A DNA stretch of 35,617 nt from Clostridiales bacterium DTU086 (lineage in GTDB: Bacteria > Bacillota > DTU086). Positions 1-35,617 of this stretch are shown piece by piece. The number at the start of each line of letters is the position of its first letter. Within the stretch, counting starts at the first letter, position 1. The stretch lies in NCBI GenBank assembly GCA_001513335.1, contig LFTO01000236.1, positions 1 to 35,617 of the forward strand, given 5' to 3'. Under the pieces are notes generated by a model. It did no database searches and was not told the DNA's origin. It saw nothing but the letters and a program-made list of their open reading frames with translations. The position numbers and the translations under genes were made by a program.

Positions 1-103
1 AACCCCTGTCTCTTCCTTGATAATATTCTCTTGCATTGACCCGTTAGGATTCCGCTCTCTCCCTACTCCCGGCTCAGGAAAATCTGCATACTTTGCTGCT
101 GGA

Positions 104-136
104 GTCAGTAGGGTGAACCTACTTTGCTTTGTTTTT
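104..136 (+). terminator. possible terminator of a gene left of the window
   Basis: A 6-bp stem (AGTAGG at 107-112, CCTACT at 118-123) with a 5-nt loop is followed by a T-rich run at 124-136. It would end a plus-strand transcript entering from the left. The stem is short, so this is tentative. Bases 1-103 show nothing I can support. Confidence 0.35.
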
Positions 137-150
137 CGGCAAAATTAAAG

Positions 151-201
151 AAAAAAATACCCCGAGTATTCAGTTACGCCAAATGGCCCTAATACTCGGG
201 G
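151..201 (-). terminator. rho-independent terminator of the small gene at 215-403
   Basis: A perfect 11-bp inverted repeat (160-170 with 191-201, CCCCGAGTATT) has a 20-nt loop. Read on the minus strand it is followed by a T-run (the A-run at 151-157). It lies 13 bases past the stop codon of the minus-strand gene, which supports that gene being transcribed. Confidence 0.8.
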
Positions 202-214
202 AATGAGTTAACTA

Positions 215-403
215 TCAGCCTTTTTCGTTGCCAAATTCCTGAGACTTGTTGGTGGCATTGCTGGGAGGAGTTTTGTAAGGATTTTCTTTCAGAATATCCT
301 CTTCGGCGGTGAGTTCCCGCCGTTCCTGATCATCCACCAGGTCTCCTTTTGTTGAAAACTGTAAAGGTTTCAGGTTTTTTTTGCGCTGCTTGGGTGTAGA
401 CAT
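215..403 (-). CDS. small hydrophilic hypothetical protein, 62 aa
   Basis: A 62-residue, highly charged protein without cysteines, signal peptide or membrane segment. The N-terminus is Lys/Arg-rich (KQRKKNLK), the middle is acidic (DDQERRELTAEED), and the tail is rich in Pro, Asn and Ser. I do not recognise the family. It is probably real: an ATG start follows a strong GAGGAGG ribosome site about 6 nt upstream, and a convincing terminator sits just behind the stop codon. It is monocistronic and divergent from the glycine cleavage operon. Composition would fit a small, largely disordered cytoplasmic protein; no function is proposed. Confidence 0.65.
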   Translation of the reverse strand: MSTPKQRKKNLKPLQFSTKGDLVDDQERRELTAEEDILKENPYKTPPSNATNKSQEFGNEKG

Positions 404-514
404 AGCACCCTCCTCTCTAAATATAAAGAAATGTATTTAAATTGTCTGCCAAAGGCACCGAGTTTATGCCTGGGCAGCACTCCGGTAAAATTTTTCTAAA
501 TTTGTCACAAAAAC

Positions 515-543
515 TGGAACAACAGGCATTTAACATATATAAT
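515..543 (+). promoter_or_regulatory. possible promoter of the glycine cleavage operon
   Basis: A perfect TATAAT at 538-543 lies in AT-rich DNA about 30 bases upstream of the riboswitch P1 stem. With 17-bp spacing the -35 hexamer would be TGGAAC (515-520), a poor match. The position fits an RNA leader that carries the whole riboswitch. Confidence 0.35.
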
Positions 544-572
544 TATTAGGTAATAAAATTTCGCTGGATGAA

Positions 573-743
573 GGCTGCGGGATAGTTCCCACTTAAGTAT
601 TTTCAATAAAGGAACGCAAGGAAAAAATCTTTTAGGTAACAAACCGCAGTTGGACAGGACTCTGGAGAGATCCGGTTAACGGACACCGAAGGAGCAACTT
701 TCCCTTGCACTGGGAAAGGAATCTCTCAGGTAAAAGGACAGAG
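573..743 (+). promoter_or_regulatory. glycine riboswitch, one canonical aptamer preceded by a decayed one
   Basis: The 3' aptamer (about 656-743) has the glycine-aptamer core: GGAGAG at 664-669, ACACCGAAGGAGCAA in the middle, and CTCTCAGG near 723 followed by AAAAGGACAGAG. Its P1 pairs CTCTG (660-664) with CAGAG (739-743). Upstream, a second P1 pairs CTGCGG (574-579) with CCGCAG (645-650), followed by a typical inter-aptamer linker, but the inner core is degenerate (GATAG and CTTTTAGGTAAC in place of GAGAG and CTCTCAGG). It therefore looks like a tandem riboswitch whose first aptamer has decayed, or a singlet with a partner stem. Glycine binding is expected to turn on gcvT-gcvPB expression. 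Confidence 0.9.
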
Positions 744-790
744 GATAGGTGGGAAAAGAACCTCCCATTTATCACCTCGTCCTTTTGTTT
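732..790 (+). terminator. riboswitch-controlled terminator (expression platform)
   Basis: AAAAGGACAGAGG (732-744) can pair with CCTCGTCCTTTT (775-786), with an inner GGTGGGA/TCCCA helix, and the stem runs straight into a T-rich tract. The 5' arm contains the CAGAG that closes P1 of the glycine aptamer, so aptamer and terminator are mutually exclusive. The expected logic is that bound glycine keeps P1 closed and permits read-through into gcvT. Confidence 0.85.
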
Positions 791-862
791 TAGCCGGCGG
801 TGGTATCCGGGTTTTTATCGGGTACACTAAAAGCGGGCCATTCCGAAATGGAGGTGTAAACA

Positions 863-1978
863 TTGAGCGAAGATGACAAGTGCCTGAAACGGACTCCACT
901 CTACGATATCCATATAGAGAATGGAGGGAAAATGGTTGACTTCGGAGGTTGGGAGCTGCCTATCCAGTATTCAGGAATAATCAACGAACACAAAACCGTA
1001 CGTGAAGCGGCGGGACTCTTCGATGTATCCCATATGGGAGAAATACTGGTTTACGGCGAACAGGCCCTGGACCTTTTACAGGAACTGGTAACAAATGACG
1101 TATCTCTTGTAGAAATAAACCAGGTGCAGTATACACCCATGTGTAATGATGATGGGGGAATTATTGACGACCTTATCATTTACCGGTTGGCTGCGGACAA
1201 ATTTATGCTGGTGGTAAACGCAGCCAATACGGAAAAAGACTACAACAGGGTCTGTGAAGTCAGCCGTGATTTTCCAGGTGCGGAAATTTCCAATGTTTCC
1301 TGGGACACTGCCCTGATCGCCATCCAGGGCCCCCTTGCCTGCAAAATCCTTTCCCGGGAATGCGATCAGGATATAGAAGCCATAAAGTACTTCAGGTTTT
1401 TACCGGAAGTAACTGTCTGCGGAGAGCAGGCCCTTGTATCCCGAACCGGTTATACAGGAGAAGACGGCTTTGAAATCTACTGCAGCAGGGAAAGCGCACC
1501 AATAATCTGGAAAGGTTTAGCCAAGCAGGGCGCCGAATACAATTTAGTTCCCGCAGGTCTGGGTGCCAGGGACACTCTCAGGTTTGAAGCATGCCTTCCC
1601 CTCTACGGGAATGAGCTGGATGAGGATACCAATCCCCTGGAGGCCGGTTTGACTCCCTTTGTAAAGCTTTACAAACCTTCTTTCCGTGGCAAAGAGAACC
1701 TAACACGGGTAAAACATGAAGGCCTAAAAAGGCGTTTGGTAGGACTTGAGGTAACGGGAAGAGGTATCCCCAGACACGGTTACCCGGTACTTCACGGATC
1801 TGTCGTTGTAGGAAAGATTACCAGCGGGACTTACGCACCTACCCTGGATAAAAATCTGGGACTGGCTTACGTCGCTGTTGATTGTTCTGAACCGGGAACA
1901 AATTTGTTTATTGATATTCGCAGGCGAAAAGTAGAAGCCCGTGTAGTCTCAATCCCATTTTATAAAAGGAGGCGTTAG
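863..1978 (+). CDS. gcvT: glycine cleavage system T protein (aminomethyltransferase)
   Basis: Transfers the methylene group of the aminomethyl-lipoyl arm of H protein to tetrahydrofolate, releasing ammonia. The 371 residues match the usual GcvT length. Recognisable blocks are MVDFGGWELPIQY near residue 25, DVSHMGE near 55, RTGYTGEDGFEI near 195 and GLGARDTLRFEACLPLYG near 230, followed by the C-terminal barrel. The start is TTG, 6 nt after GGAGGTG; the ATG at 848 is followed in frame by a stop. It is the first gene behind the glycine riboswitch, and gcvH begins 2 bases after its stop, so the genes are probably translated together. Confidence 0.97.
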   Translation: MSEDDKCLKRTPLYDIHIENGGKMVDFGGWELPIQYSGIINEHKTVREAAGLFDVSHMGEILVYGEQALDLLQELVTNDVSLVEINQVQYTPMCNDDGGIIDDLIIYRLAADKFMLVVNAANTEKDYNRVCEVSRDFPGAEISNVSWDTALIAIQGPLACKILSRECDQDIEAIKYFRFLPEVTVCGEQALVSRTGYTGEDGFEIYCSRESAPIIWKGLAKQGAEYNLVPAGLGARDTLRFEACLPLYGNELDEDTNPLEAGLTPFVKLYKPSFRGKENLTRVKHEGLKRRLVGLEVTGRGIPRHGYPVLHGSVVVGKITSGTYAPTLDKNLGLAYVAVDCSEPGTNLFIDIRRRKVEARVVSIPFYKRRR

Positions 1979-1980
1979 TT

Positions 1981-2352
1981 ATGAATCCAAGTGAATTGAA
2001 GTACACAGAAACCCACGAATGGCTGAACCTCGAGGGGAATAAATGTACCGTGGGCATTACCGACCACGCTCAGGAACAGCTGGGAGATATCGTCTTCGTG
2101 GAACTGCCGGAAGAAGGGGCGGAGCTGAGCAAGGGAGATGTGCTGGGAAATATTGAATCGGTAAAAAGTGTTTCTGAAGTCTATACTCCCGTATCTGGAA
2201 GGGTAATAGAGGTAAATGAGAAACTTCTCGATAACCCTGAACTGGTAAATCAGGACCCCTTCGGGGAAGGCTGGATTGCCAAATTGGAATTAACGGACAC
2301 CGACAGCCTCGGTGAACTGCTCACTGCAGAAGAATACCGGAGTAAACTATAG
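1981..2352 (+). CDS. gcvH: glycine cleavage system H protein (lipoyl carrier)
   Basis: Shuttles the aminomethyl group between P, T and L proteins on a lipoyl arm. The 123-residue protein has the hammerhead fold signature: THEW near the N-terminus, GITDHAQEQLGDIVFVELPEEG, and the modification site ESVKSVSEVYTP with the acceptor lysine at residue 62. A ribosome site (AGGAGGCG) lies at the end of gcvT. As the only lipoyl-domain protein in the window, it is the natural substrate for the octanoyltransferase and radical SAM proteins further down the operon. Confidence 0.97.
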   Translation: MNPSELKYTETHEWLNLEGNKCTVGITDHAQEQLGDIVFVELPEEGAELSKGDVLGNIESVKSVSEVYTPVSGRVIEVNEKLLDNPELVNQDPFGEGWIAKLELTDTDSLGELLTAEEYRSKL

Positions 2353-2373
2353 CGGCCCAGGGAGGGAGCAACT

Positions 2374-3720
2374 ATGCGGTACTTGCCCAATACTGAGCAG
2401 GAAAGGCAGGCAATGCTGGCCAGCCTTGGCATACAAACAACAGAAGAACTCTTTAAGGATATCCCTGAAGAGGTAAAGTTGAAAGAAACGCCGGACATTC
2501 CCCATCCTTTATCGGAGCTGGAAGTCAAGGTGCACATGCAGAAGCTGGCCCAAAAAAACAGATCATTAAATGAACTTGTGTCCTTTTTAGGAGGAGGCTT
2601 CTACGACCATTATATTCCCAGTGCTGTAAACTACATAATCAGCAGGGGTGAATTCCTTACTGCCTATACTCCCTACCAGGCGGAAATAAGCCAGGGGACA
2701 CTCCAGTCTATTTACGAATTTCAGACAATGATTGCACAGCTGACAGGTATGGATATAGCCAACGCATCCATGTATGACGGGGCAACGGCCCTGGCCGAAG
2801 CAGCCCTGATGGCTGCTGCCCATGGAAGAAAACGGAATAACATAGTTGTTTCCTCAGCTGTAAACCCACTTTACCTGCAGGTACTTTCTTCCTACTTGCG
2901 GGGAAGAGCGGACCTGGAAATCCGCTATATTCCCGTCCGAAACGGAATTACAGGCACCTCAGACTTTGAACAGGTAATTGATGAGAACACTGCTGCCGTT
3001 CTGCTCCAGCAGCCCAACTTTTTCGGGTGCCTGGAGCAGGGAGCTGATATTGCTGAAATTGCCCACAAACACGGGGCAAAACTGGTTGTGTGTGCTGACC
3101 CTATTTCACTGGGCATTTTAAGTGCCCCCGGGGATTATGGAGCAGACATTGTAGTAGGTGAAGGGCAATCTTTGGGGAACGCCCCCTATTTCGGCGGCCC
3201 CGGATTAGGCTTTTTTGCCGCCCGTGAAGAATTCCTGCGCAGCATGCCCGGTAGAATAGTGGGAGCTACTGTGGATACCCAGGGGAAGCGGGGCTTTACC
3301 CTTACCCTGCAGACCCGGGAACAGCATATCCGGCGGGAGAAGGCAACTTCCAACATTTGTTCCAATCAAGCCCTTAACGCCCTTGCTGCATCTATATATA
3401 TGGCGTTAATGGGAAAGCAGGGCCTTGCTGAAACTGCAGAACTCTGTCTTCAAAAGGCTCACTACGCTGAGGAGAAAATTTCCTCTCTACCCGGCTATTC
3501 AAGGGCTTTCCCTGCCCCTTTCCTCAAGGAATTTACGGTAAAATGTCCCGTTCCTGCCGCCAAAGTGGTGGAGAGACTCCTTGACAGAGGATTCCTGGCA
3601 GGTATCGACCTGGGTAAATATTACCCCAACATGAAGGACTACCTGCTGGTTGCAGTTACAGAAAAGAGAACGAAAGAAGAAATCGACTGCTTTGCAGAGC
3701 AATTGGAGGGGATAAAATGA
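2374..3720 (+). CDS. gcvPA: glycine dehydrogenase (decarboxylating) subunit 1
   Basis: N-terminal half of the split P protein (448 residues). It pairs with the PLP-bearing subunit 2 to decarboxylate glycine and load the remainder onto lipoyl-H protein. Typical blocks are [13 protein letters not shown] at the start, [58 protein letters not shown] and [10 protein letters not shown]. This half has the aminotransferase-like fold but no PLP lysine, as expected. ATG follows GGGAGGGAG. Its stop overlaps the gcvPB start by 4 bases (ATGA), so the two subunits are likely translationally coupled. Confidence 0.97.
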
Positions 3721-5174
3721 GAGAACACACTGAACCGCTGCTCTTTGAACTAAGCAGAACGGGGCGGACAGGGCACTCTCTGCCTGAGCTGGATGTGCCC
3801 CAAAAACCTTACGAGGAGATGCTGCCGGAAGATGTTCTCCGGAAAAATCCCCCGGAACTGCCTGAATTGAGCGAGCCCGATGTTGTCCGCCATTATACAA
3901 AGTTATCCCAGCTCAACCATGCAGTTGATACGGGCTTTTACCCCCTGGGGTCCTGTACCATGAAGTACAATCCGAGAATCAATGAAGAAGTGTCCCAGCT
4001 GCCTGGATTTTCACAGCTGCACCCCCTGCAGCCGGTGCAGACTGTGCAAGGCGCTTTGGAGCTCCTGTTCAACATGGAAAAGTTTTTATGTGAGCTCAGC
4101 GGTATGACCCGTTTTACTTTCCAACCCGCTGCAGGAGCCCATGGTGAGTTCACAGGACTGTCCTTGATAAGGGCTTACCACAGCCACAAGGGTGACACCG
4201 GCAGAAACAAGATAATAATCCCTGACTCGGCACACGGTACCAACCCGGCATCGGTGGCCATGGCAGGATACAAAACTGTTCAGGTCAAGTCCAACGACAG
4301 AGGCGGGATTGATCTTGAGCACTTGAGAGAAATAGCTGATAATACCACAGCCGGACTGATGCTGACCAATCCCAACACCCTGGGCATTTTCGATGAAAAC
4401 ATTACTCAAATAGCTGAGATAGTACACAATGCAGGGGGACTCCTGTATTATGACGGGGCCAACGCCAATGCCATTATGGGTATTTCCCGCCCCGCAGATA
4501 TGGGATTTGACATTGTACACTTCAACCTGCATAAGACTTTCTCCACTCCTCACGGAGGAGGGGGACCCGGTTCCGGTCCTGTTGGAGTAGTTGAAAAACT
4601 GGTTCCCTTCCTGCCCGTACCTGTGGTGGAGAAGAAAGACAACAGTTACTATCTCGATTATGACCGGCCTGAATCCATCGGGAAAATTCACTCTTTCTAC
4701 GGCAATTTCGGTGTCATAATCAAGGCCTATGCCTACATCCTTTCCATGGGAATGGAAGGACTGCGCCGGGCAAGCGAGGAGGCAGTCTTAAACGCCAACT
4801 ACCTGATGCGTGCCCTGGCGAAATATTTCCATCTCCCCTACGACCGGACGTGTATGCATGAATTTGTTCTCTCCGGCAGTAAGCAGAAAGAACTGGGGAT
4901 CCGTACCCTGGACATGGCAAAAAGGCTTCCTGATTTCGGCTTCCATCCGCCCACTGTCTACTTCCCGCTGATAGTGGAAGAAGCAATGATGATTGAACCG
5001 ACGGAAACAGAGAGCAAGGAAACCCTGGATGCCTTTATTGAAGCCATGAAGCAGATTGCCCGGGAAGCGGAAGAAAACCCGGATATGCTCAAAAATGCCC
5101 CTCATACAACTCCGGTAAGACGCCTGGATGAAACCCGGGCAGCAAGGCAGCCCGATCTGCGCTGGCGGCCATAA
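3717..5174 (+). CDS. gcvPB: glycine dehydrogenase (decarboxylating) subunit 2, PLP-binding
   Basis: Catalytic C-terminal half of the split P protein (485 residues). The PLP Schiff-base lysine is K273 in [20 protein letters not shown]; upstream are [24 protein letters not shown] and [16 protein letters not shown]. The C-terminus ([19 protein letters not shown]) is typical of the family, so the gene is complete. An inverted-repeat element begins within a few bases of the stop. Together with gcvPA it forms the active P protein, as in Bacillus and other Bacillota, in contrast to the single-chain GcvP of Proteobacteria. Confidence 0.97.
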
Positions 5175-5179
5175 CGGGG

Positions 5180-5240
5180 GCAGGGGCTGCCGCCGCTAAC
5201 GGCGTGGGAGCTTGTCCGTAGCAGAATAATACATGCGGGC
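5180..5240 (+). repeat. dispersed inverted-repeat element, copy A (right part only)
   Basis: Carries the GC-rich core and right end of the family. Bases 5197-5222 are identical (26 bp) to the reverse complement of 9755-9780, and match 23187-23212 with one mismatch. The end GCGGGCTTTA resembles the right end of the other copies. No left terminal repeat is visible; that side is occupied by the end of gcvPB. It sits between gcvPB and the first radical SAM gene and would be part of the operon transcript. Confidence 0.75.
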
Positions 5241-5272
5241 TTTAACTTAAAGTGCTTGTTACAGGTGAAATT

Positions 5273-6199
5273 ATGCTGAGTATAACTCAAGCCAATAAAT
5301 CAATTTCAGATTCCCTTTATTTGCCTCGGGAGACAAAGTCACTCATGGAACAGGCATGGGAAATCCGCACTGCCAATTTTCCCATGGAAATTTCCACAGT
5401 CACCCCGATAAAAACCGGCTCAGTCTCAGTCACAGGCACCGACTGTGCTCTGAACTGTGCCCACTGCGGGAAGCACTACCTCAAGGGAATGATGACCCTG
5501 GATGCAGTCCTTTCGGGAGAGGACAGGTCAAAGTATACAAGCTACCTTATCAGCGGCGGCTGTACAAGTCAGGGGAAAGTGCCTCTCCTTCCGCACCGGG
5601 AACAGCTGAGGCAGTTAAAAAAAAGCGCCCGTTTGAACCTCCATACAGGGCCGATTGACCGGGAAGAAGCCCGCTCCCTGGATGAAGTCGCAGATGCAGT
5701 ATCTTTCGACTTTGTCTGCAGCAGGGAAATCCTCCAAAAGGTATACGGACTTGACAAAAATGTTTCCGACTACTTGGAAAGCTACCGGGCTCTGATAGAG
5801 TGTTTGGGCATCCAACGGATAATCCCTCATATTACCATAGGTTTAGCCCAAGGGCAGGTTACTCACGAAGTAGAAGCTACGGAACTTCTTGCCGCAGAGG
5901 GAATCAGCAGACTGGTGATTTTGGTCTTTATACCTACACGGGGTACAGGCTTCCAAAGGATACCTGCTCCAAACCTGGCGGAAACAGCTGCTGCAATTGC
6001 CCGGATTCGCGCTCTCATTCCCAGAACGCCTATTTTCCTGGGATGCATGCGACCCGGGGGAGTGTACAGACAGCAGCTGGATCTTTTGGCTTTACGGTGC
6101 GGAATCAACAAAATAGTCCAGCCGGCTCCCAATATTTACACTGCCGCCTGTGAATTGGGGCTGGAGGTAAAAACCGAAAAGGAATGCTGTGCCCTATGA
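5273..6199 (+). CDS. radical SAM protein, LipS-type lipoyl synthase subunit (COG1856-like)
   Basis: A 308-residue radical SAM protein. The cluster motif is CALNCAHC (C58, C62, C65; CX3CX2C). Further cysteines occur in SGGCTSQG, FLGCMRPGG and at the very C-terminus (ECCAL), which could serve an auxiliary Fe-S cluster. I chose ATG 5273 because AGGTGA lies 4 nt before it; GTG 5252 would add 7 residues without a good site. It is followed by a second radical SAM gene with a 4-base overlap and then by LipM and Lpd genes. That arrangement matches the LipS1/LipS2 pair known from Thermococcus and some bacteria, which together insert both sulfurs into octanoyl-protein. I cannot say which of the two names belongs to which gene. 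Assignment rests on context plus family memory. Confidence 0.8.
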   Translation: MLSITQANKSISDSLYLPRETKSLMEQAWEIRTANFPMEISTVTPIKTGSVSVTGTDCALNCAHCGKHYLKGMMTLDAVLSGEDRSKYTSYLISGGCTSQGKVPLLPHREQLRQLKKSARLNLHTGPIDREEARSLDEVADAVSFDFVCSREILQKVYGLDKNVSDYLESYRALIECLGIQRIIPHITIGLAQGQVTHEVEATELLAAEGISRLVILVFIPTRGTGFQRIPAPNLAETAAAIARIRALIPRTPIFLGCMRPGGVYRQQLDLLALRCGINKIVQPAPNIYTAACELGLEVKTEKECCAL

Positions 6200-7167
6200 T
6201 ACGATTGTCCACAGGAACTGCCGCCCTTCTGAAAATGGCAAATTGTATTTCCAAAGTCCCGCCAACCACAGCATACATGATGGCCGGCCAGAAATGTGAA
6301 AACAACTGCAGATTCTGCTCCCAGGCACGGGACAGTTCCAGTAAAGCTTCCCTCTTATCCAGAGTAACGTGGCCTGATTTCCCCCTGGAGGAAACTGTGG
6401 ATGCTGTGGCTGCGGCATACAAAAAAGGAAACATAAGACGGGTATGCATACAGATAGTCAGCTGTCGGGAGAGCCGCGGGAACCTTTCCCGGCCGGTAAA
6501 AATGATTAAAGACAGGGTACCGGAAATTCCCTTAAGCATATCGGCAGCCTTTACCTCTCTGGAGGATATCCGGCATTTCCTTGATTTAGGTGCAGATGTT
6601 GTTAATCTTTCCCTGGACGGGGCATCTCGTCCAGTCTTTGAAAATATGAAACAGAAATCCTGGGACAGGGCATGGTCCTTTCTGAAAAAAGCTTCCCATG
6701 AATTCCCGGGGCACATCAGCACCCATATCATAGCTGGTTTGGGAGAAAGGGAGAGAGATATTGTAGAGTCTGTACAGAAATGCAAAGACCTGGGGATAGG
6801 CACCGGTTTGTTCGCCTTTACTCCAATTAAGGGAACCCCCTTGGAGTCAACCCCCCAGCCTCCACTGGTTTCCTACAGGAGACTCCAGGCAGCCAGGTAC
6901 CTGATTATGAACCGGTATGCCCGTGCAGAACAGTTCTCTTTTAATACAACAGGATTCCTCACCGGGTTTGGAATGGGCTCCCTGGAATTGATAGAAATCC
7001 TTGGAAACGGGAAAGCATTCGAAACATCCGGCTGCCAGGGCTGCAACAGGCCCTACTATAACGAAAGCCCCCGGCAGATACCTTATAATTATCCACGGCC
7101 GTTGACCAGGGAAGAGATAGAAAAAGCAGTGGCAGCTGTCATTGAGGGAACCAGGGTTTTCAGCTGA
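6196..7167 (+). CDS. radical SAM protein, LipS-type lipoyl synthase subunit (biotin synthase-like, COG2516-like)
   Basis: A 323-residue radical SAM enzyme resembling biotin synthase-related proteins. The motif is CENNCRFCSQAR (C34, C38, C41); downstream come SLDGASRPVF and a Gly-rich GLGERERDI, plus a C-terminal pair in SGCQGCNRPYYNESP that might bind an extra cluster. ATG 6196 overlaps the preceding TGA (ATGA); an in-frame ATG at 6184 is possible but has its ribosome site too close. Biotin synthase is unlikely because no other biotin gene is near. As one half of a LipS1/LipS2 pair it would convert the octanoyl group on GcvH to lipoyl. Confidence is high for radical SAM and moderate for the substrate. 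Confidence 0.8.
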   Translation: MIRLSTGTAALLKMANCISKVPPTTAYMMAGQKCENNCRFCSQARDSSSKASLLSRVTWPDFPLEETVDAVAAAYKKGNIRRVCIQIVSCRESRGNLSRPVKMIKDRVPEIPLSISAAFTSLEDIRHFLDLGADVVNLSLDGASRPVFENMKQKSWDRAWSFLKKASHEFPGHISTHIIAGLGERERDIVESVQKCKDLGIGTGLFAFTPIKGTPLESTPQPPLVSYRRLQAARYLIMNRYARAEQFSFNTTGFLTGFGMGSLELIEILGNGKAFETSGCQGCNRPYYNESPRQIPYNYPRPLTREEIEKAVAAVIEGTRVFS

Positions 7168-7357
7168 AAACACCGGAAAAGAAGAAGTATTCCAATGTTA
7201 TCACTGGTCCGGAGCCGCCAACACGGAATTGTAAACCTATATCCAACAGGTATCTGCCGGCAATTGTAAACAGCTCTACATATCCCGGCAGGCTGTGCAA
7301 CCCCTTAAAAAACGTGCCCAGCAGGTTATGTAAAACCTTAAAAAAAGGAGGCTTTGA

Positions 7358-8227
7358 ATGCAGGGAACAGATTTAGCAAAGGAAGGCCGCGCCTGGCGGC
7401 TTTTGGTGGATACACCGGCAGGAGGCGCCTATAATATGGCAGTGGATGAAGCCATACTCTTATCCCATGCCAGGGAGGAGGTACCTCCCACCCTTCGCCT
7501 GTACCAATGGAACCCCCCTGCTGTGTCCGCAGGTTTTTCCCAGGATATATTAAAGAAAATAGACCTGGAACAGTGCAGGGAACTGGGCATAGACGTAGTA
7601 CGACGGCCTACCGGGGGCAGAGCCGTGCTGCACGATAAGGAAATTACATACAGTGTCACTATATCCCTTTCTCTCCTTCCCGGAAGTATACTGGAAACGT
7701 ACAGGTTCATCAGCCGCGGCCTGGTGGAAGCCGTTAACCAGCTTGGACTTAGGGCGGAAGTTGAGGACAGGCCGGAAAAGTCAAGAAATCCCGGCTCAGC
7801 AGCATGTTTTGACTCCCCTTCCTGGTACGAAATTGAGGTATCCGGGCGCAAATTGGTAGGGAGTGCCCAAACCAGGCAGAAAGGAGTCCTTCTCCAGCAC
7901 GGCTCGGTACTGTTAGAGCTGGACACAGCCAGGATGCAGCAGGTCCTGTCAGCACCTAATGAAAAGGTGCGCCAGCGCATCGCCTCCGCACTGGAAGAGA
8001 GGGCAACAGCTGTCAACCCAGAACTTATACGCATGGGGAAAGAGCCGGTGCAGCCCGACGCAGTCGAGAAGGCCTTAATTGAAGGATTCAGCCGGGGGCT
8101 TGGCATCACCCTTACCCCATCCGCCTTAACAGAAAAGGAAAGGATACTTGCGGAACACCTTGTCAAAACAAAGTACAGCGCACCAAACTGGAATTTTTAT
8201 AGAAAGGAAGTGGGGCAACATGTATGA
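7358..8227 (+). CDS. lipM: octanoyl-[ACP]:protein N-octanoyltransferase, LipM type
   Basis: Transfers octanoate from acyl carrier protein to the lysine of lipoyl domains, chiefly GcvH. The 289 residues include the biotin/lipoate ligase-fold signatures RRPTGGRAVLHDKEITYSV (about 82-100) and SGRKLVGSAQTR (162-173, K165). The LipM hallmark is a cysteine at position 150 in AACFDSPSWYE, the same place as the catalytic Cys of Bacillus subtilis LipM; simple lipoate ligases lack it. A strong AAAAGGAGG site precedes ATG. The 190-base gap upstream holds a 7-bp stem (CTGCCGG...CCGGCAG, 7252-7291 region) and a repeated AATTGTAAAC but no clear promoter. It supplies the octanoyl-protein substrate for the two radical SAM proteins. 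Confidence 0.88.
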   Translation: MQGTDLAKEGRAWRLLVDTPAGGAYNMAVDEAILLSHAREEVPPTLRLYQWNPPAVSAGFSQDILKKIDLEQCRELGIDVVRRPTGGRAVLHDKEITYSVTISLSLLPGSILETYRFISRGLVEAVNQLGLRAEVEDRPEKSRNPGSAACFDSPSWYEIEVSGRKLVGSAQTRQKGVLLQHGSVLLELDTARMQQVLSAPNEKVRQRIASALEERATAVNPELIRMGKEPVQPDAVEKALIEGFSRGLGITLTPSALTEKERILAEHLVKTKYSAPNWNFYRKEVGQHV

Positions 8228-9623
8228 CTTAATTGTTATTGGAGCCGGACCAGGAGGTTACCACGCAGCCATCCACGCGGCTCAGGAAGGACTGAAAACA
8301 GCCCTAATTGAAAAAAACCGCCTGGGCGGGGTTTGCCTGCAGGAAGGCTGCATCCCTACAAAAAGCCTGGTTCACAGCGCAGAAGTATTAAGAACATGCC
8401 GTGATGCCCACTTATTTGGTGTTGAGATAGAAAAATCCAGCGTTAACTGGCATGCCGTCCAAAAACACAAGGAAAAAGTTGTAGACCAGCTTACAAAAGG
8501 GCTGGAACAGCTAATGCCTGCCAACGGAGTTGAGGTACTATACGGTAAGGCCGCCCTTACGGAAAAAAGTGCAGGCCCTGAAAAGGAAGTGGCTGTCCAA
8601 TTAAATGACGGCGCACGGACAACCCTTACGACAAGAAACATAATTATCGCCACGGGTTCTTCCCCTTCCCTGCCCCCTATTCCCGGGATTGATCTCCCGG
8701 GGGTTATCGGGAGCCGTGAAGCCCTGGAACTGACTTCTGTGCTGGAAAAACTCCTTATCATTGGCGGCGGCGTTATCGGTGTTGAATTTGCCTCTATTTA
8801 CAGCGCTTTTGGCAGTGCCGTAACAATTGTAGAATTTCTGCCGAAAATACTTTCTTCTATGGATGGGGAAATAGCCAAACGAATGGAAGCAGAGTTAAGA
8901 CGCAACAGGATAAAGATTCTGACCGGGAGCCGAGTAAAGGAAATCAGAGAAGCAGATAAGATACTTGAAGCTGTAATTGAAAAAGGAGACAAAGAGGAAA
9001 TTATCCCAGCAGATACTATTCTCATTGCCACCGGGAGAAAGCCCAGCGTCCAGGGTCTGGGACTGGAATATACGGGAATCGAGTATGCTGAAAATTCAGG
9101 GATACAGGTTAACAGTTTGATGGAGACAAACATAGAAGGCATTTATGCCATCGGTGATGTAACGGGGAACTACCTGTTGGCCCATGTTGCTTCCGCTGAG
9201 GGAATCACGGCAGTAGACAATATTCTGGGAAAGAAGCGGGAGATGAACTATAAAGCGGTACCCAATGCTATTTACACCCACCCGGAGGCAGCAGGGGTCG
9301 GGCTTACCGAGGAGGAAGCCAGAGAACAAGGCATTGCCTATAAGGCAACAAAGTTTATGTTTAGTGGGAACAGCAGGGCAGTCACCATGGGTGAGAACCG
9401 GGGTTTGATAAAACTTATCACCACGGTACCAGAAAATACCGTAGTTGGAGCTCACATTATCGGCCCTAACGCCAGCGAATTAATTCAGGAACTGGTTCTG
9501 GCAGTGAACACTTCCGCAACAGCAGAGGATATAAGCCGCACCATACACGCCCACCCCACTCTCTCGGAAGCTTTGATGGAAACTGCACAAGGTGTATCAG
9601 GACGTTTTACCCATATGCTTTAG
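8220..9623 (+). CDS. lpdA: dihydrolipoamide dehydrogenase (L protein)
   Basis: Reoxidises dihydrolipoyl-H protein with NAD+. The 467 residues run in the usual order: FAD site GAGPGGYHAAIHAAQEG, redox-active disulfide GGVCLQEGCIPTK (C39, C44), NAD site IIGGGVIGVEFASI, second FAD motif GIYAIGDV, and the catalytic interface HAHPTLSEA near the C-terminus. ATG 8220 overlaps the lipM stop by 8 bases and follows GGAAG; an upstream in-frame TTG at 8148 would overlap lipM by 80 bases and precede the conserved MYDLIVIG start, so it was rejected. It is the last gene of the block and completes the four-protein system. Confidence 0.96.
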   Translation: MYDLIVIGAGPGGYHAAIHAAQEGLKTALIEKNRLGGVCLQEGCIPTKSLVHSAEVLRTCRDAHLFGVEIEKSSVNWHAVQKHKEKVVDQLTKGLEQLMPANGVEVLYGKAALTEKSAGPEKEVAVQLNDGARTTLTTRNIIIATGSSPSLPPIPGIDLPGVIGSREALELTSVLEKLLIIGGGVIGVEFASIYSAFGSAVTIVEFLPKILSSMDGEIAKRMEAELRRNRIKILTGSRVKEIREADKILEAVIEKGDKEEIIPADTILIATGRKPSVQGLGLEYTGIEYAENSGIQVNSLMETNIEGIYAIGDVTGNYLLAHVASAEGITAVDNILGKKREMNYKAVPNAIYTHPEAAGVGLTEEEAREQGIAYKATKFMFSGNSRAVTMGENRGLIKLITTVPENTVVGAHIIGPNASELIQELVLAVNTSATAEDISRTIHAHPTLSEALMETAQGVSGRFTHML

Positions 9624-9733
9624 TAAAATCAGCTGTCAACGTGCAGGTCCTCCTGGTCAAAGACTACCAGCCGTGCTTTTCTCGCTACCGGCACCTGTTG
9701 CTTAAATAACCTACATAAGGCGAACAAATAAAT

Positions 9734-9843
9734 AAAGCCCGCAAATGTTATTCCGCTACGGACAAGCTCCCACGCCGTTACCGGCGGCCGAGCCGCACAA
9801 GGCTTAAGCAAAACAAGTCCCTTCCACAATACGTGCGGACATT
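9734..9843 (-). repeat. dispersed inverted-repeat element, copy B (near full length)
   Basis: About 110 bp in the orientation opposite to copies A and D. The 26-bp core (9755-9780) is identical to copy A in reverse. The left end AAAGCCCGCAAATGTTATTCC and the right end, reverse-complemented (AATGTCCGCACGTATTG), are diverged inverted repeats. The internal CAAGTCCC also matches the left part of copy D. It lies 110 bases past lpdA. An open frame through it on the minus strand (9629-9829) looks like a by-product of the repeat. Confidence 0.75.
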
Positions 9844-9870
9844 TGGGGGTCCGACATAACGTCAGTTGAC

Positions 9871-9997
9871 AACAGTCGTACTGTGTGTTTCCACGGCTTT
9901 GTGCGGTCTTTGATTTTTTCCCGCAAACACGTGGTTCAAGCAGCAGGTGGATTTAGCGGTTAAGCTTATCCGTAGAGGAATAACACACGGGGGCTTT
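9871..9997 (+). repeat. dispersed inverted-repeat element, copy C (degenerate)
   Basis: The right part (9953-9997) resembles the family core and end: TTAGCGGTTAAGCTTATCCGTAGAGGAATAAC, broken by substitutions and a short deletion, ending in GGGGGCTTT. A GTGTGTTTCC near 9883 may be the left inverted repeat. It lies directly behind copy B in the other orientation. Confidence 0.5.
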
Positions 9998-10006
9998 CTG
10001 TCTGTA

Positions 10007-10047
10007 CAAAAACAAACTACCCGGAGCTGACGTCGTTGCTCCGGGTA
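10007..10047 (-). terminator. terminator downstream of the 10171-10881 lipoprotein gene
   Basis: A perfect 10-bp stem (TACCCGGAGC at 10018-10027, its complement at 10038-10047) with a 10-nt loop is followed, on the minus strand, by GTTTGTTTTTG. A second GC-rich hairpin (10057-10064 with 10078-10085, GCCGGCCT) lies between it and the gene and has no T-run. Confidence 0.6.
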
Positions 10048-10170
10048 TCTGTATGCGCCGGCCTGGGGGTTCAGTCGAGGCCGGCAAAACTTCCTCTAAA
10101 AATTTTCAAGACGCTTGGAGATCCTCTACCCTTAATTACAAAAACTATCAGTAAATATTTCAGGGCTGCC

Positions 10171-10881
10171 CTAGAGGGTGGATATTTCCTTTAAAACAGG
10201 GCGCTGGTGCTCATCAACAAAGTAAGAAAACTTCACCTTATCCCCTGGCTGCAGACCATGCCTTTCCTCAAAATCCTCCCGAATGCTCTCATCCAATTGG
10301 AAGGCCTTTGCGGCTTGTTCCTCAGGAACACCGCTAATTTTTATTTCAATCGAGTGAGGGTCAATCTGCCCCACATATTCACCGGTATCCTGGAGCAGTT
10401 CCTCTTTCTCTGTTGTTTTCTGAACATTTTCCTTAAACCCTTTAAAGACTAACTCCCGTTCATCGGCAGGAATGGACAGCAAAACATTGGGATAGGTCAA
10501 AGCCTGGGTTACCAGGCTCCCCTCACCGGGAACATTTAGATCTGCAGTTATTTCTATGCTGTCCTCCGTGCCCTTGACTACTACATTTTCCAGGGTGTAA
10601 CCACCTGTATTTTTTTCTCCGGCACTTAAAAGTACATACCGTTTCTCACCTACAGTGTACGAAAAAGCCCCCTCTTCCTTCAAATTCTCGTCATACCAAG
10701 CAGCAAACTCTGAATCCCCATAAAGCTCATCAAATGCATCAGTATTTACCTCTACCTGTTCAAATTCAATTTCACCCATTTGAAGTTCAGGTTTTTCAGC
10801 GGTGTCTTCACCGGAACCACAGGCAATAGTAAAGACCAAAACAAAAACCATAAGTGCTACAAATCTTAACCGTTTGCCCAT
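10171..10881 (-). CDS. putative lipoprotein with PrcB C-terminal-like domain
   Basis: A 236-residue secreted lipoprotein. An N-terminal signal segment (residues 8-20, hydrophobic) ends in the lipobox-like FTIAC with C21 as acylation site. Residues about 75-155 resemble the PrcB C-terminal domain: KRYVLLSAGEKNTGGYTLENV followed by an acidic strand, then LVTQALTYPNVLLSIP. The last about 75 residues form a separate beta-rich segment (TGEYVGQIDPHSIEIKISG ... GDKVKFSYF), seen at the end of various Bacillota envelope proteins, as far as I recall. PrcB itself partners a protease in spirochaetes; nothing here shows such a partner, so function is open. ATG follows GGAAGG. It follows the 143-residue membrane protein with a 96-base gap. 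Confidence 0.75.
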   Translation of the reverse strand: MGKRLRFVALMVFVLVFTIACGSGEDTAEKPELQMGEIEFEQVEVNTDAFDELYGDSEFAAWYDENLKEEGAFSYTVGEKRYVLLSAGEKNTGGYTLENVVVKGTEDSIEITADLNVPGEGSLVTQALTYPNVLLSIPADERELVFKGFKENVQKTTEKEELLQDTGEYVGQIDPHSIEIKISGVPEEQAAKAFQLDESIREDFEERHGLQPGDKVKFSYFVDEHQRPVLKEISTL

Positions 10882-10977
10882 TTCGGTACCTTCCTTCCAA
10901 AAGTTTTTGGGTTATTACCCTTATAGACTCATTAAACATTTTTTTTGTTCCTGTCCACAAGCATCAAAATTTACCAT

Positions 10978-11409
10978 TTATAGCACATCTTTCCAGTGGT
11001 GCTCAGGGTATTGATATTCTTCATCATCTTTCTTGAGTGAAATCACATTGGTAAAATACGCATAATCAAAGTTCCTCTTTTCCTCAACAGACCATGCAGA
11101 CATCCGCCTTGTCATTGAACGCCAAAAACATACCATTATAACCACAGTTGTGGCAAAACCAAAACCGGCCAGCCAGATTTGATTAATGGAAACACAATAG
11201 AGTGTAGCCGCCGCAAGAAGAATTGCAGAGCCAAAAGAAGCGTAGTAGTAGCCTTTCTGAGTCCTTTTTAGTAAAGCCCTCGACTTACCTCTGCCTATAC
11301 TGACGCTCACTTTACCGGTTGTAATCAGCTCTTTTAGTCTATTAAAATCCTCTTCCGTTGCCTGTCTTCTGAATTGCTGTATCTCTTCTTTTTTGGACAG
11401 TCTCGCCAT
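10978..11409 (-). CDS. small membrane protein with two transmembrane helices, unknown function
   Basis: A 143-residue protein with a charged N-terminal region (about 50 residues, KKEEIQQFRRQATEEDF), two hydrophobic helices at about 57-74 and 78-97, and a charged tail ending in EYQYPEHHWKDVL. I do not recognise the family. ATG is preceded by GAGGTGG about 10 nt upstream. It lies 83 bases after the ABC permease on the same strand and may be read through from the exporter operon, or have its own promoter; the gap shows no clear terminator. Confidence 0.65.
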   Translation of the reverse strand: MARLSKKEEIQQFRRQATEEDFNRLKELITTGKVSVSIGRGKSRALLKRTQKGYYYASFGSAILLAAATLYCVSINQIWLAGFGFATTVVIMVCFWRSMTRRMSAWSVEEKRNFDYAYFTNVISLKKDDEEYQYPEHHWKDVL

Positions 11410-11492
11410 AGAATTGAACCACCTCAGAAAAACGTTTTTTAACCACTTTAAAACTTCTGCAAAAACTTATTAAGTCCTCTGCAATAGTTTGT

Positions 11493-12626
11493 TTAGTCCA
11501 GGTTTTTCTTGAATCTTAAGGAGGCTACAGTCAGGGTAGCTGTCCCAATAACAAAAAGTATGACTACGTCTTTCCATAAGTATTCCAGTCCCACTCCTTT
11601 AAGGATTACCCCCCGGAGAATTTCCAAAAAGTAAGTAAGAGGAATCAAATTGCCCAAGAGTTGTATAGGCAGCGGCATGGCTTCCCGGGGAAAAATAAAA
11701 CCTGACAGGATTACACTGGGCAGTATGAGGAGAACAGTCATCTGCATGGCCTGGAGCTGGGTTCTGGCAACAGTAGATATCAGTATGCCCAGTCCCAAAG
11801 CTACCAGGAGGAATACCAGCGACTGCAGCATTAAGGATAACATGCTGCCCTTAACCGGTACGTTAAACCAATACACCCCTATAGACAATACAATTATTAC
11901 ATCGATAAAAGCAATAACCACGTAAGGGATAAGCTTACCGATTATCAGCTCCCTTGGTTTAATAGGTGTTACGATCAACTGCTCCATGGTGCCCCGCTCC
12001 CTTTCCCGAACTAAAGCAAAGGCAGTAAGCAGCACCGTTATATTCTGCAGTACCAGGCCTATCAGGCCGGGAATATTAAATTTTATGCTGTCCAACTCGG
12101 GGTTAAACCATACCTGGGGCCGGAAATCAATGCCAGGGACACTGTCCAGAGACACGCCCCGCTGCTCCAGGTGCCGGACACGAATATCCATTGACTGCCG
12201 CTGGGCAAGTATTGTTGCAGTATTCATTGCTGTCCGTGCAACAGTAGGGTCGGACCCATCCACAACAAACTGCACCTGGGGTGACCCGCTGCGCTTTAAG
12301 TCCCGGGAATAATTGGCGGGGATTACAAACCCCCCTTTGACCCTGCCGCTGTCGATCAGGTTGCTTATCTCCTTCTGGCTGTATACATAGTAGTTGAAGT
12401 CAAAATAGGTTGACTCCCTGAAATTATCGATAAGTTCCCTGCTGGCGGCACTCTTATCCTGGTCGAGAACTGCCACGGAAATATGGTCCACGTTTGTCGT
12501 CACCGCATAGCCAAAGAGAAACATCATAAGTAACGGCATCATTATGATAATGCCAAGACTGGCCTTATCTCTCTTTATTTGAATAAATTCTTTCTTTACT
12601 ATTGCTGCCAGGCGTCTACCGTTCAC
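11493..12626 (-). CDS. ABC-2 type transporter permease
   Basis: Membrane subunit of an ABC exporter (377 residues). One transmembrane helix near the N-terminus (LGIIIMMPLLMMFLFGYAVT) is followed by a roughly 150-residue extracytoplasmic domain and then about five helices, with the ABC-2 block FALVRERERGTMEQLIVTPIKPRELIIGKLIPY between. This is the layout of the YhhJ/YbhR group. I chose GTG 12626 because AGGAGG precedes it by 6 nt; it overlaps the ATPase stop by 11 bases, suggesting coupling. Only one permease gene is present, so it presumably acts as a homodimer. It works with the adjacent ATPase and adaptor. Confidence 0.9.
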   Translation of the reverse strand: MNGRRLAAIVKKEFIQIKRDKASLGIIIMMPLLMMFLFGYAVTTNVDHISVAVLDQDKSAASRELIDNFRESTYFDFNYYVYSQKEISNLIDSGRVKGGFVIPANYSRDLKRSGSPQVQFVVDGSDPTVARTAMNTATILAQRQSMDIRVRHLEQRGVSLDSVPGIDFRPQVWFNPELDSIKFNIPGLIGLVLQNITVLLTAFALVRERERGTMEQLIVTPIKPRELIIGKLIPYVVIAFIDVIIVLSIGVYWFNVPVKGSMLSLMLQSLVFLLVALGLGILISTVARTQLQAMQMTVLLILPSVILSGFIFPREAMPLPIQLLGNLIPLTYFLEILRGVILKGVGLEYLWKDVVILFVIGTATLTVASLRFKKNLD

Positions 12627-13362
12627 GGACTGCCTCCTCTCCCCTCTCTGCGAAGGCAATAAAAACGTCCTCCATTGTATCCACACCCAGGTCATTCTTT
12701 AGTTTAGATGGCGGCCCCAGACCTATCAACCTCCCCTGGTGCATAAATCCCAACCTATGGCACTGGTCAGCCTCATCCATATAGTGAGTCGTAACGAATA
12801 CCGTAACCCCCTGGGCGGCAAGCTGGTGGAGTATTTTCCAGAAATTCCTGCGGGATAAAGGGTCCACACCGGCTGTAGGTTCATCCAGAAACAACAAAGG
12901 AGGCTGGTGGAGCAGGGCACAGGCAAGGGCAAGCCGCTGTTTCTGGCCCCCTGACATGGTTCCGGCAAACTGCTTTTCTTTCCCCTCCAGACCAACCAGG
13001 GCAATCAATTCTTTCTTCCTGGCATCAGCCTCCCTGGCAGATACAGAATAGGTCCCAGCGTAAAAATCCATATTTTCAACAACAGTTAATTCTTCGTACA
13101 GGCTGAATCTTTGGGACATATACCCGATAGCCTGGCGGATGTTTTCAGTCTGGGAATAGATATCATAGCCCAATACGTTTCCTTCTCCACCTGTGGGTGT
13201 GAGAATTCCACAGAGCATACGGACGGTGGTAGTCTTTCCTGAGCCGTTTGACCCCAGAAAGCCAAAAACCTCCCCGCGGTTTATGGAAAAAGAGACCCCG
13301 TCCACAGCAGTGAAATCACCAAAACGTTTTGTTAAACCCGAAATTTCCAGTACTGTATCCAT
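12616..13362 (-). CDS. ABC transporter ATP-binding protein
   Basis: A complete 248-residue ATPase subunit. Walker A is GSNGSGKTT (about 34-42), the Q-loop region is GYMSQRFSLYEELTVVENM, the signature is MSGGQKQRLALA, Walker B is LLFLDEPTAGVD, and the switch histidine lies in VTTHYMDEADQC. The MDEA and DEPTAGVD forms are usual for ABC-2 drug or polymer exporters. It lies between adaptor and permease genes in a TetR-led operon and would energise the permease at 11493-12626. Confidence 0.93.
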   Translation of the reverse strand: MDTVLEISGLTKRFGDFTAVDGVSFSINRGEVFGFLGSNGSGKTTTVRMLCGILTPTGGEGNVLGYDIYSQTENIRQAIGYMSQRFSLYEELTVVENMDFYAGTYSVSAREADARKKELIALVGLEGKEKQFAGTMSGGQKQRLALACALLHQPPLLFLDEPTAGVDPLSRRNFWKILHQLAAQGVTVFVTTHYMDEADQCHRLGFMHQGRLIGLGPPSKLKNDLGVDTMEDVFIAFAERGEEAVRER

Positions 13363-13369
13363 CTTTGGC

Positions 13370-14392
13370 TCACTCCCCCGCCAGGCGGGGAAAGGTTACT
13401 TCCGCCGACATTCCCGGCTTGAATTTATCCACCGCTTCCATGACTTTCACCCTGACCTTAAATACAGAGTCAGCCCTTTCCTCCTCCGTATTGGCATTTT
13501 CAGGTGTAAACTCTGCCTCTGAGGCAATATATGTTACCTGCCCCTTAAACTCTTTATCCGGAACGGAAGTAATGCTGATTAAAGCCTGGTCCCCTACAGC
13601 AACCCTGTCAAGGTACTTTTCGGGAACGTACACTTCAACCCAGAGACCATTAAGATCAATAATGGTAACCAGGGAAGCCCCCGTGTTCACCATTTCCCCT
13701 CTTTCCACATTAACAGAGGCCGCAGTGCCGCTGACCGGTGCTGTAACCCTGGCTTTGTCCAGGTTTGCCTGGGCGATTTTAACCGCCTTTTCCCCCTGGG
13801 CAATATTTGACCGGAGGACCTGGAGAGTCTCTTCCTTTACTCCTGACCGTATCAATTTGAGGTTTGCTGTAGATGCCTCAAGCTTTGCTTTTGCAGCATT
13901 CAATCCGGCCAGCTTCTGATCATACTCTGCCCTGGCATTCTCCAGTTCCTGGTCAGAAACAACAGCAGCTTCATGCAGGGACTCAGTCCTTTTAAGATAG
14001 CTCTCGGAAGCTTGTAGGGCTTTTTCCGCTCCCTCAAGAGCTGCCTTCGCAGAATTAACATCAGCTTCGGCTTTGGCAATTTCATCAGGGGTTGCCCCGC
14101 TTTCCGCCTCCCTCAGCTTGGCTGTGTAAATATCAACGGCAGACCTGGCCTGTTCCAGCTGGAGTTCCAAAATAGTTGTATCCATTGTGATTATCACCTG
14201 ACCGGCTTCTACCCTGTCCCCCTCCTGAACGGAAACTACTTCAATACGCCCCCCTATCTCGGCACCCACATCTACCTCCGCAGCTTCAACGGTTCCGGTA
14301 AATGTCCCCTTTGACGAACCATCCCCACAACCGGCAGATGCAAACAAAACAGCAATCAATACCAGTATCCCGAATGCACCTCTCCAGTTCAT
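13370..14392 (-). CDS. HlyD/YbhG-type adaptor, predicted lipoprotein
   Basis: A 340-residue membrane-fusion-type adaptor. The signal segment ends in ASAGC (lipobox, C22), so it is probably lipid-anchored on the outer face of the membrane. Next come a half lipoyl-like domain (GRIEVVSVQEGDRVEAGQVI), a long Ala/Glu/Lys-rich coiled coil at about residues 70-200, the second half motif (VTAPVSGTAASVNVERGEMVNTG), and beta-barrel segments ending in FKPGMSAEVTFP. The ATG shares one base with the TetR stop (TAATG). In a single-membrane cell it would work without a TolC-like partner; none is seen here. Confidence 0.88.
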   Translation of the reverse strand: MNWRGAFGILVLIAVLFASAGCGDGSSKGTFTGTVEAAEVDVGAEIGGRIEVVSVQEGDRVEAGQVIITMDTTILELQLEQARSAVDIYTAKLREAESGATPDEIAKAEADVNSAKAALEGAEKALQASESYLKRTESLHEAAVVSDQELENARAEYDQKLAGLNAAKAKLEASTANLKLIRSGVKEETLQVLRSNIAQGEKAVKIAQANLDKARVTAPVSGTAASVNVERGEMVNTGASLVTIIDLNGLWVEVYVPEKYLDRVAVGDQALISITSVPDKEFKGQVTYIASEAEFTPENANTEEERADSVFKVRVKVMEAVDKFKPGMSAEVTFPRLAGE

Positions 14393-15006
14393 TAACAGTC
14401 ACCTTCCCCCACCGGTTTTTTCAGCATGCCGTTCAAAAATATGTCTACAATAGCTGATACCAAATCCTCATCTTCAAACTTGACGTATTTTTCTCCCTCA
14501 AAGGCATATCTCCAGGCAACAAAAATGGCCACCATCCCTACCAGGGCCCGGATTGAAATCTCCGGGTCAATATCCCGGAGGATCCCCTTCTGTTCCTGTT
14601 CTTTAAAATATCCCTGCAGAAGCTTTGCAGCAGGCAGGATTACTTCCGTCAGGAATTTATCTTTCAGTTCCGGATGGAACTGGGACTCGAACACGAGAAT
14701 CTTTACCAGTTCAATATTTTCTTTGACAATCTCAAAACGGTTTCGGAGAAGTACTTTCAGAAATTCCTCGGGAGAATAGTCCTTCCAGTCTGCAAGTTTA
14801 GTCTTCAAGGATGCCACAACCACAGGATTGGCAACGCCAAAAAGCAGGTCCTTCTTGGTTGGAAAGTACCTAAATATGGTACCCTCGGCAACTCCGGCTT
14901 CCCTGGCAATCTCACTGGTGGTAGCCCCGTTGTATCCTTTCTCACTGAATACCTTTAAAGCAGCTTTTACAATTTTCTCACGGGTGGTAATCCCGTTATC
15001 AGCCAA
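14392..15006 (-). CDS. TetR-family transcriptional regulator
   Basis: A 204-residue one-component regulator. The N-terminal helix-turn-helix is classic: REKIVKAALKVFSEKGYNGATTSEIAREAGVAEGTIFRYFPTKKDLLF (residues 9-57). The C-terminal ligand domain is helical and unassigned. The start is TTG behind a G-rich site (GGGGGTGGGAG). It is the first gene of the exporter operon, with a perfect palindrome just upstream, so it most likely represses its own operon until a compound pumped by the exporter binds. Confidence 0.92.
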   Translation of the reverse strand: MADNGITTREKIVKAALKVFSEKGYNGATTSEIAREAGVAEGTIFRYFPTKKDLLFGVANPVVVASLKTKLADWKDYSPEEFLKVLLRNRFEIVKENIELVKILVFESQFHPELKDKFLTEVILPAAKLLQGYFKEQEQKGILRDIDPEISIRALVGMVAIFVAWRYAFEGEKYVKFEDEDLVSAIVDIFLNGMLKKPVGEGDC

Positions 15007-15022
15007 ACTCCCACCCCCCTGT

Positions 15023-15034
15023 GTGAGTACTCAC
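15023..15034. promoter_or_regulatory. probable TetR operator
   Basis: GTGAGTACTCAC is a perfect 12-bp palindrome (extended TGAGTGAGTACTCACA, imperfect) 17 bases before the TetR start codon and downstream of a plausible -10, where bound repressor would block initiation. Confidence 0.6.
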
Positions 15035-15048
15035 TCATTTCTGATTAC

Positions 15049-15077
15049 ATAGTACTGGATAATGATAATGGAAACAA
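15049..15077 (-). promoter_or_regulatory. candidate promoter of the TetR-exporter operon
   Basis: On the minus strand TTGTTT (15077-15072) and TACTAT (15054-15049) are 17 bp apart. The hexamers are only moderate, but the palindromic operator lies 15 bases downstream of the -10. Confidence 0.45.
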
Positions 15078-15133
15078 GCCCTTTTTTTGGATGGCACTTG
15101 ATAAAATAAGCGGGGGAATTACCTTTTTTTCAT

Positions 15134-15182
15134 CCCCCACCTACCTCTTGCTAACGCAAGCATGGAAGGGTTGAGGTGGGGG
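15134..15182. repeat. long palindromic hairpin, possible insertion-sequence relic
   Basis: CCCCCACCT (15134-15142) pairs perfectly with AGGTGGGGG (15174-15182), and an inner stem CTTGC/GCAAG (15147-15151 with 15156-15160) closes a TAAC loop. A further GGGGG at 15112-15116 could pair alternatively with the left arm. There is no T-run in the proper place on either strand, so it is not a standard terminator. It recalls the end hairpins of IS200/IS605-type elements, but no transposase is present. Confidence 0.5.
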
Positions 15183-15296
15183 TATTCCGCAAAAGATGTG
15201 ATAAAGACATGGGAGGACTGGTTATATTTGCCAGCTTTTTCTTTGACGGATTTGTAGGGGATTGCCTCCAAAGACCTCCGACCGCCGCGTAATTCT

Positions 15297-16118
15297 TTAT
15301 AATCTTACAGGGACCCTGCTCCCGGGGGTAATACTTTCAACCGTTACACTGCAGTCCAGGGCAAAAATGTGAACTCCTTTCACCGCCGCTTCCTGCAGCG
15401 CCTCTCCGAATTCTGCGTGGGTTTTGTAATTAGGGGTAAAATACCGCACATCCTTCATCTGGATGATGAAAACAATATATGCTTCATAGCCCTTTTGGAC
15501 AGCTTCAATGAGTTCATGAATATGTCTGACTCCGCGCTGGGTAGGTGCATCGGGAAACAACACCACCCCGTTTTCTTCCAGGGTAACCCCCTTAACCTCA
15601 ACCAGTATCTTTTTCTCCCCTGCCTCGATATAAAAATCCAGCCGCGAGCCGTTATACGTATACTCCGGTTTGATCAGCACGGGATCTGCTACAAGGCTGT
15701 CCCGAAGCTGCTCATAACCCCTATCTAAACCATGGAGGGGCTGACACAGTCTTTTACCGGCAGGGGAATATCCTTGAATCCCATCACTACAGCGGTCAAG
15801 TGATTGGAGTAACCCCCAAGTCGGAGGATTATTAAGGCATGCCGCCTCCAGCCACTCATGAAATACCTTGTTTGGTGCCTGGCTGTCAATATTGACCAGC
15901 CTGTCCCCTTTCCAGACTGAAATCAAATCATACCTGGTTTTGCGCCTTGGGGTACCACCCTCATTTAAAATCACCCTGGCTCCCGGCACAAGGAGTTCTT
16001 TGCACCTCCCGGTATTTTTCACGTGGCAGGCTACCGGCTCTCCGTCAATCTGAACGTAAGCAATAAATCTGTTGGGGCGTGATATAAATTTTGCAGTCCT
16101 TGTATTTGAATATTTCAA
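15297..16118 (-). CDS. sfsA: SfsA family protein with a central insertion
   Basis: SfsA-like protein: RPNRFIAYVQIDGEPVACHVKNTGRCKELLVPGARV near the N-terminus, NIDSQAPNKVFHEWL (76-90), and the nuclease-like core SRLDFYIEAGEKKILVEVKGVTLEENGVVLFPDAPTQRGVRHIHEL. The family is described as sugar-fermentation stimulation protein; its C-terminal half has the acidic residues of a PD-(D/E)XK-like fold, and its true role is unclear. It is 273 residues against about 230-240 usually; the excess lies at about residues 94-143, with two cysteines and no resemblance I recognise. TTG start after GAGGAG. It stands alone on the minus strand. Confidence 0.92.
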   Translation of the reverse strand: MKYSNTRTAKFISRPNRFIAYVQIDGEPVACHVKNTGRCKELLVPGARVILNEGGTPRRKTRYDLISVWKGDRLVNIDSQAPNKVFHEWLEAACLNNPPTWGLLQSLDRCSDGIQGYSPAGKRLCQPLHGLDRGYEQLRDSLVADPVLIKPEYTYNGSRLDFYIEAGEKKILVEVKGVTLEENGVVLFPDAPTQRGVRHIHELIEAVQKGYEAYIVFIIQMKDVRYFTPNYKTHAEFGEALQEAAVKGVHIFALDCSVTVESITPGSRVPVRL

Positions 16119-16355
16119 TTGGGTTTCTCCTCAAAGATTTCTAGTCAAGTTTTCAGTAAATATCTGTCTTAAATCAGGAAATAATACTTGTCTTCTGATT
16201 ATATCACTCTCAACACCTGATTGTGGTTGTCATCTACTCTCCTGCCAAAAGTACAGTATGAGCCTCTCAGAAGAATGTTATGCCTGCCGAAAGGGGTGGA
16301 ATAGATACTGCCCATCTTGAAAATAATAACTTTATACGGAGGTGTAATTAACCCC

Positions 16356-17324
16356 TTGAGAAGAATTCCAAGAAAATCAACCCCGGAAAAAATAGGAGTT
16401 CAGGCTGCCTATACAGTTTGGCGCAGTCTTGTAGACAGGTACGTTTTTATTGAGCATTTCAACAAATTGAAGAATTATACCCATGACCGGGATTTTCTCT
16501 TCCTCCTTACAAATTTAATCAACGACTTTAAAGAAGAAGCGAACCGATTGGAGGAATTGTGCCAAAATTTTTATATACAATCGCCGCAGCCCAGTTCCAG
16601 GGATACAACAGCGACAGGCCATTCCGAAGTTTTGTCTGACAGAGACACTGCGGAAGTTGTTTACCGTTTCTTAAGACTTGACCTGAATATTTTACTCCTG
16701 GGATTGAAAAACTCCCACACAAATGACAGCGTAAAAGAATTTGCGATAAATCTTGTTAACAAAGCCATCAACCGGGTAGATAAATTCATTAAATATATAA
16801 AGTTTAAGGATTGGCTGGAGATCCCTCCTTTATACCCTAACGTAAACCCGGAAGTAAGAGAACAGTTGGCTGTTAACAAGGTGTATTTGCTCTATGACCA
16901 TTTAATATTCAGATATAACAATATCCACCAGACTAGAATTTTTTCTTCCTTTGTTTCCGATACTGACTTTAAGGCTTTGTTGGATGTGGGTACCAGGGTG
17001 TTGGAAAAACAAGTGAAAACCCTGGAGGAGAAGCTTCTCTACTACGGAATTACACTGCCTAAACCTTATCCCTTTAACACTCCTGTACCGGAGAATAAAC
17101 AGGCTTTGCAAGACAGATTTATGTACAACACAATCTTCCGCGGGATACAAGATGCTGTAGTTTTGCACGGCACTGCTATTAGTGAAATTATCGTAAATGA
17201 TGGATTAAGAAAGATGTTCATTGAGTTAACCCTTGATGAACTCAGCATGATGGATAAAATGGACAAGTACGGAAAATTGAAAGGCTGGGTATTTGTAGTC
17301 CCATCTTTTAAAGGGGGTACATAG
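16356..17324 (+). CDS. DUF3231-like protein, two related halves
   Basis: A 322-residue helical protein resembling the DUF3231 family of spore-forming Bacillota, whose function is unknown. The two halves look related: LVDRYVFIEHFNKLKNYTHDRDFLFLLTNLINDF against LLYDHLIFRYNNIHQTRIFSSFVSDTDFKALLD, and KYIKFKDWLEIPPLYPN against DKYGKLKGWVFVVPSFK. There are no membrane segments. I chose TTG 16356 because GGAGGTG (16338-16344) precedes it; TTG 16317 would add 13 residues but has no suitable site. A truncated relative lies at 33467-33778. Ferritin-like or spore-coat roles have been suggested for similar proteins; nothing here decides. Confidence 0.75.
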   Translation: MRRIPRKSTPEKIGVQAAYTVWRSLVDRYVFIEHFNKLKNYTHDRDFLFLLTNLINDFKEEANRLEELCQNFYIQSPQPSSRDTTATGHSEVLSDRDTAEVVYRFLRLDLNILLLGLKNSHTNDSVKEFAINLVNKAINRVDKFIKYIKFKDWLEIPPLYPNVNPEVREQLAVNKVYLLYDHLIFRYNNIHQTRIFSSFVSDTDFKALLDVGTRVLEKQVKTLEEKLLYYGITLPKPYPFNTPVPENKQALQDRFMYNTIFRGIQDAVVLHGTAISEIIVNDGLRKMFIELTLDELSMMDKMDKYGKLKGWVFVVPSFKGGT

Positions 17325-17344
17325 GGAAACTTGTGCTGATTTAT

Positions 17345-18310
17345 CTACTGCTGCAGCTTCATAAAAAAGTAAATGCCAATAAGGATTAAGCCGACGCCGA
17401 TAACCTGAAGCCCAGCCGGCATTTCATGCAAAAATATGCCTGCAAGGATGCTGGCCCCGATTGGCTCACCCAATACGCTTACGGATACCGTTGAGGCCGG
17501 GAGGTATTTCAGGTTCCAGTTTAAAAGGCTGTGCCCCATAATTGTGGGGATCAAAGCCATAGCCAAAAAAAGCAGCCAGTTTTGTGCCGAGTAAGGAGCA
17601 AGAGGAGTTCCTGTCAGGATATCCATCAACAGCAGCGTCACAGAACAGGCCCCGTACACAAGAAATGTATATGCTGTAAGGGACAATCTCTGGCGAAGCC
17701 GCCTGCCGATAAGCATATATACTGCAATGAGAACTGCCCCGCTTAAGGCCAGGAAGTCCCCCCACAAAGCCATGCCGCCAATTCTGAAGTCGCTTAAGCC
17801 GATAATCACACTGCCCACAATAGCCAGCAGCCCCGCCAAAAGGGCTTTTTTTGATACCGTCTCTTTGAGGAAGATATAGGAACCCAGAACAACAAACACC
17901 GGCTGCAAGGTAACCAGAACTGTAGAACTGGCCACGGAAGTATAATCAAGAGATAAAATCCAGGTTGCAAAATGGAAAGCCAAAAAAACTCCGGAAACAA
18001 AGGCCGCCGCCCCATCACGCAGGGAAAGGTTTTTAAACTCATGCCTGCACAAAAACAGAGCAAAAGGGGTCAGGATAACCGTTGCAAAACCATTTCTATA
18101 AGTTGCAATTATCAGTGCCGGAGCATCCGACAGCTTTGCAAGGAAAGAACCAAAAGAGAGACCAACTATAGCGATAAACAAGACCAGGTAAGGGTTAACG
18201 GGGGGCCGCTGGAGATTTTCCTTTTCACTGGAAATGCCCCGTCCTTCCGTTATTTGCTTCATATTCATCTGCGGTTCTGTTTCACCTGTTTCCATTACTC
18301 TGCCTGCCAT
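17345..18310 (-). CDS. EamA/DMT-superfamily permease
   Basis: A 321-residue integral membrane protein with about ten predicted helices in two EamA repeats, starting after a hydrophilic 40-residue N-terminal tail. Typical blocks are SFGSFLAKLSDAPALIIATYRNGFA in the first half and GHSLLNWNLKYLPASTVSVSVLGEPIGASILAGIFLHE in the second. Members export or take up small metabolites; the substrate cannot be read from sequence. The ATG abuts the stop of the upstream ATPase gene, with GAGGA as ribosome site, so the two are co-transcribed. It converges on the DUF3231-like gene. Confidence 0.9.
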   Translation of the reverse strand: MAGRVMETGETEPQMNMKQITEGRGISSEKENLQRPPVNPYLVLFIAIVGLSFGSFLAKLSDAPALIIATYRNGFATVILTPFALFLCRHEFKNLSLRDGAAAFVSGVFLAFHFATWILSLDYTSVASSTVLVTLQPVFVVLGSYIFLKETVSKKALLAGLLAIVGSVIIGLSDFRIGGMALWGDFLALSGAVLIAVYMLIGRRLRQRLSLTAYTFLVYGACSVTLLLMDILTGTPLAPYSAQNWLLFLAMALIPTIMGHSLLNWNLKYLPASTVSVSVLGEPIGASILAGIFLHEMPAGLQVIGVGLILIGIYFFMKLQQ

Positions 18311-19645
18311 TTATATATCCTCACCCATATGCATCCTTCCAAGTATATCCTGGATAAACTGCCTGGCTGTCCTGCCGGAACGACCGTTATGCAGCATCTC
18401 CCACTTTAGTGCCAGAGATTCTAGTTCTTTTGTATCTAAAGCAATACCTTCTTTTTCAGCCAGGCCCTTTACAATATCCAAATAAGTCTTCCGGTCCGGG
18501 CGTAGAAAAGTCACCACCAATCCAAACCTGTCGGCAAGAGAAATTTTCTCTTCCTGCCCGTCGCCGGGGTGAACCTCTACTCCCGCTCCGCCAGGGCTTG
18601 TCCTATCCCCAAAGGTTTCCGTTATCAAGTGCTTTCTGTTGGAAGTAGCATATACCAATACATTTTCCGGCTGGGACTGAATTCCGCCCTCCATAACAGC
18701 TTTCAGACTCTTATACTCCGTTTCATATTCCTCAAAAGAGAGGTCATCAATAAAAATAATAAACCGCTGGGAGCGTTCCTCCAGTACAGCCATTATTTCA
18801 GGAAAGTCCTTAAATCCCTCCCTGCTCACTTCAACCAGGCGCAGGCCATCTCTGCCGAATTCATGAATTAACCCCTTTACCGTAGAGGACTTTCCCGTTC
18901 CACGGTCCCCGTATAGAAGTACATTATTTGCCGGGTAACCCTGCACAAACCGCCGGGTATTGGCTAGTACTTCCTCGCGTTGTCTCTCGTATCTGATAAG
19001 ATCTTCAAGTTTGACAGGGTCAGGAGAGGAGACTCCCACAAGGCCTTTTCCCGGAACCCAGCGAAAAGCCAGGTGGCGGCCAAATTCCCCGCAACCGTTG
19101 GTGTTGGCATACTCAGCAAGAAGGTTCAAACACTGCCTCCAGTCAGGAGAAGCCGCCAACTGTTCCTTAATCTTAACCAGGCTGCCACCACCGCTGCCGG
19201 GGCAGAGAGGTTGAAAAGAGTCTCCCACACAAGGAAACCCAAAACCAGTGCCGTGCTGTTTCAGACATTTGTCTACCTTAGAACTGATTTCCTCTAAACT
19301 TACAAACAGCACTTCCTGTAATATCTTGATATCATGCTTTGCCAATTCAATCAGTCCGGCACTCATTTTATTTAACGGAATGTATTCTGCCTTTCTGGTA
19401 AAAGTATTCTCATCCTGAAGCACCAGATCCATCAAATGATTCCTCCAGGCATCGCCCACAATTGTACCGGGACTCAGTTCCGTTTTATGAACCAGTTGGG
19501 ACAGGAATTCCCCATACCTGCTGCAGACATCTTCCGGACTCACCATTTCTTCCAGGGCCTCTTCCAGGCTGACATAAGACTTGACGATTGGGTCCCTCAA
19601 AATATTGTTGTAGATACAAATCCCCCTGAGAGTAGGGTTTTCCAC
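18311..19645 (-). CDS. AAA-type ATPase of the DUF815 family
   Basis: A 444-residue protein. The C-terminal half is a P-loop ATPase: Walker A LLYGDRGTGKSSTVKGL (near residue 250), Walker B RFIIFIDDLSFEE, sensor-like VLVYATSNRKHLI, and an AAA lid ending in SGRTARQFIQDI. That is the DUF815 pattern. The N-terminal about 200 residues are helical with scattered cysteines. The family's role is unknown. GTG start after AGGAGG. It is followed without a gap by a DMT permease; functional coupling is not evident. It is divergent from the YdjM-like gene at 19738. Confidence 0.88.
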   Translation of the reverse strand: MENPTLRGICIYNNILRDPIVKSYVSLEEALEEMVSPEDVCSRYGEFLSQLVHKTELSPGTIVGDAWRNHLMDLVLQDENTFTRKAEYIPLNKMSAGLIELAKHDIKILQEVLFVSLEEISSKVDKCLKQHGTGFGFPCVGDSFQPLCPGSGGGSLVKIKEQLAASPDWRQCLNLLAEYANTNGCGEFGRHLAFRWVPGKGLVGVSSPDPVKLEDLIRYERQREEVLANTRRFVQGYPANNVLLYGDRGTGKSSTVKGLIHEFGRDGLRLVEVSREGFKDFPEIMAVLEERSQRFIIFIDDLSFEEYETEYKSLKAVMEGGIQSQPENVLVYATSNRKHLITETFGDRTSPGGAGVEVHPGDGQEEKISLADRFGLVVTFLRPDRKTYLDIVKGLAEKEGIALDTKELESLALKWEMLHNGRSGRTARQFIQDILGRMHMGEDI

Positions 19646-19737
19646 TTTTAACGCCTCCTGTTATTAATTGTATCTGCCCTGGTTCCCGTCCGGTGTTATA
19701 ATTTTTTATAGCATGTTCACTACCGGAGGAAAAAATC

Positions 19738-20685
19738 ATGGACACTTTAACCCATGCTTTAATCGGAGCTAATATTGCCGGATTGGCCGGCCATTCAATA
19801 TCAATGACAGACCCTGTGTTCCTTGGACCAGTACTGGCTTCCATGGCTCCTGACCTGGATATCGTCATGCAGTTAAAGGGAGACCTGGCATATATCAAAA
19901 GCCACAGGGGTATTTCTCATTCACTGCCCTCTTTATTGATTTTATCTGGTATAATTACCGTTTTTCTTTATTCAATCCTTCCCACTTCGGTACCTGTAAC
20001 GACACTTTTTGCCGTCACTGCAGCTGGGGCCCTTTCCCATTCCCTTTTTGATATGCTGAATTCTTACGGTGTCAAGCTCTTATGGCCCCTTTACAGGCCC
20101 AAGGTTACCTGCAATATTCTCAGCCTGGTAGACTGGTTCATTATTGCTTTTTCTTTGGTCACTGTTGTTTCGGGAGCATACCACCCTAATGCATATTTGT
20201 GCTGGGCAGCAGTCATCACCGGTTATTTATTATACCGCAAGTGGACAGCAAAAAGGATGGGACTGTTCCTGGCAAAAAGATTTCGTGCGGATGGTGTTCA
20301 GAAAGTTGTGGTCATGCCCGCCCGCTTCCAGATATTCTGCTGGGACTTTGTGCTGGAAACAAGGGGACAATTTGTAATAGGGACCATCCACTCTTTTTCC
20401 TTAGGCACAAAGATACTCCGCCAGTTGAAAAAAACCAAGGACAACCTTTTTATAAAGGCTGCCCTTGAGAGCAAACTGGGCAAACTGTTCAGGGAATTCA
20501 CCCCGCATTTTTATGTGATGCACAAAAAGAAAGGCTGCAGCCATTTGGTTCAATTTACCGACCTCAGGTACTACAACCGGAACGATTTTATGCACACAGG
20601 AACAGTATTCCTTGACGAACAATGCTGCACCATTGAACAGATCTTCCAGCCCTATAACCGCAATCGCAGGGTTATAGTCGGCTGA
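19738..20685 (+). CDS. YdjM-like membrane-bound metal-dependent hydrolase (DUF457)
   Basis: A 315-residue membrane protein. It begins MDTLTHALIGANIAGL and carries spaced His/Asp motifs typical of DUF457: SMAPDLDIVM, SHRGISHSLPSL and SHSLFDMLNSYG. Four or so helices occupy the first 170 residues; the C-terminal 150 residues are soluble and basic. The family is predicted to be a metal hydrolase related to phospholipase C folds, without a firm substrate. ATG follows GGAGGAAAAAATC. A terminator lies directly behind it. Confidence 0.85.
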   Translation: MDTLTHALIGANIAGLAGHSISMTDPVFLGPVLASMAPDLDIVMQLKGDLAYIKSHRGISHSLPSLLILSGIITVFLYSILPTSVPVTTLFAVTAAGALSHSLFDMLNSYGVKLLWPLYRPKVTCNILSLVDWFIIAFSLVTVVSGAYHPNAYLCWAAVITGYLLYRKWTAKRMGLFLAKRFRADGVQKVVVMPARFQIFCWDFVLETRGQFVIGTIHSFSLGTKILRQLKKTKDNLFIKAALESKLGKLFREFTPHFYVMHKKKGCSHLVQFTDLRYYNRNDFMHTGTVFLDEQCCTIEQIFQPYNRNRRVIVG

Positions 20686-20696
20686 AAGTCCATATC

Positions 20697-20750
20697 AACG
20701 TACAGCACAGTGCCGGGATTTTCCCCGGTCTCTAGCTGTACGTTGTTTCG
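20697..20750 (+). terminator. terminator between the YdjM-like gene and ddl
   Basis: AACGTACAGC (20697-20706) pairs perfectly with GCTGTACGTT (20735-20744); an inner CCGGG/CCCGG hairpin lies in the loop, and GTTTCGTTTTC follows. The right arm lies next to the ddl stop codon (20732-20734), so the structure serves the plus-strand gene and overlaps the end of ddl. Confidence 0.65.
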
Positions 20751-21814
20751 TTTTCACTCTTTTCCTGGTGTTTTTCCAGGGCCAGGTCTATTAACCGTGA
20801 TATCAGCTGGTCATATGGCAGACCGGAAGCTTCCCAGAGTTTAGGATACATGCTGATGGTGGTAAAACCGGGCATTGTATTTATCTCGTTCACATAGATT
20901 TTCCCTGTATCCTTGGTAACAAAAAAGTCCACCCTGGCTAAGCCGGCGCAGTCAATCGCCCGGAAAGCCCTGACAGCCAGATCCTGAACCTGACGGACCT
21001 GCTCTTCCGTTAAAGGGGCCGGTATCAGGAGTTTTGAGTTGTCATCCTTATATTTGGCTTCGTAATCGTAGAAATCCCTCCCGGGGATAATTTCCCCTGG
21101 AATTGAGCACTCCGGGGCATCGTTGCCCAGGACGCTGCACTCGATCTCCCGGGCGGGAACACCCTGCTCTACAATTATTTTAAAATCGTACCTGGCTGCT
21201 TCATCCAGAGCCCTGTCCAGTTCTTCCCTGCTGTCCGCTCTCGATATTCCCACACTTGAACCCAGATTGGCAGGCTTAACGAAGCAGGGGTAAGGAATAT
21301 GCTCTTCAATATATTTCAAAGCCTCTTCCCTGCTTTCTCTGGAAAAGCGCCTGGTAAGAGAAACATCCTTCACCACCGGCAGTCCGGCATAGCGAAAGAG
21401 TCTTTTCATCATAATCTTATCCATCCCCACTGCCGATGCCATTACTCCGGCGCCCACATAAGGGATGCCAGCCAAATCCATCAGCCCTTGAACAGTCCCG
21501 TCCTCTCCAAAAGTGCCATGCAAAACAGGAAAAACCACATCCAACCCGGGAACATGGGATCCGTCCAGAGCGACAAAGGGCTGTCCCTGGGGCTGGGGAA
21601 TAATGGTCACAGGCAGACCTGCATCCGGTCCAACGAATCCCCGGGAAAAGACAGATTCTGGATCCTCTATCAGGTACCAGCACCCCTCTTTGCTGATACC
21701 GATAAGCACCGGGTCATATTTGTTTTTGTCCACCGCTTCAAAAACAGACTTTGCCGACATTACCGATACTTCATGCTCACCGGATCGCCCACCGACTAAA
21801 ATTCCTAATTTCAA
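20732..21814 (-). CDS. ddl: D-alanine--D-alanine ligase
   Basis: Joins two D-alanines for peptidoglycan precursors, using ATP. The 360 residues show the family's motifs in order: GRSGEHEVSVMSAKSV near the start, FPVLHGTFGEDGTVQGLMDLAGIPYVGAGVMASAVGMDK in the first domain, CFVKPANLGSSVGI in the ATP-grasp, and YVNEINTMPGFTTISMYPKL at the C-terminus. Start TTG behind GGGGG. The length and NTMPGF segment fit the longer Ddl type. It is alone on the minus strand. Residues that would indicate D-lactate specificity were not assessed. Confidence 0.95.
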   Translation of the reverse strand: MKLGILVGGRSGEHEVSVMSAKSVFEAVDKNKYDPVLIGISKEGCWYLIEDPESVFSRGFVGPDAGLPVTIIPQPQGQPFVALDGSHVPGLDVVFPVLHGTFGEDGTVQGLMDLAGIPYVGAGVMASAVGMDKIMMKRLFRYAGLPVVKDVSLTRRFSRESREEALKYIEEHIPYPCFVKPANLGSSVGISRADSREELDRALDEAARYDFKIIVEQGVPAREIECSVLGNDAPECSIPGEIIPGRDFYDYEAKYKDDNSKLLIPAPLTEEQVRQVQDLAVRAFRAIDCAGLARVDFFVTKDTGKIYVNEINTMPGFTTISMYPKLWEASGLPYDQLISRLIDLALEKHQEKSENETTYS

Positions 21815-22028
21815 CTAATAAACCCCCTTCTTTAGGGTCAGGCAATATTTCCTCAAACCCCGCATCTGTATATGACTGCGTTTCAACTGCCCAATTTTAA
21901 ACCTATACGCCCATTCTAATTTAATGATTAGTTTAAAGTAAATACCCTGTCCCAGCAGGTAGTATAAACTATAAGCCTTTTTGATTACATACTTAGAAAA
22001 AACCTTTGAATGTCAAGGGACAAACAAA

Positions 22029-22057
22029 TTGTCAAGTAATTATCAGTATTTTACATA
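22029..22057 (+). promoter_or_regulatory. candidate promoter of the small gene at 22109
   Basis: TTGTCA (22029-22034) and TACATA (22052-22057) with 17-bp spacing, about 50 bases before the start codon. The rest of 21815-22108 is AT-rich intergenic DNA without other features that I can support. Confidence 0.4.
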
Positions 22058-22108
22058 AGCAACCGGAATAGTTTTAAGATGTTAACGATTTTTCTGGAGG
22101 GATAAACC

Positions 22109-22462
22109 GTGATTAATGACTGTAAACTTCGGGTCACAGTAAAACATGAAAAACTCTTCGAAAACAACCTGTTAAAAAGAGGCTGGGTCCAGGCTGGGAC
22201 GGGGCTGTTCACCAAGACTTTCGGTTCTGATACCCGGGCAGAGATACACAGAAAAATTCTCCCCTTCACCGGTCAGACGTATTTTTCCGTGTATATAACC
22301 GACCCGGAAACCCTGACAAAAAGGATTATTTACGAATCTGTGATGAACTGGAAGATATCGAAAGAAATTGGGATAATAACTAATTTCCAAAGTTCTCCTC
22401 CAGCCATTTCCAAATGTCCGGGTATTTTTTGGCGGTATTCACCGGCCGCCCTTCCCTGTTGA
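22109..22462 (+). CDS. small hypothetical protein overlapping the convergent thioesterase gene
   Basis: A 117-residue reading frame with GTG start behind CTGGAGGG. Residues 1-90 look like a genuine small alpha/beta protein (LRVTVKHEKLFENNLLKRGWVQAGTGLFTKTF ... TYFSVYITDPETLTKRIIYESVMNWKISKEIG). The last about 27 residues run antisense through the 3' end of the thioesterase gene and look non-coding. A +1/-1 slip near 22370 would end the protein at a TAA at 22381, so the tail may be read-through after a frameshift. I do not recognise the family. The start is supported, the end is not. Confidence 0.5.
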   Translation: MINDCKLRVTVKHEKLFENNLLKRGWVQAGTGLFTKTFGSDTRAEIHRKILPFTGQTYFSVYITDPETLTKRIIYESVMNWKISKEIGIITNFQSSPPAISKCPGIFWRYSPAALPC

Positions 22463-22787
22463 CAAAAGCATGTGTGGTAAACCCATCAGCCGCCCGTTTA
22501 TCGGTAATCAAAGAATAACTAAAAGTTATTCTGACAGGCGTCAGGTGGGTTACTTCTGTCTCTACAGTGACTAAATCATCATACCGAATAGGGCTGGTAA
22601 ATTTACACCCCATTTCAACCACAGGCAGCATAACACCCTTTTCCTCAAACAGCTTGTAGGGCATCCCAAGTTCCCGGAACCACTCCGTCCGGCCAACCTC
22701 CATCCACGCAAGATAGTTTCCATGATAAGCCAGGCCCATCTGATCCGTCTCCTGATAGCGGACGCGTATCTGTGTTTTTCCACCCAA
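22380..22787 (-). CDS. acyl-CoA thioesterase, YbgC/4-hydroxybenzoyl-CoA type
   Basis: A 135-residue hot-dog-fold thioesterase. The catalytic block is RVRYQETDQMGLAYHGNYLAWMEVGRTEWFRELG, with the aspartate of ETDQMG and the YHGNYL loop; GCKFTSPIRYDDLVTVET follows. Start chosen at TTG 22787, which has GGAGGG 7 nt before it and gives the usual family length; an upstream ATG would add 42 residues unlike the family. The substrate is unknown. It converges on, and overlaps by 83 bases, the small gene at 22109. The stretch 22788-23124 upstream holds no gene I can support. Confidence 0.9.
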   Translation of the reverse strand: MGGKTQIRVRYQETDQMGLAYHGNYLAWMEVGRTEWFRELGMPYKLFEEKGVMLPVVEMGCKFTSPIRYDDLVTVETEVTHLTPVRITFSYSLITDKRAADGFTTHAFVNREGRPVNTAKKYPDIWKWLEENFGN

Positions 22788-23124
22788 AGTAAAACCCTCC
22801 AATAAACAGTATTCCTTAAATTTAATTCTAGGTTGTACGGTTAATCCCTTTAGGTTAGTCTCTTCTCCCCAATCTACTTTTATCGGCAACCCTGTCCCCA
22901 GCCGCTGCATCAAATCTTATTACGGCCATGCTGCAACACCGAAAGAAACTTGCCCTTAAGGCCACAGGGGGCAATAACTCATCCTATCACTTCTACGCCT
23001 CCTGCATGCGAATAGTGACCAGCACTCCTGGCAAAACCGCAGGTCAAAACCGGGAGGTACGGGCAAGACACCCGGGCCAGACTGTCGACAAACCATATGA
23101 ATTGCTTCCTTGCATTCTTTTTTG

Positions 23125-23232
23125 AAGGCTGCATGTATTACGGAGCGGGACTTGTTTCGCTCAGCCGTCGCCGGCTCTGCCGGCGGTAACGGCGTGCGAG
23201 CTTGTCCGTAGCGGAGTAATATATGCAGCCTT
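23125..23232 (+). repeat. dispersed inverted-repeat element, copy D (complete, 108 bp)
   Basis: The best-preserved copy. Its ends are inverted repeats: AAGGCTGCATGTATTA at the left (from 23125) against AAGGCTGCATATATTA on the complement of the right end, 16 of the first 17 positions matching. The GC-rich middle contains the family core at 23187-23212 (one mismatch to copy A). There is no open frame, and no clear target-site duplication. It resembles a small non-autonomous (MITE-like) element. Confidence 0.8.
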
Positions 23233-23277
23233 ATGCCATCAGGTGCGTTAACATTTACACAAAGCTTTGCCTTAGAG

Positions 23278-23323
23278 ATGTCCTGTGAGAATTCCGGAAG
23301 AAGCAGGAGCAGTGGAAGCGATT
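23278..23323. repeat. short degenerate repeat, copy 1 (partner at 24756-24802)
   Basis: GTCCTGTGAGAATTCCGGAA and the following AGCAGGAGCAGTGGAAGCG correspond to GTCCGGCGCAAACTCCGGAA and AGGAGGGCGGTAGAAGCG at 24758-24799. Identity is roughly 60-65 percent by eye, with the TCCGGAAG centre conserved. The nature is unknown; it could be a fragment of a transposed sequence or chance. Confidence 0.35.
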
Positions 23324-23336
23324 TTGTTATCAAGCT

Positions 23337-23362
23337 AAAACCGGTGCGATTTTGCACCGGTT
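23337..23362 (-). terminator. terminator of the fructose-1,6-bisphosphate aldolase/phosphatase gene
   Basis: A perfect 9-bp stem AACCGGTGC (23339-23347 with 23354-23362) and 6-nt loop, read on the minus strand and followed by a short TTTT. It sits 36 bases past the stop. The T-run is weak. Confidence 0.6.
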
Positions 23363-23398
23363 ATATATTATGGAATATCAGTCTTTGAGGTTTTCTAT

Positions 23399-24523
23399 TT
23401 ACTCCTTGGCTGCCGCCACCTCGTCCGAGCTATCATCAATATCAGCAAAACGGTCTTTCAGTTTGTTCAAAACGCCGGGCATTGTAGTGTATTCCATTTC
23501 ATCCAGGTTCAATCTGTGCGGCTCAAAGGGCCCCAAGCTGCGCATGTAATTGGCGATTTCATTGGCTTTTTCTCTAGCCTTGTCATAGGCAACATCTTCA
23601 AAGAAGTCCTGAGGACCAATTAACTTGCCTTCGGCAATCTGGAACCCGAGGCCGATGACCCGCGGAGGACCGTCAAAACGAGTAGGATTGGAATGTTTAA
23701 CTGAAACCGGCATCAACGGCCCGCTGTGAGACCCGCGCATCCATCCGGAAACAAGGTGGGGATTGGCAAAAGGTTCAAGAACCTCACCAACAGCGGGCAG
23801 GCCGCTCTGGCACCTGACTATACAAACGGGGTCATCTTTACCTACGTATTTGCCTGCCAGGAAGTTGAGCTTCTGTGTGCTGGATGTGGCAGCTATTGTC
23901 CCATCCTTTTTATATACAGACTTGACTGCAAACCTGCCCGGTGCTCCAATAAACACCAGGAGGTCGTACAATTCTTCAGGTAGTGAGAAAACAACCTTTT
24001 TATTTTCCCGTAAATCATGGACTTCAAACAAAAAGCCTTCGTGCATCTTCGGGTCAATAACAAGGCCGATGGTATTGAATGGGTCAGCAAAGATTTTGTA
24101 AAGTGGGAAATTCCATGCTCCTGGCTCGGTTTTGTCCGCTGCAAAAACAATCACCGGTTCACTCTTACGTTCTTCAAATTCCATTTCAGCCACACCAGGC
24201 CCCATGCCCTTTACATTGCCGGAAAAAGCATCAGCAAGCAGGTCCTGACCTGCGCCGTAAAGTTTCATTTTCTTTGCTATTTCCGTACAGGCAAGAAAGG
24301 TGTTCCATGCCAACTGGTGAACCTGTTGATTTTCCTCACCTAAACGGTGTGTCATTATTAAGTTAAGGTCATCCCCAACGTGAGTCACGTGGAAGTCTTC
24401 CAAAAATTCTGCTTTTGCAAGGCATTCATTTGCCTTTTCCATCAGTTCCGGCCGAACGCTGGAATGACCGACAAAACCCCCAATATCTGCTTTAATTACA
24501 CTTAGAGTAATCTTGTTACTCAA
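23399..24523 (-). CDS. fbp: fructose-1,6-bisphosphate aldolase/phosphatase (archaeal type)
   Basis: Bifunctional gluconeogenic enzyme (374 residues) joining triose phosphates and dephosphorylating the product. The N-terminal metal-binding pattern is present (ITLSVIKADIGGFVGHSSVRPEL, then HVTHVGDDLNLIMTH, GAGQDLLADAFSGNVKGMGPG, FAADKTEPGAWN). YVGK at residues 226-229 corresponds, by my recollection, to the Tyr and Schiff-base Lys (Y-x2-K) of the Sulfolobus enzyme, so aldolase activity is expected. Start is TTG after GAGGGGGG. It is monocistronic with its own terminator. The enzyme is typical of archaea and deeply branching or thermophilic/anaerobic bacteria, and suggests gluconeogenic growth. 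Confidence 0.93.
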   Translation of the reverse strand: MSNKITLSVIKADIGGFVGHSSVRPELMEKANECLAKAEFLEDFHVTHVGDDLNLIMTHRLGEENQQVHQLAWNTFLACTEIAKKMKLYGAGQDLLADAFSGNVKGMGPGVAEMEFEERKSEPVIVFAADKTEPGAWNFPLYKIFADPFNTIGLVIDPKMHEGFLFEVHDLRENKKVVFSLPEELYDLLVFIGAPGRFAVKSVYKKDGTIAATSSTQKLNFLAGKYVGKDDPVCIVRCQSGLPAVGEVLEPFANPHLVSGWMRGSHSGPLMPVSVKHSNPTRFDGPPRVIGLGFQIAEGKLIGPQDFFEDVAYDKAREKANEIANYMRSLGPFEPHRLNLDEMEYTTMPGVLNKLKDRFADIDDSSDEVAAAKE

Positions 24524-24949
24524 AATTAAACCCCCCTCTACAGTTGTTGTACCCCGGACAAATTATGTAGCCTGGAATACATATTAATTATATGTGCTAC
24601 TCTATATGGCTTATTACTTCGGTATAGGTTGTCTAATTCCTTTTCTGGCGGTAAAAATTACAACTGTCCAATATATAGAAAAAGCACTGGTATTAACCAC
24701 CAGGGCAGCATCGAAAAAGCCTTCCCCTAGCCGGCATGCCGGGAAGGGTTCACCGGTGTCCGGCGCAAACTCCGGAAGCCAGGAGGGCGGTAGAAGCGCT
24801 CGCCCCTTTCCGGTTAATTGGTGCGTGGTTATTCACAATATTCTTTGAAAAGCATAGTTTCTACAACCCAAAAAAGCCGGAACACCTTTTTCAGGTGCCC
24901 GGCCTTTGAATCCTGTCTATTAATACTGGCCTACTTAATGCCCTAATAA
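24524..24949. other. intergenic region upstream of fbp and downstream of nifU
   Basis: Near 24580-24600 is an AT-rich promoter-like zone (ACATAT/ATATGT inverted repeat and TATAAT on the minus strand without a good -35). A GC-rich part follows: CCTTCCC/GGGAAGG around a CCGGCATGCCGG palindrome (about 24719-24747), then copy 2 of the short degenerate repeat (24756-24802). The nifU terminator is at the right end. No gene supported. Confidence 0.4.
24869..24905 (-). terminator. terminator of the nifS-nifU operon
   Basis: On the minus strand GCCGGGCACCT and AGGTGTTCCGGC form a near-perfect stem with a short A-rich loop, followed by TTTTTT. It lies about 45 bases after the nifU stop. Confidence 0.8.
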
Positions 24950-25330
24950 TTACGAAGCCCTGCGGCTTTCTCTCTCCTGATAATCTTTGATAGCTGCATG
25001 AAGGGCGTCCGCAGCAAGATTGGAACAGTGCATCTTAATGGGCGGCAGCCCATCAAGAGCTTCCGCAACAGCTTTATTGGTTACCTCCAGGGCTTCCTCC
25101 ACAGTCTTTCCCTTCACCAATTCCGTAACCATGCTGCTTGTGGCAATTGCTGCTCCGCACCCAAAGGTCTTAAACTTTATATCCTTAATAATGTTATCCT
25201 CTATTTTAAGATAAATGCGCATTATATCCCCGCAGGAAGCATTACCGACTTCACCAATACCGCTGGCATTTTCTATCTCCCCAACATTTCTGGGGTTTGT
25301 GAAATGGTCCATTACTTTGTCCGAGTACAT
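24950..25330 (-). CDS. nifU: Fe-S cluster assembly scaffold, NifU N-terminal/IscU type
   Basis: A 126-residue scaffold on which Fe-S clusters are built from sulfur delivered by NifS. The three conserved cysteines are C33 (NASCGDIM, with Asp35), C58 (FGCGAAIATSSM) and C102 (MHCSNLAADAL). It has only the IscU-like domain, without the C-terminal NifU thioredoxin-like domain. ATG follows AGGAGTGTGAGGG and overlaps the end of nifS by 19 bases, so both are one transcript. This is the usual minimal NifS-NifU pair of clostridia and would serve the many Fe-S proteins here (radical SAM, IorA). Confidence 0.95.
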   Translation of the reverse strand: MYSDKVMDHFTNPRNVGEIENASGIGEVGNASCGDIMRIYLKIEDNIIKDIKFKTFGCGAAIATSSMVTELVKGKTVEEALEVTNKAVAEALDGLPPIKMHCSNLAADALHAAIKDYQERESRRAS

Positions 25331-26508
25331 CCCTCACACTCCTTTCGGCTCTTCTGATACAAAGGAGACATATCCCGGAGGCGCTGTACAATCTCCGGCA
25401 GCACATCCAGCACATAATCAATCTGCTCTCCGGTATTGTCCCTGCCTAGGGTCATTCTTACAGAACCATGGGCGACTTCCTTACATATCCCCATGGCCAG
25501 AAGTACGTGGGAGGGATCAAGGGAGCCGGAAGTACATGCTGAACCGCTGGATGCGGCAATACCTTTCATATCCAGGGAAAGGAGCAGGGACTCCCCTTCC
25601 ACATATTCAAAACTCACGTTAACATTTGTGGGAACCCTCAGAGTAGGATGACCGTTAAGCCTTACGTCAGGAATCCTTTCCAAAATGCCCTTGATAAGTT
25701 TATCTCTCAATTGGGTCATCCGCGGCATTTCAGAATCCATTTCCTGTCCGGCCAACTCCACAGCCTTCCCCAACCCTACAATACCCGGCATGTTTTCCGT
25801 ACCCGGCCTGATTTTCTTCTCCTGAGCACCTCCAAAAACCAGGGGCGAAAGATGGACCCCTTTCCTGATATATAGGAAACCTATGCCCTTGGGACCGTAA
25901 ATCTTGTGGCCGGAACCCGTGAGCAGGTCAGCATTCATCTCCTCCACGTCAACAGGAATTTTTCCCAGTGACTGGACTGCATCAGTGTGAAACAAAATCC
26001 CTTTTTCCTTGGCCAGGCGGCCAATCTCAGCAACAGGCTGGATACTCCCTACCTCGTTATTGGCATGCATAATGGTAATCAAAATGGTATCGTCCCTGAT
26101 AGCCTGGCGTAAGTCATCCATGCGGACAATTCCGTATTCATCTACCGGCAGCACTGTCAGGTCAAACCCCATCTTTTCCAAATGCTCGCATGCATGAAGC
26201 ACGGCATGATGTTCCACGGCCGAAGTTATAATATGCTTTCCCTTGTCGGCATACTTCAAGGCTGTGCCTATAATAGCGAGGTTGTCAGCCTCTGTCCCGC
26301 CGCTGGTAAAGGTTATTTCCTCAGGTTGGGCTTTGATTAACGCGGCCACCTGGCTCCTGGCATTTTCCAAAGCTTCTTTGGCTTCCCTGCCAAAGGAATG
26401 GACACTGGAGGGGTTGCCGAATTTGTTTGTCATATACTCCATCATGATTTCGGCTACCTCAGGTCTTACAGGAGTAGTAGCGCTGTGGTCAAGATAGATC
26501 CTCTGCAT
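25312..26508 (-). CDS. nifS: cysteine desulfurase NifS
   Basis: Removes sulfur from cysteine as an enzyme persulfide for Fe-S assembly. The 398 residues hold YLDHSATTPVRPEV at the start, FTSGGTEADNLAI, HHAVLHACEHL, the PLP lysine K202 in GSGHKIYGPKG, and the persulfide cysteine C325 in SSGSACTSGSLDPSHVL. The active-site loop is of the group I (NifS/IscS) type. The tail CEGCTRTK adds two cysteines beyond the usual end. ATG after GGAGA. It is first in the operon, divergent from the Rrf2 regulator gene across a 549-base region with a strong promoter on each side. Confidence 0.96.
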   Translation of the reverse strand: MQRIYLDHSATTPVRPEVAEIMMEYMTNKFGNPSSVHSFGREAKEALENARSQVAALIKAQPEEITFTSGGTEADNLAIIGTALKYADKGKHIITSAVEHHAVLHACEHLEKMGFDLTVLPVDEYGIVRMDDLRQAIRDDTILITIMHANNEVGSIQPVAEIGRLAKEKGILFHTDAVQSLGKIPVDVEEMNADLLTGSGHKIYGPKGIGFLYIRKGVHLSPLVFGGAQEKKIRPGTENMPGIVGLGKAVELAGQEMDSEMPRMTQLRDKLIKGILERIPDVRLNGHPTLRVPTNVNVSFEYVEGESLLLSLDMKGIAASSGSACTSGSLDPSHVLLAMGICKEVAHGSVRMTLGRDNTGEQIDYVLDVLPEIVQRLRDMSPLYQKSRKECEGCTRTK

Positions 26509-26550
26509 ACTGGAAGTCTCCTTTGCTCTATAGATTTAATCCCTACCATT

Positions 26551-26558
26551 CTTATCGG
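26551..26558. promoter_or_regulatory. candidate Rrf2/IscR operator half-site at nifS
   Basis: CTTATCGG on the plus strand lies just downstream of the nifS -10. The same 8-mer is at 27015-27022 behind the -10 of the rrf2 gene, with similar TA-rich sequence to its right (CTTATCGGnnnTAnnT). It is a candidate site for the divergent regulator; only two instances are seen. Confidence 0.4.
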
Positions 26559-26567
26559 ATATACTTT

Positions 26568-26596
26568 AATGTAACGCTCCCGTAAATTTTTGTCAA
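26568..26596 (-). promoter_or_regulatory. nifS promoter
   Basis: On the minus strand a perfect TTGACA (26596-26591) and TACATT (26573-26568) are 17 bp apart. Transcription would start near 26561, about 50 bases before the nifS ATG. Confidence 0.75.
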
Positions 26597-26962
26597 GGTT
26601 TTTTCATAGTATTTTACTAGGAATTAGCCGTGCCGTTTATGGCTACCGGGTTTAATTTACATAATACTAACTTGGAAGAATTTATCTTACCTGCATGGCA
26701 ACTTGATGAACTCTAAAATACCTTATGAGATGTATTTTAGTATTGCCCAAAAGCCCCCAGCCTATGGAGTGAAAATATGATCAGTTCCCGTGACAATGCT
26801 GTCCCGGCAGTAACTGCACTGCGCCCTTTTCCATACCCCGGAAATCCCGGAGACTTTTTTGAAAGGCATCATGTTTCACTATTTTGCCACACTATCATAT
26901 AGGTTCCATCCTGTTGAAAGTGCCAGCGTCTGCCTTTTGCACAGGACAAAAAGGTGACTTCC
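26597..26962. other. intergenic stretch between nifS and the rrf2-like gene
   Basis: No gene is supported. It has a perfect 9-bp inverted repeat CTAAAATAC (26713-26721) with GTATTTTAG (26732-26740), 10-nt loop, and no T-run. The rest is unremarkable. The length is large for two divergent promoters, so a small RNA or decayed gene cannot be excluded. Confidence 0.35.
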
Positions 26963-26992
26963 TTGACACCGGGAAAAATTAGCGGATACAAT
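26963..26992 (+). promoter_or_regulatory. promoter of the Rrf2-family regulator
   Basis: A perfect TTGACA (26963-26968) and TACAAT (26987-26992) with 18-bp spacing, about 66 bases before the start codon. A CTTATCGG motif is at 27015-27022. Confidence 0.75.
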
Positions 26993-27014
26993 AAAGACAG
27001 ATTATAGGATAAAA

Positions 27015-27022
27015 CTTATCGG
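27015..27022. promoter_or_regulatory. candidate Rrf2/IscR operator half-site at rrf2
   Basis: The second copy of CTTATCGG, downstream of the rrf2 promoter and followed by TCTTATCT, matches the site at 26551-26558. It would allow autoregulation together with control of nifS. Confidence 0.4.
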
Positions 27023-27057
27023 TCTTATCTGCTTTACTGGATAAGGAGGAAAGTGAA

Positions 27058-27501
27058 ATGAGGTTTTCCACAAAATCCCGTTACGGCTTGAGAGCCATGA
27101 TTGAACTGGCCCTCCATTACAATGAAGAAGCCCCTGTGTCAGTTAAAACCATTGCTGAACAGCAAGAAATTTCCGAGGCGTACCTGGAACACCTGATGTC
27201 CACTCTGGCAAGAAGACGGCTGGCAAAAAGTGTCAGGGGGGCTCAGGGAGGCTACCTGCTCTCCAGAGACCCGGCCAAAATAAAGGTAGGGGATATAATC
27301 AGGGCCCTGGAAGGAGATATAGTACCTGTTGACTGCGTCAACAAGGAAGACCCTGCAGATTGCGAAAGGTTCGAAAGCTGTGTGTCCAGGATCGTCTGGG
27401 AAAGGGTTCAGGACGCGATAAATGACACCCTGGATTCCTTTACCCTTCAGGACCTGTTAGACAAACTAAGAGCCAGGGGCAAGACCGGCGGCAGTCTCTA
27501 A
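27058..27501 (+). CDS. Rrf2-family regulator, IscR-like
   Basis: A 147-residue winged-helix regulator: MRFSTKSRYGLRAMIELALHYNEEAPVSVKTIAEQQEISEAYLEHLMSTLARRRLAKSVRGAQGGYLLSRDP is the classic Rrf2 N-terminus. Three cysteines (C93, C102, C108; CX8CX5C) lie where IscR binds its cluster, so an Fe-S sensing role is likely; CymR-type members lack them. ATG follows AAGGAGGAAAGTG. Placement divergent from nifS-nifU supports control of Fe-S assembly. A bidirectional terminator follows. Confidence 0.92.
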   Translation: MRFSTKSRYGLRAMIELALHYNEEAPVSVKTIAEQQEISEAYLEHLMSTLARRRLAKSVRGAQGGYLLSRDPAKIKVGDIIRALEGDIVPVDCVNKEDPADCERFESCVSRIVWERVQDAINDTLDSFTLQDLLDKLRARGKTGGSL

Positions 27502-27558
27502 CCTGGCAGGTCCGCCTGTAATCCCTTAATTTACCTCAGTTTTTCCAGACCTGCTTTC

Positions 27559-27638
27559 AAAAAAGATGAGTCACTTTTCCAAAACACAGGGGTATATGAC
27601 TTAATTCCCTTACTGTCTGAAAAGTCCCTCATTTTTTT
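27559..27638. terminator. bidirectional terminator between rrf2 and the SRAP gene
   Basis: ATGAG (27566-27570) with CTCAT (27628-27632) and ACTTTTC (27573-27579) with GAAAAGT (27619-27625) form a long stem, flanked by an A-run on the left (27559-27564) and a T-run on the right (27632-27638). It serves both converging genes. The loop is large (about 39 nt). Confidence 0.6.
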
Positions 27639-27663
27639 CTGCCTGGTGCACCGGAGGATAAGA

Positions 27664-28341
27664 TTATGGAATCCTCTCAATCAACTGGGGAAAGTTGTTC
27701 CTGGGGGAATTGACAAGGGTAGATACCCGGTAGGATACTAGCTCCCCGGTATAGGAAGTGAGCAGCCCCTTAAGCTCACTGACGGGAGTACCCATATCCA
27801 ACCATGTATCCCGGCTGGAGTTATCAGCAAGTATTACCGGCATCCTGTTGTGTATCTCCCTCACTCCTTCACTGGCTTCAACGGTAACAATGGAAAAAGA
27901 GAGTATCCTTTCCCCCTCAGGGGAAATCCATTTGTCCCACAATCCAGCAAAAGTAAAAGGAGCTTCTCCCGGGAGGGTTATCCTGTAGGGAATCTTCCCC
28001 CCGTTGTCCTTCTGCCACTCATAAAAACCATCTGCCGGTACCAGACAGCGTTGGCGGGCAAAAGGGACTTTGTATGCCGGCTTTTGGTGAACAGTCTCCG
28101 CCCGGGCATTGATCATCTTATATCCTATGGAGGGAGCTTTTGCCCATTTGGGAATAAGACCCCACCGCATTAACCTCATTGATGCACCCGCCCCGTTTTC
28201 GGAATAAATCACAGGCACCTGGGAACCGGGACAGATATTGTAGTTGGGACTGTATTCAAAATCTCCGGCAGCCTCCGGTGAAATGCCAAAAAGCTCCCGG
28301 AGAAGCCTGTCATCCAGGGTAAGAGTATAACGGCCGCACAT
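27664..28341 (-). CDS. SOS response-associated peptidase (SRAP, YedK/HMCES family)
   Basis: A 225-residue SRAP protein, which forms a covalent link to abasic sites in single-stranded DNA. The start is fixed by the conserved MCGRYTL, whose Cys2 becomes the N-terminal nucleophile after Met removal; GGAGGTG lies before it. The longer in-frame ATG 26 codons upstream would bury this cysteine and was rejected. Other motifs are NYNICPGSQVPVI, KMINARAETV, RCLVPADGFYEW and IHNRMPVIL. It is alone and divergent from ytrH. No LexA box was identified. Confidence 0.94.
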   Translation of the reverse strand: MCGRYTLTLDDRLLRELFGISPEAAGDFEYSPNYNICPGSQVPVIYSENGAGASMRLMRWGLIPKWAKAPSIGYKMINARAETVHQKPAYKVPFARQRCLVPADGFYEWQKDNGGKIPYRITLPGEAPFTFAGLWDKWISPEGERILSFSIVTVEASEGVREIHNRMPVILADNSSRDTWLDMGTPVSELKGLLTSYTGELVSYRVSTLVNSPRNNFPQLIERIP

Positions 28342-28448
28342 TACGCCCACCTCCATTGTAATTCCATTATAGCAAAGGAACGGTGTGTAAATCAGTAAAT
28401 CTCCGTAGCAGAAGCGCACCCGGCAGTTCCTGAGTAAAGTACTTTAGA

Positions 28449-28477
28449 TTATATTTAACCTTGCCATGTCATATAAT
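28449..28477 (+). promoter_or_regulatory. sigma-E-like sporulation promoter of ytrH-ytrI
   Basis: TTATATT (28449-28455) and CATATAAT (28470-28477), spaced 14 bp, match the Bacillus sigma-E consensus (KMATATT, CATACAMT) in 6 of 7 and 7 of 8 positions. In B. subtilis ytrH/ytrI belong to the mother-cell sigma-E regulon. It also shows that the start must lie downstream of about 28485. Confidence 0.65.
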
Positions 28478-28508
28478 TAACAAACCAAATTTGTATTGGA
28501 TGCTGCTC

Positions 28509-28835
28509 ATGGATAGGTTCTACGTAAAACTTTTCTATATTTTTTTTACCGCCCTGGGCATGATTATCGGGGGCACTATCATCGGGTCCATTTCGGCCAC
28601 TTTGTTTGGGTATGGCCCTTTACGGGTCATGTCCAAACTGGCAAAAGACCTAAAAATCTGGGCAGCAGTAGCTGCAATCGGGGGGACTTTCGATTCCCTT
28701 CAAGCCCTGGAAACAGGGATTCTGGAAGGTCAACTCAGACTGGTAGTCAAGCAGCTTGGTTTCATGGTTGCAGCCTTTGCCGGAGCACATGCAGGCTACC
28801 TCCTTGTGGTAACCTTGAGCAATTCAAGCAAATGA
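28509..28835 (+). CDS. ytrH: sporulation membrane protein YtrH
   Basis: A small (108-residue) membrane protein of the YtrH family needed for efficient sporulation, made in the mother cell. Hydrophobic segments are at about 8-33 (IFFTALGMIIGGTIIGSISATLFGYGPL) and 82-101 (FMVAAFAGAHAGYLLVVTL); the centre has LAKDLKIWAAVAAIGGTFDSLQALETG. ATG 28509 was chosen; ATG 28500 is possible, and one at 28461 lies upstream of the likely transcription start. The ribosome site is weak (GGATG). It overlaps ytrI by 4 bases (ATGA). Confidence 0.85.
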   Translation: MDRFYVKLFYIFFTALGMIIGGTIIGSISATLFGYGPLRVMSKLAKDLKIWAAVAAIGGTFDSLQALETGILEGQLRLVVKQLGFMVAAFAGAHAGYLLVVTLSNSSK

Positions 28836-29326
28836 GCTTCATCCGTTACAGCGTCATAGCCAGCTTTATATTTGGCTTATTAGCCGGGGCCGCCATAATC
28901 AACCTGGTCTGCGGGACACACCTTGACAATGCGGAACTGGAGATAGAAAGGCTCAATGCCTTATTGGCCGAGCAGACCGAACAAATAGCGGCCCTGGAGC
29001 GGACTATCGCCCAGCAGGAAGAATTTACCGTTACGGAAATTGAGGTCCATGTACTCTTCAAAGACGAAAAAGAGAACGATGAACTGAGCAGCCTGGAAAT
29101 AGAAAAAAGGGTAAAAGAACTGCTGAAAAACATAAGGGGCAGAGAAGTATCAACTCTCGACCCCATTTTAATAGTAAACATCGTAGACGGCAGGCCAATC
29201 CAGGTATCCAATACCGAATATATCCTTACCGTAAAAAGCCTCCTCATCTCCGAAAAACTGGTTATGCACGTGGAAGCTGCGGAAAAGGTGGAACAGGTCA
29301 GCTCAGCCCCTCCGGCAGGACAGTAA
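28832..29326 (+). CDS. ytrI: sporulation membrane protein YtrI
   Basis: A 164-residue protein: one N-terminal transmembrane helix (SVIASFIFGLLAGAAIINLVCG), a coiled coil at about 33-65 (LEIERLNALLAEQTEQIAALERTIAQQEE), and an alpha/beta C-terminal domain. It follows YtrH with an ATGA overlap, as in other spore formers, and is presumably made from the same sigma-E promoter. A perfect 8-bp inverted repeat (TCCGGCAG at 29311-29318 with 29332-29339) spans the stop codon but has no T-run. Confidence 0.82.
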   Translation: MSFIRYSVIASFIFGLLAGAAIINLVCGTHLDNAELEIERLNALLAEQTEQIAALERTIAQQEEFTVTEIEVHVLFKDEKENDELSSLEIEKRVKELLKNIRGREVSTLDPILIVNIVDGRPIQVSNTEYILTVKSLLISEKLVMHVEAAEKVEQVSSAPPAGQ

Positions 29327-29408
29327 AAAAACTGCCGGAAACCCAACTGGACCGGAATGCCCTTTTCCCCCTCCAGGCCTTAGCGAAACGACCGCTTAAT
29401 GCTCCTTG

Positions 29409-29433
29409 AAAAAAGGCCAGTCAGTCACCGGCC
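29409..29433 (-). terminator. terminator of the iorA-iorB operon
   Basis: On the minus strand GGCCGGT and ACTGGCC (29433-29427 with 29421-29415) form a 7-bp stem with one G-T pair and a 5-nt loop, followed by TTTTTTC. It starts 3 bases past the iorB stop. Confidence 0.8.
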
Positions 29434-29435
29434 GG

Positions 29436-30050
29436 TCAATTGCCCACCTGGGACAAAAACTCTTTCCCTCTGTCTATCCCTTCCTCAAAGGCAGCCAAAT
29501 TAATATCCACCGTACGCGGGGGTACTGTTTCTCTTATTGTCTCCCGCCAAGCCTCCAAATCAGAGTCCAGCAGACCCGCCAGAACACCCAAAAGCACTGT
29601 ATTAACCACTTTGGGGCTCCCGCACTTTTTGGCTATTTCCAGGGCATCTATTTCAATGGCACGGGAAACCTTTCCGCGAATTCGTTCCATAGTATCCACA
29701 GGGTATTCCTTACTTCCCGTCAGCACCGGGAGAGGGTAAAGTTCCTGGGAATTGACTATGACGGTCCCCCCTTCCCGGAGGTAATGGAGCCAGCGCAGGG
29801 CTTCCAGCTTTTCAAAAGCCAGGATAAAATCTGCCGTACCCGGTGTAATAGTAGGAGCAAAAACTTCTTTGCCAAAACGCACCTGGGTTACAACGCTCCC
29901 GCCCCGCTGGGCCATACCGTGAATCTCGGAAACCTTAATGTCCAGCCCCCTGCGCATAACCACACCGGCAATTACCCTGCTGGCCAGGATAGTCCCCTGG
30001 CCGCCAACTCCAACGATGAGAATGTTTTTTGTATCAGCAGTATCAACCAC
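29436..30050 (-). CDS. iorB: indolepyruvate ferredoxin oxidoreductase, beta subunit
   Basis: Gamma-type domain subunit (204 residues) of the 2-oxoacid:ferredoxin oxidoreductase that turns aryl pyruvates from aromatic amino acids into aryl-acetyl-CoA. Markers are ILIVGVGGQGTILASRVIAGV at the N-terminus, EIHGMAQRGGSVVTQVRFG, and ADFILAFEKLEALRW. I chose GTG 30050, which has AAAGGTGA before it and overlaps the iorA stop by 8 bases; GTG 30074 would add 8 residues. It forms the enzyme with IorA. Confidence 0.92.
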   Translation of the reverse strand: MVDTADTKNILIVGVGGQGTILASRVIAGVVMRRGLDIKVSEIHGMAQRGGSVVTQVRFGKEVFAPTITPGTADFILAFEKLEALRWLHYLREGGTVIVNSQELYPLPVLTGSKEYPVDTMERIRGKVSRAIEIDALEIAKKCGSPKVVNTVLLGVLAGLLDSDLEAWRETIRETVPPRTVDINLAAFEEGIDRGKEFLSQVGN

Positions 30051-31812
30051 GGGAATCACCTTTACTTTCCTCACTGAGCGTTATAGCCTGCCGGGGACAA
30101 ACCTGGGCGCACATCCCACAGCCGGTACACAACTGGCTGTTGATTTCGGCTACCCCGTCTTTTATGGCTAACGCCGGGCAACCTAACTTGATGCACTTTC
30201 GGCACCCAATGCACCGGGAGTTTACACTATACCCCTTTGAGCGGCTTTTAACAGTAAGGGCACAGGGTCTCCTGGCAATGACCACAGAGGGTTCCTCAAC
30301 AGCCATCTCTTCTTTTAAGACACTGTAGACCGCATCAATATCATAGGCGTCAACAACTCTAACTCTTTCCACTCCCACAGCCCGGGCAATCTGCTCCAGG
30401 TCCACTTTATAAGCAGGACCCCTTTTGGCCGTAAACCCGGTAGCCGGGTTATGCTGGTGGCCGGTCATGGCTGTAATCCCGTTGTCCAGGATAACGGTGG
30501 TAATCGTACCATGGTTATAAACAACGTCCATCAATCCGGTTATCCCGGAATGGAGAAAGGTTGAGTCGCCGATAACGGCTACAGTTTTCCGGGCAAATTC
30601 TTTCCCCTGGGCTTTTTCCATTCCCAGGGCCTTGCCAATGCTTGCCCCCATACACAGGCAGGTATCCATAGCCGACAGAGGAGGGAGAGCTCCCAGGGTG
30701 TAGCACCCGATATCCCCTGTTACCACTGCCCCCAACCTGTTCAGGTTGTAGAACACTCCCCTGTGGGGACACCCCGGGCACAATACCGGAGGGCGTCCGG
30801 GTATAGGCTGTTCCGGTTCGACGGCACCTCCTGAAACCCTTGAGGAAACAGCATTTTCCAACCCCAGGCCTTCACGGATTGTTTCCGTGCTCAGCTCGCC
30901 AAAACGGGTAAACATGTCCTTCCCCTTAACTTCCAAAGACATACCACGTATATGGTCTTCCAGGAGGGGTTCAAGCTCTTCCACCACTACAAGCTCGTCC
31001 ACTTCCCCTGCAAACCGGCGGATCAGCTCTGTAGGAACGGGGTAAGTCATACCCAGTTTCAGCACTGATGCTTCCGGGCAGGCTTCACGGACATACTGGT
31101 AGGCTGCCCCGCAGGTGACAATCCCAAGGTCCCTTCCCCGCAGCTGTATCTCGTTAACCGGTGTGCTGCAGGCGTAATCCTCCAGCCGCACCATCCTTTG
31201 GTGCACTTTGGGGTGCAGTTTACGGGCATGAGCCGGAAGGACAATATATTTTTCAATCTGCCGTTTGTACTCTTTAACTTTTATTTCCTGCCTCTGCCCC
31301 AGGTTAACAGGAGACCTCCCGTGGGCCGTCCTGGTTGTTAAACGGAGCAGGACCGGTGTGTCAAATTCTTCACTGAGAGCAAAAGCCAGGACGACGTAGT
31401 CCTTGCATTCCTGGCTGTTGCTTGGTTCCAGCATGGGGAGCTTGGCAAAGCGGGCATAATACCTGTTGTCCTGTTCATCCTGTGAACTGTGCATTCCCGG
31501 GTCATCAGCAGTGACAATTACCAATCCGCCATTGACTCCCATGTAGGAAGCGGTAAACAGCGGGTCAGCCGCAACGTTTAATCCCACATGCTTCATGGAA
31601 ACCATGCTCCTGGCACCGCCAATAGCAGCGCCTATAGCAACCTCCATAGCCACCTTTTCATTAGGTGACCACTGGGCGTCAACTTCATCGTATTTCGCAA
31701 GGGCTTCAAGTATTTCCGTGCTTGGGGTGCCCGGGTAAGCAGCGGCAAAATGAACTCCCGCCTCATAAGCCCCCCTGGCAACGGCCTCATTTCCTGTTAA
31801 TAATTCAAGCAT
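30043..31812 (-). CDS. iorA: indolepyruvate ferredoxin oxidoreductase, alpha subunit
   Basis: Thiamine-diphosphate subunit (589 residues). The N-terminal pyrimidine-binding domain starts MLELLTGNEAVARGAYEAGVHFAAAYPGTPSTE; the diphosphate domain contains CPGCPHRGVFYNL, GDIGCYTLG and GDSTFLHSGITGL. Residues about 534-573 carry two [4Fe-4S] motifs, CIGCRKCIKLGC and CTGCGMCAQVC. ATG 31812 follows GGGGAG and matches the family start; the frame runs open 38 codons further up without homology. It is a strictly anaerobic enzyme producing reduced ferredoxin during amino acid fermentation, or running in reverse for synthesis. Confidence 0.96.
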   Translation of the reverse strand: MLELLTGNEAVARGAYEAGVHFAAAYPGTPSTEILEALAKYDEVDAQWSPNEKVAMEVAIGAAIGGARSMVSMKHVGLNVAADPLFTASYMGVNGGLVIVTADDPGMHSSQDEQDNRYYARFAKLPMLEPSNSQECKDYVVLAFALSEEFDTPVLLRLTTRTAHGRSPVNLGQRQEIKVKEYKRQIEKYIVLPAHARKLHPKVHQRMVRLEDYACSTPVNEIQLRGRDLGIVTCGAAYQYVREACPEASVLKLGMTYPVPTELIRRFAGEVDELVVVEELEPLLEDHIRGMSLEVKGKDMFTRFGELSTETIREGLGLENAVSSRVSGGAVEPEQPIPGRPPVLCPGCPHRGVFYNLNRLGAVVTGDIGCYTLGALPPLSAMDTCLCMGASIGKALGMEKAQGKEFARKTVAVIGDSTFLHSGITGLMDVVYNHGTITTVILDNGITAMTGHQHNPATGFTAKRGPAYKVDLEQIARAVGVERVRVVDAYDIDAVYSVLKEEMAVEEPSVVIARRPCALTVKSRSKGYSVNSRCIGCRKCIKLGCPALAIKDGVAEINSQLCTGCGMCAQVCPRQAITLSEESKGDSRG

Positions 31813-32542
31813 AATTCTCCCCTTCCCAATCACAAAACCATGTTCTTCACATATACTACAAAACTCCTGGACAGCTGCAAAGCCGCCAGGAATTGAACTC
31901 AAGTAAATAAAGCCTTTCCACTTCACAATGGGATACCAATCCCTTTAACCGGCATTAAAATAAAGTGATACCTATCTTACTTTAACATGAAGCAGCTGAA
32001 GATTAAACAGCTGCAACTTAATTTTTTCTTCCAGCCCTTCCAGCTTTTCAGAATTACAGCAATCCTCTCTTTTCCAAAAGGACTCACGCCGAAATACGAG
32101 TATACAAGCTTATTCTAACCAACGTTCCAGGCGTTGCCTGTTCTCTTCAATAATCCTGCCTGCTTCTTCCAAAGCAGCCTCTACACGCCGGGTACCTGTA
32201 GGGGTTCTTTTTCTGGGGCATAATGCTATAGATTATACTCCATTACCAATGGCTTAAACCCACTGTTTTTTCTCTGCTAATTTTACCATAAAATTTTTGC
32301 GGGTAAAAACAAAACCCTTGTGTAATGAGCCATATTTAGGTAACATGAATTTAACCATGTTTTTTCCCTATACATTATTTCCCCCTGGATTTAATCGAAC
32401 CCGGGAGCTTCCCCGTGCCTTTTTGACTATCCTCATTTTCTTGAACATTTTGTCCAAATATGAAATTGAAAGGCATAATATGGAATAGACAAGAATATCA
32501 ATAAATTAAGAAGAGTCTGACAATTTAGGGGGAGGAACCTTG
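31813..32542. other. long intergenic region upstream of iorA and the stress-protein genes
   Basis: No intact gene is supported. A 7-bp hairpin GCAGCTG/CAGCTGC (31992-31998 with 32008-32014) is followed by a T-rich stretch. A short coding-like remnant lies on the minus strand at 32110-32226. The right half is AT-rich and presumably holds promoters; the frame at 32297-32488 lacks a ribosome site and looks accidental. Confidence 0.4.
32110..32226 (-). pseudogene. possible remnant of a coding sequence (C-terminal helix)
   Basis: Read on the minus strand, about 35 codons before a TAA at 32112-32110 give a protein-like helical stretch (RTPTGTRRVEAALEEAGRII then EENRQRLERWLE). There is no start codon in frame before an upstream stop at about 32231. 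It may be the tail of a lost gene; the identity is unknown. Confidence 0.25.
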
Positions 32543-32968
32543 ATGAAAATTCTGGTTGCTATCGACGGGTCTGAAAATTCACTTCGTGCAGTGAGATACG
32601 CCGTCAAAACAGCAGCCCACTTCCCGGGCAGCAGATTCACCTTGGTTTATGTTGATACTATGTCTGTGCAGCTAAAGGTTAAAGGCGGGGGAACGCCTCC
32701 CAATTTTGAAGAACTGGTAAACGAGGGTCGGAAAGCCTCTCTTGAAGGAGCGGAAAAAATTTTTTTTGACAGCCAAGTTCCCTATACTATCAAAGTTCTG
32801 GAAGGCTACGATATTGCTGAGACAATTTGTGATTTCGCACGGGAATACAATTACGACCAGATTATTATGGGAACCAGGGGTCTGGGAAACCTCAAAGGTA
32901 TAGTCCTGGGCAGCGTCAGCCACAAAGTAATTTCTATTGCACCCTGCCCCGTCACATTCGTTAAATAA
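32543..32968 (+). CDS. universal stress protein (UspA family), copy 1
   Basis: A 141-residue single-domain Usp. It begins MKILVAIDGSENSLRAVRYA and ends with the ATP-binding pattern GTRGLGNLKGIVLGSVSHKVI (G-x2-G-x9-GS), followed by the terminal strand CPVTFVK. It is therefore of the nucleotide-binding type. ATG 32543 follows GGGGGAGG by 7 nt; the frame also has a TTG directly before it. The second copy follows after 40 bases; the pair is probably one operon. Family members help survival under stress; the exact role is unknown. Confidence 0.92.
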   Translation: MKILVAIDGSENSLRAVRYAVKTAAHFPGSRFTLVYVDTMSVQLKVKGGGTPPNFEELVNEGRKASLEGAEKIFFDSQVPYTIKVLEGYDIAETICDFAREYNYDQIIMGTRGLGNLKGIVLGSVSHKVISIAPCPVTFVK

Positions 32969-33008
32969 ATAATCAATAGAATCCACGTGCATCAGGAGGA
33001 CGGTGAAA

Positions 33009-33419
33009 GTGAGAATTTTACTTGGATTGGATGGCTCGGAAAACTCCCTTCGGGCGGCGGAATACGCTGCCAATTTACTGGAGTATTTCCCCGACAGCAC
33101 TTGTACCATGGTCTACGTTGACACCAACACAGGTAACTGGCAAAAAGCCGAAATTTTTGAGGATGTTGCCAATGATACAGTCAGAGAATCCCTGGAAAGG
33201 GCACAGGAAGTACTGAACAAGAGAGGCCTGCTGTACACAACAAAGGTTTTATACGGTACTGATATCGCTGGCACATTATGCAGGTATGCCGGTGAAAAAC
33301 ATTTTGACCAGATTGTACTGGGCACCCGGGGCTTGAGCAACATTAAGGGGATAGTAATGGGCAGCGTCAGCCACCGGGTACTGCAGTTTGCTCCCTGTCC
33401 CGTTACCTTTGTAAAATAA
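33009..33419 (+). CDS. universal stress protein (UspA family), copy 2
   Basis: A 136-residue paralogue of the preceding gene: RILLGLDGSENSLRAAEYA at the start and GTRGLSNIKGIVMGSVSHRVLQFAPCPVTFVK at the end, almost the same as copy 1, while the middle differs more. GTG 33009 aligns with the copy 1 start and is 9 nt from AGGAGG; GTG 33003 is the other option. It is probably a tandem duplication. A hairpin terminator lies behind it. Confidence 0.92.
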   Translation: MRILLGLDGSENSLRAAEYAANLLEYFPDSTCTMVYVDTNTGNWQKAEIFEDVANDTVRESLERAQEVLNKRGLLYTTKVLYGTDIAGTLCRYAGEKHFDQIVLGTRGLSNIKGIVMGSVSHRVLQFAPCPVTFVK

Positions 33420-33431
33420 AACCCAGCGATG

Positions 33432-33460
33432 AAAGGGCTCCCAAAAAAGGAGCCCTTTAA
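33432..33460 (+). terminator. terminator of the stress-protein pair
   Basis: AAAGGGCTCC (33432-33441) pairs with GGAGCCCTTT (33449-33458) around a 7-nt loop. The T-tract is short, so efficiency is uncertain. The truncated DUF3231 remnant starts just behind it. Confidence 0.6.
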
Positions 33461-33466
33461 GCTTGA

Positions 33467-33778
33467 GGACAAAATCCCTTCCTTGAAAGAGAACTCCAGC
33501 ACTTCGGTGTTGTAATACCCATCAAGCCGCCGGTAACCAAGCCCCCAAGCCCTCCCCATGCAGTAGATGATGACTCTATGTTTAGAGTAATTTTTTCCGG
33601 CATTTCCGGAGCCTTGACCGTTCATGTCAAGGCGGTAAAACAGAGCACCACCAACGACAGGATAAGGGACCTTTTCAAGCAGTTGCTGCTGAGTGAGTTA
33701 GCTGCACTGGATACAACCATCAGGTTCGGGAAAGTAAAAGGCTGGCTGCACCCTACACCCACTTTCAGGGAATACTAA
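33467..33778 (+). pseudogene. 5'-truncated DUF3231-family gene (C-terminal domain only)
   Basis: An open frame of about 103 codons without a usable start. Its translation contains LERELQHFGVVIPIKPP, then MFRVIFSGISGALTVHVKAV, TTNDRIRDLFKQLLLSELAA and GKVKGWLHPTPTF. These line up with the end of the DUF3231-like protein at 16356-17324 (LEEKLLYYGITLPKPYP, NTIFRGIQDAVVLH, NDGLRKMFIELTLDELSMMD, GKLKGWVFVVPSF). An ATG at 33578 would give 66 residues but has no ribosome site. The N-terminal two thirds are missing, so I call it a pseudogene. Confidence 0.6.
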
Positions 33779-33861
33779 GGAATCTTCCTGCTTTAATGCT
33801 GGAACAGCGGCAGACAGGAACCTTGTTTCAGGGGGTATTGAGGGACTACCGGCACAAAAGA

Positions 33862-33898
33862 ACAAACCTCTTCAAGCCGCGCCCGACCGGAAGAGGTA
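33862..33898 (-). terminator. probable terminator of the cDPGS-like transcript
   Basis: An 8-bp stem, ACCTCTTC (33866-33873) with GAAGAGGT (33890-33897), GC-rich 16-nt loop; on the minus strand it is followed by TTGTTCTTTT. It lies about 230 bases beyond the cDPGS-like stop, leaving room for the small frame between. Confidence 0.5.
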
Positions 33899-33967
33899 AA
33901 TTTTCAGGACTACGTTATTTCTTTGGCGAATCAAGGCTGGCCGAACCAGCCCCCGCTTTCCGGGAGT

Positions 33968-34126
33968 TTAACCTATTTCTTTTCTGCTTTCCTGAACGTC
34001 AGCGCCCGAACTTTCAAGGGCAGCCCAAATAGGTTGATAAACCTTCCCCATCTGGTCATATACTTCGTCTGTCTCAAAGGTAGCAAAGTCCTGGCTGTAA
34101 AGGGAATAGGGAGAGCCTTTATCCAT
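33968..34126 (-). CDS. possible small protein downstream of the cDPGS-like gene
   Basis: A 52-codon frame starting 4 bases after the upstream stop. The translation is acidic and protein-like (YSLYSQDFATFETDEVYDQM, then PIWAALESSGADVQES). There is no ribosome site before the ATG, so it could be a coupled small gene, or the remnant of a larger one. The family is not recognised. The terminator at 33866-33897 suggests it is transcribed. Confidence 0.35.
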   Translation of the reverse strand: MDKGSPYSLYSQDFATFETDEVYDQMGKVYQPIWAALESSGADVQESRKEIG

Positions 34127-34130
34127 AGAC

Positions 34131-35468
34131 CTATAGCTTGTGTTCCTTAATGAAATCTTCGATGATTTCATTAAGGTTTGGATCACCAATTTCATTCAGG
34201 TCATAATGTACACGAGTAGAAGGCTTATTGATATTAATAATTCTATTTAAATCAATGGGAGTACCGATAATGACTGCATCACAGTCAGTATTGTTGATAG
34301 TTGCCTCCAGGTCTTTTAGTTGTGCCTCCCCATATCCCATTGCAGGCAGCAGGATGCCAATATTTGGATAGATATTGAAAGTTTCCTTCAGCTTGCCTAC
34401 CGTATAAGGACGAGGATCTACAAGCTCTTTAGCACCATATCTTTGAGCCGCAACGGTTCCAGCTCCAAGCTTCATTTCGCCATGGGTCAAAGTAGGGCCA
34501 TCTTCCACAACTAAAACTCTTTTCCCTTTAATAATCTCGGGGTTGTCCACGGAAATGGTGGAATCCGCCTTGATAATTTTTGCTCCGGGATTAACTTTTT
34601 TGATGTTTTTTTCTACGGTAGCAATCCCTTCCTGAGTTGCACTGTCTACTTTATTGATGACGGCCACATCAGCCATTCTCAGACTGACTTCTCCGGGATA
34701 ATAGCTTAGTTCATGTCCAGGTCTGTGAGGGTCGACTATCGTGATAGCCAGATCAGCATCATAGAAGGAAAAGTCATTATTTCCTCCATCCCAAATGATC
34801 ACATCGCAGCCATTGGGATCCTTTTCTGCTGCCCGCAGGATTTCTTCATAATCTATACCGGCATAGATTACATTTCCCCGTACAACATGTGGTTCATACT
34901 CTTCCATTTCTTCAATGGTACACCGATGTTTCTTCAAATCCTCCACAGTGGCAAAGCGCTGTACTCTTTGGGCGACTAAATCACCGTAAGGCATGGGGTG
35001 TCTTACGGCAACAACCTTCAGCCCTTTTGCCATTAATAGTTCGATAATTTTTCGAGAGGTTTGACTTTTCCCGGATCCGGTACGTACAGCACAAACCGAA
35101 ATGACAGGCTTAGTGCTTTTAATGGAGGTGCTTTTAGGTCCAAGGAGAGTAAAATCAGCACCTGCAGCATTGACAATAGCCGAGATAGCCATTACAGCGT
35201 TATATGAGACATCGCTGTATGCAAAAACACATTCGTCTACATTTAGTTCTTTGATTAATTCTGGCAATTTGTCTTGGGAATAGATAGGAATCCCTTGAGG
35301 ATATAACTTGCCGGCTAATTCCGCCGGATATTGTCGATTGTCGATATCCGGTATTTGGGCAGCAGTAAACGCTACCACATTGTATAACTCGTTATCACGA
35401 TAATAGGTGTTGAAATTGTGAAAGTCGCGACCGGCAGCTCCAATAATAATGACGTTCTTTTTTTTCAT
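34131..35468 (-). CDS. cyclic 2,3-diphosphoglycerate synthetase-like P-loop protein
   Basis: A 445-residue protein like archaeal cDPG synthetase, which forms cyclic 2,3-diphosphoglycerate from 2,3-diphosphoglycerate and ATP. It begins KKNVIIIGAAGRDFHNFNTYYRDN, a nucleotide-binding-like strand-loop; the P-loop is VRTGSGKSQTSRKI (about 128-141, K134), followed by VIIWDGGNNDFSFY (Walker B-like) and VINKVDSA (NKxD-like). In bacteria similar proteins are annotated as cDPGS, but cDPG accumulation there is not established, so activity is uncertain. ATG follows GGGAAGCGAA. Codon use is more A-rich than the neighbours, which may suggest a different origin. Confidence 0.85.
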   Translation of the reverse strand: MKKKNVIIIGAAGRDFHNFNTYYRDNELYNVVAFTAAQIPDIDNRQYPAELAGKLYPQGIPIYSQDKLPELIKELNVDECVFAYSDVSYNAVMAISAIVNAAGADFTLLGPKSTSIKSTKPVISVCAVRTGSGKSQTSRKIIELLMAKGLKVVAVRHPMPYGDLVAQRVQRFATVEDLKKHRCTIEEMEEYEPHVVRGNVIYAGIDYEEILRAAEKDPNGCDVIIWDGGNNDFSFYDADLAITIVDPHRPGHELSYYPGEVSLRMADVAVINKVDSATQEGIATVEKNIKKVNPGAKIIKADSTISVDNPEIIKGKRVLVVEDGPTLTHGEMKLGAGTVAAQRYGAKELVDPRPYTVGKLKETFNIYPNIGILLPAMGYGEAQLKDLEATINNTDCDAVIIGTPIDLNRIININKPSTRVHYDLNEIGDPNLNEIIEDFIKEHKL

Positions 35469-35517
35469 TTCGCTTCCCTCTGCTTTCCTTGTGTAATTAG
35501 ATTTTCAATATTTTTTC

Positions 35518-35546
35518 ATTTTACACCCAGTACGGTTACCTGTAAA
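35518..35546 (-). promoter_or_regulatory. promoter of the cDPGS-like gene
   Basis: On the minus strand TTTACA (35546-35541) and TAAAAT (35523-35518) have 17-bp spacing; each matches the consensus at five of six positions. It lies about 50 bases before the ATG. Confidence 0.6.
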
Positions 35547-35566
35547 TGGTTATCCGTAATGGGAAC

Positions 35567-35593
35567 AGAGACGGTTCTTTTGTCTCTTTTTTT
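35567..35593 (+). terminator. hairpin with T-run at the window edge
   Basis: AGAGAC (35567-35572) and GTCTCT (35582-35587) enclose a 9-nt loop, followed by T's to 35593. No plus-strand gene precedes it nearby, so it may be a leader attenuator for a gene right of the window, or a common GGGAACAGAGACGG-type repeat. Confidence 0.4.
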
Positions 35594-35617
35594 CCTCCTT
35601 TATCTCCCTTTCTCTCA

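Follow-up and report, generated by a model that had tools for sequence, protein, structure and literature searches.

The radical SAM proteins LipS1 and LipS2 have already been characterised as enzymes of lipoyl synthesis (Neti 2022; Tanabe 2023). In Thermococcus kodakarensis, where more than 130 genes separate the one from the other (TK2109/TK2248), LipS2 was shown to act before LipS1, and 34S data trace the inserted sulfur to the auxiliary clusters of the two proteins (PMC9585515). Mass data from Thioalkalivibrio are consistent with this order, and the bacterial LipS1 step was inefficient in E. coli (PMC10332631). In the sLpl(AB)-LipS1/S2-LipT pathway of the sulfur oxidisers Thioalkalivibrio and Hyphomicrobium, bacterial LipS1/S2 are clustered with an acyl-attaching enzyme, a ligase, and have a dedicated GcvH-like carrier, LbpA, in sulfur oxidation (PMC10332631). 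A third arrangement, in which LipS1/S2 are accompanied by the octanoyltransferase LipM and a ligase is absent, has been described in genomes of Synergistota, Thermotogota and Schekmanbacteria, and for such bacteria sulfur insertion into transferase-octanoylated proteins has been predicted (Tanabe 2023, PMC10332631). Sulfuration on the protein is also a feature of the LipM-GcvH-LipA-LipL relay of Bacillus subtilis, in which LipM octanoylates GcvH.

The locus analysed here, part of a window that is the whole 35,617-nucleotide stretch of DNA under study, is very probably a glycine-riboswitch-headed operon which joins the glycine cleavage proteins to a module of LipM, LipS2 and LipS1 that is dedicated to lipoylating GcvH without LipA, with Lpd as the re-oxidising enzyme. 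All its features are on the forward strand. The leader holds a glycine riboswitch aptamer (RF00504, positions 652–751; Rfam 71.9 bits, gathering 32, E 2.7e-13), followed at 863–5174, upstream of lipS1, by gcvT, the aminomethyltransferase or T protein (863–1978; TIGR00528, 405.7 bits, cut-off 235.9), gcvH, the lipoyl carrier (1981–2352; TIGR00527, 166.6 bits, cut-off 115.9), with its target lysine K62 (codon 2164–2166) within ESVKSVSE, and the two subunits of glycine dehydrogenase, gcvPA (subunit 1, 2374–3720; NF001696, 653 bits, cut-off 364) and gcvPB (subunit 2, 3717–5174; NF003346, 800 bits, cut-off 441). Then come the genes of the two radical SAM sulfur inserters, lipS1 (5273–6199; NF053742, 278 bits, cut-off 230, E 8.9e-83) and lipS2 (6196–7167; NF053743, 348.7 bits, cut-off 270, E 2.7e-104), lipM for the predicted Cys-type octanoyltransferase (7358–8227; PF21948, 144.8 bits) and lpd for dihydrolipoyl dehydrogenase, the L protein (8220–9623; TIGR01350, 544 bits, cut-off 408.8).

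Apart from some 100 bases ahead of lipS1 and some 190 ahead of lipM, the genes of the operon overlap or are separated by short gaps. The start of lipS1 is the ATG at 5273, with AGGTG just upstream; the lipS1/lipS2 junction is an ATGA, a genuine 4-base overlap, and the alternative lipS2 start at ATG 6184, which would give a longer frame, falls outside the LipS2 model match. A strong GGAGG precedes lipM, which overlaps lpd by 8 bases. The re-derived coordinates thus reproduce the first-pass annotation, which had placed two radical SAM genes with a 4-base overlap between gcvPB and a LipM gene followed by lpd. That annotation made no mention of the riboswitch. Given the aptamer at 652–751, the transcription unit likely runs from about 650 to 9623, beyond the interval 5273–9623 originally singled out; a promoter and terminator scan around the operon gave a signal close to shuffle expectation.

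Judged by family models, the radical SAM pair consists of LipS1 and LipS2, since both pass the curated NCBIfam equivalog cut-offs, and a chance match is excluded for LipS1, LipS2 and Lpd by their bit scores against the respective cut-offs. The CX3CX2C motif previously noticed in both proteins is present at C58/C62/C65 of LipS1 (codons 5444–5467) and C34/C38/C41 of LipS2 (6295–6318). It had also been suggested that extra C-terminal cysteine pairs in both proteins may hold a sulfur-donating auxiliary cluster, and comparison with T. kodakarensis supports their role as predicted cluster ligands. There, the auxiliary [4Fe-4S] ligands are C230, C276, C277 and possibly H159 in LipS1, and C85, C276, C279 and probably H178 in LipS2 (PMC9585515). 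LipS1 H159/C230/C276/C277 correspond in the window to H186 (5828–5830), C258 (6044–6046) and C305-C306 (6185–6190), and LipS2 C85/H178/C276/C279 to C84 (6445–6447), H177 (6724–6726), C280 (7033–7035) and C283 (7042–7044). The spacing is nearly the same in LipS1 (71 residues from H159 to C230 vs 72 in the window, 46 from C230 to C276 vs 47) and identical, 93 residues, between C85-H178 and C84-H177 in LipS2. In the family alignment, in which residue numbering carries small N-terminal offsets (+7 for LipS1, +4 for LipS2), the four LipS1 positions are invariant in 78 of 78 aligned proteins of both lineages described below, while among 78 aligned LipS2 proteins C84 and H177 are invariant and C280/C283 are kept in 98–100%. 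The suggested pairs, C305-C306 and C280/C283, therefore stand as candidate ligands, but they form only half of each site, C258/H186 and C84/H177 having been overlooked. The remaining cysteines of the two window proteins are mostly private to them. The AlphaFold models, which are confident (pLDDT 92.4 for LipS1, 90.2 for LipS2), also favour the assignment, with LipS1 closest to biotin synthase and LipS2 near both biotin synthase and human lipoyl synthase LIAS; by sequence, the PDB holds no close solved relative for LipS1, and for LipS2 it yielded biotin synthases only.

The source genome (G000) is a draft of 2.10 Mb in 243 contigs, 98.8% complete. LipS1 and LipS2 each have one member above cut-off, and no lipA match above cut-off was found genome-wide, the top match being LipS2 itself with about 36–37 bits vs 310; the absence of LipA first noticed in the window thus extends to the whole assembly. 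There is a single LplA/LipM-type protein, LipM, and hence neither LplA nor LipL. The only GcvH is that of the operon, and just one other good biotinyl/lipoyl domain was detected (protein C154), which lies in a carboxylase operon, reads EAMKLMNE and, judging from this motif and the neighbouring biotin carboxylase gene, is a biotin carrier, leaving GcvH as the only evident lipoyl acceptor. LipM with LipS1/S2 is the only lipoylation route visible in the genome sequence.

The gcv-lipS1-lipS2-lipM block is a recurrent feature of the phylum. The comparison set comprised 399 genomes from the phylum, apparently Bacillota in the broad sense (the order and class level gave only 4), and LipS1 was counted as present at E <= 1e-30. 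LipS1 occurs in 90 of them, LipA in 134 and GcvPA in 251, and 86 of the 90 LipS1 genomes carry GcvPA. The GcvPA-bearing genomes divide into 71 with LipS1 only, 85 with LipA only, 15 with both and 80 with neither, so that LipS1 tends to be missing where LipA is present and vice versa (odds ratio 0.20, p 9e-8 in a Fisher test, which ignores shared ancestry). Two genomes of the same family that are without gcvPA are also without LipS1. At the level of contigs, a scan with the single LipS1 protein as query returned no relatives, and one with a 16-row LipS1 alignment returned 369, of which 80 were retained for neighbourhood counts: lipS2 is a neighbour in 76/80, lipM in 63/80 and lpd in 42/80, and gcvPB or gcvH stands beside lipS1 on the same strand in 67 of the 74 loci with upstream room. 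In most gcv-type loci the order is T-H-PA-PB-S1-S2-M, often followed by Lpd.

In some loci the genes of the module are fused. LipS1 and LipS2 are read in one frame in two loci (L109, L107), as are LipS2 and LipM in two others (L104, L113); an in-frame LipM-prephenate dehydratase reading was seen in locus L101. The phylum also harbours a second LipS1/S2 lineage, assigned by gene neighbourhood, mostly in the order S2-S1, adjoining proteins that we call GcvH-like and always paired with a Cys-less ligase, never with a Cys-type LipM. In the tree it forms one clade of 17, split with support 1.0 from 53 gcv-type pairs, and seven sampled genomes contain both lineages. LipS1, LipS2 and LipM each show a moderate correlation of their distances with those of GcvPB (rho 0.48–0.60, above 200 permutations); tree-distance correlations between LipS and gcv genes are only moderate (rho 0.42–0.51), the value for LipS1 vs GcvPA, 0.42, being below the null maximum of 0.44.

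The assignment of LipM as a transferase is the point at which another reading deserves most attention, namely that the protein is a lipoate/octanoate:protein ligase of salvage and that the octanoyl-GcvH on which LipS1/S2 work arises from free octanoate, after the pattern of the sLpl(AB)-LipS1/S2 pathway. Transferases and ligases share a Pfam family, PF03099, in which the sequence alone is a poor guide to which of the two activities a protein has (PMC7253636), and the best solved relatives of LipM are archaeal LplA ligases (3r07, 2ars), although these are without the cysteine loop. The window protein consists of the LplA/B catalytic domain (PF21948) and has no LplB/Lip_prot_lig_C accessory domain (PF10437), nor does the genome encode a second LplA-type protein. 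It carries C150 (7805–7807) in an (A/S)ACFDxPSxYE loop upstream of K165, so that both residues on which the first-pass annotation had based its call of a LipM-type octanoyltransferase are in place. C150, which we take to be the equivalent of the catalytic Cys150 of B. subtilis LipM, and its CFDxPSxYE loop are found in all gcv-type relatives and in 0/17 of the ligase-type proteins of the second lineage, which mostly read DIEVxGRKISG at this position. The loop supports a Cys-dependent octanoyltransferase, and we regard a ligase as improbable.

Of still lower probability are two readings that concern the sulfur-inserting step. The radical SAM pair could be biotin-synthase-like or other sulfur inserters, acting on a different substrate and neighbours of gcv by chance. 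LipS2 does score weakly on the bioB (51 bits) and lipA (36.7 bits) models, and the fold nearest to that of LipS1 is biotin synthase. Those scores, however, are far under the cut-offs of 225 and 310, while the LipS1 and LipS2 equivalog cut-offs are passed, the auxiliary ligands are all kept, linkage to gcvH and lipM is phylum-wide and fusions to LipM exist, which makes this reading very hard to credit. Hardly more credible is a LipA elsewhere in the genome that makes the lipoyl group and renders LipS1/S2 redundant. A lipA gene could lie in an unassembled part of the draft, and among 63 sampled genomes of the gcv type 6 have lipA in addition, as do 5 of 11 named genomes with the cluster, Pelosinus fermentans JBW45 and Desulfosporosinus metallidurans even having two copies. 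Against this stand the completeness of the assembly and the absence of lipA from the other 57 of the 63 and from six of the 11: Desulfofundulus australicus, Desulfosporosinus sp. PR and SRJS8, Natroniella sulfidigena, Candidatus Frackibacter and Acididesulfobacillus acetoxydans, the last with the same cluster on a 4.5-Mb chromosome record. Having considered all three readings, we rejected them on these grounds.

The preferred reading is thus a LipM-LipS2-LipS1 module acting on GcvH, whose reactions, with their order and sulfur source, are modelled on the characterised homologues. The glycine riboswitch would control the gcv genes together with their lipoylation enzymes. By analogy with B. subtilis LipM, C150 would serve as the acyl-enzyme nucleophile in the transfer of octanoate from octanoyl-ACP onto K62 of GcvH; we infer both that the donor is octanoyl-ACP and that GcvH is the true substrate. 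LipS2 would then act first on octanoyl-GcvH, inserting sulfur at C8, and LipS1 second, inserting sulfur at C6 of the 8-mercaptooctanoyl group to give (dihydro)lipoyl-GcvH, each sulfur probably coming from the protein's own auxiliary [4Fe-4S] cluster, which would have to be rebuilt afterwards. Lpd would re-oxidise dihydrolipoyl-GcvH in each glycine cleavage cycle. The operon had been expected to be self-sufficient for building an active system, which strictly it is not, because octanoyl-ACP, Fe-S assembly and repair, and electrons are supplied from outside it.

Set beside the described systems, the window proteins share with T. kodakarensis LipS1/LipS2 the families, the radical SAM motif, the auxiliary-ligand set and its spacing, and two-step sulfur insertion is expected in both; unlike the distant archaeal genes, those of the window overlap inside a gcv operon, beside a Cys-type LipM. 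The sLpl(AB)-LipS1/S2-LipT pathway is similar in its clustering and dedicated carrier, but in place of its ligase, LbpA and sulfur oxidation the window has a Cys-type LipM, GcvH and glycine cleavage, and its cluster contains neither lipT nor a lipoate:protein ligase, with lpd and lipM instead. With respect to the B. subtilis relay, LipS1/S2 take the place of LipA, and neither LipL nor an E2 acceptor is seen. The pathway is therefore known in kind and well conserved, and the co-occurrence of LipM with LipS1/S2 is already reported (PMC10332631). In the open-access literature, supplements aside, no article on a gcv-lipS1/S2-lipM operon was found, and the main text of Tanabe 2023, to which our comparison extends, describes no riboswitch-headed gcv operon, abundance in the phylum, two-lineage split or fusions. 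Neither the embedding of the module in a gcv operon, nor how common this is in the phylum, nor the Cys/Cys-less split, nor the fusions appear in the main text of the papers compared, and all of them may be contained in supplements.

Taken over the phylum, lipoyl synthesis may be organised in carrier-dedicated modules, LipS1/S2 with a Cys-type LipM acting on GcvH in the gcv operon and a deeply separated LipS1/S2 pair with a Cys-less ligase acting on a GcvH-like carrier, some cells keeping both, each closed to the carrier of the other, and LipM-LipS2-LipS1 forming a channelled complex that works on a single carrier; we put forward this wider picture tentatively, rating its chances slightly below even. 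The locus offers a minimal case, with a single carrier, a single transferase and no LipA, for clean tests of GcvH-directed LipS1/S2, and ready models that have the cluster and no lipA match are Acididesulfobacillus acetoxydans, Natroniella sulfidigena, Desulfofundulus australicus and the two Desulfosporosinus strains. It also bears on a proposal by Braakman and Smith, cited in PMC7253636, according to which GcvH was at first the only protein to be lipoylated. In the phylum as a whole, a large share of the glycine cleavage systems probably depends on LipS1/S2 and not on LipA (71 vs 85 exclusive genomes).

The lipoyl-assembly genes are also found away from the glycine decarboxylase genes. In one 99%-complete genome of the sample, G014, gcvH, lipS1, lipS2, lipM and lpd follow one another (L073:6360-10838) with neither gcvT nor gcvP nearby, and no GcvPA match was obtained in this genome at E <= 1e-60, GcvH alone being kept alongside the lipoyl module. 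At two Desulfofundulus loci, L161 and L197, gcvH-lipS1-lipS2 lies close to lpd and distant from gcvP, and lipM was not found within either stretch; type III-like CRISPR genes, as read from the sequence, seem to be located after this region in L161.

In the second LipS1/LipS2 lineage, the clusters L112 (G040), L123 (G081) and L134 (G126) contain genes for a lipoate ligase, LipA, two GcvH-like proteins, LipS2 and LipS1. The ligase is fused to DUF116 in L112, and a single frame of 836 aa holds both ligase and lipA in L134. In G171 (L101), sequence reading suggests an in-frame fusion of LipM with a domain resembling prephenate dehydratase, in a protein of 607 aa.

A divergent second GcvPA/GcvPB-like pair, with 34-38% identity to GcvPA/GcvPB of the window, is linked to the gcv-lipS cluster: it lies at L056:1073-5274, sits 3' of lpd in L058 and L064, and immediately precedes lipS1-lipS2 in L096 (L096:5286-9460). 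An ATP-NAD kinase-like protein accompanies the pair in L056 and appears to do so in L096.

In the window, sequence reading places iscU-like and iscS-like genes with a divergent Rrf2/IscR-like regulator (24950-27501) about 15 kb downstream of the operon, a possible Fe-S supply for the sacrificial clusters, and, on the minus strand (29436-31926), two genes that probably encode the beta and alpha subunits of an indolepyruvate:ferredoxin oxidoreductase. A DUF3231 protein is encoded at 16317-17324 (plus strand).

Across the phylum sample, LipA and LipS1 are both missing, at the cut-offs applied, from 80 genomes that carry GcvPA; these genomes may rely on lipoate salvage or another route.
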